Source: Leifsonia sp. 71-9 (GTDB lineage: Bacteria > Actinomycetota > Actinomycetes > Actinomycetales > Microbacteriaceae). From it: a DNA stretch of 64,000 bases. Numbering within the stretch: position 1 is the first letter of the stretch; each line of letters opens with the position of its first letter. The notes under the pieces were generated by a model. It was not told where the DNA came from, did no database searches, and was given only the letters and a program-made list of their open reading frames with translations. Shown one piece after another: positions 1 to 64,000 of this stretch. The translations under genes and the position numbers were made by a program. The DNA lies in contig NZ_MKVJ01000001.1 of NCBI RefSeq assembly GCF_001898805.1, forward strand, positions 67,990 through 131,989, in the 5' to 3' direction.

Positions 1-756
1 GAACGCGTAGGAGCCGATCGTGACGCCCGAGACATCCCCGATGTCGTCGCGCAGCAGCGACGCGAGATCCGTCGCCGGCGCCGCGACCGCCGCAGCCCGC
101 ACGTCGAGTTCGGGCGCGTATGAGCGCGCGAGCCGGGCGGCGAAGAGCACCGCCTGCCCGCCCTGGGAGTGGCCCCACAGCACGATCCGGTCGCTGCCGT
201 CACGGCCGAGCACGGCCCGCGCCGCACGGGCGGCGTCGAGCACGTTGCGCCCCTCCGTGTCGCCGACGAGGTAGGAGTCGGGGCCGGCCGTGCCCATCCC
301 CGTGTAGTCGGTGTAGACAACGGCGTACCCGCGGTTCAGGAAGTCGGTGAGCCCCTCGACGCTGTCGTACGGGTCGAACGAGCGCGAGGGCGCGCAGCCC
401 TCGGCGACCCCGGTCGTCGGGTGGCCCCACGAGACGATCGTGCGCCCTCCCGTTGGCGCGGGGGAGTCGGGTGCGACCAGCAGCCCGGAGTTCACGACCG
501 GCCGGCCGTTCAGGTCGGTCGAGTGGAACAGGATGCGCGTCGCGACAGCCCCGGCGGGTGCGCCCAGCGTGGGCGCCGAGCGGATGACGGCGCCGGGTCC
601 GCCCGCGGGCAGCGGATCGGGCTGGTCGTAGAACCGGGCGATGCCAGGAGCCGAGGCCGCGTCGTCCTCGAGCCGCTGCGCCTGGACCGGCGTGCAGGCG
701 GCCAGGAGCCCGGCCACGGCGAGCACCGCCAGCGCACCGGTCGCTCGTCTGATCAC
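1..756 (-). CDS. Secreted lipase/esterase, alpha/beta hydrolase (3' end cut by window)
   Basis: The visible part covers the first 252 residues. It opens with a lipoprotein signal: two Arg, a hydrophobic stretch, then LLAAC, whose Cys would be lipidated, so the enzyme should sit on the outer face of the membrane. The nucleophile elbow GHSQGG (Ser about residue 197), together with the GHPTTG and YTDYTGMG segments, matches the secretory-lipase (LIP) branch of alpha/beta hydrolases, which cleave ester bonds of lipids. The His and the last catalytic acid lie beyond the left edge. I start at GTG 754-756 because an in-frame TAG lies four codons upstream and a minus-strand -10-like TAGGCT (763-768) precedes it by 6 bp, which fits a leaderless message. 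The substrate is unknown. Confidence 0.85.
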   Translation of the reverse strand, partial: MIRRATGALAVLAVAGLLAACTPVQAQRLEDDAASAPGIARFYDQPDPLPAGGPGAVIRSAPTLGAPAGAVATRILFHSTDLNGRPVVNSGLLVAPDSPAPTGGRTIVSWGHPTTGVAEGCAPSRSFDPYDSVEGLTDFLNRGYAVVYTDYTGMGTAGPDSYLVGDTEGRNVLDAARAARAVLGRDGSDRIVLWGHSQGGQAVLFAARLARSYAPELDVRAAAVAAPATDLASLLRDDIGDVSGVTIGSYAF

Positions 757-762
757 CGCGTC

Positions 763-797
763 AGCCTACCCGCAGCACCGCGGGCGCCACGTACGCT
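763..797. promoter_or_regulatory. Divergent leaderless promoters for the lipase and AlaX-like genes
   Basis: The 47-bp gap holds two -10-like hexamers facing outward. TAGGCT on the minus strand (763-768) is 6 bp before the lipase GTG. TACGCT on the plus strand (792-797) is 6 bp before ATG 804. That spacing puts transcription initiation at or next to the start codon. No convincing -35 is visible. The plus-strand spacer GGAGGG could also act as a Shine-Dalgarno if transcription starts further upstream. Confidence 0.5.
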
Positions 798-803
798 GGA
801 GGG

Positions 804-1679
804 ATGACCCTCCCGCGGACCGACACGGTCGTCACCTACCCCGACGGCGACCTCGCCTCGACCGGAACCGTCGTGCACACGGCGCTGCTGCCCGACGGGC
901 GCACCGCCGTCGTGCTGGACCGCACCGCGTTCCACGCCGTCGACCCGGTCTGGCCCGACCAGCCCGCGGACGCGGGAACCCTGTCGGTCGATGGCCGCTC
1001 CCGCCCGATCGTCGACGCCGTCGTCGGCGCGACCGACGGGGAGGCCTTCCACGTCGGCGACGCGCCCGTGCGCACCGGCACCGAGGGCTGGGCGTTCGTG
1101 GTGTGCCACCTCGTCGACGATGCGACCGGCCTCGAGCCCGGCACCACGGTGACCGTCGACGTCGATCCGGAGCTGCGCCGCGCGCTGTCCTCCGGTCACA
1201 CCGCCTGCCATCTCGCCTCCCTCGCCCTCAACCAGGCGCTCGCGCCGCTGTGGACGAAGGAGGTGCCCGGCGACGGCCGCGGCCGCCCCGACTTCGACCG
1301 GCTGGCGATCGTGTCGTCCCGCATCCTCCCGGACGGCTCGCGCGACGAGTACCGCGTCGGCAAGAGCCTGCGGAAGAAGGGCTTCCCCGCGGCCGAGCTT
1401 CCCGGCCGACTCGACGAGGTCGTCGCCACGGCGAACGCACTGCTCGCCGGCTGGGTCGCGTCCGGCGCCCCCGTGTCGGTGCAGCGGGAGGCCGACGGCC
1501 TCGGCGACCGGCGCCTGTGGACGTGCGAGCTGCCGGACGGCACCGCGTCCATCCCGTGCGGCGGCACCCACCTGCGCTCGCTGGCCGAGCTCGGCGCGGT
1601 GGAGATCGCGCTGGAGACCGCGGAGGCCGACGGTGCGCTGACCATCGTCATGACCACGTCGGCGCGCCCGGCGCACTAG
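804..1679 (+). CDS. AlaX-like trans-editing / metal-dependent hydrolase (AlaRS editing domain)
   Basis: A stand-alone relative of the editing domain of alanyl-tRNA synthetase, 291 aa. The zinc ligand pattern of the family is visible: HTACH at residues 132-136 and CGGTH at residues 252-256. The family hydrolyses mischarged Ser- or Gly-tRNA(Ala). An N-terminal beta-rich half (about 1-125) resembles the domain that precedes the editing core in longer AlaX forms. The tRNA specificity cannot be read from the sequence. Neighbours give no functional link: a lipase is divergent and a NERD protein convergent. ATG 804 is chosen because it follows GGAGGG and a TACGCT hexamer. Confidence 0.85.
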   Translation: MTLPRTDTVVTYPDGDLASTGTVVHTALLPDGRTAVVLDRTAFHAVDPVWPDQPADAGTLSVDGRSRPIVDAVVGATDGEAFHVGDAPVRTGTEGWAFVVCHLVDDATGLEPGTTVTVDVDPELRRALSSGHTACHLASLALNQALAPLWTKEVPGDGRGRPDFDRLAIVSSRILPDGSRDEYRVGKSLRKKGFPAAELPGRLDEVVATANALLAGWVASGAPVSVQREADGLGDRRLWTCELPDGTASIPCGGTHLRSLAELGAVEIALETAEADGALTIVMTTSARPAH

Positions 1680-1694
1680 GGAGGCGGCGGCCGC

Positions 1695-2456
1695 TCAGCG
1701 CGGCAGGAACGGCATCGCTGCGGCAAGCAGCGCCAGCCCGGCGGCGATCGCCCAGCCGACCCGCACCAGCCGCGCGCTGCGGACCTCGCGCTCGATCAGC
1801 GCGAACCGGTCGGCGACATCGGCGCGGGGCTCGGCCTGGCGCCACGTCCCGGGAGCGTCGACGAGCCGCACGACGGCCTCCACCGTCGCGGCATCGAGCA
1901 CCGCGGGGCGTCGCACGAGCCAGCGCGCGAGCGCTTCCCCGCGGACCACGTCCACGGCCCGCGGTTGAGCGCGCACCCGCAACTCCTTCGCGCCGAGGAT
2001 CGCGACCACCGCGCGCACCGGCGCCTCGATGCCCGCGGCCGTCAGCAGGCCCCGCACCCGCGAGGTCTCCAGGTCGGCGTTGCGCAGGTAGGTCGTCTTG
2101 GCGCCGTTGACGAGCAGCGCGCGGTCGGCGACCCCGACGCGGGCGCCGCGGCGGTGCTTGGTGTTGACGACGAAGACGCCGCCCGGGCCCACCACCAGGT
2201 GGTCCAGGTCCGCCTCCCCGTTCCCGACGGGCAGCGCGTGGAAGACGCGCCACCCAGCGGGCAGGTGGGCGAGGCGGGCGCCGATCTCCCGCTCGCCGAG
2301 CGCTCCTACGAACCACGGGACGGTCTCGTCCGCCAGCGGCGTCACCCCGAGGGCGCGGGCCAACGGAGAGCGGGGCGGAGCCGCGTCGTGCAGGCGCACG
2401 ACCTGCGCCATCACCGCCGTCCCGGGGGCCCGATCGCTCATCCGTCCGTTGTCCAT
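1695..2456 (-). CDS. NERD-domain protein with C-terminal membrane anchor
   Basis: A 253-aa protein with a nuclease-related domain (NERD) at about residues 55-150. The segment EADLDHLVVGPGGVFVVNTK matches the family's conserved acidic D...V...K core, which is related to restriction-endonuclease-like folds. The last 25 residues form one hydrophobic segment (WAIAAGLALLAAAMPFLP) that probably anchors it to the membrane. NERD proteins are thought to process or bind nucleic acid, but no reaction is established for most of them. Several Met codons near the N-terminus (residues 1, 6, 16) make the start uncertain; MAQVVRL at residue 16 is a credible alternative. Confidence 0.7.
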   Translation of the reverse strand: MDNGRMSDRAPGTAVMAQVVRLHDAAPPRSPLARALGVTPLADETVPWFVGALGEREIGARLAHLPAGWRVFHALPVGNGEADLDHLVVGPGGVFVVNTKHRRGARVGVADRALLVNGAKTTYLRNADLETSRVRGLLTAAGIEAPVRAVVAILGAKELRVRAQPRAVDVVRGEALARWLVRRPAVLDAATVEAVVRLVDAPGTWRQAEPRADVADRFALIEREVRSARLVRVGWAIAAGLALLAAAMPFLPR

Positions 2457-2520
2457 CGCGCCACGGTATCCGGGGCGCCCGCGGCCCGGCAGTCCCCACT
2501 CCGGGCCGCTCCGCCGCGGC

Positions 2521-2703
2521 CTACCCCTGCTCGGGGGAGCCGGACTCCGGCAGCCGCTCCTCCAGGGAGTCGTTGTGCTCGGCCACGGCGTCCAGCTGGT
2601 CCTCGGGCGTCTGGCCGAGGCCCGACACCGCCTCGGCCAGCGCCTCCGCCCTGGTCAGGTCCTCATCGTCGTCGTCGGCGCGGAATTCGTCTCGATCGGT
2701 CAT
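2521..2703 (-). CDS. Small acidic hypothetical protein
   Basis: Sixty residues starting MTDRDEF, rich in Asp and Glu (a DDDDED run near residue 10), with no Cys and no membrane segment. I do not recognise a family. It is the only sensible reading of this stretch; the longer reading that continues upstream would run into the divergent gene at 2743. No function is proposed. Confidence 0.5.
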   Translation of the reverse strand: MTDRDEFRADDDDEDLTRAEALAEAVSGLGQTPEDQLDAVAEHNDSLEERLPESGSPEQG

Positions 2704-2742
2704 ACGGCGCACAGTACGCGCCCCGGGAGTAGCATGCGCCCC

Positions 2743-3006
2743 ATGAGCCGCATCGAAACCGGGATCGTCTCCTACACCGTCTCCGGCGACTACTTCGCCC
2801 GCGTCGGGGCCGACTTCGACGCAGAGGCCGTCGACGACGCCATCCTCGCCGAACTCAACCGCCGCCTGCCCGCTGGCGTTGTCGTCGAGCGCAGCGGGAA
2901 GGTCCTGGCCGAGGAGGCGCAGGCCGAGCAGGCGCGGAACCTCGACTGGGACGCGCTGCTCGCCAGCATCGACGTGGACCAGATCCTCGCCGAGCACGGG
3001 CGCTGA
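2743..3006 (+). CDS. Hypothetical protein, 87 aa
   Basis: The protein starts MSRIETGIVSYTVSGDYF and ends in DWDALLASIDVDQILAEHGR. It is predicted soluble, with no cofactor or metal motif and no family I can name. A -10-like TAGCAT (2730-2735) lies exactly 7 bp before ATG 2743, so the message is probably leaderless and starts there. A Met three codons upstream (2734) falls inside that hexamer and is therefore less likely. It is divergent from the small acidic gene, sharing a gap of about 40 bp. Confidence 0.6.
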   Translation: MSRIETGIVSYTVSGDYFARVGADFDAEAVDDAILAELNRRLPAGVVVERSGKVLAEEAQAEQARNLDWDALLASIDVDQILAEHGR

Positions 3007-3036
3007 CCGGGGGCCGCGTCGGCGCGTCCGTCAGCG

Positions 3037-3092
3037 CTTCAGCGCGCGTTCGTCAGCGCGCCTTCGTCAGCGCGCCTTCGTCACCGTGCCTT
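3037..3092. repeat. 14-bp tandem repeat, about four copies, overlapping the photolyase stop codon
   Basis: Copies lie at 3037-3050, 3051-3064, 3065-3078 and 3079-3092. The consensus on the plus strand is cgtcagcgcgcctt; the outer copies carry 2-3 changes. The last copy contains the stop codon of the photolyase gene, so each unit repeats the gene's 3' end including a TGA. Confidence 0.8.
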
Positions 3093-4472
3093 CTTGACCT
3101 CGTCGAAGGCGGCCAGGGCGGCCCTGCGGGTCTCCGCCAGGTCGACGATCGGCTCGGGGTAGTCGGCGGTGTCCCACTCCGGCACCCACCGGCGCACGTA
3201 GTCGCCGTGCGGGTCGAACTTGGTGCGCTGGAGCTCGGGGTTGAAGACGCGGAAGTAGGGTGCCGCGTCCGCGCCGCTGCCCGCGACCCATTGCCAGTTG
3301 AACGGGTTGCTCGCGGCGTCGGCGTCGACCAGGGTGTCCCAGAACCACTGCTCGCCGAGGCGCCAGTCGATCAGCAGGTTCTTGATGAGGAACGACGCGA
3401 CCACCATGCGCACGCGATTGTGCATGGTCCCGGTTGTCCACAGTTCTCGCATTCCCGCGTCCACCAGCGGGATGCCGGTGCGACCCTGGTGCCAGGCCCG
3501 CAGAGCCGCACGGTGCAGGCGGGGCCAGGGGAAGGAGTCGTACTCGCGATGGATGTTGACGGTCGCCAGATCGGGGTGTGCGAAGAGCGTGTGGTGGGCG
3601 AACTCCCGCCAGCCCAGCTCGCTGAGGAAGGTGCTCGCGCCCTCGGCGTTCGCGCGGTCGCGCGCGTCGGAGGTCGCGTGCCAGACCTGGTGCGGGCTGA
3701 GCTCGCCCCAGCGCAGATGGGGCGACAGCCGGGAGGTCGCGTCGATGCCAGGGGTGTCCCGGTCGTCGCGGTAGCGGGCGACATCCTCGTCGAGGAACGC
3801 GGCGAGGCGCCGCCGGGCGGAGCGCTCGCCCGGCTTCCAGGCGTCCCGCAGCCCGTCTGCCCAGTCGGGATCCGTCGGCAGCAGACCGAGGTCGTCGATG
3901 CCCACACCGTCGATCGGATCGGCGGCCACCAGCTCTGTGGGCGCCGGAAGGGGCTTGCGGGGCGGGGGAGCGGCGAGGCAGGCGCGCCAGAACGGCGTAT
4001 AGACCGAGAACGGGGTTCCCGCTCCCGTGCGGATCGTCCAGGGCTCGAAGAGCAGGGAGGCGGCGAAGCTGGCCGCTTCGAGGCCGCGCTCGCGCGCGGC
4101 GGTCTTGATCGCCTCGTCGATGCGTCGTTCGGCGCCGCCGTAGCGGCGGTTCCAGAACACGGCGCCGGCGCCGGTCTCGTGCAGCACCTCCGCGACGACC
4201 CGCTCGGCCGGCCCGCGACGCACCGTCAGGTGCGCGCCGAGCCGATCGAGCTCCTCCGCCAGGGCGGAGAGCGAGTGGTGCAGCCACCACCGCGCGGCGC
4301 CGCCGGGAGGGCGCACCCCCTCCGACTCCTCGTCCCAGACGTAGAGGCAGAGCACGGGGCGGCCCGAGTCGGCGGCGGTGCGCAGTGCAGGGTTGTCGGC
4401 GACGCGCAGGTCGTCGCGGAACCAGACGACGACCGGGGAGAGCTCCCGGTCGTCGCGGGCGGCCGTGCTCAC
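3081..4472 (-). CDS. phrB: Deoxyribodipyrimidine photo-lyase
   Basis: A blue-light-driven repair enzyme that splits cyclobutane pyrimidine dimers using FADH-, here 463 aa. The N-terminal Rossmann-like antenna domain begins VVVWFRDDLRVADNPAL (about residues 13-30). The C-terminal FAD domain carries the family signatures RLSPHLRWGELSP, FLSELGWREFAHH, TGIPLVDAGMRELWTTGTMHNRVRM and FNWQWVAGSGADAAPYFRVFNP, whose Trp, Asn and Arg residues contact flavin and DNA. Full length for class I. It starts with GTG at 4470-4472, overlapping the stop of the upstream hydrolase gene by 4 nt (GTGA), so the two are co-transcribed and probably translationally coupled. The 3' end sits in a short tandem repeat. Confidence 0.95.
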   Translation of the reverse strand: MSTAARDDRELSPVVVWFRDDLRVADNPALRTAADSGRPVLCLYVWDEESEGVRPPGGAARWWLHHSLSALAEELDRLGAHLTVRRGPAERVVAEVLHETGAGAVFWNRRYGGAERRIDEAIKTAARERGLEAASFAASLLFEPWTIRTGAGTPFSVYTPFWRACLAAPPPRKPLPAPTELVAADPIDGVGIDDLGLLPTDPDWADGLRDAWKPGERSARRRLAAFLDEDVARYRDDRDTPGIDATSRLSPHLRWGELSPHQVWHATSDARDRANAEGASTFLSELGWREFAHHTLFAHPDLATVNIHREYDSFPWPRLHRAALRAWHQGRTGIPLVDAGMRELWTTGTMHNRVRMVVASFLIKNLLIDWRLGEQWFWDTLVDADAASNPFNWQWVAGSGADAAPYFRVFNPELQRTKFDPHGDYVRRWVPEWDTADYPEPIVDLAETRRAALAAFDEVKKAR

Positions 4473-5107
4473 AGGTCGATCGTGTCGCCGGGCTCCAGCG
4501 GGAAGTGCTCTCCGCCGTTCTGTTCCGTCGCCCAGGCGATGCGGCCGTTGGACATGTCCTTGCCCGCTCGCGAGAGCACCATCTCGTGCGTCGGGAAGCT
4601 GCGCTTCGGCTTCACCGCGAGCACGTAGTCCATCACCTCGGCGACCTTCATCCAGGGCGCGCCGGCCGGAGCCGCCAGCACATCCACCTCGATGCCCTCG
4701 GGGATCGTGAAGGAGTCGCCGGCGTAGTAGAGCTGGTCGTTGATCAGCACGCCGAGGTTGTCGACGGTGGGGATGCTCGAGTGGATGACGGCGTGCGTCC
4801 CGCCGAAGAACTGCAGGGTGAAGGGCTCGGCCTCCACCACGTCACCGGCGTGCACGACCGTCACGTCGAAGTCCGCGGCCGCCCGGGCGACGCCTTCGGG
4901 GGCGAAGATCTTCGCGTCCGGGTTCATGTCGAGCACCCGCTTGAGCTGCTCGGGGGTCCAGTGGTCGGCGTGCTCGTGCGTGATGACGACGGCCACGGTG
5001 TTGGCCGTGTCGGTCAGGGGCGTCGTGAAGCTGCCCGGGTCGACGAACAGCTTCTTACCGGAGTCCTCGAGGAGCAGTGCGGCGTGTTCGAACTTCGTGA
5101 GTCTCAT
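4469..5107 (-). CDS. Metallo-beta-lactamase-fold hydrolase (UlaG-like)
   Basis: A 212-aa cytosolic metal-dependent hydrolase. The motif THEHADHW (about residues 43-50) is the HxHxDH zinc site of the fold. Later ligands are likely in GGTHAVIH, YYAGDS and PTHEMVL. It belongs to the short UlaG/YycJ-like 'L-ascorbate lactonase or zn-dependent hydrolase' group, whose substrates vary. It is the first gene of a two-gene operon with photolyase, overlapping it by 4 nt. That pairing suggests shared regulation but does not identify a substrate. Confidence 0.8.
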   Translation of the reverse strand: MRLTKFEHAALLLEDSGKKLFVDPGSFTTPLTDTANTVAVVITHEHADHWTPEQLKRVLDMNPDAKIFAPEGVARAAADFDVTVVHAGDVVEAEPFTLQFFGGTHAVIHSSIPTVDNLGVLINDQLYYAGDSFTIPEGIEVDVLAAPAGAPWMKVAEVMDYVLAVKPKRSFPTHEMVLSRAGKDMSNGRIAWATEQNGGEHFPLEPGDTIDL

Positions 5108-5167
5108 GCCACAAGGAAATACCGATCCGGCGGAGCGTGCAAGCCGACCGTTCCGGGGTGGTGGAAT

Positions 5168-5184
5168 ATACCCGGGAGGGGTAT
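5168..5184. promoter_or_regulatory. CsoR-like copper operator upstream of the copper ATPase
   Basis: A 17-bp inverted repeat, ATACCC-gggag-GGGTAT, lies 14 bp before ATG 5198. TACCC/GGGTA half-sites with a G-rich centre are typical of CsoR/RcnR-family repressor operators. The right arm overlaps a -10-like TATTGT (5182-5187), so bound repressor would block initiation. No csoR gene lies nearby in this window. Confidence 0.6.
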
Positions 5185-5197
5185 TGTTCGAGACGAC

Positions 5198-7327
5198 ATG
5201 GACAGCATGAACGCACACGAGGACCAGCACACGGCCCACGAGCACGGCTCGGCGGGGCACGACGCGCATGACGCGCACGCGGGGCATGACGCTCATGACG
5301 CGCACGCGGGGCACGAGGCGCACGGCGGCCACGACGCGCACGGCGGCCACGACCACAGTGGTCACGCCGGGCACGACCCCGCGATCTTCCGGCGCAAGTT
5401 CTGGCTCACGCTCGTCCTGACCATCCCGACGCTCGTCTTCTCGCACGGCCTGCAGGAGATCCTCGGCCTCTCCGGCCCGCGGTTCCCCGGCAGCCAGTAC
5501 ATCCCCGCGGTGTTCGGCGTCGCGATCTTCTTCTACGGCGGCCTCGTGTTCCTGCGCGGCGCCGTCGACGAGCTGCGCAGCCGCCGCCCGGGCATGATGA
5601 CGCTCATCTCGCTCGCGATCGTCGTCGCCTTCGGCTACAGCCTCGCGGTGACGCTGGGCCTGCCCGGCATGGACTTCTGGTGGGAGCTCGCCACCCTGAT
5701 CCTGATCATGCTGCTGGGGCACTGGATCGAGATGTCCGCGGTCATGGGCGCGCAGGATGCCCTCGGGCAGCTGGCGAAGCTCCTGCCCGACACGGCGGAG
5801 CGGGTCGCCGATCCCGGCGCGGATCCCGAGCCGGTGCCGGTGGCGGACCTGCGCGTCGGCGACCTGGTTCGCGTCCGTCCGGGCGCCGGCGTCCCCGTCG
5901 ACGGCGAGATCGTCGACGGCCGCAGCGACCTCGACGAGTCCCTCCTGACCGGCGAGTCCAAGCCGGTCACCCGTGGTCCCGGTGAGCAGGTCGTCGCCGG
6001 GAGCATCTCCGGCAGCGGCTCGCTCGTGGTGCGGGTGGGCAAGACCGGAGGCGACACCGCGCTCGCCGGGATCATGCGGCTCGTCGCCGACGCCCAGGCC
6101 AGCAAGTCGGGAACGCAGATCCTCGCCGACCGGGCGGCCGCGTGGCTCTTCTACGTCGCGCTCGCCGTGGCGACGGTCACCCTGGTCGTGTGGGTGCTGC
6201 TGCGTCCGGGCGACCCGGCCTTCGTCCTCGAACGCGTCGTCACCGTCCTCATCATCGCCTGCCCGCACGCCCTCGGCCTGGCCATCCCGCTCGTCGCCCA
6301 GATCTCCACGGCGATCGGTGCCCGCAACGGCCTCCTCATCCGCGACCGGCATGCCATGGAGGACGCCCGGCGCATCGACGTCGTCCTGTTCGACAAGACG
6401 GGCACCCTCACCGAGGGACGTCAGGGCGTCGCGTCCGTCGCGGCGGAGGGTGAGGACGAGGACGCACTCCTCGCGCTCGCAGCGGCCGTCGAGGCGCCCG
6501 CGGAGCACCCGATCGGCCGCGCGATCGTCGCTGCCGCCCGGGAGCGCGGGATCACCATCCCGCCGGTGACCGACTTCGAGGCGCTCGGCGGACGCGGCGC
6601 GGCGGGCACCGTCGCGGGGGAGCGGATCGTCGTCGGCGCGCCCCGGCTGCTCGCGGAGCGCGGAGCGTCTGCGGGCGAGCGCATCGCTGCGGCGGCCGAC
6701 GCCGCATCCCGGCTCGGCCAGACCGTCGTGTACGTGCTGCAAGGCGAGCGCGTGGCCGGGGCGATCGCCCTCGCCGACGTCGTGCGTCCCGAGTCGGCGG
6801 AGGCGGTGCGCGCCCTGCGGGACCGTGGAATCCGCGTCGCGATGCTCACCGGCGACTCCCGCGCGGTGGGGGAGGCGGTTGCGGCCGGACTCGGCATCGA
6901 CGAGGTCTACGCGGAGGTCCTCCCCGGAGACAAGGCCGGCACGGTGGCGCGCCTCCAGCGCGACGGATCGCGCGTGGCGATGGTCGGCGACGGGGTGAAC
7001 GACGCCCCGGCGCTCGCCCAGGCGGACGTCGGCATCGCGATCGGCGCCGGGACGGACGTGGCGATCGAGTCCGCTGGCATCGTGCTCGCCTCCAGCGATC
7101 CGCGTGGGGTCGCGAAGGTGGTCGAGCTCTCCCGGGCGACGTACCGCAAGATGCTCCAGAACCTGGCGTGGGCCACCGGGTACAACGTGATCGCGCTCCC
7201 GCTCGCAGCGGGTGTGGCGACCGGGATCGGCGTCGTCGTGTCCCCGGCGTTCGGCGCCGTGCTCATGTCGGTCTCCACGATCGTCGTCGCCCTCAACGCT
7301 CAGTTGCTGCGCCGCGTGCGCCTGTAG
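5198..7327 (+). CDS. P1B-type copper/silver-exporting ATPase with His-rich N-terminus (CopB-like)
   Basis: A membrane P-type ATPase of 709 aa that pumps copper (probably Cu2+, or Ag+) out of the cytoplasm. The ion site is CPH (Cys355-Pro356-His357, in [10 protein letters not shown]), the P1B-3/CopB signature, rather than the CPC of CopA. Other motifs are TGES (actuator), DKTGTLT (Asp399 is phosphorylated), AEHPIG (ATP-binding HP) and [10 protein letters not shown]. There is no CxxC heavy-metal domain. Instead residues 7-59 hold 18 His, mostly every third residue, built from an imperfect 27-bp DNA duplication. An inverted repeat resembling a CsoR operator precedes the gene, and a hairpin follows it, so it is probably a single-gene unit. 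ATG 5207 is an alternative start. Confidence 0.93.
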
Positions 7328-7330
7328 ACG

Positions 7331-7374
7331 TCGCCCCGCCGGGGACGCCCGCCACAGCGTCCCCGGCGTGGCGA
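7331..7374 (+). terminator. Hairpin terminator after the copper ATPase
   Basis: The arms 7337-7348 and 7357-7368 are perfectly complementary over 12 bp (CGCCGGGGACGC). They continue outward by 5 bp (7331-7335 with 7370-7374) after a single mismatch. The loop is 8 nt. There is no T-tract, as is common in high-GC actinobacteria. It lies between the ATPase stop and the next start at 7399. Confidence 0.6.
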
Positions 7375-7398
7375 GGTCGTGTGCCATCATCGTGCACT

Positions 7399-8301
7399 AT
7401 GGCCGCACACCAGAGGACCGTCGTGGTCGCGATCAACCCGATGGCCTCGTTCGGGCATCGCCGCGAGGTGGGGCCGCACGTCGTCCAGCGGTTGCGCGAG
7501 GCCGGCCACGTCGCCATCCCCGTCGACGAGGCGAACATCGAGCTCCTCCGGCGCGAGACCTCCCGGATCGTGGAGGCCGGAGCGGACGCGCTCGTGGTCG
7601 TCGGCGGCGACGGGATGGCCAACCTCGGCATCAACATCGTCGCGCAGACCCCCGTGCCGCTCGGCATCGTGCCGAGCGGCACCGGCAACGACCTCGCCGC
7701 CGGGCTCGGCATCCCGGTGGGCGACACGGAGGCGGCGATCGCGCACCTGCTGGCCGCCCTCGACCGCGAGCCGCGCACGATCGACGCCGGCGTGGTCCGG
7801 CATGGCGGGCTGACCACCTTCTTCGGCGGCGTCCTGTCGGCCGGCTTCGACGCGACGGTGAACGAGCGCGCCAACCTGATGACGCGCCCGCGCGGCCGCA
7901 GCCGGTACATCCTCGCCCTCCTCCGCGAGCTGGCGACCCTCGCACCCCGCCCGTACCGCATCACGGCCGACGGCGAGGAGTTCGCGACCGAGGCGATGCT
8001 CGTCTCGGTCGCGAACAACCGCTCCCTCGGGGGCGGCATGCGCATCGTCCCGCACGCGTCCCTCGACGACGGGCGACTCGACCTCTTCATCGTGCGCCGG
8101 ATGTCGAAGACACGCTTCCTGCGCGTGTTCCCGCGGGTGTTCCGCGGCGAGCACACCGACCTGCCGGAGGTCGCGTTCCGCCCGCTGACCACCGCCAGGA
8201 TCGAGGCGGAGGGCGTCGTCGCCTACGCGGACGGGGAGCGGATCGGCCCCCTCCCGGTCGAGGTCGGCATCGTCCCCGGGGCGCTCCGGATGCTGGCCTG
8301 A
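7399..8301 (+). CDS. Diacylglycerol kinase-family lipid kinase (YegS/DgkB-like)
   Basis: A 300-aa cytosolic or membrane-peripheral kinase of the DAGK catalytic family, which phosphorylates diacylglycerol or related lipids with ATP. The nucleotide-binding signature VVGGDGMANLGINIV (about residues 70-85) is the GGDGT-type loop, here GGDGM. PSGTGNDLAAGLGIP is the second conserved block. The C-terminal beta domain ends with the usual ADGERIG segment. Length is normal for YegS/BmrU-type enzymes. An in-frame GTG six codons upstream (7381) could be an alternative start. A terminator lies between it and the copper ATPase, so it is probably transcribed alone. Confidence 0.88.
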   Translation: MAAHQRTVVVAINPMASFGHRREVGPHVVQRLREAGHVAIPVDEANIELLRRETSRIVEAGADALVVVGGDGMANLGINIVAQTPVPLGIVPSGTGNDLAAGLGIPVGDTEAAIAHLLAALDREPRTIDAGVVRHGGLTTFFGGVLSAGFDATVNERANLMTRPRGRSRYILALLRELATLAPRPYRITADGEEFATEAMLVSVANNRSLGGGMRIVPHASLDDGRLDLFIVRRMSKTRFLRVFPRVFRGEHTDLPEVAFRPLTTARIEAEGVVAYADGERIGPLPVEVGIVPGALRMLA

Positions 8302-8381
8302 GGGTCGCGACACACCCGGATTTCGCGCTCGTTTTGGAGGAAGAACCAGAACTGTGGCATGATCATTGAGTTGTAAAACAC

Positions 8382-8457
8382 GGCCCCATCGTCTAGCGGC
8401 CTAGGACGTCGCCCTCTCACGGCGGTAACGCGGGTTCAAATCCCGCTGGGGTCACCA
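8382..8457 (+). tRNA. tRNA-Glu (CTC anticodon)
   Basis: A full cloverleaf: acceptor GGCCCCA (8382-8388) pairs with TGGGGTC (8447-8453, one G-U), discriminator A, then encoded CCA (8455-8457). The anticodon loop reads CCCTCTCAC, with CTC as the anticodon, decoding GAG. The T arm GCGGGTTCAAATCCCGC is intact. A promoter-like TTGGAG with CATGAT lies just upstream. Confidence 0.95.
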
Positions 8458-8461
8458 CTCA

Positions 8462-8500
8462 GAAGAAGCCCTCTCGGACCATGTCCGGGAGGGCTTCTTC
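8462..8500 (+). terminator. Rho-independent-type hairpin after tRNA-Glu
   Basis: An 18-bp stem (8462-8479 with 8483-8500, one G-U pair) with a 3-nt loop (CAT) begins 5 bp after the tRNA's CCA. The 3' side ends CTTCTTC followed by gtgtgtt, a weak U-rich tail. It also lies downstream of the convergent AHSA1 gene and may serve both directions. Confidence 0.85.
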
Positions 8501-8515
8501 GTGTGTTCGGGATGC

Positions 8516-9004
8516 TCACGGCACCGCGAGCGCCTCGTATACGGGCGTGAGCTCCTTCCAGCGCGGCTGCCACACGGAGTCCTCGCCCGCCAGCGCGCGC
8601 CCGAGGTCCTCGAGATGCGCCTGCCAGCCGGCGCCGTGGAAGTGCAGGACCTCGAGGGGCAGTCCCCGTTCCTCCACCACCAAGCGGGTGCGGTCGCCCT
8701 CGGCCGTGAGCCGCGCCTCGACGACCGTCTCATCGTCCGCGCCGGGGGAGAGGGTCACGAGGAGGCGGCCGGGCGCCTCGCAGACGTCGACGCGCCCCGG
8801 TCCCTCCCAGCCGCTCGTGAAGACGGCGTGGAACGTCCCGCCGAGAACGGGCTCGCCCTCGACGTCGGCCATCCAGCGGGCGAGTCTCGCGGGCTGCGTG
8901 ATCGCCGACCAGAGGTCGTCGATGGCGGTGTCGTAGACGTCCTCGACGCGGACGGCGCCGCGCTGGTCGTCCAGCCGGCGCATGGTGCCGATGATGCGGT
9001 TCAC
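8516..9004 (-). CDS. SRPBCC / AHSA1-domain protein
   Basis: A 162-aa START-like (SRPBCC) protein with the AHSA1 signature YDTAIDDLWSAITQPARLARWMADVEGEPVLGG near residues 24-56 and GAGWQAHLEDLGRALAG near the end. This fold makes a hydrophobic pocket for a small ligand. Members paired with ArsR regulators are common, but their ligands are rarely known. I start at GTG 9002-9004: AGGAG lies about 7 nt upstream, and the GTGA overlaps the stop of the arsR-type gene. That overlap indicates one transcript with coupled translation. Confidence 0.85.
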   Translation of the reverse strand: MNRIIGTMRRLDDQRGAVRVEDVYDTAIDDLWSAITQPARLARWMADVEGEPVLGGTFHAVFTSGWEGPGRVDVCEAPGRLLVTLSPGADDETVVEARLTAEGDRTRLVVEERGLPLEVLHFHGAGWQAHLEDLGRALAGEDSVWQPRWKELTPVYEALAVP

Positions 9005-9363
9005 TCTGCTCTCCTGTTCTGCTCGGTCGTGCTCTGCCGAGCGGGCGGATCCGTCCGGCGCTTGCCGCGCGCGACCTCGGTGTGCAGGGCGTCGAGCCGC
9101 TGCTCCCAGGTGGCGCGATAGCGGTCGAGCCAGGCGTCCAGCTCGATCAGCGGCTCCGGGCGGAGCCGGTACACGCGCCACTGCGACCGCTGGTCGACCT
9201 CGACGAGCCCGCTCTCGCGGAGCACGCGGAGGTGTCGCGAGACCCCGGGCCGGGCGATCGGCAAGGCGTCGGCCAGTTCGCCGGCGGTCGCCGGTCCCGT
9301 CCGCAACCGTTCGAGGATGGTGCGCCGGCTCTCGTCGGCCAGCGCATGCAGCAGAGCGTCCAT
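9001..9363 (-). CDS. ArsR-family winged-helix repressor
   Basis: A 120-aa dimeric DNA-binding regulator. MDALLHALADESRRTILERLRTGPATAGELADAL followed by PGVSRHLRVLRESGLVEVDQR is the canonical ArsR/SmtB winged helix. There is no CxC or other obvious metal site, and the partner is an AHSA1 protein, so this is the SdpR/YczG-like branch that senses something other than arsenic. A 36-bp nested palindrome begins 7 bp upstream of its start codon and is its likely operator, implying autoregulation. It overlaps the downstream AHSA1 gene by 4 nt. Confidence 0.9.
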   Translation of the reverse strand: MDALLHALADESRRTILERLRTGPATAGELADALPIARPGVSRHLRVLRESGLVEVDQRSQWRVYRLRPEPLIELDAWLDRYRATWEQRLDALHTEVARGKRRTDPPARQSTTEQNRRAE

Positions 9364-9370
9364 GCCCTCA

Positions 9371-9406
9371 ATGTACCCATTCCGTTACGTAACCAAAAGG
9401 GTACAT
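9371..9406. promoter_or_regulatory. Nested palindromic operator before the ArsR-type gene
   Basis: Two inverted repeats share one centre (between 9388 and 9389): an inner GTTACGTAAC (9384-9393) and outer arms ATGTACCC (9371-9378) and GGGTACAT (9399-9406). The whole site ends 8 bp before the regulator's start codon. Size and position suit binding of one or two ArsR dimers. Confidence 0.7.
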
Positions 9407-9412
9407 ACCCAG

Positions 9413-9465
9413 ATTTGTGCCAAATGTCCCCTTTGGGCCCGCCATTCCCCGCATTTGGCACAAAT
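9413..9465. promoter_or_regulatory. Paired 13-bp dyads ATTTG-tgc/gca-CAAAT
   Basis: Copies lie at 9413-9425 and 9453-9465, 40 bp apart (about four helical turns). Each is an ATTTG/CAAAT dyad with a 3-bp centre. With their flanking G and C they also form a 14-bp inverted repeat with a 25-nt loop. They lie downstream of the KTSC gene and upstream of the arsR operator. They could be two operator sites or one large stem. Confidence 0.45.
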
Positions 9466-9486
9466 GTGGGCGGGCGGGGAGCGGCG

Positions 9487-9699
9487 TCAGGGGAGCCATT
9501 CCGTCGGGAAGTGGTCGCGGATGCGTTCCGTGAAGTACTGCCCGGCCGACGGCGCCGTGCGGAACTCGCGCCACACCCGCTCCGAGACGAGGCGGTACCG
9601 GTACCGCGCCCCCGACATGAAGACGATCTCGAGGATGTGCTCGCGGCTGTCGAAGCCCGCCGCGGCGACGACCGCGCTCTCGAACTCGACCCACTCCAC
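9487..9699 (-). CDS. KTSC-domain small protein
   Basis: Seventy residues that are almost entirely one KTSC domain, named for the C-terminus of some lysyl-tRNA synthetases: S-AVVAAAGFDSREHILEIVFMSGARYRYRLVSERVWREF then A-SAGQYFTERIRDHFP. Stand-alone KTSC proteins are common and uncharacterised; RNA or protein binding is only a guess. I start at GTG 9697-9699: a minus-strand -10-like TACAGT (9707-9712) sits 7 bp upstream, consistent with a leaderless message. The gene just downstream of it is the ArsR/AHSA1 pair, separated by the palindromic field at 9371-9465. Confidence 0.75.
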   Translation of the reverse strand: MEWVEFESAVVAAAGFDSREHILEIVFMSGARYRYRLVSERVWREFRTAPSAGQYFTERIRDHFPTEWLP

Positions 9700-9742
9700 G
9701 CGCCGAACTGTACGCGTGTGCGCGGGGCGCGGGGGAGTCCGG

Positions 9743-9748
9743 TAGAAT
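9743..9748 (+). promoter_or_regulatory. Likely -10 element of the terC transcript
   Basis: TAGAAT lies about 10 bp before the conserved 5' end of the riboswitch, so transcription would start just ahead of the aptamer. I see no strong -35. Confidence 0.5.
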
Positions 9749-9756
9749 GGGTGATC

Positions 9757-9878
9757 GCGAAGGGGAGTATCCCGGACGGCCGCGGTGCACGCACCGCCGC
9801 CGGCGCTGTGAACGTCATCACGGTCCGCTCTGGACCCGGGCACAGCGGCACCCGACAGGGTGCGGGAGAGACTTTCGG
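9757..9878 (+). ncRNA. yybP-ykoY (Mn2+) riboswitch upstream of the TerC-family gene
   Basis: The conserved elements appear in order: AAGGGGAGTA (9760-9769), a GC-rich hairpin, ACGTCATCACGG near 9812-9823, a second hairpin around 9826-9855, and GGGAGAGACTTTCG (9864-9877). The 5' CGAA can pair with the 3' TTTCG to close the aptamer. The family senses Mn2+ and very often controls TerC/Alx/MntP-type genes, as here. The next open reading frame starts 33 nt downstream at 9911. How the switch acts on expression (early termination or RBS masking) is not obvious; a pairing between the 3' aptamer end and the GAAAGG near 9898 is possible. Confidence 0.8.
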
Positions 9879-9910
9879 CTCTTTTACGATGCCCTTCGAA
9901 AGGTCCCTTC

Positions 9911-10999
9911 ATGGAACTCGCCCTCCCGCTCTGGTTCGAGATCGGCTCGATGGTCGTGCTGCTGCTCGTCCTCGCGTTCGACCTGCTGATCGTCTTCAAG
10001 CGCCCGCACATCCCGAGCCCCAAGGAGTCGGCGCTGTGGGTGTCGTTCTACGTGGCGCTCGCGCTGGTCTTCGCGCTCCTGATGCTGCTCATCGGGGATG
10101 CAGAGCACGCCGGGCAGTTCCTCGCCGGCTGGCTGACCGAGTACAGCCTGAGCATCGACAACCTGTTCGTCTTCGTGATCATCATGAGCAGGTTCGCCGT
10201 GCCCCGGAAGTACCAGCAGGAGGTGCTCATGGTGGGCATCATCCTGGCGCTGATCTTCCGCGGAGTCTTCATCGTGCTCGGCGCCAGCCTGATCGCGAGC
10301 TTCAGCTGGATCTTCTACATCTTCGGCGCGTTCCTGCTCTGGACGGCGATCAACCAGGCCTTCGGCAACCACGACGACGAGGGCCAGAAGGACAGCTGGT
10401 TCATCCGCTTCTCGCGCAAGCGGCTCAAGGTGTCCGACCAGTACGAGGGCAACAAGCTGCGCACCACGGTCGCCGGGCGCCGGATGTTCACCCCGATGAT
10501 CATCGTCTTCATCGCCCTCGGCACGACGGACCTGCTCTTCGCCCTGGACTCCATCCCCGCGATCTTCGGCATCACGCAGAGCCCGTTCATCGTCTTCACC
10601 GCGAACGTGTTCGCGCTGATGGGGCTGCGCCAGCTGTACTTCCTGCTCGGTCACCTGCTCGACAAGCTCGTGTACCTCAAGTACGGGATCGCGTTCATCC
10701 TCGCCTTCATCGGCGTGAAGCTCGTGTTCCACGCGATGCACGAGAACGAGCTGCCCTTCATCAACGGCGGCCACCACATCGAGTGGGCGCCCGACATCGA
10801 CACCTGGACGTCGCTCGCGGTCATCGTGGGGTCGATGGTTGTCGCTACCATTGCAAGTCTGGTGAAGCTCAGGATGAGCGGATCCACGCTCGCCGAGGCG
10901 ATCCACGGCGATGACGACGACGAGGCCGACGAGGCCCCGGCGGCCGGGGCCGGAGAGGTCGCGGTCCCGCGCGATCAGCAGGAGGACCCCCGCACATGA
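9911..10999 (+). CDS. TerC/Alx-family membrane protein, probable Mn2+ exporter
   Basis: An integral membrane protein of 362 aa with about nine hydrophobic segments. TEYSLSIDNLFVFVIIMSRF (around residues 77-96) and GTTDLLFALDSIPAIFGIT (around 210-228) are the two TerC/Alx repeats; the conserved Asp residues in SLSIDN and ALDSIPA are proposed metal ligands. The family exports manganese, and some members supply Mn to exported enzymes. The yybP-ykoY riboswitch directly upstream supports Mn-dependent expression. The C-terminal 40 residues form an acidic cytoplasmic tail (GDDDDEADEAP). The reading frame overlaps the PP2C gene by 4 nt, so the two are co-expressed. Confidence 0.9.
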   Translation: MELALPLWFEIGSMVVLLLVLAFDLLIVFKRPHIPSPKESALWVSFYVALALVFALLMLLIGDAEHAGQFLAGWLTEYSLSIDNLFVFVIIMSRFAVPRKYQQEVLMVGIILALIFRGVFIVLGASLIASFSWIFYIFGAFLLWTAINQAFGNHDDEGQKDSWFIRFSRKRLKVSDQYEGNKLRTTVAGRRMFTPMIIVFIALGTTDLLFALDSIPAIFGITQSPFIVFTANVFALMGLRQLYFLLGHLLDKLVYLKYGIAFILAFIGVKLVFHAMHENELPFINGGHHIEWAPDIDTWTSLAVIVGSMVVATIASLVKLRMSGSTLAEAIHGDDDDEADEAPAAGAGEVAVPRDQQEDPRT

Positions 11000-11751
11000 C
11001 CTCACACGTCGGCGTGAGCGCCCGGAGCGACATCGGGGCGGTACGCCACGTGAACGAGGACGGATTCCTCGCGGAGGACCCGGTCTACGTCGTGGCCGAC
11101 GGCATGGGAGGCCACGCCCGCGGCGACCTGGCCAGCCAGACGGCCGTCGCGAGCCTCGCCCGCACGCTGCAGCCGGGCACCCGGCCGACGCCGGACGAGG
11201 TGATCGCGGCGATCGACGAGGCCAACGCGGCGGTCCGCGCCCTGTCGGGAGTGGACGAGTCCGGTCCCGCGGTGGCGGGTACGACCCTGGCGGGCGTCGT
11301 CCGCGTGCGCGTCCCCGAGCGGGCGGCGGAGCAGTGGATGGTCGTCAACGTCGGCGACTCGCGCGTCTACGCGTGGGACGGCACGACGCTCTCGCAGCTC
11401 ACGGTCGACCACTCCGCCGTGCAGGAGCTCGTCGACGCCGGGCTGATCACCGAGGCGCAGGCGGCCGTCCATCCCGAGCGCAACATCATCACGCGCGCGC
11501 TCGGCGCGGAGGACTTCGTCGACACCGACACCGAGCTGCTCCCCGACGAGGGGCGCCGCGTGTTCGTCATCTGCTCCGACGGCCTGACGCGCGAGCTCAG
11601 CGACAGCCGCATCGCCGCCATCCTCGCCGCGCAGCCCGACGATCCGGCCGGCGCGCTCGTGGAGGCCGCGGTCGAGGCGGGCGGTCACGACAATGTGACG
11701 GTGCTCGTCATCGCCGCTGACGAGGCCGACGCAACGACGGTGATATCCTGA
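10996..11751 (+). CDS. PP2C-family Ser/Thr protein phosphatase (PstP-like, soluble)
   Basis: A 251-aa metal-dependent phosphatase (Mn2+/Mg2+). PP2C motifs are in order: VRHVNEDGF, VVADGMGGHARGD, AGTTLAG, VVNVGDSRVYAW, ITRALG, CSDGLTRELSD and GGHDNVTVLVI. The Asp residues in DGMGG, SDG and HDN coordinate two metals. Unlike PstP it lacks a transmembrane helix and extracellular part. The start overlaps the terC stop (ATGA), placing a manganese-dependent phosphatase in a manganese-controlled operon; whether that link is functional is inference. The leucine leader begins 4 bp after its stop. Confidence 0.9.
   Translation: MTSHVGVSARSDIGAVRHVNEDGFLAEDPVYVVADGMGGHARGDLASQTAVASLARTLQPGTRPTPDEVIAAIDEANAAVRALSGVDESGPAVAGTTLAGVVRVRVPERAAEQWMVVNVGDSRVYAWDGTTLSQLTVDHSAVQELVDAGLITEAQAAVHPERNIITRALGAEDFVDTDTELLPDEGRRVFVICSDGLTRELSDSRIAAILAAQPDDPAGALVEAAVEAGGHDNVTVLVIAADEADATTVIS
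11744..11749 (+). promoter_or_regulatory. Leaderless -10 for the leuL-leuCD transcript
   Basis: TATCCT lies 6 bp before the leader peptide's GTG (11756), inside the last codons of the phosphatase gene. That spacing places the transcript's 5' end at the leader's first codon. Confidence 0.5.
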
Positions 11752-11755
11752 CTCC

Positions 11756-11800
11756 GTGCACGCGGGTCTTCTCCTCCTTAGCCGCCGCGGCGAGTCCTAG
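11756..11800 (+). CDS. leuL: Leucine leader peptide
   Basis: A 14-residue reading frame, GTG start and TAG stop, encoding VHAGLLLLSRRGES. Four consecutive Leu codons (CTT CTC CTC CTT, 11768-11779) make it a leucine sensor: ribosomes stall here when charged Leu-tRNA is scarce. Leu-rich leader peptides before leu genes are known in actinobacteria. It precedes leuC by 70 bp and seems to be translated from the very 5' end of the message. The codon run CTCCTT plus AGC (11774-11782) is exactly complementary to the leuC ribosome-binding site. Confidence 0.85.
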   Translation: MHAGLLLLSRRGES

Positions 11801-11860
11801 TTCTCAGGCCACCCTCGCCGCGGAGTCCGTCGACGGCTGATCCGCACGCAAGCTAAGGAG
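11774..11860 (+). promoter_or_regulatory. leuC attenuator: leader RNA that can mask the leuC ribosome-binding site
   Basis: Outer stem: CTCCTTAGC (11774-11782, Leu codons 3-4 of the leader and the next codon) pairs perfectly over 9 bp with GCTAAGGAG (11852-11860), the leuC Shine-Dalgarno, which lies 10 nt before ATG 11871. Inner stem: CCGCGGCGAG (11785-11794) pairs with CTCGCCGCGG (11814-11823) over 10 bp. CCGTCGACGG (11827-11836) is a further self-palindrome. Ribosomes stalled on the Leu codons would hold the outer strand and free the RBS. I see no terminator-like T-run. Confidence 0.65.
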
Positions 11861-11870
11861 AACGAGCACA

Positions 11871-13361
11871 ATGACGACCGAAACCGATCGCACTCCGCTG
11901 ACCCTCGCCGAGAAGGTCTGGCGCGACCACCTGGTCGTGAAGGGCGAGGACGGCTCGCCCGACCTGATCTACATCGACCTGCACCTCGTGCACGAGGTCA
12001 CCAGCCCCCAGGCCTTCGACGGCCTGCGGATGGCGGGGCGCCCGCTGCGGCGCCCGGACCTCACGATCGCGACCGAGGACCACAACACCCCGACCGTCGG
12101 CATCGACCGGCCGATCGCCGACCTCACCAGCCGCACGCAGATCGAGACGCTGCGACGCAACGCCGAGGAGTTCGGCGTGCGCCTGCACTCGCTGGGCGAC
12201 GTCGAGCAGGGCATCGTCCACGTCGTCGGCCCGCAGCTGGGTCTGACGATGCCGGGCATCACGGTGGTCTGCGGCGACTCCCACACCTCCACCCACGGCG
12301 CGTTCGGCGCCATGGCGTTCGGCATCGGCACCAGCGAGGTCGAGCACGTCATGGCCACGCAGACGCTGCCGCTGAAGCAGTTCAAGACGATGGCGATCAC
12401 GGTGGAGGGCGACCTGCGCCCCGGCGTGACCGCGAAGGACATCATCCTGGCCGTCATCGCGAAGATCGGCACCGGAGGCGGACAGGGCTACGTGCTCGAG
12501 TACCGCGGCAGTGCCATCCGCGCGCTCTCCATGGAGGGCCGGATGACCATCTGCAACATGTCGATCGAGGCGGGCGCGCGCGCCGGCATGGTCGCCCCGG
12601 ACGAGACCACCTACGCGTACCTGAAGGGCCGCCCGCACGCGCCGGAAGGCGCCGACTGGGACGAGGCCGTCGCCTACTGGGACACCCTCGCGACCGACGA
12701 CGACGCCGTGTTCGACGCCGAGGTCTACCTCGACGCCGCCGACATCGAGCCGTTCGTCACCTGGGGGACCAACCCCGGGCAGGGCGTCTCGCTCAGCCAG
12801 TCCGTGCCGGACCCGGCGCAGATCGAGGACGCGAACGCCCGTGCCGCCGCCGAGCGCGCACTGGAGTACATGGACCTCGAGGCCGGGACGCCGATGAAGA
12901 GCATCCCCGTCGACGCCGTCTTCATGGGCTCCTGCACCAACAGCCGCATCGAGGACCTCCGCGCCTTCGCCTCCCTGATCAAGGGCCGCAAAAAGGCCGA
13001 CAACGTGCGCGTCATGGTCGTGCCCGGCAGCGCCCGCGTGCGCATCGAGGCCGAGGCCGAGGGCATCGACAAGATCGTCGAGGAGTTCGGCGCCGAGTGG
13101 CGCTTCGCGGGCTGCTCGATGTGCCTGGGCATGAACCCGGACCAGCTGGCGCCGGGGGAGCGCTGCGCCTCCACCTCGAACCGCAACTTCGAGGGCCGCC
13201 AGGGCAAGCGCGGCCGCACCCACCTGGTCTCCCCGCTCGTCGCGGCGGCGACCGCGATCCGCGGCACCCTGTCCAGTCCCTGGGATTTGGATAACGATGG
13301 CGGCGACACGCCGTCCGGCGACGGCGTGGACACCCGCGCCGGGGAGAAGGTGGGCGCCTGA
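11871..13361 (+). CDS. leuC: 3-isopropylmalate dehydratase, large subunit
   Basis: An aconitase-family [4Fe-4S] enzyme, 496 aa, that with LeuD isomerises 2-isopropylmalate to 3-isopropylmalate, the second step of leucine synthesis. Signatures: [44 protein letters not shown], and [32 protein letters not shown], whose Cys residues bind the cluster. Full length for the bacterial enzyme. The start has a strong AAGGAG, the one that the leader RNA can mask. The stop and the leuD start share one base (TGATG), so LeuC and LeuD are made stoichiometrically. The C-terminus has a short acidic extension ([17 protein letters not shown]). Confidence 0.97.
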
Positions 13362-13960
13362 TGGAGAAGTTCGAGACCGTGACCGGCGTGGCCGTCCCGC
13401 TGCGCCGTTCCAACGTGGACACCGACCAGATCATCCCTGCGGTGTTCCTCAAGCGCGTCACCAAGACCGGCTTCGACGACGCCCTCTTCCACGAGTGGCG
13501 CAAAGACCCGGACTTCATCCTGAACCAGGCTCCGTACCAGGGCGCCTCGGTGCTCGTCGCCGGCGCCGACTTCGGCACGGGGTCGTCGCGCGAGCACGCC
13601 GTCTGGGCGTTGCGCGACTACGGCTTCCGCGTCGTGCTGAGCCCGCGCTTCGCCGACATCTTCCGCGGCAACTCCGGCAAGCAGGGACTGCTCGCCGGGC
13701 AGATCACGGAGGAGGACGCGGAGCGTCTCTGGGCGGCCATCGAGGCTCAGCCGGGAATAGCGGCGACGGTGGATCTGGTTGCCAAGACTGCGACGATCGG
13801 TGAGGTCCAGGTGTCTTTCGACATCGACGATTACACTCGCTGGCGTTTGCTCGAAGGGTTGGACGACATCGCTCTGACCCTGCGCGACGAGGCGCGCATC
13901 TCCGAATACGAAAGCGGCCGCGCTGGTTGGCGGCCCAAGACACTCCCGGTGAAACTTTGA
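13361..13960 (+). CDS. leuD: 3-isopropylmalate dehydratase, small subunit
   Basis: The swivel-domain partner of LeuC, 199 aa, which completes the active site. Recognisable blocks are [38 protein letters not shown] and [44 protein letters not shown], where GSSREHA is the substrate-binding loop. The length is typical. It is translationally coupled to leuC by overlapping stop and start. Its own stop overlaps the probable TTG start of murA by 4 nt, so leucine-controlled transcription or translation could influence the cell-wall gene downstream. Confidence 0.97.
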
Positions 13961-15327
13961 ACTCACTTCTTCAGGACGCTCAGGCAGCTGGAGCACGCGT
14001 CGGCCTCAAGGGCGACCGCATCACGATCAACGGCGGCATCCCGCTCCGGGGCCGCATCGAGGTCCGCGGGGCCAAGAACTTCGTCACCAAGGCGATGGTC
14101 GCCGCGATCCTCGGCGAGGGCCCGAGCGTCCTGCGGAACGTGCCGGACATCAGCGACGTCCGCGTCGTTCGCGGGCTGCTCGAGGTCCACGGCGTCAAGG
14201 TGACCGACGGCGGCGAGGACGGCGAGCTCCTGCTCGACCCGAGCGCCGTCGAGTCGGCCCACATGGCCGACATCGACGCCCACGCCGGCTCCAGCCGCAT
14301 CCCGATCCTGTTCTGCGGGCCGCTGCTGCACCGTCTCGGCGAGGCGTTCATCCCCGACCTCGGCGGCTGCCGCATCGGCGACCGCCCGATCGACTACCAC
14401 CTCGACGTGCTGCGCCAGTTCGGCGCCGTGGTCGACAAGCGCCCGACCGGCATCCGCCTGAGCGCCCCCAACGGCCTCCACGGCGCGAAGCTCTCGCTCC
14501 CGTACCCGAGCGTCGGCGCCACCGAGCAGGTCCTGCTGACGGCGGTCCGCGCCGACGGCATCACCGAGCTCTCGGGCGCGGCGATCGAGCCCGAGATCAT
14601 GGATCTCATCAACGTGCTGCAGAAGATGGGCGCGATCATCTCGGTCGACACCGACCGCGTGATCCGCATCGAGGGCGTCAAGAAGCTCGTCGGCTACAGC
14701 CACACCGCGCTCTTCGACCGCAACGAGGCCGCCAGCTGGGCGGCCGCGGCGCTGGCCACCAACGGCGACATCTACGTCGGCGGCGCCCGCCAGCCCGAGA
14801 TGCTCACCTTCCTCAACGTCTTCCGCAAGGTCGGCGGCGCGTTCGAGATCCACGACGACGGCATCCGGTTCTTCCACCCGGGAGGCACCCTCAAGCCGGT
14901 CGTGATCGAGACCGACGTGCACCCCGGCTTCATGACCGACTGGCAGCAGCCGCTCGTCATCGCGCTCGCGAAGGCGGAGGGCGTGTCGATCGTGCACGAG
15001 ACCGTGTACGAGCAGCGCTTCGGCTTCGTCGACGCGCTCATCGACATGGGTGCGAAGATCCAGGTGCACAAGGAGTGCCTGGGCGGCCACGCGTGCCGCT
15101 TCGGTCAGCGCAACTTCAACCACTCCGCGGTCATCATGGGCCCGACGGAGCTCAAGGGCGCCGACATCGAGATCCCGGACCTGCGCGGCGGCTTCAGCCA
15201 CCTGATCGCGGCGCTGACCGCCGAGGGCACCTCGACCGTCAGCAACGTCGGCATCATCAGCCGCGGATACGCGAACTTCATCACGAAGCTGGAGCAGCTC
15301 GGAGCGGACTTCGTCCTCGAAGGGTGA
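13957..15327 (+). CDS. murA: UDP-N-acetylglucosamine 1-carboxyvinyltransferase
   Basis: This enzyme catalyses the first committed step of peptidoglycan synthesis: enolpyruvyl transfer from PEP to UDP-GlcNAc in the cytoplasm (456 aa). The N-terminal [29 protein letters not shown] and the active-site loop [15 protein letters not shown] are visible; the Cys in GGC is the residue attacked by fosfomycin. Several Actinobacteria replace this Cys by Asp, but here Cys is kept. I choose TTG 13957-13959 as start because it overlaps the leuD stop (TTGA), the pattern of coupled translation. Another TTG ten codons upstream (13927) would overlap leuD by 34 nt. The placement after leuCD puts a cell-wall gene in a leucine operon. 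Confidence 0.92.
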
Positions 15328-15334
15328 CGGCACG

Positions 15335-15340
15335 GATAAT
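15335..15340 (+). promoter_or_regulatory. Internal leaderless promoter for plsC
   Basis: GATAAT lies 6 bp before the GTG start at 15347, in the 19-bp gap after murA. This would let plsC-gpsA-ddl be transcribed independently of the leucine leader. Confidence 0.5.
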
Positions 15341-15346
15341 AGGGAT

Positions 15347-16135
15347 GTGTCACATCCCGAAGATCCCGCCGTCCAGCGTCCCCCGGTGAAGCGTCAGCGT
15401 TCCGAGAAGAGCCGTCCGTCGATCTTCTGGGTCCTCGCGGGCCTCGTCGTGCCGATCGGCAGCCTCATGGCCCGGTTCCGCATGGTCGACCGTGAGAAGA
15501 TGCCGCGCCACGGCGCGTACATCGTCGCCCCGAACCACTACAGCGAGATCGACCCCGTGATGGTGGGGATGGTGCTGTGGCACCTCGGGCGGCTGCCGCG
15601 CTTCCTCGCGAAGGACAGCCTGTTCCGGATCCCGGTCGTGGGCTGGTTCCTGCGCAAGTCCGGCCAGGTGCCGGTCGCGCGCGGAGGGGGTGCCCGCGGC
15701 GCGACGACGCTCGACGCCGCGCAGAAGATCATCGAGGAGGGCCGGATCGTCGTCGTCTACCCGGAGGGCTCGCTGACCCGCGACCCCGACATGTGGCCGA
15801 TGCGCGGCAAGACGGGCGCCGCCCGCATGGCGCTCGAGCACGGCATCCCGGTGATCCCGATGGCGCACTGGGGGACGCAGCAGGTGATGGCGCGGTACTC
15901 GAAGAAGATCAGCTTCTTCCCGCGCAAGACGATCGACGTGAAGTTCGGCGACCCCGTCGACCTCTCGGCGTTCGAGGGCCGCAACCTCGACAGCGCGACC
16001 CTGGCCGAGGCCACGGCCGTCATCATGGCGGCCATCACCGCCCTGCTCGAGGACCTCCGCGGCGAGAAGGCTCCCGCGGAGCGCTGGGACCCCTCCCAGC
16101 ACAACCAGAAGGAGACCGGCCGCTTCGATGGCTAA
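15347..16135 (+). CDS. plsC: 1-acyl-sn-glycerol-3-phosphate acyltransferase
   Basis: A membrane-associated acyltransferase, 262 aa, that makes phosphatidic acid from lysophosphatidate. NHYSEIDP (the HX4D catalytic motif, near residues 64-71) and VVYPEGSLTRDPDMW (the EGS phosphate-binding motif) are clear. One hydrophobic segment near residues 27-42 (IFWVLAGLVVPIGSLMA) should dock it to the membrane. A GTG start with an upstream GATAAT suggests its own leaderless transcript. It overlaps gpsA by 8 nt; the two enzymes act in sequence in glycerophospholipid synthesis, so co-expression makes sense. The C-terminal 30 residues (after LLEDLRGEK) are an extension of low complexity. Confidence 0.92.
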   Translation: MSHPEDPAVQRPPVKRQRSEKSRPSIFWVLAGLVVPIGSLMARFRMVDREKMPRHGAYIVAPNHYSEIDPVMVGMVLWHLGRLPRFLAKDSLFRIPVVGWFLRKSGQVPVARGGGARGATTLDAAQKIIEEGRIVVVYPEGSLTRDPDMWPMRGKTGAARMALEHGIPVIPMAHWGTQQVMARYSKKISFFPRKTIDVKFGDPVDLSAFEGRNLDSATLAEATAVIMAAITALLEDLRGEKAPAERWDPSQHNQKETGRFDG

Positions 16136-17276
16136 GACGGCACGCACGGCCCCGCCCACGCCGCCTCGCCGCATCGCGGTGCTCGGCGCCGGCAGCTGGG
16201 GGACCACATTCGCGAAGATCCTCGCCGACGGCGGCTCGGACGTCGTGCTCTGGGCACGCCGCCCCGAGCTGGCGCGCGAGATCAACGAGGTCAAGCGCAA
16301 CAGCGACTACCTCGAGGGCATCAACCTCCCGCGCAACCTGCGGGCGACCTCCAAGCTCGGCGAGGCGATGCGGGATGCGGAGGTCGTGTTCGTGTCCATC
16401 CCGAGCCAGACCCTCCGCGACAACCTGGAGGCGATCAAGCCGTATCTCGGGCCGTCGACGATCGTGGTCAGCCTGATGAAGGGCGTCGAGCGCGGAACCG
16501 GCCTGCGGATGAGCGAGGTGATCGCCCAGGGCCTCCCCATCGAGCCCGAGCGCATCGCGGTGGCCTCCGGGCCGAACCTGGCGCTGGAGATCGCGCGCGA
16601 GCAGCCGACCGCCGCCGTGGTGTCGTCGGTGAGCCTCGAGACCGCGCAGTCGGTCGCGATGGCCGCCACCAACCGCTACTTCCGCAGCTACGTGAACACC
16701 GACGTGATCGGCACCGAGTTCGGCGGCGTGCTGAAGAACCTCATCGCCGTGGCGATCGGCATCGTCGACGGCGTCGGCTACGGCGAGAACACCAAGGCGT
16801 CGATCATCACGCGCGGACTGGTCGAGATGACCGACTTCGCCGTGGCGTACGGCGCCGAGGCCCAGACGCTCTCGGGGCTCGCGGGCCTCGGCGACCTGAT
16901 CGCGACCTGCGAGTCGTCGCTCAGCCGCAACAACACCGCCGGGCGACTGCTCGGCCAGGGCTACAGCTTCACCGACGTGGTGAAGCAGATGAACCAGACG
17001 GCGGAGGGGCTGGCCTCGGTCGCCCCCGTGCTGAGCCTGGCGGAGGCGCGCGGGGTGGAGATGCCGATCGTGCGGCAGGTGAGCCAGGTGCTCGCCGGCA
17101 CGCTCGATCCCAAGGACATCGCGCCGCACCTCACGACGGACTCGGACGAGCCGCAAGGCGAAAGGACGACGGATGACGGACACGGCCACGGTGGCTCTTC
17201 TCTTCGGGGGGCGTTCAAGCGAGCACTCGATCAGCTGCGCAACGGCGGCCGGGGTCCTCGCGGCGATCGACCGTAG
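16128..17276 (+). CDS. gpsA: NAD(P)H-dependent glycerol-3-phosphate dehydrogenase
   Basis: Reduces dihydroxyacetone phosphate to sn-glycerol 3-phosphate, the backbone for phospholipids. The Rossmann fold begins VLGAGSWGTTFAKILADGG (about residues 15-33). GVLKNLIAVAIGIVDGVGYGENTKASIITRGL carries the catalytic Lys, followed by GLAGLGDLIATCESSLSRN. The conserved domain ends near residue 330. About 50 extra residues follow (SDEPQGERTTDDGHGHGG and on), and the reading frame runs 104 nt into the ddl gene in a different frame. Most GpsA proteins are about 330-345 aa, so the tail may be a stop-loss extension. It overlaps plsC by 8 nt. Confidence 0.93.
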   Translation: MAKTARTAPPTPPRRIAVLGAGSWGTTFAKILADGGSDVVLWARRPELAREINEVKRNSDYLEGINLPRNLRATSKLGEAMRDAEVVFVSIPSQTLRDNLEAIKPYLGPSTIVVSLMKGVERGTGLRMSEVIAQGLPIEPERIAVASGPNLALEIAREQPTAAVVSSVSLETAQSVAMAATNRYFRSYVNTDVIGTEFGGVLKNLIAVAIGIVDGVGYGENTKASIITRGLVEMTDFAVAYGAEAQTLSGLAGLGDLIATCESSLSRNNTAGRLLGQGYSFTDVVKQMNQTAEGLASVAPVLSLAEARGVEMPIVRQVSQVLAGTLDPKDIAPHLTTDSDEPQGERTTDDGHGHGGSSLRGAFKRALDQLRNGGRGPRGDRP

Positions 17277-18270
17277 CGCGTACCGCGTCATCCCGATCGG
17301 GATCACGCACGACGGCGCCTTCACGCTGCAGCCGGACGACGCCGCTCGCTTCGCCCTGAACGCGGAGGTGCTGCCGGAGGTCGAGGACAACGGCACGCGC
17401 ATCCACTGGCCCGAGAGCGTCGCCACGCGCGAGCTGACCGTCACGCACCCGGACGGCACGGTCGAGTCGCTCGGCGACGTCGACATCGTCTTCCCGATCC
17501 TGCACGGCCCGTGGGGCGAGGACGGCACGATCCAGGGCCTGCTCGAGCTGGCCGGCCTGCCGTACGTCGGCAGCGGCGTGCTCGCGAGCGCGCTTGGGAT
17601 GGACAAGCACTTCACGAAGACCGTGCTGCAGCAGGCGGGCATCCCCGTCGCCCCCTGGCAGACCGTGACCGCCCACCGCTGGCGCACGGCGCCGGACGCG
17701 GTCCGGGAGGGCGCGCAGGCGCTCGGCCTGCCCGCCTTCGTCAAGCCGGCGCGCGCCGGCTCCAGCGTCGGCGTCACCAAGGTCAAGGACTGGTCCGAGC
17801 TGGACGCCGCGATCGAGATCGGCCTCGCCGAGGACGACCGGGTGCTCATCGAGTCGGCGCTGGTCGGCCGCGAGGTGGAGATCGCCGTCCTCGGCGGCCG
17901 CCCGGGCGAGCCCGCCCGTGCCTCCGTCGCCGGCGAGGTCGTCGTCTCGGGCCGCGACTTCTACGACTTCGCAGCGAAGTACCTGGATGCTCCGGGCATC
18001 GACCTCATCTGCCCGGCCGAGCTGAGCGACGCCGAGCTCGCCGACATGGCGGACCTCGCCGTGCGCGCGTTCGACGCGATCGGCGGCGAAGGGCTCGCGC
18101 GCGTGGACTTCTTCCTCACCGCCGACGGCTTCGTGATCAACGAGATCAACACCATGCCCGGGTTCACGCCGATCTCGATGTTCCCGCGCTGCTGGCAGGA
18201 GTCGGGGCTGTCGTACCCGGACCTGATCGACGAGCTGATCCAGGTCGCCCTGGCGCGCGCCGCGGCCTGA
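17173..18270 (+). CDS. ddl: D-alanine--D-alanine ligase
   Basis: An ATP-grasp ligase, 365 aa, that makes the D-Ala-D-Ala dipeptide of peptidoglycan. Motifs: LLFGGRSSEHSISCATAAGVLAAI (N-terminal D-Ala site), HGPWGEDGTIQGLLELAGLPYVGSGVLASALGMDK, VKPARAGSSVGVTKV (the ATP-grasp loop) and VDFFLTADGFVINEINTMPGFTPISM, with the metal-binding Glu and Asn. The ATG at 17173 follows AAAGGACGACGG and gives the standard N-terminus, so the 104-nt overlap with gpsA is real as annotated. It is the last gene of the leuC-to-ddl run; the convergent DUF3515 gene ends 34 bp beyond. Confidence 0.95.
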   Translation: MTDTATVALLFGGRSSEHSISCATAAGVLAAIDRSAYRVIPIGITHDGAFTLQPDDAARFALNAEVLPEVEDNGTRIHWPESVATRELTVTHPDGTVESLGDVDIVFPILHGPWGEDGTIQGLLELAGLPYVGSGVLASALGMDKHFTKTVLQQAGIPVAPWQTVTAHRWRTAPDAVREGAQALGLPAFVKPARAGSSVGVTKVKDWSELDAAIEIGLAEDDRVLIESALVGREVEIAVLGGRPGEPARASVAGEVVVSGRDFYDFAAKYLDAPGIDLICPAELSDAELADMADLAVRAFDAIGGEGLARVDFFLTADGFVINEINTMPGFTPISMFPRCWQESGLSYPDLIDELIQVALARAAA

Positions 18271-18303
18271 GGCGGCTACGCTCGCGCCTCCGGTCGCGCC
18301 CGC

Positions 18304-18834
18304 TCAGCGGGTCGGCGTGGGCGTCGGGGTCGGGGTGGCCGTCGGCGTGTCGGTCGGGGTGAGGCTGGTGTCCAGCGTCGAGAGGCACTGACGGGTCTGC
18401 TTGATCGTCGAGACCGCCGACGCGAACTCCGGGAGCACCGACGAGTCGGACACGCCCGAGACGTGGTCGATCACGACCTCCGTCGCCGGCGTGCGGCCGA
18501 AGGTCTGGTAGACGATGGTCTTGGCGGTCGGGTCCGTCATCAGCACCCAGTCCACGCCGTTCACGTTGACGCACGGCTGCGTCGTGGGCCCGATCGGCGG
18601 CACGCCGCAGCGCAGGATGACCGCGGCCGGGTCGCCCCAGGCGCCCGTGGCCTGCGCGTCGGTGATGCGCTTGTCCTTGTCCGCGACCGTGTCGGGCAGG
18701 CGCACGCTGATCTCGGCGCAGCCCGGGTCGTTCGCGGCGGCGCCGGGCTCGAGCGAGACGGTGGGCGCGCAGCCGGCGAGGGCGAGGGCGGCGGCGGCGA
18801 GGACGGCGGCGAGGGCGGTGCGGCGAACGGTCAC
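18304..18834 (-). CDS. DUF3515-family lipoprotein
   Basis: A 176-aa exported lipoprotein. The signal peptide ends LALAGC (Cys about residue 22). The body contains CAEISVRLPDTVADKDKRITDAQATGAWGDPAAVILRCGV, which matches the actinobacterial DUF3515 family, and paired Cys residues that could form disulfides. A Thr-Pro-rich tail (PTATPTPTPTPTR) ends the protein. The function is unknown; in many actinobacteria the family lies beside thiL, as it does here. A GTG start at 18832-18834 with a minus-strand TAGCCT 8 bp upstream is adopted. Confidence 0.82.
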   Translation of the reverse strand: MTVRRTALAAVLAAAALALAGCAPTVSLEPGAAANDPGCAEISVRLPDTVADKDKRITDAQATGAWGDPAAVILRCGVPPIGPTTQPCVNVNGVDWVLMTDPTAKTIVYQTFGRTPATEVVIDHVSGVSDSSVLPEFASAVSTIKQTRQCLSTLDTSLTPTDTPTATPTPTPTPTR

Positions 18835-18842
18835 GATGATTC

Positions 18843-18852
18843 AGGCTAGCGT
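18843..18852. promoter_or_regulatory. Overlapping divergent -10 elements between DUF3515 and thiL
   Basis: The 10 bp AGGCTAGCGT contains TAGCCT read on the minus strand (18843-18848) and TAGCGT on the plus strand (18847-18852). They share the central TA. Each is 8 bp from its gene's start codon, so one site may fire in both directions. Confidence 0.4.
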
Positions 18853-18860
18853 TTCCAGAC

Positions 18861-19862
18861 ATGGGAATGTCTGAGAGCACGGCGGCCGGCGCGACGATGG
18901 GCGAGACCACCGAGCGGGAGGCGCTCCGCCGCATCTTCCCGCGGCTCCCCGGATCGTCGACCACACTGGTCGGCCCCGGCGACGACGCGGCGGTGCTCGC
19001 GGCGCCCGACGGCCGCTACGTCGTCACCACGGACATGATGGTCCACGGCCCGGACTTCCGCCTCGCCTGGTCGTCGCCGGAGGATCTCGGCTGGAAGGCC
19101 GCGGCCACCAACCTGTCCGACGTGGCCGCGATGGGCGCCGTCCCGACCGCTCTGGTCGTCGCGATCGCGGCGCCCTCGACCATGCCTGTCGCCGACCTGG
19201 AGGCCATCGCCGACGGGTTCCGGCTCGCCTGCGAGGAGCTCGCGCCCGGCTGCGGCGTCGTGGGCGGGGATCTCTCCGTCTCGGAGACGCTGACCTTCGC
19301 GGTGACCGCGTTCGGCGACCTCCAGGGGCGCGCCCCTGTGCTCCGCAGCGGCGCGCGCCCCGGTGATGTCGTCGCCGTGTCCGGCGTGCTCGGCGCCGCC
19401 GCGGAGGGGCTCCGGCTGATGTTCGCGGAGGGGGTGGACGAGCACGGCGTCCCGAGTCGCGAGCGGTTCGCGGACGTCTACGCCGCGCATCCCGAGACGG
19501 TCGGCGCGCAGCTGCGGCCGCGTCCACCCATCGCCGACGGGCCGCGCGCGGCCGAAGCCGGTGCGACGGCGATGCTCGACCTCAGCGACGGGCTGGCGCT
19601 GGATGCGCGACGCGTGGCGGAGGCCAGCGGCGTCGCGATCGACCTGGACCCCGCCGCGCTGGGAAACGACGTCCGGTCGGCGTTGACCGGGGGAGAGGAC
19701 CATTCCCTGTTCGCCGCGTTCCCGCCCGGGACGGCGCTCCCGGGCGAATTCCGGCGGATCGGCGTGGTGCGGGAGGGCGACGGCCTCCTCGTCGACGGCC
19801 GCCCGTTCGACGAGCGCGGCGGGTGGGACCCGTACCTGGAGTGGGACGGCGCCGCCGGCTGA
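18861..19862 (+). CDS. thiL: Thiamine-monophosphate kinase
   Basis: Phosphorylates thiamine monophosphate to the active cofactor thiamine diphosphate using ATP, 333 aa. Conserved blocks include GPGDDAAVLAAPDGRYVVTTDMMVHGPDF, with the Asp metal ligands; GWKAAATNLSDVAAMGAVPTALVVAI; GGDLSVSETLTFAVTAFG; and AMLDLSDGLALDARRVAEASGVAIDL, with TGGEDHSL near the end, where TGGEDY is usual. The start could be Met at 18861 or at 18867 (MSESTAAG). It is divergent from the DUF3515 gene. The 102 bp after the stop, up to the convergent rsmD, show no clear signal. Confidence 0.93.
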   Translation: MGMSESTAAGATMGETTEREALRRIFPRLPGSSTTLVGPGDDAAVLAAPDGRYVVTTDMMVHGPDFRLAWSSPEDLGWKAAATNLSDVAAMGAVPTALVVAIAAPSTMPVADLEAIADGFRLACEELAPGCGVVGGDLSVSETLTFAVTAFGDLQGRAPVLRSGARPGDVVAVSGVLGAAAEGLRLMFAEGVDEHGVPSRERFADVYAAHPETVGAQLRPRPPIADGPRAAEAGATAMLDLSDGLALDARRVAEASGVAIDLDPAALGNDVRSALTGGEDHSLFAAFPPGTALPGEFRRIGVVREGDGLLVDGRPFDERGGWDPYLEWDGAAG

Positions 19863-19964
19863 CGCGCCCCGCGTTCCCTCGCAATCCAGTCGTCACGACA
19901 TGCCGTCTCCGGCGGTGTGCTGACGGCGTGTCGCGACCACCCGTTCGAGGCCAGCGGCGTGTCG

Positions 19965-20543
19965 CTACGCGCCCGAGGGCTCCAGCCAGAAGAGGGCGGT
20001 CTCGCCGTAGTCCTTGCGGCGCACGAGCGCCAGGCCGTCCGGGAGGGTGGGCTCGCCGGTGCGCGTGCTGCGCTCGACGCAGACGGAGGCGTGCGGGGCC
20101 AGCAGCGGCACGACCGCGGTCAGCACCCCGAGCAGCTCGGCGTCGTCCACGTCGTACGGCGGGTCGATGAACACGAGGTCGAAGGGGCCGAACGCACCGG
20201 CGAGGTACGCCTGGGCGGCCACCGCGCGCACTTCGACCGTCGGGCGCGCGGAGGCCGGTGCGGCTTTGGTGACGGCGGCGGCGTTGCGCTTGCACACCTG
20301 CGCGGCGGCCGGGCTGCGCTCCACGAGGGTCACCGCGGTCGCGCCCCGGCTCGCCGCTTCGAGACCCAGTGCGCCGGAGCCGGCGTAGAGGTCGAGCACG
20401 TGCGCGCCGTGCACGGCGCCGCGCGCGTCGAGGGCGGAGAAGGCGGCCTCGCGCACCCGGTCGCTCGTGGGCCGGGTGCCGCTCTTCGGCACCTGCAGGG
20501 CGAGGGAGCCGGCGTATCCGGAGACGATTCGGGTCATGGCCAT
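19965..20543 (-). CDS. rsmD: 16S rRNA (guanine(966)-N(2))-methyltransferase
   Basis: An AdoMet-dependent rRNA methyltransferase of 192 aa acting on the small subunit. MTRIVSGYAGSLALQVPKSGTRPTSDRVREAAFSAL is the family N-terminus, VLDLYAGSGALGLEAASRGA the AdoMet loop, and VFIDPPYDVD the catalytic (D/N)PPY motif. Normal length. In actinobacteria rsmD commonly neighbours recG and coaD, which follow here on the other strand. The start could be either Met1 or Met3 (20543 or 20537). Confidence 0.93.
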   Translation of the reverse strand: MAMTRIVSGYAGSLALQVPKSGTRPTSDRVREAAFSALDARGAVHGAHVLDLYAGSGALGLEAASRGATAVTLVERSPAAAQVCKRNAAAVTKAAPASARPTVEVRAVAAQAYLAGAFGPFDLVFIDPPYDVDDAELLGVLTAVVPLLAPHASVCVERSTRTGEPTLPDGLALVRRKDYGETALFWLEPSGA

Positions 20544-20601
20544 CCGAGCCTAGCCGCATCCCGCCCTCGCCTTTCGGCGCCCGCGCCCGCAATATAGGGG
20601 C

Positions 20602-21342
20602 ATGGAGGAACGCCTCGCTCAGTCCGAGCTCGACGCGTTGTGGGACGTCGACGATCCGGTGGGTTCCGCCGAGCGGATCGCGGCCGCGGCCGCCGAGCCG
20701 TTCCGGGGCGAAGTGGTGCGGGCCGAGCTGGAGACGCAGCGCGCGCGGGCGTTCGGCATCCAGGGGCGCTTCGCCGAGGCGGAGGCGCTGCTCGAGTCGA
20801 TGGAGCCGGCGAGCGGGCGGCTCCACGTGCGCATCCTCCTCGAGCGGGGCCGGCTGCTCGCAGGCGAGGGCCGTGGCCCCGAGTCCGTCGACGTGCTCGA
20901 GGAGGCGCTCCAGGCGGCCCGCCGCGAGGGCGAGACCTTCCTCGCGGCCGACGCCGCGCACATGCTCGCGATCGCCGACCCGGCGCGCGGTGAGCAGTGG
21001 ACGGCCGAGGCGTTCGCCGACCTCGCGCAGTCCGACGACCCGCGCACGCTCCGCTGGCGCGTCGCGCTGCACAACAACCGCGGCTGGGCGCTGCTGGAGG
21101 GCGGCGACGCGACGGCCGCGGTCGGCGAGTTCGAACGGGCCCTCGCCGCCGCCGAGGAGCACGGCACCCTCGACCAGCGGTTCGTCGCGCGCTGGGCGGT
21201 CGCCCGCGGGCTCCGGGAGGCCGGCCGCGCCGGCGAGGCGCTGGAACGGCAGCGCGCCCTCGCCGCCGAGCGCCCGGGCGACCCGCACGTCGAGGCCGAG
21301 ATCGCCGCGCTGACGGGGGCTGCGCCTACGATCGAATCATGA
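20602..21342 (+). CDS. TPR-like repeat protein, co-transcribed with recG
   Basis: A 246-aa soluble, Ala/Glu/Arg-rich, all-helical protein. Repeating helix pairs of about 34 residues can be made out (AFGIQGRFAEAEALLESM, LLAGEGRGPESVDVLEEALQAAR, GWALLEGGDATAAVGEFERALAAAEEHG, ARGLREAGRAGEALERQRALAAER), typical of tetratricopeptide repeats used for protein binding. There is no signal peptide or catalytic motif. Its stop overlaps the recG start (ATGA), suggesting coupling, but a role with RecG is not established. Confidence 0.75.
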   Translation: MEERLAQSELDALWDVDDPVGSAERIAAAAAEPFRGEVVRAELETQRARAFGIQGRFAEAEALLESMEPASGRLHVRILLERGRLLAGEGRGPESVDVLEEALQAARREGETFLAADAAHMLAIADPARGEQWTAEAFADLAQSDDPRTLRWRVALHNNRGWALLEGGDATAAVGEFERALAAAEEHGTLDQRFVARWAVARGLREAGRAGEALERQRALAAERPGDPHVEAEIAALTGAAPTIES

Positions 21343-23558
21343 CCAACGCCTCCGTCCCGGCCGCCGAGGGCGCGATCACCCTCGACTCGCGGCTGAGCGG
21401 CGTGCTCGGCGGGCGCACCGCCTCGGCCTTCGAGAAGGCGTTCGGGATGCGCACCGTCGGCGATCTGCTGCACCACTTCCCGCGGCGGTACGCCCGTCGC
21501 GGCGAGCTGACCGCTCTCGCCAACCTCCCGCTGGACGAGAACGTCACGATCATCGCCGAGGTCCTGCGAGTGCAGGAGCGCTCGATGCGCGCGCGGCGCG
21601 GCTCGATCCTCGAGGTGAAGATCTCCGACGGCGAGGGCATCCTGACGCTGACGTTCTTCAACCAGTCGTGGCGCTCGAAGGACCTGGTGCCGGGCGTGCG
21701 CGGGATCTTCGCGGGCAAGGTCTCCGCGTACCGCGGCGCCCTGCAGCTGGCGCACCCCGACTACGAGCTGTTCGAGCCCGACTCCGAGAACGCCGTGGTG
21801 CCGGGCAGCGCCGCCGCGAAGGAGTGGGCGCAGACGCCCATCCCGATCTACCCGGCGACCGGCACCGTGGCGAGCTGGCAGGTGCAGAAGGCCGCCGAGC
21901 TCGCCCTCGACGCGCTCGACTCCGCGCCGGACCCGGTGCCGGCCTCCATCGCCGCGGAGCGCGGGCTGCTGTCGTACCGGGAGGCGTTGGAGGGCATCCA
22001 CCGCCCCGAGAAGGACGCGCAGTGGCAGCGGGCCCGGGATGCGCTCCGCTTCCAGGAGGCGTTCGTGCTGCAGGCGGCGCTGCTGCAGCAGCGGGCCGAG
22101 GCGCGCACCGTCGCGTCGACGCCGCGCCGGGCCGAGCCGGGCGGGCTGCTCGAGCGCTTCGACGCCGCCCTGCCGTTCACTCTCACCGAGGACCAGGCGC
22201 TCGTCGGCAGCGAGATCGCGCACGATCTGGGCGGGACCGCCGCGATGCACCGCCTGGTGCAGGGCGAGGTGGGCTCCGGCAAGACGCTCGTCGCGCTGCG
22301 TGCGATGCTCGCGGTCGCCGACTCCGGCGGCCAGTCCGCCCTGCTCGCGCCGACCGAGGTGCTCGCCGCCCAGCACCTGCGGTCGATCGCGGCGATGCTC
22401 GGCCCCGATCTCTCGGCGCAGCTGATGCCGACCCTCCTGACCGGCCAGCTCGGCGCGCAGGAGCGCAAACGGGCACTGCTGCGCACCGTGTCGGGCCAGG
22501 CCCGCATCGTCATCGGCACGCACGCGCTGCTCGGCGATGCCGTCACGTTCTTCGACCTGGGGCTCGTCGTGGTCGATGAGCAGCACCGGTTCGGCGTCGA
22601 GCAGCGGGAGGCGCTGCGGGCGAAGGGCGGCACGCCGCCGCACGTCCTCGTGCTCACCGCGACGCCCATCCCGCGCACCGTCGCCATGACCGTCTTCGGC
22701 GACCTGGACGTCTCCACGATCGCCCAGCTCCCCGCCGGGCGGCAGGGGATCGAGAGCTTCGTGGTGCCGCTCTCCGACCGCCCCGGGTGGGAGCGCCGGA
22801 TCTGGGAGCGCGCCTCCGAGGAGATCGCGAAGGGCAGGCAGGTGTTCGTCGTCTGCCCGGCGATCACCGGCAAGGAGGCCGAGGACGACGGCGAGGAGGG
22901 GGCGCCCGCCGCGGAGGAGGGGTCCGCCGACGCGCCGCCCCGCGCCGTCGCGAGCGTCGAATCGGTCGCGGCCCAGGTGCGCGCCGACCCGCTCTTCGCC
23001 GACGCGCGCATCGGCGTGCTGCACGGAAAGCTCCCGAGCGAGACCAAGGACGAGGTCATGCGGTCCTTCGCCGCCGGGGGCATCGACCTCCTGATCGCGA
23101 CGACGGTGATCGAGGTCGGCGTCAACGTGCCGAACGCCTCGGCCATGGTCGTGCTCGACGCCGACCGCTTCGGCGTCTCGCAGCTGCACCAGCTGCGCGG
23201 CCGGGTCGGTCGCGGCGACATCCCGGGACTGTGCCTGCTGGTCACGGCCGCCGAGGAGGGGTCCCTCGCCCGCGAGCGCGTGGAGGCGGTCGCCGCCACG
23301 CTCGACGGCTTCGAGTTGGCCAACGTCGACCTGGAGCTGCGCCGGGAGGGCGACGTGCTCGGCGCGCGGCAGTCCGGCGGCCGGTCGTCGCTGCGCCTCC
23401 TGCGGGTCGCGTCCGACGGCGACCTCATCGGCGAGGCGCGCGTCGCCGCCGCGGAGACGCTCGACGCGGAGGGCGGCCTGGCCGCGGTCCCGGCCCTGCA
23501 GGCCGCGCTGGCCCGGCGGCTCGACGAGGCCGAGCGCGCCTACCTCGGCAAGTCGTGA
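21339..23558 (+). CDS. recG: ATP-dependent DNA helicase RecG
   Basis: A superfamily 2 translocase, 739 aa, that remodels stalled replication forks and Holliday junctions. The N-terminal wedge (OB-fold, about residues 50-150) is followed by the helicase core: [15 protein letters not shown] (Walker A), [11 protein letters not shown] (DEQH box), LTATPIPRT, and the C-terminal [39 protein letters not shown]. The TRG segment ends the protein. A low-complexity acidic insertion ([20 protein letters not shown], near residues 512-531) lies between the helicase lobes, in a spot that is short in many homologues. ATG 21339 overlaps the stop of the TPR gene. Confidence 0.95.
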
Positions 23559-23613
23559 CAAGGTAACGGATTCACAACGAAATGACGGTTATCGCGGGAT
23601 AGTCTGGTGCCCT

Positions 23614-24096
23614 ATGAACAGGATCGCCGTAGTCCCTGGATCGTTCGACCCGGTCACCCTCGGTCACCTCGACGTGATCGAGCGTGCCGCCCGGCTCTGG
23701 GACGAGGTCCACGTGGTGGTGGTCCACAACCCGGACAAGTCGGCCCTGCTGCCCATCGCGCAGCGCGTCTCCCTGCTGGAGAAGTCGATCGAGGAGGCCG
23801 GGATCGCCGGCACCATCGTCGTCGCCTCCTGGTCCATGGGGCTCCTGGTCGACTACTGCACGGACGTGGGGGCGCACGTGCTGGTCAAGGGCATCCGGTC
23901 GCAGGTCGACGTGGCGTACGAGACGCCGATGGCGATCGTCAACCGCCACCTCGCCGACGTCGAGACGGTCTTCCTGCTGCCCAACCCCGCGAACGCGCAC
24001 GTCTCCAGCTCGCTGGTGCGCCAGGTCTCCGCGCTGGGGGGCGACGTCAGCCCGTACGTCCCGCCCGCGGTCTTCGAACTGCTGTCATCGAGATGA
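23614..24096 (+). CDS. coaD: Phosphopantetheine adenylyltransferase
   Basis: Adenylates 4'-phosphopantetheine in the penultimate step of coenzyme A synthesis, 160 aa. [20 protein letters not shown] holds the T/HxGH nucleotidyltransferase motif; [23 protein letters not shown] and [23 protein letters not shown] are the family substrate and C-terminal blocks. Standard length. A GATAGT hexamer (near 23598-23603) 10 bp before the ATG is a plausible -10. The moxR gene begins 13 bp after its stop with its own AGGAG site, so read-through is likely. Confidence 0.96.
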
Positions 24097-24109
24097 GAGT
24101 GCAGGAGCC

Positions 24110-25171
24110 ATGAACAGCTACGCGACGCGCCAGCCCACGGAGCCCTCGGTCGCACCGGAGGAGGAGCACGGCGACGCCGAGCCCACCATGGACCTGACAG
24201 AGCTCCGGCGCGCCGCGGAGCAGATCACGGCGAACATCGAGTCCGTGATCGACGGCAAGCACGACGCCGTGCGCACCGCCCTCGTCGTGCTGCTCGCCGA
24301 GGGCCACCTGCTCATCGAGGACGTCCCCGGCGTCGGCAAGACCATGCTGGCGAAGTCGCTCGCCAAGTCGGTCGACTGCACGGTCAGCCGCATCCAGTTC
24401 ACCCCCGACCTGCTCCCGAGCGACGTGACCGGCGTGTCGGTCTACAACCAGGCCGAGCGCCGGTTCGAGTTCAAGCCGGGCGCCATCTTCGCCAACATCG
24501 TCATCGGCGACGAGATCAACCGCGCGAGCCCGAAGACGCAGTCCGCCCTGCTGGAGTGCATGGAGGAGCGCCAGGTCACGGTCGACGGCTCGACCTATCC
24601 GCTCGCCGCCCCGTTCATCGTGGTCGCGACGCAGAACCCGGTGGAGATGGAGGGCACCTACGCCCTCCCGGAGGCGCAGCGCGACCGCTTCATGGCCCGC
24701 ATCGCGATGGGCTACCCCGACGAGGAGTCGGAGCTCGCGATGCTGACCACGCGCGACACGTCGAGCCCGCTGTCGCGGATCGGGCCGGTCGTCACGTCGG
24801 AGCAGCTGAAGGCGATGATGACGACCGCACGCAGCGTGTTCGCCTCCACGCCGGTCAAGCAGTACGCGGTCGACCTGACGCGCGCGACCCGGGAGGACCG
24901 CGACCTGCGCCTGGGGGCGAGCCCGCGGGCGACGCTGCAGCTGATCCGCGCGGCCAAGGCCCTGGCCGCCCTCGACGGCCGCGACTTCGTGCTCCCGGAC
25001 GACATCGACGCCCTGGCCGTCCCCGTGCTCGGCCACCGGCTGCTGCCGACCAGCCGTGCGCTCGGCCATCACCATGAGAGCGCCCCCGTGATCGCGGACA
25101 TCGTCCGCCGCATCGTGGCCTCCACGCCGGTGCCGGTCGGCTCCGGCGCGATCGGCGCGGGCGGGCGCTAG
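24110..25171 (+). CDS. MoxR-family AAA+ ATPase
   Basis: A 353-aa AAA+ chaperone-like ATPase. IEDVPGVGKTMLAKSLAKS is Walker A (about residues 69-84), VIGDEINRASPKTQSALLECMEE is Walker B with the MoxR pre-sensor region, and VATQNPVEMEGTYALPEAQRDRFM is sensor 1. The C-terminal lid helical bundle follows. The first 30 residues are acidic and disordered. MoxR proteins usually work with a DUF58 protein, and the next gene encodes one, then a transglutaminase-like membrane protein: a standard three-gene module thought to assemble or mature envelope protein complexes. The RBS is GCAGGAG. Confidence 0.92.
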   Translation: MNSYATRQPTEPSVAPEEEHGDAEPTMDLTELRRAAEQITANIESVIDGKHDAVRTALVVLLAEGHLLIEDVPGVGKTMLAKSLAKSVDCTVSRIQFTPDLLPSDVTGVSVYNQAERRFEFKPGAIFANIVIGDEINRASPKTQSALLECMEERQVTVDGSTYPLAAPFIVVATQNPVEMEGTYALPEAQRDRFMARIAMGYPDEESELAMLTTRDTSSPLSRIGPVVTSEQLKAMMTTARSVFASTPVKQYAVDLTRATREDRDLRLGASPRATLQLIRAAKALAALDGRDFVLPDDIDALAVPVLGHRLLPTSRALGHHHESAPVIADIVRRIVASTPVPVGSGAIGAGGR

Positions 25172-25172
25172 C

Positions 25173-26480
25173 GTGCCTCCCCGCGGTCGGGCGTCCAGCC
25201 CGCTGACGAAGCCGCGGCCCACCGCGCGGGGGTGGACGCTGGGCGCGATCGGCATCGTGGCGCTGGCGGCCTCGGCCTTCCTGGGGCGGACCGACGTGCT
25301 GTTCGTCGGCGTGTTCCTGACCGTGCTGCCGCTGGCCGCCATGATCTCCGTCACCTGGGACCGGCCCCGGCTCGGGGTGACCCGCAGCTTCCATCCCGAC
25401 GTGATCGCGGTGGGGGAGAAGACGACCATCGTGACGACGGCGCGCAACCTGGTCGGCCGCCCCAGCCCCGCCGCGCGCTGGCGCGAATTCGCGCCGGCCG
25501 CCGTCGAGGTGCAGCGGCGGGCGCCGTTCCCTCGCCTCGGCCCGCATGAGCCGAACACGGCGAACGGCCGCGACACGGCCGTCCTCCGCCAGGACGTGAC
25601 CGCCGACAAGCGCGGCGCGCACCCGGTCGGCCCGCTGGTCATCAGCCGCACCGATCCGTTCGGGATCGCGTACGCCGAGTACGCGCTCGGCCAGCCACGC
25701 ACTCTGTTGGTCACCCCGCGCGTGGTGCCGCTGGCGCGCGGCGTCCTGGACGTCGCGCACAGCGAGGGGACCGAGCACGAGCTGCTGCGGCACAGCATCC
25801 CGAGCGCGGACGAGCTGATCGCCCGGGAGTACCGCCCGGGCGACCCGCTGCGCCGGGTGCACTGGCGCGCGACCGCCCGGCACGACCAGCTGATGGTGCG
25901 GCAGGAGGAGCAGCGCAGCAACCCCGAGGCGTGGCTCCTGCTGGACACCCGCGCGGGGATCGCCGGCGAGGCTGTCTTCGAGGACCAGATCGACCTGATC
26001 GCGTCGGTCGGCGTCCACCTCCTCGATCAGGGTTTCGCCGTCAGCGCGGTCGAGACCGCCGAACGGCAGCTGAACGGCCGCAGCGGCGCCGGACGCTCCG
26101 GCACGCTCGGGGCGATGAGCCCCACCTACGATCTCGGCGGCGCCGACCGGCTGCTGCTGGCGGACCTCGCGAGCCTCGAGCCGGGCGTCGAACCCCGGGA
26201 CGACGCCGTCGCCGAGCTCGCGACCGGCCTCCGCCGCGCCGGTCGGTCCGTCCCGGTGTTCGCCTTCCTGCTCGGCGGCACGCGCGAGCTCGGCTCGCTG
26301 GCGGCGCTGCGGTCGATGGGCGACCCGGCCGTCGCGTTCCTCGCCCCCTCCACGCCGCCCGAGGTCGAGGAGGTCCTGGTCGACGCCGGCTGGCTGTGCG
26401 TGCCGTGCGTGCCCGGCGACGATCCGGCCGCGTCCTGGCAGGCCGCGCTCGTGCGCCAACGGGCGGTGACCAATGGTTAG
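25173..26480 (+). CDS. DUF58 / VWA-like membrane protein
   Basis: A 435-aa protein with two N-terminal hydrophobic segments (about residues 22-60: TLGAIGIVALAASAFLG, VLFVGVFLTVLPLAAMI) followed by a cytoplasmic DUF58 domain. The signature SADELIAREYRPGDPLRRVHWRATARHDQLMVRQEE is the DUF58 core, which lies near a von Willebrand A-like fold in this family. It starts with GTG one base after the moxR stop and overlaps the next gene by 8 nt. The partnership with MoxR and a transglutaminase-like protein is conserved across bacteria; the client is not known here. Confidence 0.88.
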   Translation: MPPRGRASSPLTKPRPTARGWTLGAIGIVALAASAFLGRTDVLFVGVFLTVLPLAAMISVTWDRPRLGVTRSFHPDVIAVGEKTTIVTTARNLVGRPSPAARWREFAPAAVEVQRRAPFPRLGPHEPNTANGRDTAVLRQDVTADKRGAHPVGPLVISRTDPFGIAYAEYALGQPRTLLVTPRVVPLARGVLDVAHSEGTEHELLRHSIPSADELIAREYRPGDPLRRVHWRATARHDQLMVRQEEQRSNPEAWLLLDTRAGIAGEAVFEDQIDLIASVGVHLLDQGFAVSAVETAERQLNGRSGAGRSGTLGAMSPTYDLGGADRLLLADLASLEPGVEPRDDAVAELATGLRRAGRSVPVFAFLLGGTRELGSLAALRSMGDPAVAFLAPSTPPEVEEVLVDAGWLCVPCVPGDDPAASWQAALVRQRAVTNG

Positions 26481-28740
26481 CGAGTCCGTCCCGCTCGCGG
26501 TCCCGCGCACGATGCGCGGCCGCGTCGGCTACTGGCGGCTCACCGGGGCGATGGTGCTGCAGATGCTTGCGGTCAGCGTGGCGCTCGTCGGCCTCATCCA
26601 GGGCGCGGTCTGGTGGTTCGCCCTCATCCTGACCTCGGCCTTCCTGCTGGTGGCGGGAGCCGGCCTGCGGACGCTGGGCGTGCACCGTGGCATCGTCCCG
26701 CTCCTCGAGCTCGTCCTCGGCGCGATGATCATGACGGCCGTGTTCGGGGGAGGGACGGGACTGCTCGGCCTCCTCCCGACGCCCGCCACGTTCGCCCACT
26801 GGTGGCAGCTGCTGCAGCAGGCGATGCTCTCGATCTATCAGCAGGGGACGCCGGCCGAGAGCCTGCCCGAGTTCCTCTTCCTCGTCGTCGGCGGCGCGTG
26901 CCTCATCGCCGTCGTCCTCGACACGCTCGCCGTCGCGGTGCGTGCGCCCGCCTTCACCGCGGTCGGCGTCGGCGCGGTGCTCGTCGTCCCCGGGGCCCTG
27001 TTGGGCGACGGGCTGGACCCGAGCGCCCTCGCGCTCTCGGCCATCGCCTACCTCTGGCTGCTGCGCGCCGATGTGCGCACCCGTCGACCGGGCTCACCGC
27101 GCCCCGGCGCCGCGCTGGCCGTCGGCGCCTCGGCGACCGCCGTCGCCCTCCTGCTCGCCGGGACGGCCCCCGGCTTCGACCGCGGGGGAGCGGCGTCCTT
27201 CACCGCCGGCGGGATCAACATCGGCGGCACGGTGACGCCCCTGATCGACCTCGGCAAGGACCTCCGGCGCCCGACCGCCGTGCGCGCGCTGACGTACACG
27301 ACCACGGCGCCGACCGGCCAGTACCTCAAACTCGCCTCCCTCGACCAGTTCACCGGCTCGGTGTGGATGCACCGTGAGCGCGACACCAAGCGACTGGCGG
27401 AGGGGACGCCGATCGGACCCGTCGCCGGCCTGTCGGCCGAAGTGCCGACGACGAAGATCTCCACCACGGTCACCATCGACAACATGCAGAGCCGCTGGCT
27501 GCCGGTGCCCGCACCCGTCCAATCGGTCAAGGGCCTCAGCGGCACCTGGTCGTGGGATCCGGACGACCTCACCATCGGCGGGATCAACACGACCACCCAG
27601 GGTCAGGACTACACCGCGACCAGCCTCCTGCTCCAGCCGACGGCCGACCAGCTGAAGGCGGCGGGAGGGGTCGTGCCGGAGGACGTGCAGCGCGACCTGT
27701 TCCTGCCGCCGAGCCTGCCCGCGATCATCCAGAAGACGGCCATCGCGGCGACGGAAGGGGCCACGTCGGAGTACGCGCAGGCCGTCGCGCTCCAGGACTA
27801 CTTCCGCGACAACGGCTTCGTGTACTCGACCCAGACTCCGCTGAAGCAGGGCTACGACGGCGACGGCGCCCGTGTGATCGCGGCCTTCCTGGAGGCCAAG
27901 AGCGGCTACTGCGTGCACTTCGCCTCCGCCATGGCCTTGATGGCGCGCTCCCTGGGCATCCCGTCGCGGGTGGCGGAGGGCTACCTGCCGGGCGCGTCGG
28001 GCGGAGGGACCGCGAACAACCCCGGCGAGTACACCGTCACGAGCGACGACCTGCACGCGTGGCCCGAGCTGTACTTCGCCGGCGTCGGCTGGGTGCCGTT
28101 CGAGCCGACGGTGGGGCGGGGCACGATCCCCAGCTACACCCGCCCCGACACGGCCGCCGCGGCTCCGCCGTCCGCCCCGAACTCCAGCGCCACCACGGCT
28201 CCGAAGCGGGTCGTCCCGACCGACCCCGCGCAGATCGCGGGCGCGACGGCGGCCACGACGCCGTCCGCGCTCCAGCCCCTGCTCTCGGGGATCGCCATCG
28301 CCGTCCTGGTGATCGCGGTGCTCCTCATCCCTGCGATCGTCCGGCGCGTGCGGCGCCGACATCGACTGAGACGATTGTCCGGGGCGTCGGGAGGCGCTGT
28401 CGTGGTGTGGGACGAGCTCCGTGACACGGTGCGCGACCTGGGCTGGGACGCGCCCGCGACCGAGACCCCGCGCGCCTTCGCGGCGCGCCTGGCCGACGAG
28501 ATCGCGGGCACACCGGGGGAGCAGGCGCTGCTGAGCCTGCTCGCCGTGCGGGAGCGCGACGCCTACGGGCCGCCGGTGCGCGGCGCGGCGGTGGTGGGGC
28601 TGGCCGAGGACCTCGTGTGCGTGCTGGACGCGCTCGAATCGCGCGCGGGCAGGGCTCGCCGGCTGCGTGCGCTGCTGCTGCCTGTGTCGTTGCTGCCAGC
28701 AGGCTGGCCGATCGCTGCGAGCACGGGAACCGCCGCGTAG
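26473..28740 (+). CDS. TgpA-like transglutaminase-domain membrane protein
   Basis: A 755-aa protein with about six N-terminal membrane helices (residues 15-240), a long exported region, then a transglutaminase-like domain and a final helix (LLSGIAIAVLVIAVLLIPAIV, near 600) with a cytoplasmic tail. Catalytic residues are Cys480 in SGYCVHFASAMALMARSLGIPSRV and His528 in LHAWPELYF; the third residue is probably in GWVPFEPT. TgpA-type proteins may cross-link or cleave envelope peptides; the reaction is not shown. It is the last gene of the moxR-DUF58-transglutaminase module. Its TAG stop forms the first three bases of a -10-like TAGACT for the next gene. Confidence 0.88.
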   Translation: MVSESVPLAVPRTMRGRVGYWRLTGAMVLQMLAVSVALVGLIQGAVWWFALILTSAFLLVAGAGLRTLGVHRGIVPLLELVLGAMIMTAVFGGGTGLLGLLPTPATFAHWWQLLQQAMLSIYQQGTPAESLPEFLFLVVGGACLIAVVLDTLAVAVRAPAFTAVGVGAVLVVPGALLGDGLDPSALALSAIAYLWLLRADVRTRRPGSPRPGAALAVGASATAVALLLAGTAPGFDRGGAASFTAGGINIGGTVTPLIDLGKDLRRPTAVRALTYTTTAPTGQYLKLASLDQFTGSVWMHRERDTKRLAEGTPIGPVAGLSAEVPTTKISTTVTIDNMQSRWLPVPAPVQSVKGLSGTWSWDPDDLTIGGINTTTQGQDYTATSLLLQPTADQLKAAGGVVPEDVQRDLFLPPSLPAIIQKTAIAATEGATSEYAQAVALQDYFRDNGFVYSTQTPLKQGYDGDGARVIAAFLEAKSGYCVHFASAMALMARSLGIPSRVAEGYLPGASGGGTANNPGEYTVTSDDLHAWPELYFAGVGWVPFEPTVGRGTIPSYTRPDTAAAAPPSAPNSSATTAPKRVVPTDPAQIAGATAATTPSALQPLLSGIAIAVLVIAVLLIPAIVRRVRRRHRLRRLSGASGGAVVVWDELRDTVRDLGWDAPATETPRAFAARLADEIAGTPGEQALLSLLAVRERDAYGPPVRGAAVVGLAEDLVCVLDALESRAGRARRLRALLLPVSLLPAGWPIAASTGTAA

Positions 28741-28743
28741 ACT
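28738..28743 (+). promoter_or_regulatory. -10-like TAGACT before the yceD-rpmF-rnc-mutM genes
   Basis: The hexamer begins with the stop codon of the preceding gene and lies 8 bp before GTG 28752. It would give the housekeeping set its own nearly leaderless transcript, separate from the moxR module. Confidence 0.45.
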
Positions 28744-28751
28744 AGCCGACC

Positions 28752-29315
28752 GTGACCTCGTTCAAGAACACTCCATACACGGTCAACGTGTACGACCTCG
28801 TGCACCGTCCCGGATCGATGAAGGAGCAGGAGCTGAGCATCCCCGTGCGGGAGAAGCTCGGCGAAGGCCTGCTCGCCGTGCCGGAGGGTGCGAGCCTCGA
28901 TCTCGACCTCCGTCTGGAGTCCGTCCACGAGGGGATCCTGGTCACCGCGGAGGGCTCCACCACCGCGACCGGCGTGTGCGGACGGTGCCTGATCGACATC
29001 GAACAGCCTGTCCAAGTCGATTTCCAGGAACTTTTCGCGTATCCTTCTGGAGAAGCTTTCGATTATGAGGTTCACGACGACCACGTGGATCTTGAACCTC
29101 TGATCAGGGATACGGTGGTGTTGTCACTGCCGTTTCAGCCGGTGTGCCGGCCGGATTGCCCAGGTCTCGACCCCGAGACCGGCGAGCGGCTGGCGGATCA
29201 ACCGGACCAGGAGCCCACCCAGACCGTCGATCCCCGCTGGTCTGCGCTTGCGGCTTTCCAGGCTTCCGACACCGATGAATCCACCCCGTCCACCGGGAAC
29301 ACAGAAGAGAGATAG
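28752..29315 (+). CDS. yceD: YceD/DUF177-family protein
   Basis: A 187-aa cytosolic protein of the DUF177 family, nearly always found directly before rpmF, as here. Two cysteine pairs, GVCGRC and VCRPDC, probably bind zinc. Homologues in bacteria and plants are linked to 23S rRNA accumulation and large-subunit assembly, which fits the neighbours (ribosomal protein L32 and RNase III). It starts with GTG. rpmF begins 2 bp after the stop, so the two are surely co-transcribed. The C-terminal 40 residues are acidic and variable. Confidence 0.9.
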   Translation: MTSFKNTPYTVNVYDLVHRPGSMKEQELSIPVREKLGEGLLAVPEGASLDLDLRLESVHEGILVTAEGSTTATGVCGRCLIDIEQPVQVDFQELFAYPSGEAFDYEVHDDHVDLEPLIRDTVVLSLPFQPVCRPDCPGLDPETGERLADQPDQEPTQTVDPRWSALAAFQASDTDESTPSTGNTEER

Positions 29316-29317
29316 TC

Positions 29318-29521
29318 ATGGCCGTTCCGAAGCGGAAGCAGTCTCGCGCCAACACCCGCGCCCGTCGTTCGCAGTGGAAGGCCGAGGTCCCCACGCTCGT
29401 CAAGACCGTCGAAGGCGGCAAGGTGACCTACAGCCTCCCGCACCGTGCGAAGGTCGTCGAGGACTCCGCGGGCACCGCCCTGTTCCTCGAGTACAAGGGC
29501 CGCAAGGTCGCAGACGTCTGA
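29318..29521 (+). CDS. rpmF: 50S ribosomal protein L32
   Basis: A 67-aa large-subunit protein beginning MAVPKRKQSRANTRARRSQWKAE, the typical basic L32 N-terminus. It has no cysteine at all, so it is the zinc-independent form; other L32 proteins carry a four-Cys zinc ribbon. An AGAGAGATAGTC stretch just upstream serves as RBS and overlaps the yceD stop. The link to RNase III downstream is the usual actinobacterial order. Confidence 0.96.
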   Translation: MAVPKRKQSRANTRARRSQWKAEVPTLVKTVEGGKVTYSLPHRAKVVEDSAGTALFLEYKGRKVADV

Positions 29522-29534
29522 TCGTCCCTCAGCA

Positions 29535-30263
29535 ATGAGAGGACACAGTCTGGCCGGGGAGAACTCCGACCGCACTGAACTCATCGAGAAGCTCGGGGTC
29601 GACATCGACCCCGAGCTTCTCGGGCTTGCGCTGACGCATCGTTCGTACGCGTACGAGCACGGCGGCATCCCGAACAACGAGCGCCTCGAGTTCCTCGGCG
29701 ACTCGATCCTCGGGCAGGCCGTCACGGTGAAGCTGTTCCGCGAGAACCCGGACCTCGACGAGGGTGAGCTCGCGAAGCGCCGGGCCAGCCTGGTCAGCTC
29801 CGTCGCGCTGGCGGAGGTGGCGCGGGGCATCGGCCTCGGCGAGTACCTGCTGCTGGGTCGTGGCGAGAATCAGAGCGGTGGCCGCGAGAAGGCCTCCATC
29901 CTCGCCGACACGGTCGAGGCGATCATCGGCGCAGCGTATCTCGATCTCGGCGGCACCGAGGCGACGGCCCTCGTGCTGCGCCTCGTCGAGCCGCTGCTCG
30001 GCGACCCCGACCGGTTCGGCGCGGCGATGGATCCGAAGACGAGCCTGCAGGAGGCCGCGGCCCACCGCGGCGCCGGCCTCCCGGTCTACACGGTCACCAG
30101 CACCGGTCCGGATCACTCCAAGGTCTTCCACGCCTCGGTCTCGGTGGGAGAGCTGGTGACGGCCGAGGGCGAGGGCACCAGCAAGAAGCAGGCCGAGATG
30201 GCCGCGGCCCTGAACGCCTGGACCGAGCTGACGAGCCGACGTGCCCGAGCTCCCCGAGGTTGA
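29535..30263 (+). CDS. rnc: Ribonuclease III
   Basis: A double-strand-specific endoribonuclease, 242 aa, that processes rRNA precursors and some mRNAs. The catalytic signature NERLEFLGDSILGQAVT (near residues 49-65) includes the metal-binding Glu and Asp; ADTVEAIIGAAYLDLGG provides the second acidic set. A C-terminal double-stranded-RNA-binding domain covers about residues 160-235 (KTSLQEAAAHRG to SKKQAEMAAALNAW). The ATG at 29535 is not preceded by a strong SD, so the exact start is uncertain. The 3' end overlaps mutM by 23 nt. Confidence 0.95.
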   Translation: MRGHSLAGENSDRTELIEKLGVDIDPELLGLALTHRSYAYEHGGIPNNERLEFLGDSILGQAVTVKLFRENPDLDEGELAKRRASLVSSVALAEVARGIGLGEYLLLGRGENQSGGREKASILADTVEAIIGAAYLDLGGTEATALVLRLVEPLLGDPDRFGAAMDPKTSLQEAAAHRGAGLPVYTVTSTGPDHSKVFHASVSVGELVTAEGEGTSKKQAEMAAALNAWTELTSRRARAPRG

Positions 30264-31152
30264 GGTCGTCCGCGCCGGACTGGCTCCCGCCGTCTCCGGT
30301 GCGACCGTCCTCGGCGTCGAGGTGCTCGAACCGCGCTCGCTGAAGCGCCACGACCCCGTGGCCGGCGAGTTCGAGGCCCTGCTCACCGGCCGCGTGATGC
30401 GCACTCCCGTCCGCCGCGGCAAGTTCCTCTGGATCCCGCTGGAGGGGGAGCCGCGGCAGGCGATCGTCGCGCATCTCGGGATGAGCGGCCAGATCCTGCT
30501 CCGCGATCCCGGAGCCGTGGAGGCCGGTCTGCTCCGCATCCGCCTGCACATCGAGACCGCGCCGCAGCCGGACGGCTCGCGTCGCGAACTCTGGGTGCAC
30601 TTCGTCGACCAGCGCATCTTCGGGTCGATGGCGGTGGACGCGCTCGTCCCGACCGCGGACGGCGCGGCAGGCGGCCTCGGCACGGACGAGGCCCTCGTGC
30701 CGACCCAGGTCGCGCACATCGCCCGCGACCCGCTGGACCCGGCCTTCGACGACCGCGCCTTCGCCGCGGCGCTCGCCCGCAAGAACACGGGCATCAAGCG
30801 GGCGCTGCTCGACCAGACCCTGGTGAGCGGCATCGGCAACATCTACGCCGACGAGGCGCTCTGGGCGTCGCGCATCCACTACGAACAGCCGGCCTCCTCC
30901 CTCAGCGCTGCGAAAGTCCGCACCCTCCTCGCCGAAGTGCGCCACGTGCTCGAGAAGGCCCTGGCCGAGGGCGGGACCAGCTTCGACGCGCAGTACGTGA
31001 ACGTCAACGGCAACTCCGGCTACTTCGCACACAGCCTCAACGCCTACGGCCAGGAGGGTCGCCCCTGCCCGCGCTGCGGCACCCCGATCGTGCGCGAGAA
31101 GTTCATGAACCGGTCGTCGCACTTCTGCCCGAGGTGCCAGCGGCTGCGGTGA
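30241..31152 (+). CDS. mutM: Formamidopyrimidine-DNA glycosylase
   Basis: A base-excision repair enzyme, 303 aa, that removes oxidised purines such as 8-oxoguanine and cuts the abasic site. The mature N-terminus PELPEVE supplies the catalytic Pro and Glu after removal of the GTG-encoded Met. The Lys in RRGKFLWI and the helix-two-turn-helix region LVSGIGNIYADEALW are present. A C4 zinc finger ends the protein: CPRCGTPIVREKFMNRSSHFCPRC. Inserted residues near 103-110 (APQPDGSRR) and 130-145 lengthen it slightly over the usual 270-290. It overlaps rnc by 23 nt. Confidence 0.96.
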   Translation: MPELPEVEVVRAGLAPAVSGATVLGVEVLEPRSLKRHDPVAGEFEALLTGRVMRTPVRRGKFLWIPLEGEPRQAIVAHLGMSGQILLRDPGAVEAGLLRIRLHIETAPQPDGSRRELWVHFVDQRIFGSMAVDALVPTADGAAGGLGTDEALVPTQVAHIARDPLDPAFDDRAFAAALARKNTGIKRALLDQTLVSGIGNIYADEALWASRIHYEQPASSLSAAKVRTLLAEVRHVLEKALAEGGTSFDAQYVNVNGNSGYFAHSLNAYGQEGRPCPRCGTPIVREKFMNRSSHFCPRCQRLR

Positions 31153-31255
31153 GCCGGCCGCCCCGAACGCCGATCGTGTCGACGTGATCCGCATCCCGCA
31201 CCAGCGGATGGACCCGACCCTCCATTTGTGAGCGGCCACGGGCTCGCTTACCCCG

Positions 31256-32326
31256 TCACTTCAGCGTCTTCTGCCACGTCCCCGTCAGCGCGTGTGGACG
31301 GAACCCGAACGCGCGGTTGATCGCGATCATCGGCGTGTTCTCGTCGGCGTTCCAGGTCAGCAGCCGGTGGATGTGCGGGGCGTGGAGCGCGAGCTCGTGG
31401 ATGTTGTGCAGCTTGACGAGGGTCCCGAGCCGGTGGCCGCGGTGGGCGGACGCCACGAGCGTGTCGTACTGCTCGGCCTTGTCGCCGTCGGCGGGGACGG
31501 CGATCTCGGTGTAGGCGGCGAGCTCGCCGGTCGCGACGTGCTGGGCGGCGGTCACGAGCATCGGCTCGCCGCGGGCGGAGAGCTCGCGCTCCTGCGCTCG
31601 CACCCGGTCGCCGGTCCACGCCTCGAGGTCGAGGGCGATCCCGCTCTGCGGGACGTCGACCGCCATGCGCTCCTTGAGCGCGGCGAACGCCTCCAGCAGC
31701 TCGTCGGGCGCCGCGCCGAACCAGGAGACGACGCGATAGCCGTCCGCGGTGGCGGCGGTGCTCGCGAGGGCGACCTCCCGGACGGGCGGCAGGGGGAGCT
31801 CGAGCTCGCTCGACCGCTCGATCTGGCCGAGGCGGTAGCCGTGGCGCAGCGCGAAGCGGACGCCGGGGTCGCCGGCGGGGAGGCCGGCGGTTCCGACGGG
31901 CGCGTGCACCCACGCGCCCTCCTCGGGCAGTGCATGTACGGGATGCTCGGTGTACGTGCTCACGACGGTGCGGCCACCGTCCGCGGCGAGCTCCTCGCCG
32001 GCGGCGAGCAGGGCCGACCCGATCCCACGGCCGCGCAACGCGGGAACGACGTCGACGAGCAGCGAGACCGTCTCCGCGTCCTCGTCGAGGGGGAAGTCGG
32101 CCTCGACCCGGCCGACGATGGCGCCCTCCTCGACGGCGACCAGGATGATCTTCTCGTGGTACTCCTGCTCGCGGAGCGCGGCGAGCGCCTCCTCCGCGGT
32201 CTCCACGAAGTCATCGCCGTCCCAGAGGGCGTAGACGATGCCGTTGAGCACGCCCACCAGCTCTTCGAAGGCGGCCGATTCCGGCGTGCCGAGCCGGTCG
32301 GGAAGGGTCAGTCGACGGACCTCCAT
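31256..32326 (-). CDS. GNAT-family N-acetyltransferase (tandem domains)
   Basis: A 356-aa protein with two GNAT folds, about residues 1-165 and 185-356. The N-terminal domain has VVPALRGRGIGSALLAAGEEL, a good acetyl-CoA pyrophosphate loop (RGRGIGSAL). The second has VASAHRGHRLGTLVKLHNIHELALHAPHIHRLLTWNADENTPMIAINRAFGF, also a plausible acetyl-CoA site. Tandem GNAT architecture resembles mycothiol synthase and antibiotic or amino-acid acetyltransferases, but key MshD features are not evident and the substrate is unknown. It is convergent with mutM and divergent from the liv operon. The 103-bp gap to mutM holds only a weak inverted repeat (ATCCGC/GCGGAT). Confidence 0.8.
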   Translation of the reverse strand: MEVRRLTLPDRLGTPESAAFEELVGVLNGIVYALWDGDDFVETAEEALAALREQEYHEKIILVAVEEGAIVGRVEADFPLDEDAETVSLLVDVVPALRGRGIGSALLAAGEELAADGGRTVVSTYTEHPVHALPEEGAWVHAPVGTAGLPAGDPGVRFALRHGYRLGQIERSSELELPLPPVREVALASTAATADGYRVVSWFGAAPDELLEAFAALKERMAVDVPQSGIALDLEAWTGDRVRAQERELSARGEPMLVTAAQHVATGELAAYTEIAVPADGDKAEQYDTLVASAHRGHRLGTLVKLHNIHELALHAPHIHRLLTWNADENTPMIAINRAFGFRPHALTGTWQKTLK

Positions 32327-32466
32327 CGCGCATCGCCTCCCCCCACGGGTGTCCCGGGGCGTCGTCGCCAGGGCCGGAACGACTCAGCCTAATCCCGGCC
32401 GGTGGCCCGGGGGAAGAGCGCGGACCGGTTTGGTTTCGATCGTGTAAATCCCGGGTATCCACTTGG

Positions 32467-32494
32467 TTGCAAATGCTTGCATTGCATGTAGTCT
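32467..32494 (+). promoter_or_regulatory. Promoter candidate for the liv operon
   Basis: TTGCAA (32467-32472) and TAGTCT (32489-32494) with a 16-bp spacer give a sigma-70-like promoter 73 bp before livK. The spacer is dyad-rich: TGCAA-atgc-TTGCA overlaps GCATTGCATG, so a regulator may bind here. The rest of the 241-bp gap between the GNAT gene and livK shows nothing further. Confidence 0.5.
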
Positions 32495-32567
32495 CGGCAC
32501 ACATATTCGTGGTGCGACGTGGCAACTACGCCACGTTCGTGACGCATTTCACGTCGAGAGGCAGAAG

Positions 32568-33788
32568 ATGTTACGAAAGAAAGTCACCATCGGTGCGGCC
32601 GTTGCAGCGTCGGTCGCGCTCCTCCTGGCCGGTTGCGCCAACCAGCCTTCGACCGGCGGATCGACCAGCAGCGGTTCCAAGGTCGACATCCCGGCGATCA
32701 CCTCCATCGACACGCCCAAGGACGCGGTCCTCCCTGCCGGAGACGGCAAGGCGACCTGCCCCGCGGGCCTGACGATCGGCTACGTCGGCGCGGAGACGGG
32801 CCCGAACGCCCAGCTCGGCATCAACATCTACAACGGCATCCAGCTCGCCATCAACCAGCACAACGAGGCGAACAAGGACTGCCAGGTCGGCTTCAAGAAG
32901 TTCGACACCGAGGGCGACCCGAACAAGGCGACCGGCCCGGTCACCCAGGCCGTCAACGAAGCGGACATCGTCGGCGTCGTCGGCCTCCCGTTCTCGGGCG
33001 AGTCGAAGGCCACCGGCAACATCTTCGAGCAGCAGGGCCTGGTCCACATCACCCCGTCGGCCACCAACCCCGGCCTGACGGAGAACGGCTGGAAGACCTT
33101 CTTCCGCGGCCTCGGCAATGACGCCGTGCAGGGCCCGGCGGCGGCGAAGTTCCTCACCGGTCAGCTCAAGGCCAAGAAGGTCTACCTGGTCCAGGACGAC
33201 TCCGACTACGGAATCGGCCTCGGCACCCAGACCTCGCAGGCCCTGGGCGACGCGCTGGTCGGCACCGACAAGGTGACCACCGGGCAGAAGGACTTCTCGG
33301 CCGTGGTCTCCAAGATCCTGAACGCGAAGCCCGACGCCGTCTACTACGCCGGCTACTACGCCGAGGGCGCCCCGTTCGACCAGCAGCTGGTCAACAAGGG
33401 CTTCACCGGCACGTTCGTCGGCCCGGACGGTGTGAAGGACGACCAGTTCATCAAGCTGGCCGGCGACGCGTCGAGCAACGCGTACTTCACCTGCCCCTGC
33501 ATCCCGGGTGAGCTGATCCCCGACTTCGAGTCCGCCTACAAGAAGCTCTCGGGCTCCGAGCCGGGCACCTACTCGATCGAGGGCTACGACGCCACCACCG
33601 TCCTGCTCGCCGGCATCGACAAGGGCAAGACGACCCGCGCCGACCTGGTCGACTGGGTGAAGAACTACGACGCCGACGGCCTCAGCAAGCACTACAAGTG
33701 GAACGACAAGGGTGAGCTGCAGGCCCCGACGGTCTACGGCTACAAGGTCGAAGGCGGGAAGATCGTGCCGATCGGCACCATCGGATAG
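32568..33788 (+). CDS. livK: Branched-chain amino acid ABC transporter, substrate-binding lipoprotein
   Basis: A 406-aa extracellular binding lipoprotein. The signal peptide MLRKKVTIGAAVAASVALLLAGC ends in a lipobox (LAGC, Cys about residue 23). A Ser/Gly linker (TGGSTSSGSK) follows, then a two-lobed periplasmic-binding fold starting LTIGYVGAETGPNAQLGINIYNGIQLAINQHN, a type I (LivJ/LivK-like) binding protein. It would deliver Leu, Ile, Val or a related compound to the permease encoded next. A strong hairpin after the stop probably lets livK be made in excess over the membrane and ATPase subunits. ATG 32568 follows GAGAGGCAGAAG. Confidence 0.93.
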   Translation: MLRKKVTIGAAVAASVALLLAGCANQPSTGGSTSSGSKVDIPAITSIDTPKDAVLPAGDGKATCPAGLTIGYVGAETGPNAQLGINIYNGIQLAINQHNEANKDCQVGFKKFDTEGDPNKATGPVTQAVNEADIVGVVGLPFSGESKATGNIFEQQGLVHITPSATNPGLTENGWKTFFRGLGNDAVQGPAAAKFLTGQLKAKKVYLVQDDSDYGIGLGTQTSQALGDALVGTDKVTTGQKDFSAVVSKILNAKPDAVYYAGYYAEGAPFDQQLVNKGFTGTFVGPDGVKDDQFIKLAGDASSNAYFTCPCIPGELIPDFESAYKKLSGSEPGTYSIEGYDATTVLLAGIDKGKTTRADLVDWVKNYDADGLSKHYKWNDKGELQAPTVYGYKVEGGKIVPIGTIG

Positions 33789-33800
33789 CGCGACAACAGT

Positions 33801-33837
33801 GAGGATGCCGCGGGCCGCCGTGGCCCGCGGCATCCTT
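33801..33837 (+). terminator. Hairpin between livK and livH (attenuating terminator or mRNA stabiliser)
   Basis: The arms 33803-33816 and 33822-33835 are perfectly complementary over 14 bp, with a 5-nt loop GCCGT and one further A-T and one G-T pair outside. The following bases TTCGTCC give only a weak U-tail. The livH start is 66 bp further on, so partial read-through must supply the rest of the operon unless another promoter lies in 33838-33902. Confidence 0.7.
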
Positions 33838-33902
33838 CGTCCCCACTGTCCGCACCGAAAGGGATCGACGGAGATCCCTTCACGATGGATCTGGATGCCT
33901 GA

Positions 33903-34910
33903 ATGCTCGAAACCCTTGTCCTCCACCCGGTCATCGACAACTCCTGGATCAACTTCGACGTTCCCTCCCTGATACAGAACTTCTGGGGCGCCACCTTCGA
34001 CGGTCTCACGTTCGGCGCCATCTACGGCCTGATCGCCGTCGGCTACACCCTCGTCTACGGCGTGCTGAACCTGATCAACTTCGCCCACTCCGAGGTCTTC
34101 ATCGTCGGCGCGTACGGCGTCGTCATCACGCTCACCTCGCTGGGGTTCGGCCCGTCGATCCCCAACCTGTCGCTGCCGGCCATCGTCGGCGACCTCCTGC
34201 TCGCGCTGCTCGTGGGCATGCTCGCCTCGGCCGTCACGGCCTTCCTGCTCGAACGCATCGCCTACAGACCGCTGCGAAAACGGAACGCGCCACGATTGGC
34301 GTTCCTGATCACGGCCATCGGCGCCTCCTTCGCCATCCAGTCGCTCATCTTCGTGATCCGCGGCGCGAACGCGGAGCCGGCGGTGACCATGTTCCGGCCG
34401 GTCGCCGTGTTCGACGTCTTCGGGACGATCATCAACAACCAGTCGCTCATCATCGTGGTGGCGGCGGTCGTGCTGATGATCCTCACGGACATGTTCATCC
34501 GGCGCACGCGCACCGGCCGCGGCATCCGCGCCGTGGCGCAGGACCCGGACACCGCGACCCTGATGGGCGTCAACAAGGAGCGGATCATCGTGATCACGTT
34601 CGTGCTCGGCGGCATCCTCGCCGGCGCGGCCGCGCTCTTCTACGTGATGCTCGTGCCATCGGGCGTGATCTACACGGGCGGCTTCGTGCTGGGCATCAAG
34701 GCGTTCGCCGCCGCGGTGCTCGGCGGGATCGGCAACGTGCGCGGTGCCCTCCTGGGCGGCCTCCTGCTCGGATTGATCGGAAACTACGGACAGATCCTGC
34801 TGGGCGACTCGCAGTGGACCGACGTCATCGCCTTCGTGGTGCTGGTGCTCGTGCTGCTGGTGAAGCCCACGGGCATCCTCGGTACCTCGCTGGGGAGGAG
34901 CAGAGCATGA
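33903..34910 (+). CDS. livH: Branched-chain amino acid ABC transporter permease LivH
   Basis: A polytopic membrane subunit, 335 aa, with about eight helices. The segments GLTFGAIYGLIAVGYTLVYGVLNLINFAHSEVFIVGAY and RGIRAVAQDPDTATLMGVNKERIIVITFVLGGILAGAAALFYVML are the LivH signature; the latter includes the cytoplasmic EAA-like loop that docks the ATPases. It pairs with LivM to make the pore. An N-terminal extension of about 30 residues precedes the first helix. It overlaps livM by 4 nt (ATGA). Confidence 0.93.
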   Translation: MLETLVLHPVIDNSWINFDVPSLIQNFWGATFDGLTFGAIYGLIAVGYTLVYGVLNLINFAHSEVFIVGAYGVVITLTSLGFGPSIPNLSLPAIVGDLLLALLVGMLASAVTAFLLERIAYRPLRKRNAPRLAFLITAIGASFAIQSLIFVIRGANAEPAVTMFRPVAVFDVFGTIINNQSLIIVVAAVVLMILTDMFIRRTRTGRGIRAVAQDPDTATLMGVNKERIIVITFVLGGILAGAAALFYVMLVPSGVIYTGGFVLGIKAFAAAVLGGIGNVRGALLGGLLLGLIGNYGQILLGDSQWTDVIAFVVLVLVLLVKPTGILGTSLGRSRA

Positions 34911-36148
34911 GTACGTCAGACGGACCCCGGGTGCTCCCGGACGCGCGCAGCGCACAGGCGGCCGACGCGGCCGAGGCCAGGAAGAAGAAAGGCGGCCCGC
35001 TGCAGGGCTTCCGCAACCGCTGGAACGCGCTCCCGCGCCCGGTGCAGTGGCTGTGGATGCTCATCGTGGTGGCGCTGGCCTTCGCCCTGCCGTACCTGAA
35101 CTTCTTCCCGCTGACCACCGAGCCGGGCAACGACTGGCCGCTGGCCTGCTTCAGCATGGCGGTCTACGCCCTCATCGCGGTGGGCCTGAACGTGGTCGTC
35201 GGCTACGCCGGCCTCCTCGACCTCGGATACGTCGCGTTCTTCGCGGTCGGCTCCTACACCGCGGCGATGCTGACCAGCCCCGACTCGCCCTTCGTCAAGA
35301 TCCCGTACCTGTGGACCATCCCGGTGGCCATGGTCGTCGCGATGATCTTCGGCGTCGTGCTCGGCGTGCCGACCCTGCGACTGCGCGGCGACTACCTCGC
35401 CATCGTGACACTCGGGTTCGGTGAGATCGTGCGCATCCTCGCCACGATCATCCCGGCGCTGAAGGGCCAGGTCGGCTTCCAGAACGTCGGCCACCCGCCG
35501 GGGGAGACCGCGAAGGGCGTGCCGATCTTCTCCAATTCCAACGGCATCCCCTGGTACTGGCTGACGCTGGTGATCATCATCATCGTGCTGCTGCTGGTCG
35601 GCAACATGGAGCGCAGCCGCGTGGGCCGCGCGTGGATCGCCATCCGGGAGGACGAGGACGCCGCCGAGATCATGGGCGTGCCCACCTTCAAGTACAAGGT
35701 GTGGGCGTTCGCGATCGGCGCGGCGGTCGGCGGCCTCTCGGGCGCCCTCTTCGCCGGGCAGGTCGGCTTCGTGAACAACCAGAAGTTCGACGTGCAGACC
35801 TCGATCCTGTTCCTCGCCGCGGTGGTCCTCGGCGGGACGGGCAACAAGGTCGGCGCTCTGCTCGGCGGTGCGATCGTCGCGTACATCCCGCTGCGCTTCA
35901 CCGCCATCGCGGACTACAAGTACCTGATCTTCGGCGTCGCGCTCGTGGTGCTGATGATCTTCCGCGCGAAGGGCCTCGTGCCCGCCAAGCAGCGGCTGCT
36001 CGCCTACGGGCGCAATGCGTACAAGTACCTGGTGAGCAAACCGACGGCGCCACCGACGACCGGGAGCACCCCCTCCTCGTCGCCGACACCGCCGGCGCCG
36101 CCCGCGCCGCCGAGCACGCCCGTCACGCCGAACGGAGGCGCATCATGA
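34907..36148 (+). CDS. livM: Branched-chain amino acid ABC transporter permease LivM
   Basis: The second pore subunit, 413 aa, with roughly ten membrane helices. [30 protein letters not shown] and [22 protein letters not shown] are typical LivM blocks, and [49 protein letters not shown] is its ATPase-docking region. The first 45 residues are charged and cytoplasmic; the last 35 are a Pro/Ser/Thr-rich tail. Both ends overlap neighbouring genes by 4 nt, so translation is coupled along the operon. Confidence 0.93.
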
Positions 36149-37041
36149 CCGACCCCCGCGCAGAGCTGCCCGAGGGCACCGACCCGGAGGCGCTGGCCGA
36201 TCTCGACGTCGACCTGGAGGTCGCGGCCGCCGCGGCACCCGACCGCGAGATCGCGGTCGACGTCGGCGACAAGCTCGTCGAGGTGAAGAACCTCACGGTG
36301 AAGTTCGGCGGCCTGACGGCCCTCGACGACGTGAGCTTCGACATCCGGCGCGGCGAGATCCTCGGGCTGATCGGACCGAACGGTGCAGGCAAGACCACCT
36401 GCTTCAACGCGATGACCGGCGTCTACAAGCCCACCAGCGGCGACGTGCTGCTGGAGGGAACGTCGATCAAGGGGCAGAAGCAGCACCAGATCACCCGCCT
36501 CGGGCTGGCGCGCACGTTCCAGAACATCCGCCTCTTCGGCGAGATGAGCGCGCTCGAGAACGTGGTCGTCGGCCTGGACGCGCGGCACCGCACCAGCGTG
36601 CCGGGCGCCCTGGTGCGCTCCCCGCGGCATATCCGCGAGGAGAAGTCGTCCATCGAGCGCGGGATGGCGCTGCTCGAGTTCGTCGGCATCGCCGACCTCG
36701 CGAGCACGGCCTCCCGGCAGCTGCCGTACGGCTACCAGCGCCGGCTGGAGATCGCCCGCGCCCTGGCGACCGACCCGAAGGTGCTCTGCCTCGACGAGCC
36801 GGCCGCCGGCTTCAACCCCGCGGAGAAAGAGGACCTGATGGACCTCATCCGCACGATCAGGGCCGACGGCTACACCGTGCTGCTGATCGAGCACGACATG
36901 CGCCTGGTGATGGGAGTCACCGACCGCATCGTCGTGCTCGAGTTCGGGCGCAAGCTGGCCGACGACGTTCCGACCGCGATCCGCAACGACCCGCGCGTGA
37001 TCGCCGCCTACCTGGGGGAGCCCGAAGATGACGTTGCTTGA
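36145..37041 (+). CDS. livG: Branched-chain amino acid ABC transporter ATP-binding protein LivG
   Basis: A 298-aa ABC ATPase. [18 protein letters not shown] is Walker A, and [22 protein letters not shown] is Walker B with the LivG-type DEPAAG(F/L)N sequence. The signature loop is degenerate: [16 protein letters not shown] in place of LSGGQ, which is normal for Liv[21 protein letters not shown] carries the switch His. The first 40 residues are an acidic extension not found in most LivG proteins. It overlaps livM by 4 nt and livF by 14 nt. Confidence 0.94.
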
Positions 37042-37741
37042 GCTGAAGAACGTGAGCGTCTCGTACGGGCGCATCGAGGCCATCCACGACATGTCGTTCT
37101 CCGTCGCGGAGGGCGAGATCGTGAGCCTGATCGGCGCGAACGGCGCGGGCAAGTCGACCACGATGAAGACGATCTCGGGCATCCTGAACCCGTCGCACGG
37201 CACCATCCACTTCGACGGCCAGGACATCACCAAGATGAAGGCGCACATCCGCGTGGTCCGCGGGATCTCGCAGGCGCCGGAGGGTCGGGGGATCTTCCCC
37301 GGCATGACGGTGATGGAGAACCTCGACATGGGGGCGTTCGGCCGCAAGGACCGCAGCGGGATGGCCGCCGACTTCGAGCGCGTCTTCGGGCTCTTCCCGC
37401 GGCTGGCCGAACGCAAGACGCAGGTCGGCGGGACGATGTCCGGCGGCGAGCAGCAGATGCTCGCGATCGGCCGCGCGCTCATGTCGAGTCCGCGACTGCT
37501 GCTGCTGGACGAGCCCTCGATGGGGCTGGCCCCGCAGTTCATCAAGCAGATCTTCACGATCATCTCCGAGATCAACCAGCAGGGGACCACCGTGCTGCTG
37601 GTGGAGCAGAACGCCAACCAGGCGCTCGCGCGGGCGAACCGGGCGTTCGTGCTCGAGACGGGGTCCATCACCCGGTCCGGCACGGGCCGCGAACTGCTCG
37701 CCGATCCCGCCATCAAAGAGGCGTACCTGGGCGTCGGCTGA
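37028..37741 (+). CDS. livF: Branched-chain amino acid ABC transporter ATP-binding protein LivF
   Basis: The second ATPase of the transporter, 237 aa. LIGANGAGKSTTMKTISG is Walker A, TMSGGEQQMLAIGRALM the ABC signature, LLLLDEPSMGLAPQFIKQIFTII Walker B, and LLVEQNANQALARANRAFVLETG the switch His-equivalent region (Gln/Asn in LivF). It forms a heterodimer with LivG. It is the last gene of the operon; a GC-rich inverted repeat follows at 37784-37804. Confidence 0.95.
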   Translation: MTLLELKNVSVSYGRIEAIHDMSFSVAEGEIVSLIGANGAGKSTTMKTISGILNPSHGTIHFDGQDITKMKAHIRVVRGISQAPEGRGIFPGMTVMENLDMGAFGRKDRSGMAADFERVFGLFPRLAERKTQVGGTMSGGEQQMLAIGRALMSSPRLLLLDEPSMGLAPQFIKQIFTIISEINQQGTTVLLVEQNANQALARANRAFVLETGSITRSGTGRELLADPAIKEAYLGVG

Positions 37742-37783
37742 TGCCAGGGCGTGGGTCGCCGCGTGACCGCCGTCGGGCGGCTA

Positions 37784-37804
37784 GCGCGGCGACTCACGCC
37801 GCGC
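37784..37804 (+). terminator. Inverted repeat after the liv operon
   Basis: GCGCGGCG (37784-37791) and CGCCGCGC (37797-37804) flank a 5-nt loop ACTCA. A second, overlapping GC-rich arm (GCGCGGCGC, 37807-37815) could compete. There is no T-run, so it is a weak candidate. Confidence 0.4.
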
Positions 37805-37830
37805 AGCGCGGCGCAGGCATGAACGTCCGG

Positions 37831-37836
37831 TAAATT
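37831..37836 (+). promoter_or_regulatory. Leaderless promoter of smc
   Basis: TAAATT lies 7 bp before GTG 37844, placing initiation at the start codon. There is no Shine-Dalgarno in the interval, which supports a leaderless message. Confidence 0.5.
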
Positions 37837-37843
37837 CACCTGC

Positions 37844-40800
37844 GTGTATCTGAAGAGTCTGACGCTCAAGGGCTTCAAGTCGTTCGCGCAGCCGACGACG
37901 TTCGCCTTCGAGCCCGGCGTCACCTGCGTGGTGGGGCCGAACGGCTCCGGCAAGTCCAATGTCGTCGACGCGCTGGCGTGGGTGATGGGCGAGCAGGGCG
38001 CCAAGACGCTTCGCGGCGGCAAGATGGAGGACGTCATCTTCGCCGGCACCTCGACCCGCGGTCCGCTGGGACGCGCGGAGGTGCAGCTCACCATCGACAA
38101 CTCCGACGGCGCCCTGCCGATCGAGTACTCCGAGGTCACGATCTCGCGCACCCTGTTCCGCAACGGCGGCAGTGAGTACGCGATCAACGGTCAGTCCTGC
38201 CGCCTGCTCGACGTGCAGGAGCTGCTGAGCGACTCCGGCCTCGGGCGCGAGATGCACGTGATCGTCGGCCAGGGGCAGCTGGACGCCGTCCTGCGGGCGA
38301 GCCCGGAGGAGCGCCGCGGCTTCATCGAGGAGGCGGCCGGCATCCTGAAGCACCGGCGCCGCAAGGAGAAGACGCTCCGCAAGCTCGACGCGATGCAGGC
38401 CAACCTGACGCGCCTCAGCGACCTGGCGGGGGAGGTGCGCCGTCAGCTCAAGCCGCTCGGGCACCAGGCCGAGATCGCCCGCGAAGCGCAGACGATCGCC
38501 GCGGTGGTGCGGGATGCGCGCGCCCGGTTGCTGGCCGACGAGGTGGTCGGCCTGCGCCGCGTGCTCGACGTGCACACCCGCTCGGAGGCCGAGCGGCACA
38601 CCGAGCAGATCGTGCTGCAGGAGCAGCTGGAGCAGAAGCAGCTGCGGCGTACCCGCCTCGAACAGGCGCAGATCGGCGACGCGGTCGACGCCGCCCGCAG
38701 CACCGCGTTCGCCCTCGAGTCGGTCCAGGACCGCCTGCGCTCCCTCTATACCCTGGCCACGCAGCGGCTCGCGCTGCTGGGCAGCCAGGCCGAGTCCACC
38801 GACGACGGCCCGCGCGTCAGCCCGCAGATGGTGCAGGACGCCCACGACGAGGCCGAGCGTCTGCGCGCGGTCGTCGCCGAGGCGGAGGCCGCGTGGGTGG
38901 CGGCACAGGCCGCGACCCGGGCCGCCCGCGAACGCCTGGACGCCGTCGACGACGAGATCGCCGCGCAGAGCGCACTCGTCTCTCGGCACGACCTCGAGAT
39001 CTCGAAACTGAGCGGGCAGGCCGACGCCGCCGCCCAGCGCCTCGCCGCCGTGCGCGGCGAGGTCCTCCGTCAGCAGAACGCTCTCGACGCCGCCGCCGAG
39101 CGGCTCGCGCAGGCGCAGGTCGCGTTCGACCAGCGCGAAGCGGAGGCGGAGGAGTCGGACGCGGGCGAGAACTCCCTCGACGAGGCGTACGAGCTCGCCC
39201 AGGCGGACGTCTTCGAGGCGGAGGGCGAGATCGAGCGGCTGCGGGAGGAGCTCCACACGCTGGAGCGCGAGCGGGACGCCCTCGCCGCCCGCACCGGCGC
39301 GCTCTCGCTCGCCCTGGACCAGAAGGACGGGTCGGCCGCGCTGGTCGCCGCCCGGCTCTCCGGGGTCCGCGGGCTCGTCGCCGAGCACGTCCGCGTGCAT
39401 CCCGGCTACGAGGCCGCCATCGCCGCGGCCCTCGGCTCCCTCTCCGACGCGGTGCTGGCGGACGACCGCGACGCGGCGTTCGAGGCGGTCGCCCATGCCG
39501 CCGGCGACGATCTCGGCCGGGTGGAGGTCGTGCTCGCCGAAGCGGTCGTCCCCGACGTCGACCTGAGCGGCGTCGCGGGCGTCGTCCCCGCGCGCACCGT
39601 CGTCGACGCGCCGCCCGGAGTGCTCGGCGTCCTGGCCTTCACCGCCATCGCCGACGACCTCGACGCCGCCCGCACGGCCGCGGACGCGTTCGCCGGCCGC
39701 GACCTCGGCGGCCCCGTGACCCTCATCACCCGCAGCGGCGACGTCCTCACCCGCTACGTGCTGCGCGGCGGCTCCGGCGCCAAGCAGAGCCGCATCGAGC
39801 TGATCGCCGAGCGGGATGCCGCCGCCGACCGCCTGGGCGAGGTCACCTCCCTGATCGAGCGCGCCGGCTTCACCCTCGCCGAGCAGCGCGGCGTCCTCCA
39901 GGTGGCCAAGGAGCAGTCGCAGGCCGCCCTCGCCGCCCTCCGCGAGTTCGACGCGAAGCTGGCCGCGCGCACCGAGCAGCTCAACCGCGTGAAGGTGCAG
40001 CTGGAGGGCGCGCTCGCCGAGTCCGAGCGCCTCGGCCGCGCGCACGAGCAGGCCGCCGAGCGCGTCGCCGAGGCTGAGGCCGCGGCCGAGAAGGCGAAGG
40101 CCGAGCTCGAGACCGCCCGGTCGCGTCCCCGGCCCATCCTCGACGTCAGCGCGCGGGATGCGCTCTCGGCCGAGCTCGACGCCGCCCGCGAGGCCGAGGT
40201 CGAGTCCCGCCTGGGCGTCGAGACCGCCAAGGAGAGAGTCCGCGCCGAGCAGGCGCGCGGCGAGGCCCTGGCCCGGCAGCTGGAGGCCGAGCGTGCCGCC
40301 GCCGAAGAAGCCGCCCGGCGGGCGGTGATCCGCCGCCGCCAACTGGACGCGGCTCAGGGCGTCGTCGACGCGCTGCCGCCGGTGCTCGCCTCCGCCGACC
40401 GCTCGGTCGCGCAGGCGCGCCTCGAACTCGCCACCGCCGAGGCCGAGCGTGCCAGCCAGAACGAGGAGCTCGCGACCGTGCGCCGCGACGAGAACGCCCT
40501 GCGTGAGCGCCTCCAGGGCGTGACCGAGAGCGTGCACGGGCTGGAGCTGCAGATCTACGAGAAGAAGCTGCACCTCTCCAGCCTGCTGGAGCGGGTCGGC
40601 AGCGAGCTCGGCCTCGTGGAGGACGTGCTGGTCGCCGAGTACGGTCCGGAGGTCGGCATCCCCGTCGAGCGCGAGCGCGACGCCGCATCGGACGACGAGA
40701 CCGGCGGTGAGGACGTCGACGGCGAGCAGCCGACGATCCCCTTCGTCCGCGAGCAGCAGCAGAAGCGCCTCGCGGCCGCCGAGCGCAAGCTCGCCCAGCT

Positions 40801-41407
40801 GGGCCGGGTCAACCCGCTCGCGCTGGAGGAGTTCGCGGCGCTGGAGCAGCGGCACAAGTTCCTCACCGAGCAGCTGACCGACCTCACCAATACCCGCAAG
40901 GACCTCCTGACGATCATCGAGGAGATCGACGAGAAGATGCAGACCATCTTCGAGTCCGCCTTCGCCGACACGCAGGAGGCGTTCGGGCGCGTGTTCCCGA
41001 TCCTGTTCCCCGGCGGCACGGGCAGCATCGCCCTCACCGATCCCGACGACCTCCTCACGACCGGCATCGAGGTGTCGGTGAAGCCCGCAGGAAAGAAGAT
41101 CGAGCGGCTCTCGCTGCTGTCCGGCGGCGAGCGGTCGCTGGCCGCCGTGGCGCTGCTCATCGCGATCTTCAAGGCCCGCCCCAGCCCGTTCTACATCATG
41201 GACGAGGTGGAGGCGGCGCTCGACGACGCCAACCTCGGCCGCCTGCTGACGATCTTCGAAGACCTGCGCGAGAACAGCCAGCTCATCGTCATCACCCATC
41301 AGAAGCGCACGATGGAGATCGCGGACGCCCTCTACGGCGTCTCGATGCGACAGGATGGGGTGTCGGCCGTCGTCGGCCAGCGCGTCGCGCAGGAGGCGGC
41401 GTCGTAA
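37844..41407 (+). CDS. smc: Chromosome segregation protein SMC
   Basis: The condensin ATPase, 1187 aa, that organises and separates sister chromosomes with ScpA and ScpB. The head's N-terminal half has GPNGSGKSNVVDALAWVMGEQGAKTLRGGKMEDVIFAG (Walker A and R-loop). Long coiled coils run from about 165 to 480 and 650 to 1000, separated by a hinge near residues 500-640 (VRGLVAEHVRVHPGYEAAIAAALG and on). The C-terminal half has LSGGERSLAAVALLIAIF (signature) and FYIMDEVEAALDDANLGRLLTIF (Walker B and D-loop). The start is GTG. It is followed 16 bp later by a small membrane protein and then, beyond a divergent gene, by ftsY, the usual neighbour. Confidence 0.96.
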   Translation: MYLKSLTLKGFKSFAQPTTFAFEPGVTCVVGPNGSGKSNVVDALAWVMGEQGAKTLRGGKMEDVIFAGTSTRGPLGRAEVQLTIDNSDGALPIEYSEVTISRTLFRNGGSEYAINGQSCRLLDVQELLSDSGLGREMHVIVGQGQLDAVLRASPEERRGFIEEAAGILKHRRRKEKTLRKLDAMQANLTRLSDLAGEVRRQLKPLGHQAEIAREAQTIAAVVRDARARLLADEVVGLRRVLDVHTRSEAERHTEQIVLQEQLEQKQLRRTRLEQAQIGDAVDAARSTAFALESVQDRLRSLYTLATQRLALLGSQAESTDDGPRVSPQMVQDAHDEAERLRAVVAEAEAAWVAAQAATRAARERLDAVDDEIAAQSALVSRHDLEISKLSGQADAAAQRLAAVRGEVLRQQNALDAAAERLAQAQVAFDQREAEAEESDAGENSLDEAYELAQADVFEAEGEIERLREELHTLERERDALAARTGALSLALDQKDGSAALVAARLSGVRGLVAEHVRVHPGYEAAIAAALGSLSDAVLADDRDAAFEAVAHAAGDDLGRVEVVLAEAVVPDVDLSGVAGVVPARTVVDAPPGVLGVLAFTAIADDLDAARTAADAFAGRDLGGPVTLITRSGDVLTRYVLRGGSGAKQSRIELIAERDAAADRLGEVTSLIERAGFTLAEQRGVLQVAKEQSQAALAALREFDAKLAARTEQLNRVKVQLEGALAESERLGRAHEQAAERVAEAEAAAEKAKAELETARSRPRPILDVSARDALSAELDAAREAEVESRLGVETAKERVRAEQARGEALARQLEAERAAAEEAARRAVIRRRQLDAAQGVVDALPPVLASADRSVAQARLELATAEAERASQNEELATVRRDENALRERLQGVTESVHGLELQIYEKKLHLSSLLERVGSELGLVEDVLVAEYGPEVGIPVERERDAASDDETGGEDVDGEQPTIPFVREQQQKRLAAAERKLAQLGRVNPLALEEFAALEQRHKFLTEQLTDLTNTRKDLLTIIEEIDEKMQTIFESAFADTQEAFGRVFPILFPGGTGSIALTDPDDLLTTGIEVSVKPAGKKIERLSLLSGGERSLAAVALLIAIFKARPSPFYIMDEVEAALDDANLGRLLTIFEDLRENSQLIVITHQKRTMEIADALYGVSMRQDGVSAVVGQRVAQEAAS

Positions 41408-41423
41408 GAGGAGGGGGGACGCG

Positions 41424-41735
41424 ATGCTGCGTCCGAAAGTCGTGCTGTGGTGGGGGATCGGTCTGACCGTTGCGTCGACCGTGCTGAACCTCGTGGTGCC
41501 CGCGATCTTCTACGGAGCCTGGTCGGGGTGGAGCGGCGCCACCGGCGTCGACCAGGGGCTCGCCGTGACCGTCCAGACCGTGCTCCAGGTGGTGACCGGC
41601 GCGATGCCGGTGCTCGGCCCGGCGCTGATCGCCGCCGCCATCGTCATGGCGTACGTGGACCGGCTGGCCGTGCGCTCCCCGGAGCACACCTTCCGGCTCG
41701 GCCAGGACGAGGTCCCGCGCGACACCTCCCGCTGA
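41424..41735 (+). CDS. Small membrane protein, unknown function
   Basis: A 103-aa protein with three hydrophobic stretches (about residues 7-30, 45-62 and 64-80) and a charged C-terminus (RSPEHTFRLGQDEVPRDTSR). It has a strong GAGGAGGGG ribosome site and starts 16 bp after smc, so it is probably translated from the same message. No family is recognised. It converges on the CHAD gene with an 17-bp gap and no visible terminator. Confidence 0.65.
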   Translation: MLRPKVVLWWGIGLTVASTVLNLVVPAIFYGAWSGWSGATGVDQGLAVTVQTVLQVVTGAMPVLGPALIAAAIVMAYVDRLAVRSPEHTFRLGQDEVPRDTSR

Positions 41736-41752
41736 CGCGGCCGCGGCGCTCG

Positions 41753-42523
41753 TCAGAGGTCGATCGCGGCGAGCTTGTCGTCCAACCCGTCCAGCGCCTC
41801 CCGGGCACGCCGCTCGCAGCGCACGGCGGCCGCGTCGAGTCCGTGCTCGCGGAGGAAGGCCGCGAGGAGCGTGTCGTCGCGGTGCGCTCCGAGCGCATCC
41901 TGCACCGCCTCCGCGGCCGAGGCGAGGCGCACGGCGTCGCGCCCGAGGTCGTCGGTGACGGCCTCCGCCGTGTAGCGCAGCCGGCGGGCCGCCTTGCGCG
42001 TGGCGTGCCGCTCGTCGAGCGTGTCCCCGCGCGCCGCGTGGACGCGCTGCACGGCTTTCGCCAGACCGTGCCGCGTGATCTTCCGCGGGTGTTTGCGACC
42101 GTTGGACGTGAGCGGGGGATCGGCGACGAACGCCTGGAGGTCGGCCAGCAGCCGCCGGTGGGACCGCCCGCGCAGGTGCTCCAGCAGAGTGGAGAGCTCC
42201 CGCTCGTGGTCGGCGCGGGCCTGCGCCGCCAGGGTCTCGACGCCGTCGATCAGCGCGGGATCGTCGTCCGCGCGCAGCAGGCCGTCCAGGGCGCCCGCCC
42301 TGACCTCCCGGTCGCGCACCTCGCCGAGGCGCGTGCCGAGCGCTTTCAACCGTGCACGCAGCCGCCCGGTCTCCTCGGCATCGAACGCCTTCCGGTAGAC
42401 CGAGAGCACGCTGCGGAGGCGTCGGACGCGCGTCCGCGCCTGGTGCACGGCATCCTCCCCGCCCGACTCGATCGCGACGAGCTGCTCGGCGAGCTCGGCC
42501 GACACCGCCACGAGGGAGAACAT
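41753..42523 (-). CDS. CHAD-domain protein
   Basis: A 256-aa all-helical, His- and Arg-rich protein. AVHQARTRVRRLRSVLSVYRKAFD near the N-terminus and DERHATRKAARRLRYTAEAVTD in the second half are the two conserved repeats of the CHAD fold, whose basic His/Arg/Lys faces bind inorganic polyphosphate. No CYTH triphosphatase domain is attached, unlike many CHAD proteins, so the role may be polyphosphate binding or granule association rather than hydrolysis. It is divergent from ftsY; 30 bp separates the two starts. Confidence 0.85.
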   Translation of the reverse strand: MFSLVAVSAELAEQLVAIESGGEDAVHQARTRVRRLRSVLSVYRKAFDAEETGRLRARLKALGTRLGEVRDREVRAGALDGLLRADDDPALIDGVETLAAQARADHERELSTLLEHLRGRSHRRLLADLQAFVADPPLTSNGRKHPRKITRHGLAKAVQRVHAARGDTLDERHATRKAARRLRYTAEAVTDDLGRDAVRLASAAEAVQDALGAHRDDTLLAAFLREHGLDAAAVRCERRAREALDGLDDKLAAIDL

Positions 42524-42540
42524 GGCCCCACGCTAGCAAC

Positions 42541-42546
42541 TAGTCT
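42541..42546 (+). promoter_or_regulatory. Leaderless promoter of ftsY
   Basis: TAGTCT lies exactly 7 bp before ATG 42554 with no Shine-Dalgarno in between. The start codon of the divergent CHAD gene is only 18 bp away. Confidence 0.5.
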
Positions 42547-42553
42547 GAGTGGC

Positions 42554-43429
42554 ATGGCAGACCGCACACCCTGGTCCTTGTCGGGCGCCCTCCGCGGGCT
42601 GTTCGCCAAGAAGACCATCGACGAGAACACCTGGGACGACCTGGAGGCGGCACTCATCACCGCCGACTTCGGGCCGGACGTGACCGAGGCGATCGTCGAC
42701 GACCTCCGCGCCAAGGTGGAGCGCTATCACACCACCGACCCCGCCGACCTGCAGCGCATGCTGCGCGAGACGCTGGAGGAGCGGCTCTCCCGCCTCGACA
42801 CGACCCTCAAGCTCAGCGAGCGCCCCGCCATCGTCCTCGTCGTGGGCGTGAACGGCGTCGGCAAGACCACCACCATCGGCAAGTTCGCCAAGTTCCTGCG
42901 CACGTACGACCGCACGGTGGTCGTGGGCGCGGCCGACACCTTCCGCGCCGCCGCGGTCGAGCAGCTCGCCACCTGGGCGGAGCGCGCCGGCGCCTCCATC
43001 GTCCGGCCGCAGCAGCAGGGCCAGGACCCGGCGTCCGTCGCCTTCCAGACGGTCGAGAAGGCCAAGAACGACGGCACCGAGATCGTCATCATCGACACCG
43101 CCGGTCGTCTGCAGACCAAGGGCGGCCTGATGGACGAGCTCTCCAAGATCAAGCGTGTCGTCGAGAAGCAGGCCCCGATCTCCGAGGTGCTCCTGGTGCT
43201 CGACGCGACCACGGGGCAGAACGGCCTGGCCCAGGCGGAGGCGTTCCTGGAGCACGCGGGCGTCACCGGGCTCGTGCTCACCAAGCTCGACGGCTCGGCC
43301 AAGGGCGGCTTCGTCCTCGCCGTGCAGGAGCGCACCGGCATCCCGATCAAGCTGGTCGGTCAGGGCGAGGGCATCAACGACCTCACCGGATTCACCCCGC
43401 ACGTCTTCGCACAGCAGCTGGTCGGATAG
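42554..43429 (+). CDS. ftsY: Signal recognition particle receptor FtsY
   Basis: The membrane-associated SRP receptor GTPase, 291 aa. The N domain is residues 1-90. The G domain has VVGVNGVGKTTTIGKFAKFL (G1), GAADTFRAAAVEQLATWAERA (G2 and insertion box), VIIDTAGRLQTKGGLMDEL (G3), LTKLDGSAKGGFVLAVQE (G4) and VGQGEGINDLTGFTPHVF (G5). The acidic A domain seen in E. coli FtsY is missing, so it must use another way to touch the membrane, as in other short actinobacterial forms. It works with Ffh, encoded one gene away. Confidence 0.96.
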   Translation: MADRTPWSLSGALRGLFAKKTIDENTWDDLEAALITADFGPDVTEAIVDDLRAKVERYHTTDPADLQRMLRETLEERLSRLDTTLKLSERPAIVLVVGVNGVGKTTTIGKFAKFLRTYDRTVVVGAADTFRAAAVEQLATWAERAGASIVRPQQQGQDPASVAFQTVEKAKNDGTEIVIIDTAGRLQTKGGLMDELSKIKRVVEKQAPISEVLLVLDATTGQNGLAQAEAFLEHAGVTGLVLTKLDGSAKGGFVLAVQERTGIPIKLVGQGEGINDLTGFTPHVFAQQLVG

Positions 43430-43438
43430 GGGCGCGCC

Positions 43439-43939
43439 ATGGCGATCGAGCACGACTACTTCGGCGTCATCGACGAGACCGCCTCGGGCGGCCTCGCCTG
43501 GTCGGACACCGTCGAGATGGCGGACCAGGCCGTCGAGGTGGAGCTGCTGGCGGACGACGAGACGGCCGTCACCGAGTTCGCGCTCGATTCCGCCGCGGCG
43601 CTGATCCAGGCGCTCGAGGGCTTCGACGCCCGGGCGCGGGATGCGCTGATCGCCGAGCTCAGCTCCCGCCAGTCCGCGACGTCGACGTACATCGACCAGC
43701 ACGTGGACCGGATGGGCGACAGCCTCGTCGACCTCCTCGTGCACAACTCCGGCGACATCGCCGTGGACGTGCTGCGGTCGCTGCAGCTGCTGCATGTCGT
43801 CCTGCAGCCGGACGACGCGGGTGAGGACGAGGTCTTCGCCACGTTCGACTACTCGATCAGCCCGGACGACACCGACGCGATCCTCACGGTCTCGTTCGAT
43901 GTGCGCGGCGACGTCGTGGCGGTCGACACCCAGGGCTGA
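43439..43939 (+). CDS. Hypothetical protein resembling DUF2004
   Basis: A 166-aa soluble acidic protein beginning MAIEHDYFGVIDETASGGLAWSDTVEM. The short beta-rich start and the middle helical part (IQALEGFDARARDALIAELS) resemble DUF2004-type proteins found in many bacteria; I hold this loosely. It lies 9 bp after ftsY and 32 bp before ffh on the same strand. No catalytic residues are evident. Confidence 0.6.
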   Translation: MAIEHDYFGVIDETASGGLAWSDTVEMADQAVEVELLADDETAVTEFALDSAAALIQALEGFDARARDALIAELSSRQSATSTYIDQHVDRMGDSLVDLLVHNSGDIAVDVLRSLQLLHVVLQPDDAGEDEVFATFDYSISPDDTDAILTVSFDVRGDVVAVDTQG

Positions 43940-43971
43940 CACCCCGTCGCGCCCGGTAGACTTATCGGATC

Positions 43972-45543
43972 ATGGCTACTTTCGGCACGCTGTCCGACCG
44001 TCTCGCGGACACCTTCAAGAACCTGCGCACCAAGGGCAAGCTGTCGCCGGCGGACGTCGACGGCACCGTCCGCGAGATCCGTCGCGCCCTGCTCGACGCC
44101 GACGTCGCCCTCGACGTGGTCAAGGAGTTCACCGGCAAGGTCCGGGAGCGCGCGCTCAGCGACGACGTCAACAAGGCGCTCAACCCGGCGCAGCAGGTCG
44201 TCCAGATCGTCAACGAAGAGCTCGTCGGCATCCTCGGCGGCGAGCAGCGCCGCCTGCAGTTCGCCAAGAAGCCGCCGACGGTCATCATGCTCGCCGGCCT
44301 CCAGGGCGCGGGCAAGACCACGCTCGCGGGCAAGCTCGGCAAGTGGCTCATCAAGGACGGCCACACGCCGCTCCTCGTGGCCGCCGACCTCCAGCGACCC
44401 AACGCCGTGAACCAGCTCCAGATCGTCGGCGAGCAGGCCGGCGTCCCGGTCTACGCCCCCGAGCCCGGCAACGGCGTCGGCAACCCGGTGAAGGTCGCGA
44501 AGGACGCACTGAAGTTCGCCGAGACCAAGCAGTACGACACGGTCGTCATCGACACGGCCGGCCGTCTCGGCGTGGACGCCGAGCTGATGAAGCAGGCCGC
44601 CGACATCCGCAAGGCGACGGACCCGGACGAGGTGCTGTTCGTCATCGACGCGATGATCGGTCAGGACGCCGTCGCGACCGCCAAGGCCTTCCAGGACGGC
44701 GTCGACTTCACCGGCGTCGTGCTCTCCAAGCTCGACGGCGACGCCCGCGGTGGCGCCGCCCTCTCGGTGGCCTCCATCACCGGCCGCCCGATCATCTTCG
44801 CCTCCACCGGTGAGGGCCTGGACGACTTCGAGCCGTTCCACCCCGACCGCATGGCCTCCCGCATCCTCGACCTCGGCGACATCCTCACCCTCATCGAGCA
44901 GGCCCAGGAGGCCTTCGACGAGGAGGAGGCGCGCAAGGTCGCCGAGAAGTTCGCGACCGACACGTTCACGCTCGACGACTTCCTCAAGCAGATGCAGCAG
45001 CTGCGCAACATGGGCTCCATCAAGAAGATGATGGGCATGCTGCCGGGCGCCGGTCAGATGAAGCAGCAGCTCGACAACTTCGACGAGCGCGAGATCGTGC
45101 GCACCGAGGCGATCATCCAGTCGATGACGAAGGCCGAGCGCACCACCCCGAAGCTCCTCAACGGCTCGCGCCGCCTCCGCATCGCGAAGGGCTCCGGCAC
45201 GACGGTCACCGAGGTCAACCAGCTCGTCAACCGGTTCGAGCAGGCCGCGAAGATGATGAAGACCGTCGCCAAGGGCGGCGTCCCGAACGTCCCCGGCATG
45301 GGCCCGATCCCGGGCGCCGGCTTCGGAGGCCGCAAGCCGCAGCCCAAGAAGAAGAAGGGTTCGCGCTCCGGCAACCCGGCGAAGCGGGCCGCGGAGAACG
45401 CGGCGCTGGCGTCGGGCGTCGACCCGAACGCGTCGTCGGCGGCCGCGGGCAGCGGCTTCGGTCTCGGCGGTGGCGGCGCAGCGCAGAAGGGCGGCCCCTC
45501 CGAGGAGGAGCTCGCCTCGCTGCAGAAGTTCCTGGGCCGCTAG
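43972..45543 (+). CDS. ffh: Signal recognition particle protein Ffh
   Basis: The SRP54 GTPase, 523 aa, which binds signal sequences on nascent chains with 4.5S RNA and hands ribosomes to FtsY. The NG domain (about 1-295) has LAGLQGAGKTTLAGKLGKWL, VVIDTAGRLGVDAELMKQ, LSKLDGDARGGAALSV and STGEGLDDFEPFHPDRMASRILDLGD. The methionine-rich M domain (about 325-435: QMQQLRNMGSIKKMMGMLPG and on) binds the signal peptide and RNA. A Lys/Gly/Ala-rich tail (QPKKKKGSRSGNPAKRAAENA) extends it beyond the usual 450-480. TAGACT near 43957-43962 is a likely -10. Confidence 0.96.
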   Translation: MATFGTLSDRLADTFKNLRTKGKLSPADVDGTVREIRRALLDADVALDVVKEFTGKVRERALSDDVNKALNPAQQVVQIVNEELVGILGGEQRRLQFAKKPPTVIMLAGLQGAGKTTLAGKLGKWLIKDGHTPLLVAADLQRPNAVNQLQIVGEQAGVPVYAPEPGNGVGNPVKVAKDALKFAETKQYDTVVIDTAGRLGVDAELMKQAADIRKATDPDEVLFVIDAMIGQDAVATAKAFQDGVDFTGVVLSKLDGDARGGAALSVASITGRPIIFASTGEGLDDFEPFHPDRMASRILDLGDILTLIEQAQEAFDEEEARKVAEKFATDTFTLDDFLKQMQQLRNMGSIKKMMGMLPGAGQMKQQLDNFDEREIVRTEAIIQSMTKAERTTPKLLNGSRRLRIAKGSGTTVTEVNQLVNRFEQAAKMMKTVAKGGVPNVPGMGPIPGAGFGGRKPQPKKKKGSRSGNPAKRAAENAALASGVDPNASSAAAGSGFGLGGGGAAQKGGPSEEELASLQKFLGR

Positions 45544-45615
45544 TCCGGGGCTGCGAGCGCCTGGGACTCCTAGCGCACGGCGTTTCTGGCGCCGGGCCCG
45601 CTAGCGCTGCGACAG

Positions 45616-46320
45616 CTAGAGCGTTGCGGCGAGCGGCGCCAGCCGGTTCTCGACGCGCGCGGCGACCGCACGCTGCCCGGCGGCGTTCGGGTGGATGCCG
45701 TCCGTCTGGAGCAGGTCGGGCTTGCCCTCGAGCGGGCTGCCGAGGTCGAGGAAGTCCCCGTCGACGCCGCGCACCGCGGCGCCCACGATGTCGTCGACGC
45801 GCTGCAGCGTGGCCGGCTGGGCGTCCGCGCCCCAGATGCCGGTGATCCCGATGATGTGCGCGTGCGGGAACGTGTCCCGCAGCTCGCCCAGCAGGCGGTC
45901 GGCGGACGACGTGACCGCGGTGGGGTCCTGGTCGCGGTCGTTGCGCGTGGCGGCGATGAGGATGAATGCCGGGTGCAGCTTCAGGGCACGGTCGACCTGG
46001 TCGCGGTACGTCGTGCCGTCCCATCCGGCCTTCACGAAGCCCGATCCGGAGACGGCCAGATCGTCGAGGCGCCAGCCGTGCTGCTCGGCGACGAGGGCGG
46101 GCCAGGACTCGTCGGGGCCGACGCCTTTGCCGAACGCGATCGAGTCGCCGATGGCCACGGCCGACGGCCGTTCCTGTCCGGCGGGGGCCGCTGCGGCTTC
46201 CGCAGCGACGGGCTGAGCGGTCGCCGCGCATCCCGCGAGGGCGGTGGCGGCGACGGTGAGCGCGGCGATGGTCAGCGCGAGGCGGAGGGGGCGTCGCGCG
46301 CGCGGGCGGGTGTTCTGCAC
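45616..46320 (-). CDS. SGNH/GDSL-type esterase lipoprotein (copy 1)
   Basis: A 234-aa exported hydrolase. The signal peptide ends ATALAGC, a lipobox. Block I is AVAIGDSIAFGKGVG with the Ser nucleophile, block V is DGIHPNAAGQ with the Asp-His pair, and AATRNDRDQDPT supplies the block III Asn. SGNH esterases remove acyl or acetyl groups from lipids or polysaccharides; the substrate is unknown. It is paralogous to the next gene upstream (46409-47116). The GTG start at 46318-46320 has a minus-strand TATCCT 7 bp upstream (46328-46333), consistent with its own leaderless transcript. Confidence 0.85.
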   Translation of the reverse strand: MQNTRPRARRPLRLALTIAALTVAATALAGCAATAQPVAAEAAAAPAGQERPSAVAIGDSIAFGKGVGPDESWPALVAEQHGWRLDDLAVSGSGFVKAGWDGTTYRDQVDRALKLHPAFILIAATRNDRDQDPTAVTSSADRLLGELRDTFPHAHIIGITGIWGADAQPATLQRVDDIVGAAVRGVDGDFLDLGSPLEGKPDLLQTDGIHPNAAGQRAVAARVENRLAPLAATL

Positions 46321-46327
46321 GAAGGGC

Positions 46328-46333
46328 AGGATA
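46328..46333 (-). promoter_or_regulatory. Leaderless promoter of SGNH copy 1
   Basis: TATCCT on the minus strand, 7 bp before the GTG. It suggests the two tandem SGNH genes are transcribed separately rather than as one operon. Confidence 0.45.
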
Positions 46334-46408
46334 GATCCCCGATGTTGCGTGAATGCTGAGTGTCGCGCGGCGCGTCACGAACCCCCGGTCAGGCGTGGAT
46401 TCGAAAGG

Positions 46409-47116
46409 TCACACGTGCGGGGTCGCGGCGGCCGCGGCACGGGACTGCACGAGCGTGTCCAGGTCGGTCAGCGCGACCGCGGCGATGGCCTGCTGACCGG
46501 CGGCGGTGGGATGCTCGCCGTCGGCCTGCACGAGGCCGTCCTGGTCGCGGTAGGGCTCGCCCAGATCGATCCAGACGCCACCCTCGGCCGTGGCGGCCGC
46601 CTGGAGCGCGGCGTCGAGCGGCGCGAGCTCGTCGTCGGACGCCGACCCGCTGAGCGCGTCGTAGGCGATGATCCGCGCGTGGGGGAGCGCGGTGTGGATG
46701 CGGTCGATCGCCGCCGTCATCGCGGCGGACACGGTGTCCACATCCTGTCCGAGGTCGTTGTCGGACGCTCCGATCAGGACCAGCTGGGCCTTGTCGGCGA
46801 TCGCGGCGTCCACCTGCGTGTCGAACGTGCCCCCGTTCGTTCCGGTGGCGACGAAGCCCGCGCCGGCGACGCTGAGGTTGTCGAGCCCCCAGCGCCGATC
46901 GACGGCGAGGAGGTCCGGCCAGGCCTCGCCGGGCATCAGGCCCAGGCCCGACTCGATGGAATCGCCGATGACGGCCACGCGGGTGTGCGGGTTCACCACC
47001 GGTGTCCCGGTGAACGTCTGCGGCACGGTCGTCGAGCATCCGCTCAGCGCCACGGCGCCGACCGTCGCCACGGTGATCATGGCGGCGAGTGCGGCGAGCG
47101 GTCGGTGCGTGAGCAT
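46409..47116 (-). CDS. SGNH/GDSL-type esterase lipoprotein (copy 2)
   Basis: A 235-aa exported hydrolase similar in layout to copy 1. Lipobox ALSGC; block I VAVIGDSIESGLGLMPGEAWPDLLA; block III GASDNDLGQD; and DGEHPTAAGQ in place of DGIHPN, keeping the Asp and His of the triad. The two copies share the spacing GDSI...G...PDESWPALVAEQHGWRLDNL-type and GFV(A/K), so they arose by tandem duplication and have diverged strongly. The start ATG 47114-47116 is preceded by a minus-strand TAGGCT with a 6-bp gap (47123-47128). Confidence 0.85.
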   Translation of the reverse strand: MLTHRPLAALAAMITVATVGAVALSGCSTTVPQTFTGTPVVNPHTRVAVIGDSIESGLGLMPGEAWPDLLAVDRRWGLDNLSVAGAGFVATGTNGGTFDTQVDAAIADKAQLVLIGASDNDLGQDVDTVSAAMTAAIDRIHTALPHARIIAYDALSGSASDDELAPLDAALQAAATAEGGVWIDLGEPYRDQDGLVQADGEHPTAAGQQAIAAVALTDLDTLVQSRAAAAATPHV

Positions 47117-47122
47117 GATCCC

Positions 47123-47128
47123 AGCCTA
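47123..47128 (-). promoter_or_regulatory. Leaderless promoter of SGNH copy 2
   Basis: TAGGCT on the minus strand, 6 bp before the ATG, the same arrangement as before the lipase at the left end of the window. Confidence 0.45.
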
Positions 47129-47179
47129 GGAACGGAGTCTATGACTTCGCTATGGGTGCGTGAGGTCGTCGCTGTGCGC

Positions 47180-48316
47180 TCATCGGGTCAGCCCGCTGCG
47201 CAGCTCGTGCGTCAGCGAGCTGACGACCGCCTGCAGGCTGCCCCCGTTCGCGGCGGCCACCGCGAGCTGCCGCTGGTAGCTCGCGCCGCCGTCCAGGATG
47301 CGCAGCACGCCGGCCAGCTCCTCCTCGCAGCCGAGGCGCTCGGCGGTCGGCCCCAGCTCGTCCACGAGCTCGCGCAGCGACTCGGAGACCAGGCGCTCGC
47401 GGCCGTCCGGCGCCACGATGATCTCGGCGTCGAGCCCGTAGCGGGCGGCGCGCCACTTGTTCTCCCGGACGAACCAGGGCTGCAGGGTCACCGGCTCCAC
47501 GCCGTCGTCGAGATCGCCCGACATCCGATCGGTCAGGCAGTGGATGAGCGCTGCGACCGCGCCGACCTCGTCCGTCGTCGAGAGGCCGTCGCAGGCGCGC
47601 ATCTCCACGGTGCCCCACTTGGGCGAGGGGCGGATGTCCCAGCGGACCTCGGAGTGGTCCGTGACGACGCCGGTGGTCACCAGGTCCTGCACGTACTCCT
47701 CGTAGTTGGCCCACGAGCCGAACTGCCAGGGCAGCCCGGCGGTCGGCAGCTGCTGGAACATCAGGGCGCGGTTCGATGCGTACCCGGTCGCGGCGCCCGC
47801 CCAGTACGGGCTGGACGCGCTCAGCGCCTGCAGGTGCGGGTAGTAGCTGAGCAGGCCGTTCACGATCGGCAGCGCCTTGTCGCGCTCGTCGATGCCGACG
47901 TGGACGTGCACGCCCCAGATCATCATCTGGCGGCCCCACCACTGCGTGCGGTCGAGCAGGCGGTCGTAGCGCTCGTTCGGGGTGACCTTCTGGTCGTACC
48001 ACTGGGCGAAGGGATGCGTCCCCGCGCAGAGCAGTTCCACGCCGAGCGGATCGGTGACCTCCCTGACCAGCCCGATCAGCTCCTGGAGGTCGGCGACGGC
48101 GGCCGGCACCGTCCGGTGCACCCGGCTCACCAGCTCCACGGTGTTCAGGAGCAGCTCGTGGGTGATCTGGGGGTGCTCGCGCCCGTCGGGCGTTCCGAGC
48201 TCGCGGAGCACCTCGTCGGCGATCTGGACGAGGTCGCCCGTCGCGCCGTCCACGAGGGCGATCTCCCATTCGATGCCGACAGTGGAGCGCTCGGACTCCG
48301 AGAATTCGATCTGCAA
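47180..48316 (-). CDS. Carboxylate-amine ligase / glutamate-cysteine ligase type 2 (YbdK-like)
   Basis: A 378-aa ATP-dependent ligase of the GCS2 family, close in size to YbdK. The N-terminus STVGIEWEIALVD holds the family's GxEWE metal or ATP motif; QWWGRQMMIWGVHVHVGI and HSEVRWDIRPSPKWGTVEMRACDGLS are further signatures. YbdK joins Glu and Cys weakly in vitro, and its natural role in actinobacteria, which use mycothiol, is unclear. The start is probably TTG at 48314-48316; a second in-frame TTG lies ten codons upstream (48344-48346), and neither has a strong Shine-Dalgarno. Confidence 0.85.
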   Translation of the reverse strand: MQIEFSESERSTVGIEWEIALVDGATGDLVQIADEVLRELGTPDGREHPQITHELLLNTVELVSRVHRTVPAAVADLQELIGLVREVTDPLGVELLCAGTHPFAQWYDQKVTPNERYDRLLDRTQWWGRQMMIWGVHVHVGIDERDKALPIVNGLLSYYPHLQALSASSPYWAGAATGYASNRALMFQQLPTAGLPWQFGSWANYEEYVQDLVTTGVVTDHSEVRWDIRPSPKWGTVEMRACDGLSTTDEVGAVAALIHCLTDRMSGDLDDGVEPVTLQPWFVRENKWRAARYGLDAEIIVAPDGRERLVSESLRELVDELGPTAERLGCEEELAGVLRILDGGASYQRQLAVAAANGGSLQAVVSSLTHELRSGLTR

Positions 48317-48499
48317 GGGTGTCGTCCCGTCCGTCCGATTGTTCAAAGCAGGGCAGTATCTGACAGAATAGCTAGTTGAGTTCCGCCTTACCCGACCCTC
48401 TATCCGGTTCGGCGGGATACCAATAGACCTCCTGCCGAGTGTGCCCCCACGCCCACGGCAGTCAGTTCGACGAAACGCACTCATCAACACTGGAGAATT
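48317..48499 (+). promoter_or_regulatory. Leader region of rpsP
   Basis: The 183-bp gap between the divergent ligase and rpsP contains a possible stem CCGCC/GGCGG (about 48386-48415) and, just before the GTG at 48500, ACTGGAGAATT with a clear GGAG. A promoter for the rpsP operon should lie here, but no single -35/-10 pair stands out. Confidence 0.35.
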
Positions 48500-48976
48500 G
48501 TGGCTGTCAAAATCCGTCTGAAGCGCCTCGGCAAGATCCGCGCTCCCTACTACCGCATCGTCGTCGCCGACTCGCGCACCAAGCGCGACGGTCGCGTCAT
48601 CGAGGAGATCGGTCTGTACCACCCGACCGAGGAGCCCTCGCGCATCGAGGTCGACTCCGACCGCGCTCAGTACTGGCTCAGCGTCGGCGCTCAGCCGTCC
48701 GAGCAGGTGCTCGTGCTCCTCAAGCTCACGGGCGACTGGGGCAAGTTCAAGGGCGACAAGAACGCCGTCTCGACCGTGAAGACGGCCGACGAGAAGGTCG
48801 CGTTCGTCGCCGACGACAAGAAGAAGCCGGTCCTCAAGCCGAAGGCCGAGAAGCCGGTCGTCGCCGAGGCGGAGGCCGTCGTCGAGGCCGAGATCGAGGC
48901 CGAGGAGGCCGCTGAGGCCGAGGTTGTCGCCGAGGCCGAAGAGATCGTCGCCGACGCCGACGGCGAGAAGGCGTAA
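48500..48976 (+). CDS. rpsP: 30S ribosomal protein S16
   Basis: A small-subunit protein needed early in assembly, 158 aa. [46 protein letters not shown] is the diagnostic N-terminus. After about residue 110 a tail of Ala, Glu and Val follows ([27 protein letters not shown]), which makes it much longer than the 80-90 residues of most S16; actinobacterial S16 often has such tails. It starts with GTG after GGAG and heads the ribosome-maturation set rpsP-khpA-rimM. Confidence 0.97.
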
Positions 48977-48980
48977 CACC

Positions 48981-49211
48981 TTGCTCGCACCCGCGCTCAC
49001 GCATCTGGTCAAGGGCATCGTCGACCACCCGGACGACGTGCACGTCGTGGCCAAAGGTTCGCCGCGTGGCGAGGTCCTCGAGATTCGTGTGAATCCCGAG
49101 GACCTCGGCCGGGTGATCGGCCGTTCCGGCCGTACGGCCAAGGCACTCCGCACGCTCGTGTCCGCGCTGGCCGACGGCCGGCGCGTCCGCGTCGACGTCG
49201 TCGACGACTGA
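48981..49211 (+). CDS. khpA: KH-domain RNA-binding protein KhpA
   Basis: A 76-aa RNA-binding protein: LLAPALTHLVKGIVDHPDDVHVVAKGSPRGEVLEIRVNPEDLGRVIGRSGRTAKALRTLV, a single KH domain with the GxxG loop as GRSG. Homologues pair with KhpB/Jag and affect cell division and mRNA. It sits between rpsP and rimM as in most Gram-positive bacteria. The start is TTG 48981-48983, 4 bp after the rpsP stop; no better start gives the conserved N-terminus. rimM begins one base after its stop. Confidence 0.92.
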   Translation: MLAPALTHLVKGIVDHPDDVHVVAKGSPRGEVLEIRVNPEDLGRVIGRSGRTAKALRTLVSALADGRRVRVDVVDD

Positions 49212-49212
49212 G

Positions 49213-49914
49213 GTGGCCGACCACAAGCTGCCCCGCAAGGACGTCGCCCCGCGGCCGGATCAGACCGAGCTCCGCATCGGCCGGCTCACCAAGGCGCACG
49301 GGCTCAAGGGAGCCCTCAAGCTGGAGCTGTTCACGGACGAGCCGGAGAAGCGGTTCGTCCCGGGCGCCGAGTTCACCCTCCAGGTGCCCACGGCCTCCAA
49401 GTGGCACGGCAAGACGCTGACGCTCACCGAGCTCCGCTGGTACAACGGTCACGCCGTCGGATTCTTCGAGGGCGTGGACGACCGCACCGAGGCCGAGACC
49501 CTGGTCAAGGCCATCCTGTGGGTCAGCCAGGACGTCAAGGAACTCCCGGAGGAGCCGGACGCCTGGTACGACCACCAGCTGGTCGGTCTGAGCGCCGTCC
49601 GCGACGGCGATCAGGTCGGGACCGTCGCCCGGGTGGACCACTTCCCGGCGCAGGACCTGCTGGCGATCAAGACCGACGCCGGCGAGGTCCTCGTGCCGTT
49701 CGTGAAGGCGATCGTGCCGGAGGTCGACCTGGCCGCCGGGACCGTCACCCTCACTCCGCCGCCGGGGCTCTTCGAAGAGCTGCCCGACGAGGAGCCGACC
49801 GAGGAAGCCTCCACCGAGGAAGCGTCGACCGAGGAAGCCTCCACCGAGGAGAAATCCACTGACGAAGCGTCCGCTGAGGAGACGTCCACGGAGGAGACGT
49901 CCACCGAGGACTGA
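49213..49914 (+). CDS. rimM: 16S rRNA processing protein RimM
   Basis: A 30S maturation factor that binds S19, 233 aa. TELRIGRLTKAHGLKGALKLELFTDEPEKRF is the RimM N-domain and AWYDHQLVGLSAVRDGDQVGTVARVDHFPAQDLLAIKTDAGEVLVPFVKAIVPEVDLAAGTV the PRC barrel. The protein normally ends near residue 192. Here a 40-residue tail of TEEAS-type pentapeptides follows, encoded by about 7.5 copies of a 15-bp repeat. It starts with GTG one base after khpA. In most actinobacteria trmD follows directly; here a GntR/MFS pair intervenes. Confidence 0.95.
   Translation: MADHKLPRKDVAPRPDQTELRIGRLTKAHGLKGALKLELFTDEPEKRFVPGAEFTLQVPTASKWHGKTLTLTELRWYNGHAVGFFEGVDDRTEAETLVKAILWVSQDVKELPEEPDAWYDHQLVGLSAVRDGDQVGTVARVDHFPAQDLLAIKTDAGEVLVPFVKAIVPEVDLAAGTVTLTPPPGLFEELPDEEPTEEASTEEASTEEASTEEKSTDEASAEETSTEETSTED
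49798..49911 (+). repeat. 15-bp coding repeat in the 3' end of rimM
   Basis: About 7.5 copies of a degenerate 15-bp unit encode TEEAS, TEEAS, TEEAS, TEEKS, TDEAS, AEETS, TEETS, TED. The first three copies differ at few positions, suggesting recent expansion by slippage. Confidence 0.85.
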
Positions 49915-49927
49915 TCCATCACGCACT

Positions 49928-49963
49928 GCGAAGAGCCCCGACCAGCTGGTCGGGGCTCTTCGC
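49928..49963. terminator. Perfect 36-bp palindromic bidirectional terminator
   Basis: An 18-bp arm (beginning GCGAAGAGCCCCGACC) is followed directly by its exact reverse complement with no spacer. It lies 14 bp after the rimM stop and 4 bp before the stop of the convergent GntR gene, so it can end transcription from both sides. Confidence 0.9.
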
Positions 49964-49966
49964 GTC

Positions 49967-50629
49967 TCAGCCGACGATCGCGAGGCCGCGCGCGCGCAGA
50001 CCGCGGGCGTCCGAACCCAGCGCCCCGGCGAGGCGCTCGTGCGTCGCCACGATGTGGCGGTGGATGTGCTCGGCGGCGGCGTCCGCGTCGCGCGCGGCGA
50101 CGAGTTCCACGATGCGACGGTGCTCCTCCCAGGCGGTCCGGCGCGATTCCTCGCTGCGCACCTCGAGCCAACGCGTGCGGGCCAGGCGGGTCATGGCGGA
50201 GTCCACGGAGTCGGCGAAGAAGTGGTTGCCGCTCAGCGCGGCGAGGCGCACGTGGAATCCGGTCCCGGCGCCGATCGCGTCCTCGTGGGTGCGACCGAGG
50301 TCGTACGAGCCCAGCCGGGCGGCGAGAGCGGCGATGTCGTCGTCGGTGGCCCGCGCGCAGGTCAGCCGCACCGCCCCGGTCTCCAGGGCATCGCGGAGCT
50401 CGCTCAGGCGGGCGATCTCGCCCAGGTCGATGGGGGAGACCTGCCAGGCGCGGCCGTCGCGTGCGACGAGGCCCTCGTTCTCCAGGCGCTGGAGCGCGGC
50501 GCGCAGGGGCGTGCGCGAGACGCCGAGGTCGGTCTCCAGCCCGCGCTCGGTGAGCCGGGATCCCGGGATGCGATCGAGGTCGAGGATCTCGGCGCGGAGG
50601 CGCTCGTAGGCGGTCGGCTGCTCTGGCAT
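49967..50629 (-). CDS. GntR-family regulator with FCD domain (FadR type)
   Basis: A 220-aa ligand-responsive repressor. The N-terminal winged helix is AYERLRAEILDLDRIPGSRLTERGLETDLGVSRTPLRAALQRLENEGLVARDGRAW. The C-terminal FCD domain (about 75-210, all helical) has RDALETGAVRLTCARA, FHVRLAALSGNHFF and HRRIVELVAARDADAAAEHIHRHI, whose His and Asp residues form the metal site that helps bind an organic acid. The ATG at 50627-50629 has GAGAGGA upstream. It is divergent from an MFS transporter, with three operator-like palindromes between, so it very likely represses that gene and itself. Confidence 0.9.
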   Translation of the reverse strand: MPEQPTAYERLRAEILDLDRIPGSRLTERGLETDLGVSRTPLRAALQRLENEGLVARDGRAWQVSPIDLGEIARLSELRDALETGAVRLTCARATDDDIAALAARLGSYDLGRTHEDAIGAGTGFHVRLAALSGNHFFADSVDSAMTRLARTRWLEVRSEESRRTAWEEHRRIVELVAARDADAAAEHIHRHIVATHERLAGALGSDARGLRARGLAIVG

Positions 50630-50679
50630 GGAGTCCTCTCGGAACGCGGGGTGCTGCGCCCATTCTGGCGGACCGATTT

Positions 50680-50713
50680 GGTGCACCGGTTTGGTATACC
50701 ACTAGGGTATACC
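50680..50713. promoter_or_regulatory. Three GGTNNACC palindromes at exact 13-bp spacing (GntR operator) over the MFS promoter
   Basis: GGTGCACC at 50680-50687, GGTATACC at 50693-50700 and GGTATACC at 50706-50713. The last overlaps a -10-like TAGGGT (50703-50708) that lies 7 bp before the MFS ATG at 50716. A -10-like CAGAAT for gntR (minus strand, 50662-50667) lies just beyond the first site. Confidence 0.7.
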
Positions 50714-50715
50714 GC

Positions 50716-51924
50716 ATGATGTTCTCTCCGCGACAGCCCCGCCCGTGGCTGATGCTCGGCTTCGGCGTCCTGGCCCAGGCGAGCTCCACGGTGTTCGTGT
50801 CGACCCCGGCGTTCCTCATCCCGCTCCTGCACAGTGAGCGCGGGCTGAGCCTCGCCCAGGCCGGCCTTCTGGCGTCGGCCCCGACGCTCGGGCTCGTCCT
50901 CACCCTGATCGCGTGGGGAGCGCTGAGCGACCGGATCGGGGAGCGCTGGGTGATCGCGTCGGGACTGGCCCTGACGGCCATCGCCGGATTCGGCGCGATG
51001 TTCGTCTCGTCGTACCTCGCGCTCGGCGCGTTCTTCCTGCTCGGCGGGATGGCGGCGGCCAGTCCGAACGCCGCGAGCGGCCGCGTGGTGATCGGCTGGT
51101 TCCCGAAGGAGCGCCGCGGCCTCGCCATGGGCATCCGGCAGATGTGCCAGCCGCTGGGCGTCGCCGTCGCCGCGCTCTCGATCCCGCTCCTGGCCGCCAG
51201 CGGAGGCATCGCCGCGGCGCTCGTCGTGCCGACCGTGCTGTGCGCGATCTCCGCCGTGCTGTGCGCCGTCGGGATCGTGGATCCGCCCCGTCCGCCGAGG
51301 AAGGCCGCGACGGGGGAGGCCCCGCACCGGCAGGCCGCCTGGCGTCCGTACCGGGAGACGTCGCTGCTGTGGCGCATCCACTCGGTGTCGATGCTGTTGG
51401 TGGTGCCGCAGTTCACCGTGTCCACGTTCGGTCTGGTGTGGCTGGTCACCCAGCTGCACTTCTCGTCGCTGGCCGCCGGCATCGTCATCGGCGTGAGCCA
51501 GTTCGCCGGCGCGATCGGGCGCATCGGGGTGGGCGTGCTGAGCGACCGCGTCGGCAGCCACCTGCGTCCACTGCGCTGGGTGTCGCTCGCCGCCGTCGCG
51601 GTGATGCTGCTGATGGCGGCGGCCTCCGCGCTGGGCTCGGTGCCCGCGGCGGTCATCCTGATCGTCGCCGCGATCGTCACCGTCGCGGACAACGGGCTCG
51701 CGTACACGTCGGTCGCCGAGATCGCCGGGCCGTTCTGGTCGGGGCGTGCGCTCGGCGCGCAGAACACGGGGCAGTTCCTGGCCGCGTCCGTGGTGGGCCC
51801 GGCCGTCGGCGGCCTGATCGGCTGGCTCGGCTACCCGATCGCGTTCGCCGTCGTCGCCCTCTGCCCGGCCGTCGCGACCCCGCTCGTCCCGCGTGATCGG
51901 GAGCTGGCCGTCGTGCCCGAATAG
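50716..51924 (+). CDS. MFS transporter (YbfB/CynX-like)
   Basis: A 12-helix major facilitator of 402 aa. Helices can be followed from [18 protein letters not shown] to [31 protein letters not shown] is the cytoplasmic loop 2-3 signature and [17 protein letters not shown] its counterpart between helices 8 and 9. [26 protein letters not shown] is typical of transporters for organic acids or small solutes. The substrate is unknown but is probably tied to the ligand of the divergent GntR regulator. The message is probably leaderless. Its TAG stop starts a -10-like TAGACT for trmD. Confidence 0.88.
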
Positions 51925-51927
51925 ACT
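51922..51927 (+). promoter_or_regulatory. Leaderless promoter of trmD, formed from the upstream stop codon
   Basis: TAGACT begins with the MFS gene's TAG stop and lies exactly 7 bp before ATG 51935. It gives trmD an independent transcript despite its separation from rimM. Confidence 0.55.
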
Positions 51928-51934
51928 CGTCTGC

Positions 51935-52621
51935 ATGCGCATCGACATCGTCACGATCTTCCCGACGTTCTTCGATGTGCTGGACATCTCCCTGCTCGGC
52001 AAGGCCCGGCAGTCCGGGATCATCGAGCTCGGCGTCCACGACCTCCGCGACCACACCCACGACCGGCACCGCACGGTCGACGACACGCCGTACGGTGGCG
52101 GCGCCGGCATGGTGATGAAGCCGGAGCCGTGGGGCGAGGCCCTCGACCACGTGCTGGGCGACGGCGCGGACGACCCGGTCGTGATCTTCCCGTCGCCGGC
52201 GGGCGAGGTCTTCACCCAGGCCATCGCGCGCGAGCTCGCCCAGGAGCAGCACCTCGTGTTCGGCTGCGGCCGCTACGAGGGCATCGACCAGCGCGTCTTC
52301 GACGACACGGCGGCGCGCGCACGCGTACGGCTGATGAGCATCGGGGACTACGTCCTCAACGGCGGCGAGGTGGCCACGATGGCCATGATCGAGGCCGTCG
52401 GCCGGCTCATCCCTGGCGTGGTCGGAAACCCGGAGAGCCTGGTGCAGGAGTCGCACGAGGACGGGCTCCTGGAGTACCCCAGCTACACGAAGCCCGCCGA
52501 GTGGCGCGGCCACGCGGTGCCGCCGGTGCTGCTCTCGGGCAACCACGGCGCGATCGCGACCTGGCGCCACGAGCAGCAGCTCGAGCGCACGCGGCGCGTC
52601 CGCCCGGACCTGCTGCCGTAG
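51935..52621 (+). CDS. trmD: tRNA (guanine(37)-N(1))-methyltransferase
   Basis: A knotted SPOUT methyltransferase, 228 aa, that makes m1G37 beside the anticodon and prevents frameshifts. [24 protein letters not shown] is the N-terminus, [17 protein letters not shown] and [34 protein letters not shown] form the AdoMet trefoil knot, and [38 protein letters not shown] is the linker and C-terminal domain with the catalytic Asp in DYPSYT-type position (here EYPSYT). A leaderless start is supported by the TAGACT box. Confidence 0.96.
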
Positions 52622-52632
52622 CATCCCCTCCC

Positions 52633-53397
52633 TTACGGGGCGGAGAGGACCAGCGGGCCGTCCGCGGTGATGGCGACAGTGTGCTCGGAGTGGGCCCCGC
52701 GCGAGCCGTCAGCGCTGCGCAGCGTCCAGCCGTCCGGGTCGGTGAAGATCTCGTCCGTGGTCTCCAGGAACCAGGGCTCGATGGCGATGACGAGACCGGG
52801 CTTCAGCGGGAAACCGCGTCCGGCACGCCCGTCGTTGGGCACGTGCGGGTCGCCGTGCATCGTGCGCCCGACGCCGTGGCCGCCGAACTGCGTGTTGATG
52901 GAGTAGCCCTCGGCGTGCGCCACCGCGGCGATCGCGGCCGAGATGTCGCCGATCCGTCCGCCCGGCTGCGCCGCGGCGATCCCCGCCGTGAGGGCGCGAC
53001 GGGTGGTGTCGATGAGGCGCAGATCCTCGTCGCGCGCCGAACCGACGACGATCGAGACGGCCGAGTCGGCGACCCAGCCGTCGACGCTGGCCGCGAAGTC
53101 CAGACTGAGGAGGTCGCCGTCCTTCAGCCTGTAGTCGTGGGGGAGGCCGTGCAGCACGGCGTCGTTCACCGACGTGCAGATCACCTTGCCGAACGGGCTG
53201 GCGCCGAACGAGGGGTGGTAGTCGATGTAGCAGGACTCGGCTCCGCGGCGGCGGATGAGGTCGTGCGCGAGGCGATCGAGCTCGAGGAGGTTGACGCCCA
53301 CCTTCGCGGCGGCGGCGGTCTCCGCCAGCACCTCGGCGACGAACCGGCCGGCCGGCCGCATCTGCTCGATCTCGGCGGGGGTCCTCAACTCGATCAC
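52633..53397 (-). CDS. map: Type I methionine aminopeptidase
   Basis: Removes initiator Met from new proteins, 254 aa. Metal ligands of the pita-bread fold are visible: the two Asp in SLDFAASVDGWVADSAVSIV, His in GGHGVGRTMHGDPHVPN, Glu in VIAIEPWF and Glu in HSEHTVAIT. GTG 53395-53397 is chosen as start: GGAGGAGGA lies about 9 nt upstream and the conserved VIELRTPAEIEQMR begins there. A Met 20 codons upstream would add an unconserved segment. It is convergent with trmD, leaving only 11 bp between stops. Confidence 0.93.
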   Translation of the reverse strand: MIELRTPAEIEQMRPAGRFVAEVLAETAAAAKVGVNLLELDRLAHDLIRRRGAESCYIDYHPSFGASPFGKVICTSVNDAVLHGLPHDYRLKDGDLLSLDFAASVDGWVADSAVSIVVGSARDEDLRLIDTTRRALTAGIAAAQPGGRIGDISAAIAAVAHAEGYSINTQFGGHGVGRTMHGDPHVPNDGRAGRGFPLKPGLVIAIEPWFLETTDEIFTDPDGWTLRSADGSRGAHSEHTVAITADGPLVLSAP

Positions 53398-53507
53398 GGG
53401 TGCGTCCTCCTCCAGTCGCGGCGCGCGTCGTGCGCCCGGTGCATCCCAGTCTTCCACGGCGTTTCGGCCCTCGGCGAACCCGCAGCCGCTGCACAGGCGG
53501 CCGCGGC

Positions 53508-53513
53508 TACGCT
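53508..53513 (+). promoter_or_regulatory. Leaderless promoter of the small membrane protein gene
   Basis: TACGCT lies 6 bp before GTG 53520, the same hexamer and spacing as before the AlaX-like gene at 804. Confidence 0.45.
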
Positions 53514-53519
53514 GGTCGC

Positions 53520-54014
53520 GTGATCATCCGCAAGGCGTTCTACTGGTGGCTCTTCCCGTCCGCCGTGGTGCTTCCGGTGTGGCTGCTGATCGGCTGGGCG
53601 GCGTTCAGCCAGGGGAGCGGCTGGAGCTTCCTCGGCCTGCTCATCCTGTGCCCGATCCTCTTCCTGGCCCAGCTCGCCGTCAGCGGCATCACCGTCGCCC
53701 GCCGCAGCGCGCGGGATGTGCGCGCGGTCTCCTGGCGCGACGTCGCGCTCCTGACGGGTTGGCACGCCTCCGTCATCGCCTTCGGCTTCTTCCCGGCCGG
53801 CGCCTCCGGCTGGCTGGCGGTGCTCGCGGTCGTGTTCTTCCTCGGGACGTTCTGGCTCGTCCTCTGGGAGCTCGTCACCGACATGCGGGCGCGCGTGCAG
53901 GAGACGTTCGCCGCCTACGAGCGGGCCGCGCAGCCGCAGCAGGTGCGCCGTCCGGAGCCTCCCCTCGACAGCGTCGAGTACATCGTCGTCGAAGAACGGC
54001 ACGACGAGCGCTGA
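53520..54014 (+). CDS. Membrane protein (MFS-permease-like annotation class), unknown function
   Basis: A 164-aa protein with four hydrophobic segments (about residues 8-28, 37-58, 75-95 and 100-120) and a soluble C-terminal tail ending YIVVEERHDER. The polar loop ARRSARDVRAVSWRDVALLTGWH separates helix pairs. I do not recognise a named family. It starts with GTG, divergent from map by about 120 bp, and precedes rplS but has its own likely promoter. No function is proposed. Confidence 0.65.
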   Translation: MIIRKAFYWWLFPSAVVLPVWLLIGWAAFSQGSGWSFLGLLILCPILFLAQLAVSGITVARRSARDVRAVSWRDVALLTGWHASVIAFGFFPAGASGWLAVLAVVFFLGTFWLVLWELVTDMRARVQETFAAYERAAQPQQVRRPEPPLDSVEYIVVEERHDER

Positions 54015-54031
54015 CCGGCGCGCGTCCTGCT

Positions 54032-54209
54032 TTGGCGATCGGGGGGTCGGCATGGCAGAATTGTTGATTGTGCCGCGGCCAGGCTCTGCCACAGGGGAGC
54101 CAGCATCTCTCGCGCACACCCCAACCGAATGATCGTCCGTCTCCGCGCGAGCGCGAGGCGGCCCTGAATCCGTCCCCGACCTGTCGGCGGGTACAGAGAG
54201 CGAATATCC
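54032..54209 (+). promoter_or_regulatory. Promoter and long 5' leader of rplS
   Basis: TTGGCG (54032-54037) and CAGAAT (54056-54061), 18 bp apart, form a good sigma-70-like promoter. The transcript would carry a leader of about 140 nt before ATG 54210. Long leaders on L19 genes sometimes bind ribosomal protein; here I see several short GC stems (around 54147-54165) but no known motif. Confidence 0.5.
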
Positions 54210-54557
54210 ATGCATATCCTCGACCACGTGGACGCCGCGTCCCTCAAGTCGGACATCCCCGCGTTCCGCGCCGGCGACACCGTCAAGGTGCACGTCAACA
54301 TCGTCGAAGGCACGCGCTCGCGTGTCCAGGTCTTCCAGGGCGTCGTCATCGGCCGCTCGGGCGAAGGCGTCCGCGAGACCTTCACGGTCCGCAAGATCAG
54401 CTTCCAGGTCGGCGTCGAGCGCACCTTCCCGGTCCACTCGCCGGTCATCGACAAGATCGAGGTCGTCACCCGCGGTGACGTCCGTCGCGCCAAGCTCTAC
54501 TACCTGCGCGAGCTGCGCGGCAAGAAGGCGAAGATCAAGGAGAAGCGCGACAACTGA
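54210..54557 (+). CDS. rplS: 50S ribosomal protein L19
   Basis: A 115-aa protein at the 30S-50S interface. [70 protein letters not shown] is unmistakable L19, and the basic end [25 protein letters not shown] binds rRNA. Normal length. It normally follows trmD directly; here map and a membrane protein separate them. A strong terminator follows. Confidence 0.97.
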
Positions 54558-54600
54558 GCTGCTTCGCGCAGCGACTCGCGCGGCTCTCTGAAGCCGTCAT

Positions 54601-54638
54601 CCTGAGCTCCCGGTCCTACACTGGACCGGGAGCTCAGG
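54601..54638 (+). terminator. Terminator between rplS and lepB
   Basis: A perfect 16-bp stem (54601-54616 with 54623-54638) with a 6-nt loop TACACT. It ends 7 bp before the lepB ATG. The loop sequence matches TANNNT, so it could double as a weak -10 for lepB; that is speculative. Confidence 0.8.
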
Positions 54639-54645
54639 CGGTTAA

Positions 54646-55392
54646 ATGACGGAAGAGACGGTACCCACCGGCGCACAGCGGGCGTCGCGGGGAGAGCGCG
54701 ATCGGCAGCGTTCGCTGCTGCGGTTCGTCCGCGACATCGCGATCATCGTGGTGGTCGCCCTGCTCGTGTCGTTCCTGGTCAAGACGTTCGTCGTCCGCTC
54801 GTTCTACATCCCCTCCGGGTCGATGGAGAACACGCTGCAGATCCAGGACAAGATCATCGTGAACGAGCTCCAGCCCTCGCTCTTCCCCCTCGCCCGCGGC
54901 GATGTGGTCGTGTTCCGCGATCCGGGAGGCTGGCTCCAGCCGGCGCCTCCGACGCACCAGAGCGCGATCGGGCAGGCGGTGGACACCGCTCTGACCTTCG
55001 TCGGCCTCTCCGCCTCCGACAGCGACGACCATCTCGTCAAGCGGGTGATCGGCCTCCCGGGCGACCGCGTCGCCTGCTGCAGCACCGGCGGCCACCTGAC
55101 GGTCAACGGCGTCGCGATCGACGAGCCCTACATCGTCATCCCACCCGGGAAGACCGACGCCGCCACCCTCGCGTTCGACGTCATCGTGCCGAAGGGCGAG
55201 CTGTGGGTCATGGGGGACAACCGCTACGACTCGCAGGACTCCTCCCTCAACCAGGGCCTTCCCGGGCACGGCTTCGTGCCCGTCGCGAACGTCGTCGGTC
55301 GGGCCGCGGTCATCAGCTGGCCGGTCAGCCGATGGACGTGGTTGGACGACTATCCTGAAGTCTTCGCACGTGTGGAGGAGAAGTCAGGATGA
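54646..55392 (+). CDS. lepB: Signal peptidase I
   Basis: A membrane protease that removes signal peptides, 248 aa. One N-terminal helix (DIAIIVVVALLVSFLVKTFVV) anchors it with the catalytic domain outside. Catalytic Ser is in FYIPSGSMENTL and the Lys base in DDHLVKRVIGLPGDRV. Box E is WVMGDNRYDSQDS. An internal segment with two adjacent Cys (VACCSTGGH) is a common actinobacterial feature. It overlaps rnhB by 4 nt, an arrangement shared with many high-GC Gram-positives. Confidence 0.96.
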   Translation: MTEETVPTGAQRASRGERDRQRSLLRFVRDIAIIVVVALLVSFLVKTFVVRSFYIPSGSMENTLQIQDKIIVNELQPSLFPLARGDVVVFRDPGGWLQPAPPTHQSAIGQAVDTALTFVGLSASDSDDHLVKRVIGLPGDRVACCSTGGHLTVNGVAIDEPYIVIPPGKTDAATLAFDVIVPKGELWVMGDNRYDSQDSSLNQGLPGHGFVPVANVVGRAAVISWPVSRWTWLDDYPEVFARVEEKSG

Positions 55393-56054
55393 TGGCCCCG
55401 GTGACGCCCACTCTCCGGTTCGAGAAGGCGCTGTACCGCGACGGCGTGACGTCGATCGTCGCGGTGGACGAGGTCGGTCGAGGAGCCCTCGCCGGCCCCG
55501 TCGCGGTCGGGATGGTCGTGATCGACACGGCGGTCAGGCGCATCCCCGTCGGCCTGCGCGACTCCAAGCTGCTGCCGGAGCCCGCCCGCGAGGCGCTGGA
55601 CCCGGCCTGCCGGCGCTGGGCGATGTTCCACGCCGTCGGCCTGGCCTCGGCGGCGGAGGTCGACTCCCTCGGCATCATGAAGTGCCTGGGGCTCGCCGGC
55701 GCCCGCGCGCTCGCCCAGCTTGAGGAGCAGGGTGCGCAGGTGCGCGACAGCACGCTCATCCTCGACGGCAACTACGACTACCTCAACCCCTCGCTGATGC
55801 GTCCCGCCCGCGTGGTCACCCGCGTCAAGGCCGACCGCGACTGCGCGTCCGTGGCCGCGGCCTCCGTCATCGCCAAGGTGCACCGGGACCGGCTCATGAT
55901 CCAGCACGACACGGAGTACCCGGGCTACGGCTGGGCGAGCAACAAGGGATACTCCTCGCGCGAGCACTTCGCCGCCCTGTCCGAACTCGGACCGAGCGCG
56001 CTGCACCGTCTCACCTGGCTGAAGGACACCGCGACGCTCGACATTCCGCTCTGA
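55389..56054 (+). CDS. rnhB: Ribonuclease HII
   Basis: Removes ribonucleotides misincorporated in DNA and RNA-DNA hybrids, 221 aa. The active-site start is IVAVDEVGRGALAGPVAVG (the DEGRG motif with Val for Ala), and the other acidic ligands lie in LILDGNYDYL and RVKADRDCASVAAASVIAKVHRD. Full length. ATG 55389 overlaps the lepB stop; a second Met follows immediately (residue 2). DUF2469 comes 29 bp later, the normal order. Confidence 0.96.
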   Translation: MMAPVTPTLRFEKALYRDGVTSIVAVDEVGRGALAGPVAVGMVVIDTAVRRIPVGLRDSKLLPEPAREALDPACRRWAMFHAVGLASAAEVDSLGIMKCLGLAGARALAQLEEQGAQVRDSTLILDGNYDYLNPSLMRPARVVTRVKADRDCASVAAASVIAKVHRDRLMIQHDTEYPGYGWASNKGYSSREHFAALSELGPSALHRLTWLKDTATLDIPL

Positions 56055-56083
56055 GGCTCGGAGCGGCATAGACTTGGCAGACG

Positions 56084-56407
56084 ATGGATGAAGACGAGTT
56101 CGACGACTACGACCGCGAGGTCGAGTTGGCTTTGTATCGCGAGTACCGGGACGTCGTCTCGCAGTTCAAGTACGTGATCGAGACGGAGCGCCGCTTCTAC
56201 CTCGCGAACGAGGTGGAGTTCGTGCGCCGGGACACCGAGCACGACTTCTACTTCGAGCTGACGATGAACGACGTGTGGGTGTGGGACGTGTACCGCGCCG
56301 ACCGGTTCGTGAAGTCCGTGCGCGTGCTGACGTTCAAGGACGTCAACATCGAGGAGCTCTCCAGCAAGGAGTTCGAACTCCCGAAGGAGCTCGCGCTCGA
56401 CGAGTAG
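56084..56407 (+). CDS. DUF2469-family protein
   Basis: A 107-aa acidic protein almost identical in form across actinobacteria: MDEDEFDDYDREVELALYREYRDVVSQFKYVIETERRFYLANEVEFVRR and FYFELTMNDVWVWDVYRADRFVKSVRVLTFKDVNIEEL. The function is unknown; its constant place after rnhB suggests a housekeeping role. TAGACT 9 bp before the ATG is a possible -10. The 104 bp downstream show no hairpin worth calling. Confidence 0.92.
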   Translation: MDEDEFDDYDREVELALYREYRDVVSQFKYVIETERRFYLANEVEFVRRDTEHDFYFELTMNDVWVWDVYRADRFVKSVRVLTFKDVNIEELSSKEFELPKELALDE

Positions 56408-56511
56408 GGCGTTCCGCTCCACAGCCCTCCTCCTTCTGACGTCTCTCCACTGATCCGCCGTTTCCCGCCCGCCGAGGGCTCCCGCCGCCGAGGCTGGTTG
56501 CGGGAGGAAAC

Positions 56512-56868
56512 ATGGCAGAGAAGGACGAACTCGGTCGCCGCGGAGAAGTGGTGGCGGCGAAATGGCTCGAGGCGGTGGGCTGCGTCGTGCTCCAGCGCAA
56601 TTGGCGGTGCCCGATGGGCGAGATCGATCTCGTCGTGCGGGAGGGCACGGCGACGGTCTTCGTCGAGGTGAAGACGCGCACGTCGGTCGCCTACGGGCAC
56701 CCGTTCGAGGCGATCACCGCGGCCAAGCGAGCACGCCTGCGGCGGCTGGTGGCCGAGTGGTGCCGGGCGCACGGGCCGGTCTCCGGGCCTATCCGGATCG
56801 ACGCGGTCGCGGTGATCGACGCGTGGAGCAGCGAGCCGTCGATCGAGCACCTGCGCGGGGTGGCGTGA
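56512..56868 (+). CDS. YraN/UPF0102-family nuclease-like protein
   Basis: A 118-aa protein with a restriction-endonuclease-like fold. LGRRGEVVAAKWLEAVGCVVLQRNWRCPMGEIDLVVREGTATVFVEVKTRTSVAYGHPFEAI contains the core E...GEIDLV...VFVEVK motif, whose Asp, Glu and Lys resemble a PD-(D/E)XK site. The cellular role is not settled; it is nearly always next to the Mg-chelatase-like and dprA genes, as here, hinting at DNA handling. GGGAGGAAAC precedes the ATG. Its stop overlaps the next start (TGATG). Confidence 0.92.
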   Translation: MAEKDELGRRGEVVAAKWLEAVGCVVLQRNWRCPMGEIDLVVREGTATVFVEVKTRTSVAYGHPFEAITAAKRARLRRLVAEWCRAHGPVSGPIRIDAVAVIDAWSSEPSIEHLRGVA

Positions 56869-58409
56869 TGGCGCTCGCACGGGCGTTCGCCGTGGCGCTG
56901 ACCGGAGTCCGCGGCGACATCGTCGAGGTCGAGGCCGACATCTCCGCCGGGCTCCCGGCGTTCGTCCTCATCGGTCTCCCGGATGCCGCTCTCGGGGAGT
57001 CGCGCAAACGGGTCAGCGCTGCCGCGGTCAACGCGGGGAGTCCGCTCACCCAGCGCAAGCTCACGGTCAACCTGTCGCCGGCGTCGTTGCGGAAGCAGGG
57101 CAGCGGATTCGACCTCGCGATCGCGATCGCCGCACTGGCGGCCGCGGGCGACGTGCCCGCCGAGTCGGCCTCGCGAGCCGTCCACCTGGGGGAGCTGGGG
57201 CTCGACGGGCGCCTGCGCCCGGTGCCCGGCGTGCTGCCGGCGGTGCTCGCGGCACGCGACGCGGGGTTTCGGCGCGTTCTGGTTCCGACAGCGAACGCGG
57301 CGGAGGCGGAACTCGTGGACGGCGTCGACGTCGTCGCGGTGACGGGGCTGCGCGCCGCCGCCATCGCGCACGGTGCCGAGCTCGATCCCGTGGAGCTGGA
57401 TCCCGTGGAGGGTCCCGCGCTCGAGCACGCCGCGCCGGCCGAACCGGACCTCGCCGACGTCGCCGGCAACGACGAGGCGGTGGACGCCCTGGTGGCGGCC
57501 GCTGCCGGCGGGCACCACGTGGCGATGGTCGGGCCGCCCGGGGCGGGGAAGACCATGCTCGCCCGGCGCCTGCCATCCCTGCTGCCCGACCTGACGGGGG
57601 ACGAGGCGCTCGAGTCCACCTCCATCCGCTCGCTGGCGGGCCTCGGGGTCGGCGGAGGCCTCGTGCGGCGTCCGCCCTTCGAAGCGCCCCATCACACCGC
57701 CAGCGCCGTCTCGCTCGTCGGCGGCGGCAGCGGGCGCATCGTGCCCGGCGCCATCGTCCGGGCGACCAACGGGGTGCTCTTCCTCGACGAGGCGGCGGAG
57801 TTCCCGCCCTCGGTCCTGGACGCGCTGCGGCAGCCCCTGGAATCGGGAGCGGTCAGCATCCACCGGGCGAGCGGGGCAGCGACGTTCCCGGCCCGGTTCC
57901 AGCTCGTGCTGGCCTCGAACCCGTGCCCGTGCGGGCGCTACGGTTCGGTCGACGAGGAGTGCACCTGCACCCCGATCGCCCGCCGACGCTATCTGGCTCG
58001 CATGTCGGGGCCACTCCTCGATCGGGTCGACATCCATCTCACCGTGCGACGGCTCGGGCTGGCCGCGCTGCGCTCCAGCGCGGACGGGGACCGGCTCGTG
58101 CGATCGAGCGCAGCGCTCCGCGAGCGGGTGGAGGCGGCGCGGCAGGTCGCGATGACCCGCCTCGCCGGCACGGGGTGGCGACGCAACGCGGACGTCGCGG
58201 GCACCTGGTTGCGGGCGGGTGCCCGGCGGATCGGGCCGACGGCCGTCGGCCCGCTCGACCGGGCGCTGGAGCGAGGCGCGATCACCATGCGCGGGTACGA
58301 CCGCGCGCTCCGGCTCGCCTGGACCCTCGCCGACCTCGACGGCGCTGCCGGGCCGTCCGCGGATCACATCGGCCGCGCCCTGTTCCTGCGCAGGGGGATC
58401 GGCGCATGA
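56868..58409 (+). CDS. comM: YifB/ComM-family AAA+ ATPase (Mg chelatase-like)
   Basis: A 513-aa hexameric helicase-type AAA+ protein; ComM drives branch migration during natural transformation. The N-terminal Lon-like domain (about 1-170) has VEVEADISAGLPAFVLIGLPDAALGESRKRV. The AAA core has VAMVGPPGAGKTMLARRLPSLLP (Walker A) and GVLFLDEAAEFPPSVLDALRQPLESG (Walker B). A four-Cys group in NPCPCGRYGSVDEECTCTP may bind zinc, and LARMSGPLLDRVDIHL follows. The ATG overlaps the YraN stop by one base and its stop overlaps dprA by 4 nt. A small in-frame duplication (LDPVELDPVE) lies near residue 175. Confidence 0.93.
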   Translation: MALARAFAVALTGVRGDIVEVEADISAGLPAFVLIGLPDAALGESRKRVSAAAVNAGSPLTQRKLTVNLSPASLRKQGSGFDLAIAIAALAAAGDVPAESASRAVHLGELGLDGRLRPVPGVLPAVLAARDAGFRRVLVPTANAAEAELVDGVDVVAVTGLRAAAIAHGAELDPVELDPVEGPALEHAAPAEPDLADVAGNDEAVDALVAAAAGGHHVAMVGPPGAGKTMLARRLPSLLPDLTGDEALESTSIRSLAGLGVGGGLVRRPPFEAPHHTASAVSLVGGGSGRIVPGAIVRATNGVLFLDEAAEFPPSVLDALRQPLESGAVSIHRASGAATFPARFQLVLASNPCPCGRYGSVDEECTCTPIARRRYLARMSGPLLDRVDIHLTVRRLGLAALRSSADGDRLVRSSAALRERVEAARQVAMTRLAGTGWRRNADVAGTWLRAGARRIGPTAVGPLDRALERGAITMRGYDRALRLAWTLADLDGAAGPSADHIGRALFLRRGIGA

Positions 58410-59677
58410 GCGGCCACGACACCGTGGCGGGGGTCCCGCTCCGGACGATCGCGAAGCTCCTCGCCCCGGTCGGGCTCGGGGACGTCGACGACGATCCGCC
58501 GACCGGACGGGAAGCGCTGGAGACGAGTTTCGCCCGCGTCGTCCTCGGCACGATGACCGAGCCCGGTGACACCGATGCCGGAATGCTCGTGAGCGGGCTC
58601 GGCCCCGTGGCCGCGGTGCGGTGCGTGGTCGACGAGCTGGACGCGACCGAGGTTCTCGGGCGCCTCGGCGCGGACCCGTCGAGCGCACGCCAGCGCGCTC
58701 GGATGGCGGAGGCTCTGAACCGCTGGCGAACGCGCGGGTCGCCCGACGCCGGCGTCCGGGCGCTCGAGATGGCGGCGCACGTGGGCGCTCGGCTGCTCAC
58801 CCCCGAGACGAGCGGGTGGCCGGAGGGGCTCGCCGCTCTGGGAGCGGGGGAGCCGCTCGCCCTCTGGCTGCGCGGGAATCCGGCGCGGTTGTCATCGCTC
58901 GAGCGGTCCGTCTCGCTCGTGGGTGCCCGTGCCGCGACCGGGTACGGCGAGCACGTCGCCATGGAGAGCGCCGCGGGTCTCGGCGACCGGGGCTTCGCCA
59001 TCGTCTCGGGCGGCGCCTACGGGATCGACGGTGCCGCGCACCGGGCGGCGGTCACCAGCGGGCACGTGACCATCGCGTTCCTCGCCGGGGGAGTGGACCG
59101 CCTCTATCCGGCCGGGCACAGCGATCTGCTGCGCCGGGTCGCGGACACCGGACTGCTCATCGGCGAACTGCCCTGCGGCTCCACGCCGACCCGGTGGCGC
59201 TTCCTGATGCGCAACCGGCTCATCGCCGCCGTCAGTGGAGCGACGGTCGTCGTCGAAGCGGGGCACCGCTCCGGTTCTCTCAACACGGCCGGCCACGCGG
59301 CCGAGATCGGACGTCCGCTCGGCGCCGTGCCCGGACCGGTGACCTCGCCGGCGTCGGCCGGCTGCCACCGCCTCATCCGCGAGTACGCCGCGACGTGCGT
59401 CACCACGGTCGACGAGATGGCCGAACTCGCCGATCCGCTGGGCACTGCCGTCGGCGCACAAGGTGGGAGCGAGCCTCCCGGCGCTGACGGGAGCGCGGAC
59501 GGCGGCGCCGACGATCGGGCCGTGATGGCCGCGGCCTCCATTCGCGGCGGTCGCGAGCCGGACGAACTGGCGCAGGTCACGGGGCTCTCCCTGCCTTCCG
59601 TCATCGCCGCACTCGGTCGCCTCAGCCTCTCCGGTGCCGTCCGCCCGACCGCGACAGGCTGGGAGGCCACCCGGTGA
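58406..59677 (+). CDS. dprA: DNA processing protein DprA
   Basis: Protects incoming single-stranded DNA and loads RecA during transformation, 423 aa. The Rossmann core has VSLVGARAATGYGEHVAMESAAGLGDRGFAIVSGGAYGIDGAAHRAAV, FLAGGVDRLYPAGHSDLLRRV, RFLMRNRLIAAVSGATVVVEAGHRSGSLNTAGHAAEIGRPLGAVPGP. The N-terminal SAM-like part (about 1-120) and a C-terminal winged helix (REPDELAQVTGLSLPSVIAALGRLSLSGAV) are complete. With comM and yraN it forms the usual DNA-uptake-type cluster, although no comEA/EC genes appear in this window. Confidence 0.95.
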   Translation: MSGHDTVAGVPLRTIAKLLAPVGLGDVDDDPPTGREALETSFARVVLGTMTEPGDTDAGMLVSGLGPVAAVRCVVDELDATEVLGRLGADPSSARQRARMAEALNRWRTRGSPDAGVRALEMAAHVGARLLTPETSGWPEGLAALGAGEPLALWLRGNPARLSSLERSVSLVGARAATGYGEHVAMESAAGLGDRGFAIVSGGAYGIDGAAHRAAVTSGHVTIAFLAGGVDRLYPAGHSDLLRRVADTGLLIGELPCGSTPTRWRFLMRNRLIAAVSGATVVVEAGHRSGSLNTAGHAAEIGRPLGAVPGPVTSPASAGCHRLIREYAATCVTTVDEMAELADPLGTAVGAQGGSEPPGADGSADGGADDRAVMAAASIRGGREPDELAQVTGLSLPSVIAALGRLSLSGAVRPTATGWEATR

Positions 59678-59689
59678 CGGCTTCCGCCG

Positions 59690-60313
59690 CTAGCCGGTGG
59701 CGAGTTCCCAGACGACGACGCCCGCGAGGCCGAGGTAGACCGTCCCCGCCACGATGCTCAGCGCCCGGCCGGCGGAGGGCTTGTCGGACAGTCTGCGCTG
59801 GAGGGTGCTCGCCAGGAGGCCGACGGTGGTGTCCACGATGAAGCCGATGAGCATGAAGCAGAGGCCGAGCACGATGAACTGCGCGACGCTCGACGCGGCC
59901 GACCCCAGGAACCGCGGAAGGAAGGCGAGGAAGAACAGCGCCATCTTGGGGTTGGTGAGATTCACCACGAGCCCCTGCCGGAACCAGCGCGTCGTGCCGG
60001 GGCCGGCGGCGACGGTCGTGCCGCGGCGCGCGTCCAGGAACGCTGAAACCGACAGCCAGATCAGGTACAGCGCGCCCACGACACGGATCGCGGTCAACGT
60101 CCACGGATACTGCCGGACGAGCTCTCCCATCCCGGCTGCGACGACGACGGAGTACACGAGGACGCCGAGAGCGACCCCGGTTGAGGCGCGCAGGGCCGCG
60201 CCCCGGCCGCCCGCGATGCCGACCGCGAGCATGTACGCCATGTCGGTGCCCGGCGCGACGCAGATCAGGAGACTGGCGAGGAGGAAGACGGGGAGGACGC
60301 TGACATCGATCAT
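59690..60313 (-). CDS. LysE-family exporter
   Basis: A 207-aa membrane exporter with six helices. FLLASLLICVAPGTDMAYMLAVGIAGGRGAALRASTGVALGVLVYSVVVA is the RhtB/LysE N-terminal signature, and FRQGLVVNLTNPKMALFFLAFLPRF its second block, where NPK is diagnostic. Members export amino acids or homoserine lactones. The start MIDVSVLP at 60311-60313 overlaps the stop of the CGNR gene (ATGA), so it is translated from the CGNR message, and CGNR may regulate it. It is convergent with dprA with a 12-bp gap. Confidence 0.9.
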   Translation of the reverse strand: MIDVSVLPVFLLASLLICVAPGTDMAYMLAVGIAGGRGAALRASTGVALGVLVYSVVVAAGMGELVRQYPWTLTAIRVVGALYLIWLSVSAFLDARRGTTVAAGPGTTRWFRQGLVVNLTNPKMALFFLAFLPRFLGSAASSVAQFIVLGLCFMLIGFIVDTTVGLLASTLQRRLSDKPSAGRALSIVAGTVYLGLAGVVVWELATG

Positions 60314-60921
60314 CGCGACGAGCCCGCACCGGCGGCGGGATTCCGATGCCGGTGGCGGTCGACGCGTGCACGGTTGCCGCAGCCCGGACTGCACCACCGC
60401 TGGTTCCGCCGCGACCGATGGAAGATCTGGCCGCAACCCGGCGCCTCGCACACCGCGATCGCGGCGAGGTCCTCACGGGCGAGGACATCCACGGTCGCCG
60501 CCGCCAACACACCGAGAAGCGCCACGAAGCCGGTGCCGCCCGCCACCAACCGGCTCGTCCCCGCTTCGGTGCCGAGGAGTCGCGTCGCACCACCCGCGCG
60601 TACCCGTTCGTTGATGAGCTCCACGTCGGCACCGTCGAGTTCCTCCTGGAGGGCCGCGGCACGCAGCAGCCGACTGGTGGCGTCCCGCTGCTCCAGCACC
60701 GCGTCCAGGCCGACCGGATCGCCGCCGAGCGCAGGCAACCAGGCCGGCTCGGCGTCGATCCACCCCAGGAACTCCACGACGGTGCCGATGAGCTCCTCGC
60801 GATCGTCGTCCAACCCGATCGTCGTGTTGACGAAGTCGACGGCCAGATGGTCGCCGAGCCATACCCAGCGTGTACGAGGAATCACAGAGCCATCATGATC
60901 CCGTAATGCGAAGTTGCGCAA
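60310..60921 (-). CDS. CGNR zinc-finger protein (putative regulator)
   Basis: A 203-aa protein with an N-terminal helical ABATE domain (from LGDHLAVDFVNTTIGL) and a C-terminal CGNR zinc finger: CEAPGCGQIFHRSRRNQRWCSPGCGNRARVDRHRHR, with four Cys for zinc and the CGNR motif. These proteins are believed to bind DNA and to act as ligand-responsive regulators. It sits first in a two-gene operon with a LysE exporter. The start is uncertain: TTG at 60919-60921, or GTG at 60883-60885 giving VIPRTRWVWLGDHL. The promoter region beyond the TTG is a GAGGC microsatellite. Confidence 0.85.
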   Translation of the reverse strand: MRNFALRDHDGSVIPRTRWVWLGDHLAVDFVNTTIGLDDDREELIGTVVEFLGWIDAEPAWLPALGGDPVGLDAVLEQRDATSRLLRAAALQEELDGADVELINERVRAGGATRLLGTEAGTSRLVAGGTGFVALLGVLAAATVDVLAREDLAAIAVCEAPGCGQIFHRSRRNQRWCSPGCGNRARVDRHRHRNPAAGAGSSR

Positions 60922-60933
60922 AAACCATTACAC

Positions 60934-60963
60934 GAGGCGAGGCGAGGCGAGGCGAGGCGAGGC
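60934..60963. repeat. GAGGC pentanucleotide microsatellite, six copies
   Basis: Six perfect copies in a row, followed by decayed copies (gagttgaggtgaggc). It lies 13 bp from the CGNR gene's likely start, in its promoter region, where copy-number change could alter expression. Confidence 0.9.
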
Positions 60964-61067
60964 GAGTTGAGGTGAGGCGCGTCGACGGGCGGTGAGTCGA
61001 GGGGAGGCGCTCGCGGCCGCAACCGCCCGCCCCGACCGCTCTCAGACGGCCGCCGCGCGCGATCGAC

Positions 61068-61235
61068 CGTGGGTCGTCACGCGCGAGCAGCCGAGCGTCG
61101 CCACGCGCGATCAGCCGAGGGTCGTCGCGTGTGAGCGGCCGTGGGTCGTCGCGCGTGAGCAGGCGAGGGTCGCCTCGTGCGCGCAGGCGAGGATCGCCAC
61201 GCGCGATCAGCCGAGGGTCGCTGCACGCGAGGAGG
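61068..61235. repeat. Seven tandem copies of a 24-bp degenerate repeat
   Basis: Unit starts are 61068, 61092, 61116, 61140, 61164, 61188 and 61212, each exactly 24 bp. A consensus begins CGAGGGTCGYC and ends GATCAGC or GAGCAGG. Units differ at several positions, so the array is not freshly duplicated, yet its period is kept perfectly. Confidence 0.9.
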
Positions 61236-61259
61236 GCGCGGGCGGGGGATGCTGGGAGG

Positions 61260-62165
61260 GTGCAGCTTCCGGACGCGATCGACGGGTATGCGCGCCACCT
61301 CCAGGTCGAGCGCGGGTACTCCGCCCAGACCGTGCGCGCCTACCGGTCCGACTTGGCGGCGCTCGCCGCATTCGCCTCGGAGCGGGCGGTGGCGGATACC
61401 GAGGGGGTGACGCTCGACGTGCTGCGCGATTGGCTCTGGGAAGGATCCCAGCGCGGGCTCGCCAAAGCCACCCTCGCGCGGCGCTCGGCGGCGGCGCGCG
61501 GATTCAGCGCCTGGGTGACGCGTACCGGTGGCGAGGCCGTCGACCCGGCCGCTCGCCTCCGGGCGCCCCGGGCGGACAAGACGCTGCCGCGCGTCATCAC
61601 CCGGGCGCAGATGGATGAGCTCCTCGCCTCGCTCGCCGCCCTCGCGGCCGACGGCGACCCCGGCGCGCTGCGCGACCTGACCGTCATCGAACTGCTCTAC
61701 GCCACGGGGGTCCGCGTCTCCGAATTGACCGGGCTCGACGTGGACGACGTCGACCTCGACCGGCTCACCGTGCGCGTCCTGGGCAAAGGGGCGAAAGAGC
61801 GTGTCGTCCCCTTCGGGGTGCCCGCCCGGAACATCCTCCGCCGCTACCTCGCGGAGGCGCGTCCGGCGCTCGCGATCGCGCGCTCGGGACCGGCCCTGCT
61901 GCTCGGAGCGCGCGGCGGCCGGCTCGGCACCCGCGCCGTCTACGAACTCGTCGCCGGACTGCTCGAAGGGATCCCGGGATCGGGACCGGCCGGGCCGCAC
62001 GCCCTGCGGCACACGGCGGCCACCCATCTGCTCGACGGGGGTGCGGACCTGCGTGCCGTGCAGGAGATCCTCGGCCACGCCAGCCTCGGCACCACGCAGA
62101 TCTACACGCACGTCTCCACCGAGCGGCTCAAAGAGAGCTACCGGATCGCGCACCCGCGCGCCTGA
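61260..62165 (+). CDS. xerC: Tyrosine recombinase XerC
   Basis: Resolves chromosome dimers at dif with XerD, 301 aa. The N-terminal SAM-like core-binding domain begins [33 protein letters not shown]. Catalytic residues are Arg152 ([13 protein letters not shown]), Lys in [14 protein letters not shown], His247 and Arg250 ([12 protein letters not shown]), His273 (LGHASLG) and Tyr282 (TTQIYTHVS). I start at GTG 61260, which gives the usual N-terminus; the reading frame continues upstream through the tandem repeats but without conserved sequence. GGGAGG directly abuts the GTG, too close for a Shine-Dalgarno, so the message may be leaderless. Confidence 0.93.
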
Positions 62166-62208
62166 ACCGCGGGAGCGAAGCGCGGGAGCGCCGCGCTCGA
62201 CGGGCCGG

Positions 62209-63003
62209 TCAGCCGTCGTCGAGCGGGAGCAACACTGATGGCGGCACCGTGTCGAAGAACAGCAGCGGTGAGACGTACGCACCGTCGACCCGCACGCCGA
62301 CGTGGAGGCACGACGCGGCGCAGTGACCGCCGGACGCGAGGCGCCCGATCGGGGCGCCGCGCGCGACAGGCTGACCGGCGACGAGCTCCGTCGCCAGCGG
62401 CTCGTAGCTCGAGAGCACACCGCCGCCGTGATCGAGCGTGAGAACCGGGCGATCCACGACGACGCCGGCGAAGCGGACCGTCGCGTCGGCCGGGGCCGTC
62501 ACCGGCTGCTCGGGCGCCGTCGCCAGGTCGATGCCGCGGTGTCCGGCGGCGTACGGGGTCGGGGGAGCCGCGAACGCGCCGACGACCCGGGGCGGCAGGA
62601 CGGGCCACGCCCAGCGCGGCGAGGTGACCGCAGCCGGGGACGCGGACGCGGTCGTGCCCGCAGCCGCGGCCGACTGCGCGTCCGCAACCGTTCCCGCGGC
62701 CGAACCCGAACCTGAAGTCGCGGTCGAGCCCGCTCCGGCGGTCGAGCCCGCTCCCGCGGCTGAGCCCGCTCCCGCGGCTGAGCCCGCACTCGTGGGTGAG
62801 CCCGCACTCGCGGCTGAGCCCGCACTCGCGGCTGAGCCCGCACTCGCGGCCGCACCCTGCTCAGCTGAGCCCGGCGCCGCCCCCGGCGCGAGCACAGCGG
62901 TCACCCCCGCCGCCGCGAGTAGCACCAGCTCACGCACGCCCCCGCCCCGCCGCCAGTGCTCAGCGCGCACCCTCTTCCCACCCGTTCGTCTGATCCGTCT
63001 CAT
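62209..63003 (-). CDS. Exported M23-family peptidase with low-complexity linker
   Basis: A 264-aa cell-wall peptidase or its inactive relative. A signal or anchor helix (VRELVLLAAAGVTAVLAPGAAPG) is followed by an Ala/Ser/Gly-rich linker of hexapeptide repeats (residues about 50-100). The M23 (LytM) domain is residues about 130-255: AAGHRGIDLATAPEQPVTAPADATVRFAGVV holds the first zinc His and Asp, and CLHVGVRVDG the last (HxH reduced to LHV preceded by HCAASC). The unusual HCAASC before LHV adds two Cys, perhaps a disulfide. In related genomes a gene of this type lies near rpsB. It is convergent with xerC. Confidence 0.85.
   Translation of the reverse strand: MRRIRRTGGKRVRAEHWRRGGGVRELVLLAAAGVTAVLAPGAAPGSAEQGAAASAGSAASAGSAASAGSPTSAGSAAGAGSAAGAGSTAGAGSTATSGSGSAAGTVADAQSAAAAGTTASASPAAVTSPRWAWPVLPPRVVGAFAAPPTPYAAGHRGIDLATAPEQPVTAPADATVRFAGVVVDRPVLTLDHGGGVLSSYEPLATELVAGQPVARGAPIGRLASGGHCAASCLHVGVRVDGAYVSPLLFFDTVPPSVLLPLDDG
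62723..62848. repeat. Seven 18-bp coding repeats in the M23 peptidase linker
   Basis: Seven consecutive 18-bp units, consensus gctgagcccgcactcgcg on the plus strand, encode on the minus strand hexapeptides such as SAGSAA and GAGSTA. The outer copies are more diverged than the central ones. Confidence 0.85.
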
Positions 63004-63112
63004 CGCTCACGCCCTCCCGTCACCCCCACCCTCCCGGACGCGCGAAGCGGCACGCGGTCGGAACCGAGACCGGGGGAGAACGCACTTTCTGCACATCCGA
63101 CGCATGTCGATA

Positions 63113-63140
63113 TTGCCCAACGGCGATCCGGGCGTACCGT
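63113..63140 (+). promoter_or_regulatory. Promoter candidate for the sugar-porter gene
   Basis: TTGCCC (63113-63118) and TACCGT (63135-63140) with a 16-bp spacer lie about 74 bp before ATG 63214. AAGGGGAAG gives a good ribosome site. Nothing else is evident in the 210-bp gap after the divergent M23 gene. Confidence 0.5.
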
Positions 63141-63213
63141 GTCTAGCGCCGGTTCGCGCTCGCCAGGGCGGGCCAGCGGACCACGGCGGGACACAACCGA
63201 ACAAGGGGAAGAC

Positions 63214-64000
63214 ATGTCTGGACAACGCAGCGGCACCGACGAGGCCGGGAACGAGGTCGCCCACCAGCCCAGCGGCGCGATGCGACGCAAGGCGACGGGA
63301 CTGGCCATCGCGGCGGCCGTCGGCGGCTTCCTCTTCGGTTTCGACTCGTCCGTCATCAACGGGGCGGTCGACTCGATCGGCACGCACTTCGAGCTGAACG
63401 CGTTCGTCAAGGGATTCGTCGTGGCCGTCGCCCTCCTGGGCTGCGCGCTCGGCGCCTACGTCGCCGGCCGGCTCGCCGACCGCTGGGGCCGGCTCAAGGT
63501 CATGCTCCTCGGCGCCGGGCTGTTCCTCGTCAGCTCCATCGGCGCCGGTCTGGCGTTCTCGGTCTGGGACCTCGGGCTGTGGCGCGTGGTGGGCGGTCTG
63601 GGCATCGGCATCGCGTCCGTCGTGGCGCCGGCGTACATCGCCGAGATCGCACCGCGGCAGCGCCGAGGCGGGCTGGCCTCCCTGCAGCAGCTGGCGATCA
63701 CCATCGGTATCTTCGCCGCGCTCCTCTCCGACGCGCTGCTCGCCAACGGCAACCCGTCGCGCGAGATCTGGTTCGGGCTGGAGGCGTGGCGGTGGATGTT
63801 CCTCGTCGGCGTCATCCCGTCGGCCGTCTACGGCATCATCGCGCTGACCGTCCCTGAGTCGCCGCGCTTCCTGCTCGCGACAGGCCGTCGCGACGAGGCG
63901 CGCAAGGTGTTCCAGACGCTCGTGCCCGCGGAGGACCTCGACCGCTCGATCAAGGACATCGAGGACTCGATCAAGACGGACAAGGAGGGCCTCAAGGCGA
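63214..64000 (+). CDS. Sugar-porter family MFS transporter (3' end cut by window)
   Basis: The first 262 residues of a major facilitator of the sugar porter family (relatives of XylE, GalP and GLUT). Signatures: VGGFLFGFDSSVINGAV in helix 1, AGRLADRWGRLKVMLLG (the loop 2-3 GRxxDRxGRR motif), RVVGGLGIGIASVVAPAYIAEIAPRQRRGGLASLQQLAITIGI (helix 4-5, the YIAEIAP motif) and VPESPRFLLATGRRDEA (the PESPR motif closing the first half). It should bring a hexose or pentose in with protons; the sugar is not predictable. A 20-residue polar N-terminus precedes helix 1. The gene runs off the right edge. Confidence 0.92.
   Translation, partial: MSGQRSGTDEAGNEVAHQPSGAMRRKATGLAIAAAVGGFLFGFDSSVINGAVDSIGTHFELNAFVKGFVVAVALLGCALGAYVAGRLADRWGRLKVMLLGAGLFLVSSIGAGLAFSVWDLGLWRVVGGLGIGIASVVAPAYIAEIAPRQRRGGLASLQQLAITIGIFAALLSDALLANGNPSREIWFGLEAWRWMFLVGVIPSAVYGIIALTVPESPRFLLATGRRDEARKVFQTLVPAEDLDRSIKDIEDSIKTDKEGLKA

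Follow-up and report, generated by a model that had tools for sequence, protein, structure and literature searches.

A leucine-rich leader upstream of leuC

How might translation of leuC be tied to the supply of leucine at a locus where a short reading frame with a run of leucine codons lies between a phosphatase gene and leuC? In the 64-kb stretch of DNA analysed here (the window, to which all positions refer), the phosphatase gene, whose product matches the Pfam family PP2C_2, ends at 11751. After a gap of 4 bp, a leader ORF (MHAGLLLLSRRGES, 11756–11800, forward strand, as are all features of the locus) starts with a GTG at 11756 and comprises 14 codons before the TAG stop at 11798–11800 (GTG CAC GCG GGT CTT CTC CTC CTT AGC CGC CGC GGC GAG TCC TAG). 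A sequence-only reading of this DNA had described such a leader, with its four consecutive Leu codons and its distance to the phosphatase gene, and its coordinates were right. The Leu codons CTT CTC CTC CTT are codons 5–8 (11768–11779), and codons 5–9 read LLLLS. An extended −10 promoter element (TGATATCCT, 11741–11749), the position of which is conserved in leuC copies, precedes the leader. The putatively controlled gene leuC (11871–13361) encodes the large subunit of 3-isopropylmalate dehydratase (NCBIfam TIGR00170, above cut-off), and leuD (13361–13960), encoding the small subunit (NCBIfam TIGR00171, above cut-off), overlaps the leuC stop codon.

The Shine-Dalgarno (SD) sequence of leuC (GCTAAGGAG, 11852–11860) ends ten bases upstream of the leuC ATG (11871). 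Its exact complement, CTCCTTAGC, lies within the leader at 11774–11782, and here the letters agree with the earlier reading. The claim that the Leu codons are the antisense of the SD applies to Leu codons 7 and 8 and not to the whole run, the rest of the complementary strand being Ser codon 9. These two strands would form the 5′ and 3′ sides of a base stem, which was identified by complementarity, folding and the comparison of own and swapped pairings, and on the SD side also by conservation in the genus. The nested 10-bp stem that the same reading had claimed is present, with its arms at 11785–11794 (CCGCGGCGAG) and 11814–11823 (CTCGCCGCGG), as judged from pairing in 42 sequences. A comparison of own and swapped pairings further pointed to a pseudoknot between TCAGGCC in the loop of this central stem (11804–11810) and GGCTGA downstream of it (11835–11840). 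Folded in silico, the minimum-energy structure contains both the base helix and the 10-bp stem.

Kinship with the LEU element of leuA

DNA searches recovered the leuC upstream region from 28 of 28 genomes of the genus. In 25 of the 28, a second place matched window positions 11765–11838 or slightly more, with 81–86% identity. The gene that follows this second place is leuA; its start is the same in 24 of the 25 genomes, and those copies that were tested gave a protein match to LeuA. Most Actinobacteria were reported by Seliverstov et al. (2005, PMC1262725) to carry a LEU element before leuA. It consists of a leader with a Leu run, a pseudoknot, an alternative hairpin and a base stem in which Leu codons pair with the SD. 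That paper names leuA and a transposase gene as sites, and its genome list includes Leifsonia xyli. Because of the identity to the published-type leuA element in the same genus, we regard the window element as a LEU copy: judged by its sequence, the element before leuC is a paralogue of the LEU element that Actinobacteria carry at leuA, a known kind of element at an additional site. At leuC we found the Leu-run leader, the base stem between Leu run and SD, the pseudoknot and the homology to leuA copies. A Leu-run leader, base stem, pseudoknot and the lack of a terminator are shared with the LEU element of PMC1262725, which differs in that it stands at leuA there and before leuC, as an extra copy, here. 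No report of a leuC copy was found in the open-licence PMC literature, nor, beyond PMC1262725, was a “LEU element” found there in connection with leuA. The suggestion that one codon run could be both sensor and effector is not a novelty, because the LEU element with its pairing of Leu run and SD was published for leuA in 2005 (PMC1262725). What our sequence comparisons add is the location at leuC and Leu codons that track the SD across genera; the LEU element itself is known.

Other leaders resemble this arrangement. In Streptomyces lividans, leuL1 upstream of leuA (PMC8079986) is a Leu-rich leader for which a leaderless transcript has been reported and which has no typical terminator, as here, but it belongs to leuA; its peptide (LLLLSCRGEGL) is similar to the leuA leaders of the genus studied here (LLLLSCRDES). 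The leuA leader of Corynebacterium glutamicum (PMC4046766) likewise has four consecutive Leu codons, but precedes leuA and not leuC. The leaderless polycysteine ORFs of mycobacteria (Canestrari et al. 2020, via PMC9031893 and PMC13236596) are also short leaderless ORFs with a run of the regulated residue, and as attenuators they control a downstream gene at the level of translation, which is the likeness proposed here. They differ in responding to cysteine, in controlling other genes and in being backed by experiment.

Distribution of LEU elements

To build a covariance model (R1), we used 42 sequences, among them the window and its relatives and members of both the leuA and leuC families; these therefore match by construction. 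In the window's own genome R1 recovered both copies, at E-values of 7.5e-18 and 1.2e-17. R1 was searched in genome samples of the family and the order. At least one LEU element was present in 296 of 299 Microbacteriaceae genomes. An element upstream of leuC was detected at 22 of 80 named LeuC loci (E ≤ 9.5e-10; the next match of any kind had E = 0.14). Thirty of the 80 loci are presumably from Microbacteriaceae, and all 22 elements were among these 30, compared with 0 of the 50 other named actinobacterial leuC loci. In a sample that represented each genus by a single genome (LeuC was present in 74 of the 77 searched; the 74 loci and one second gene were examined), the leuC element occurred in 50 of 74 genera (E ≤ 1.3e-8), or 51 of 75 including the genus of the window. 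A marginal match at the right place (L221, E = 0.1) was excluded from this count.

Of the 149 genomes sampled from the order, 110 contained a LEU match. Forty loci from other families (the 20 best and 20 chosen ones) comprised 34 at leuA, four before leuB and two that were chance-like. The four leuB-type loci (L279, L281, L282 and L283) come from one other family and share the order element, 26-aa ORF, leuB. Each of them is a second LEU element, and their leaders mix Leu, Ile and Val (for example MQRQVGLLIASRGEVR). In L279, L281 and L283, leuB was recognised by its translated sequence. The genome of the window contains three elements at E ≤ 0.01, located at leuA1, leuC and a second leuA. The third of these (L170, G000:C20:155897-155977, minus strand) precedes the second leuA and has the leader MLRIESLLLRRHDGV. 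Among 20 weaker copies, from 17 family genomes with at least three matches, 15 were at leuA2, one was at an MFS transporter gene and four were chance-like. The match at the transporter gene (L342, in G313) is weak (E = 8.8e-4) and has the leader MSRVLLLRRRDGA; the gene is possibly one for leucine or branched-chain amino acid transport.

Conservation of the leader and its promoter

Seventy-three leuC copies were compared, 50 from the one-per-genus sample, 22 from the named loci and the one in the window. The motif TANNNT was found 5–8 nt upstream of the leader start in 73 of 73 copies (background 0.004), preceded by TGN in 66. For this promoter count, starts with both the promoter motif and an ORF were preferred; for the following frame count, the ORF condition was dropped. 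With starts set by the promoter motif alone, the frame of the leader relative to the stem was kept in 72 of the 73 copies, and the spacing between leader start and stem in those 72 was 22, 25, 28 or 31 nt, so that the length changes by whole codons. The Leu codon CTT accounted for 144 of 279 leader Leu codons, compared with 5 of 187 in six genes of the window. From the position of the motif, the transcript looks as if it would begin at or near the GTG of the leader, which would make the leader itself leaderless. Two genomes of the genus (L021 and L023; 2.6–2.7 Mb) have a decayed leader with two Leu codons only and without the usual stop, and a DNA search of these two genomes for the leuA element found none.

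Co-variation of the leucine codons with the Shine-Dalgarno sequence

The pairing of the Leu run with the SD goes beyond chance. Only 144 of the 7,776 synonymous LLLLS runs form a 9-bp helix with the SD of the window, a share that falls to 0.006 when weighted by the codon usage of the window. Of 300 synonymous Leu runs drawn by codon usage, none matched the natural run in hiding the SD core in the fold model, where their median unpaired fraction of the SD was 37%. The SD itself varies among the 28 genomes of the genus, with exact GCTAAGGAG in 15, GCTCAAGGAG in nine, GCTAGGAG in two and GCAAGGAG in two.

As a check of its proposal, the sequence-only reading had suggested looking in relatives for co-variation between the Leu run and the SD, and such co-variation was seen across 51 genera once leader starts were corrected. 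Between Leu run and SD, own partners formed a best contiguous helix of −7.08 kcal/mol on average and swapped partners one of −5.91 kcal/mol (0 of 20,000 permutations as extreme), and helix length differed likewise (3 of 20,000). For all 73 copies, the corresponding values were 1 of 20,000 for energy and 2 of 20,000 for length. Eight leader starts were set by hand in the contiguous-helix test; with uncorrected starts, the result was 240 of 20,000. With automatic starts, some of which were wrong, and with one leader segment cut short (L222), duplex energy was not significant for the 51 genera (3,374 of 20,000) and gave 888 of 20,000 for the 73 copies; with corrected starts it reached 53 and 62 of 20,000, respectively. 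Own partners also exceeded swapped ones within clusters of similar elements (3, 3, 9, 17 and 35 of 10,000), and when the eight strongest rows were removed (230 of 10,000). Controls that paired the region upstream of the Leu run with the SD (16,026 of 20,000) or the Leu run with the region above the SD (7,691 of 20,000) showed no such preference, and pairing of the Leu run with leuC codons 2–7 was borderline (1,051 of 20,000). A helix of at least 6 bp between Leu run and SD was present in 41 of the 51 genera, with pairs such as UCCUUCUUCG:CGAAGAAGGA (L184 and L186), CCUUCUCCU:GGGAGAAGG (L215) and UUCUUCUUAG:CUGAGGAGAA (L190), and 10 of the 51 had no 6-bp helix. What these sequence comparisons show is complementarity between the Leu codons and the leuC SD, with the two changing together from genus to genus.

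For the leuA2 copies, the comparison of own and swapped partners gave a trend only (1,215 of 20,000, n = 15). A cross-comparison of leuA and leuC copies in the genus was based on the 16 of 28 leuC copies that could be parsed and on 13 genomes with both copies. The leuC leaders favoured their own SD over the leuA SD in 12 of these 13 genomes; the leuA leaders favoured the leuC SD over their own in 11 and preferred their own in two.

Central stem, pseudoknot and fold

In the 42 sequences, 99.8% of the cells of the central stem are paired and six of its ten pairs are invariant. Compensatory changes occur at two of the ten pairs, a number of pairs matched by 344 of 500 shuffles, whereas the number of cells was matched by none; L053 was left out of alignment A2. 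The pseudoknot strands paired better with their own than with swapped partners (225 of 20,000, n = 49, two of 51 rows being dropped as their right arm was not recognised; controls 12,539 and 15,993). In the window itself the pseudoknot is weak, with four contiguous pairs (GGCC:GGCU), or six with one bulged G, and compensated versions occur elsewhere (ACCGACC:GGUCGGU in L231 and CAGGCA:UGCCUG in L199). The comparisons thus show statistical support for a pseudoknot between the two strands, and a conserved central stem. As an alternative helix, CGGCT (11834–11838) could pair with AGCCG (11780–11784). The motif GGAGT after the central stem (11822–11826) is nearly invariant in the aligned copies and unpaired in the model; being SD-like, it may act as a decoy or serve as a contact site. 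In the leuC leaders of L024, L025 and L028, an insert that by its sequence looks like a small hairpin (TTCCCGTATCTG.TCGGGATGACGG) widens the central-stem loop.

Folding energy was dropped as proof of the element, as the window fold was ordinary (z = −0.65) and 51 of 200 shuffles were at least as stable. In Rfam 15, a tRNA was the sole family to reach its gathering score in the 64-kb window, and none did so at the element. Membership in an Rfam family was rejected, the best match at the element being an antisense one to Actinomyces-1 (17.2 bits versus a gathering score of 39.1). That Actinomyces-1 might represent the LEU element on the wrong strand was likewise rejected: it exceeded the cut-off in three of 149 order genomes, all of one genus. 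Actinomyces-1 has up to nine copies per genome, and none in the ten family genomes of the 149-genome order sample.

Proposed translational attenuation and its alternatives

We propose that 11741–11860 is a paralogous LEU element that would control the translation of leuC. When Leu-tRNA is ample, ribosomes would complete the leader and depart, and the Leu codons would pair with the SD and shut leuC; when Leu-tRNA is scarce, a ribosome stalled on the Leu codons would cover the masking strand and leave the SD free. Stem and pseudoknot would draw the distant strands together, and control would not require a terminator. The fold model is consistent with such a switch. The core of the leuC SD was unpaired at 0.9% in free RNA, at 48–52% with the ribosomal A site at Leu codons 5–8 and at 17% with the ribosome at the stop codon. 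With the ribosome at codons 4 and 9–13, the SD was as open (47–54%) as at the Leu codons, and hence discrimination for leucine would have to come from a longer dwell time. The step from the halted ribosome to leuC translation is one that we infer. No intrinsic terminator was found at 11600–11950, in agreement with the earlier view that none is needed, and transcription attenuation of the trp/ilvB type was rejected as no intrinsic terminator lies between leader and leuC. Translational attenuation is the best-supported mechanism for the LEU element at leuC and probably the correct one. The anatomy behind the proposed switch, a leader in conserved frame and a Leu run able to mask the leuC SD, holds, and the interpretation given by the earlier reading is partly supported.

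In 2005, leader translation and a binding protein were the rival explanations for the LEU element. According to PMC1262725, leader mutations of the Streptomyces coelicolor leuA had some effect that was inconsistent with classical attenuation, and the conclusion given there is that mutations of the Leu codons leave regulation uninfluenced. These Streptomyces data speak against simple sensing through leucine codons. That paper favours a binding protein, based on these mutations and on the phyletic pattern. Such a regulatory protein would bind the LEU element and stabilise or open the fold of pseudoknot and base stem; the leader peptide would be secondary and the Leu codons would serve mainly as the anti-SD strand. 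The near invariance of the GGAGT motif, unpaired as it is in the model, would fit a protein contact. Against this reading stand the frame of the leader, preserved in 72 of 73 leuC copies whose lengths differ in steps of entire codons, the retention of Leu codons where complementarity alone would suffice, and a promoter that in 73 of 73 copies has the position expected of a leaderless leader. We hold control by a binding protein to be unlikely.

Less likely still is an action at the level of transcription, in which untranslated or masked leuC would undergo Rho-dependent termination or mRNA decay, so that RNA would be the regulated quantity. Masked untranslated 5′ regions invite Rho, and PMC1262725 raises Rho for cys leaders in Actinobacteria, but the base stem covers the SD itself and 11600–11950 lacks a site resembling an intrinsic terminator. 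Chance, in that some pairing is always to be expected between Leu codons rich in pyrimidines and an SD rich in purines, is very improbable: swapped pairs do pair, the fold energy is ordinary and the first permutation test, with uncorrected starts, was not significant, but once starts were corrected own partners were better than swapped ones by both statistics, and also within clusters, CTT is strongly preferred in the leaders, and the natural run hid the SD better than all 300 synonymous runs.

Apparent absence of NdgR/LtbR and implications for Microbacteriaceae

In other Actinobacteria, the IclR-type regulator NdgR/LtbR adjoins and regulates leuCD (PMC4340878); it shares its target with the element described here and differs in being a DNA-binding protein instead of an RNA. 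An NdgR-like query from Sinomonas was matched in all 17 genomes that represented 17 other families of the order (E ≤ 4.3e-86), whereas the same query found no ortholog in 35 Microbacteriaceae genomes. Seven of the 35 had any match at E ≤ 1e-15 (best 1.5e-23, 31–38% identity), which we read as other IclR proteins. From these ortholog counts, Microbacteriaceae therefore seem to be without this regulator. An IclR-type operator pattern, drawn by eye and not a curated motif, occurred at 30 of 58 named leuC loci without the element and at 0 of 22 with it. Among the one-per-genus family loci, it occurred at 0 of the 25 that lack the element and at 3 of the 50 that have it. A strict rule by which a locus has either the LEU element or an IclR-type operator was therefore rejected; the pattern is absent from most of the family whatever the status of the element. 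In Microbacteriaceae, the LEU element may occupy the role that NdgR/LtbR has in other Actinobacteria.

Tentatively, and with somewhat less than even confidence, we suggest that after the loss of NdgR/LtbR in Microbacteriaceae, copied leader-peptide RNA modules took over successive genes of the leucine pathway (leuA1, leuA2 and leuC here, leuB in another family and once a transporter gene), the choice of Leu codons being adjusted to the SD that follows; duplicated translational attenuators would thus have replaced a transcription-factor regulon. Our confidence in this reading is lowered by the weak trend for leuA2 and by the leuA leaders of the genus, which do not favour their own SD. Microbacteriaceae offer natural compensatory changes and a direct test of the LEU mechanism. 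If the reading is true, control of one pathway would have passed from a protein to RNA throughout a family.
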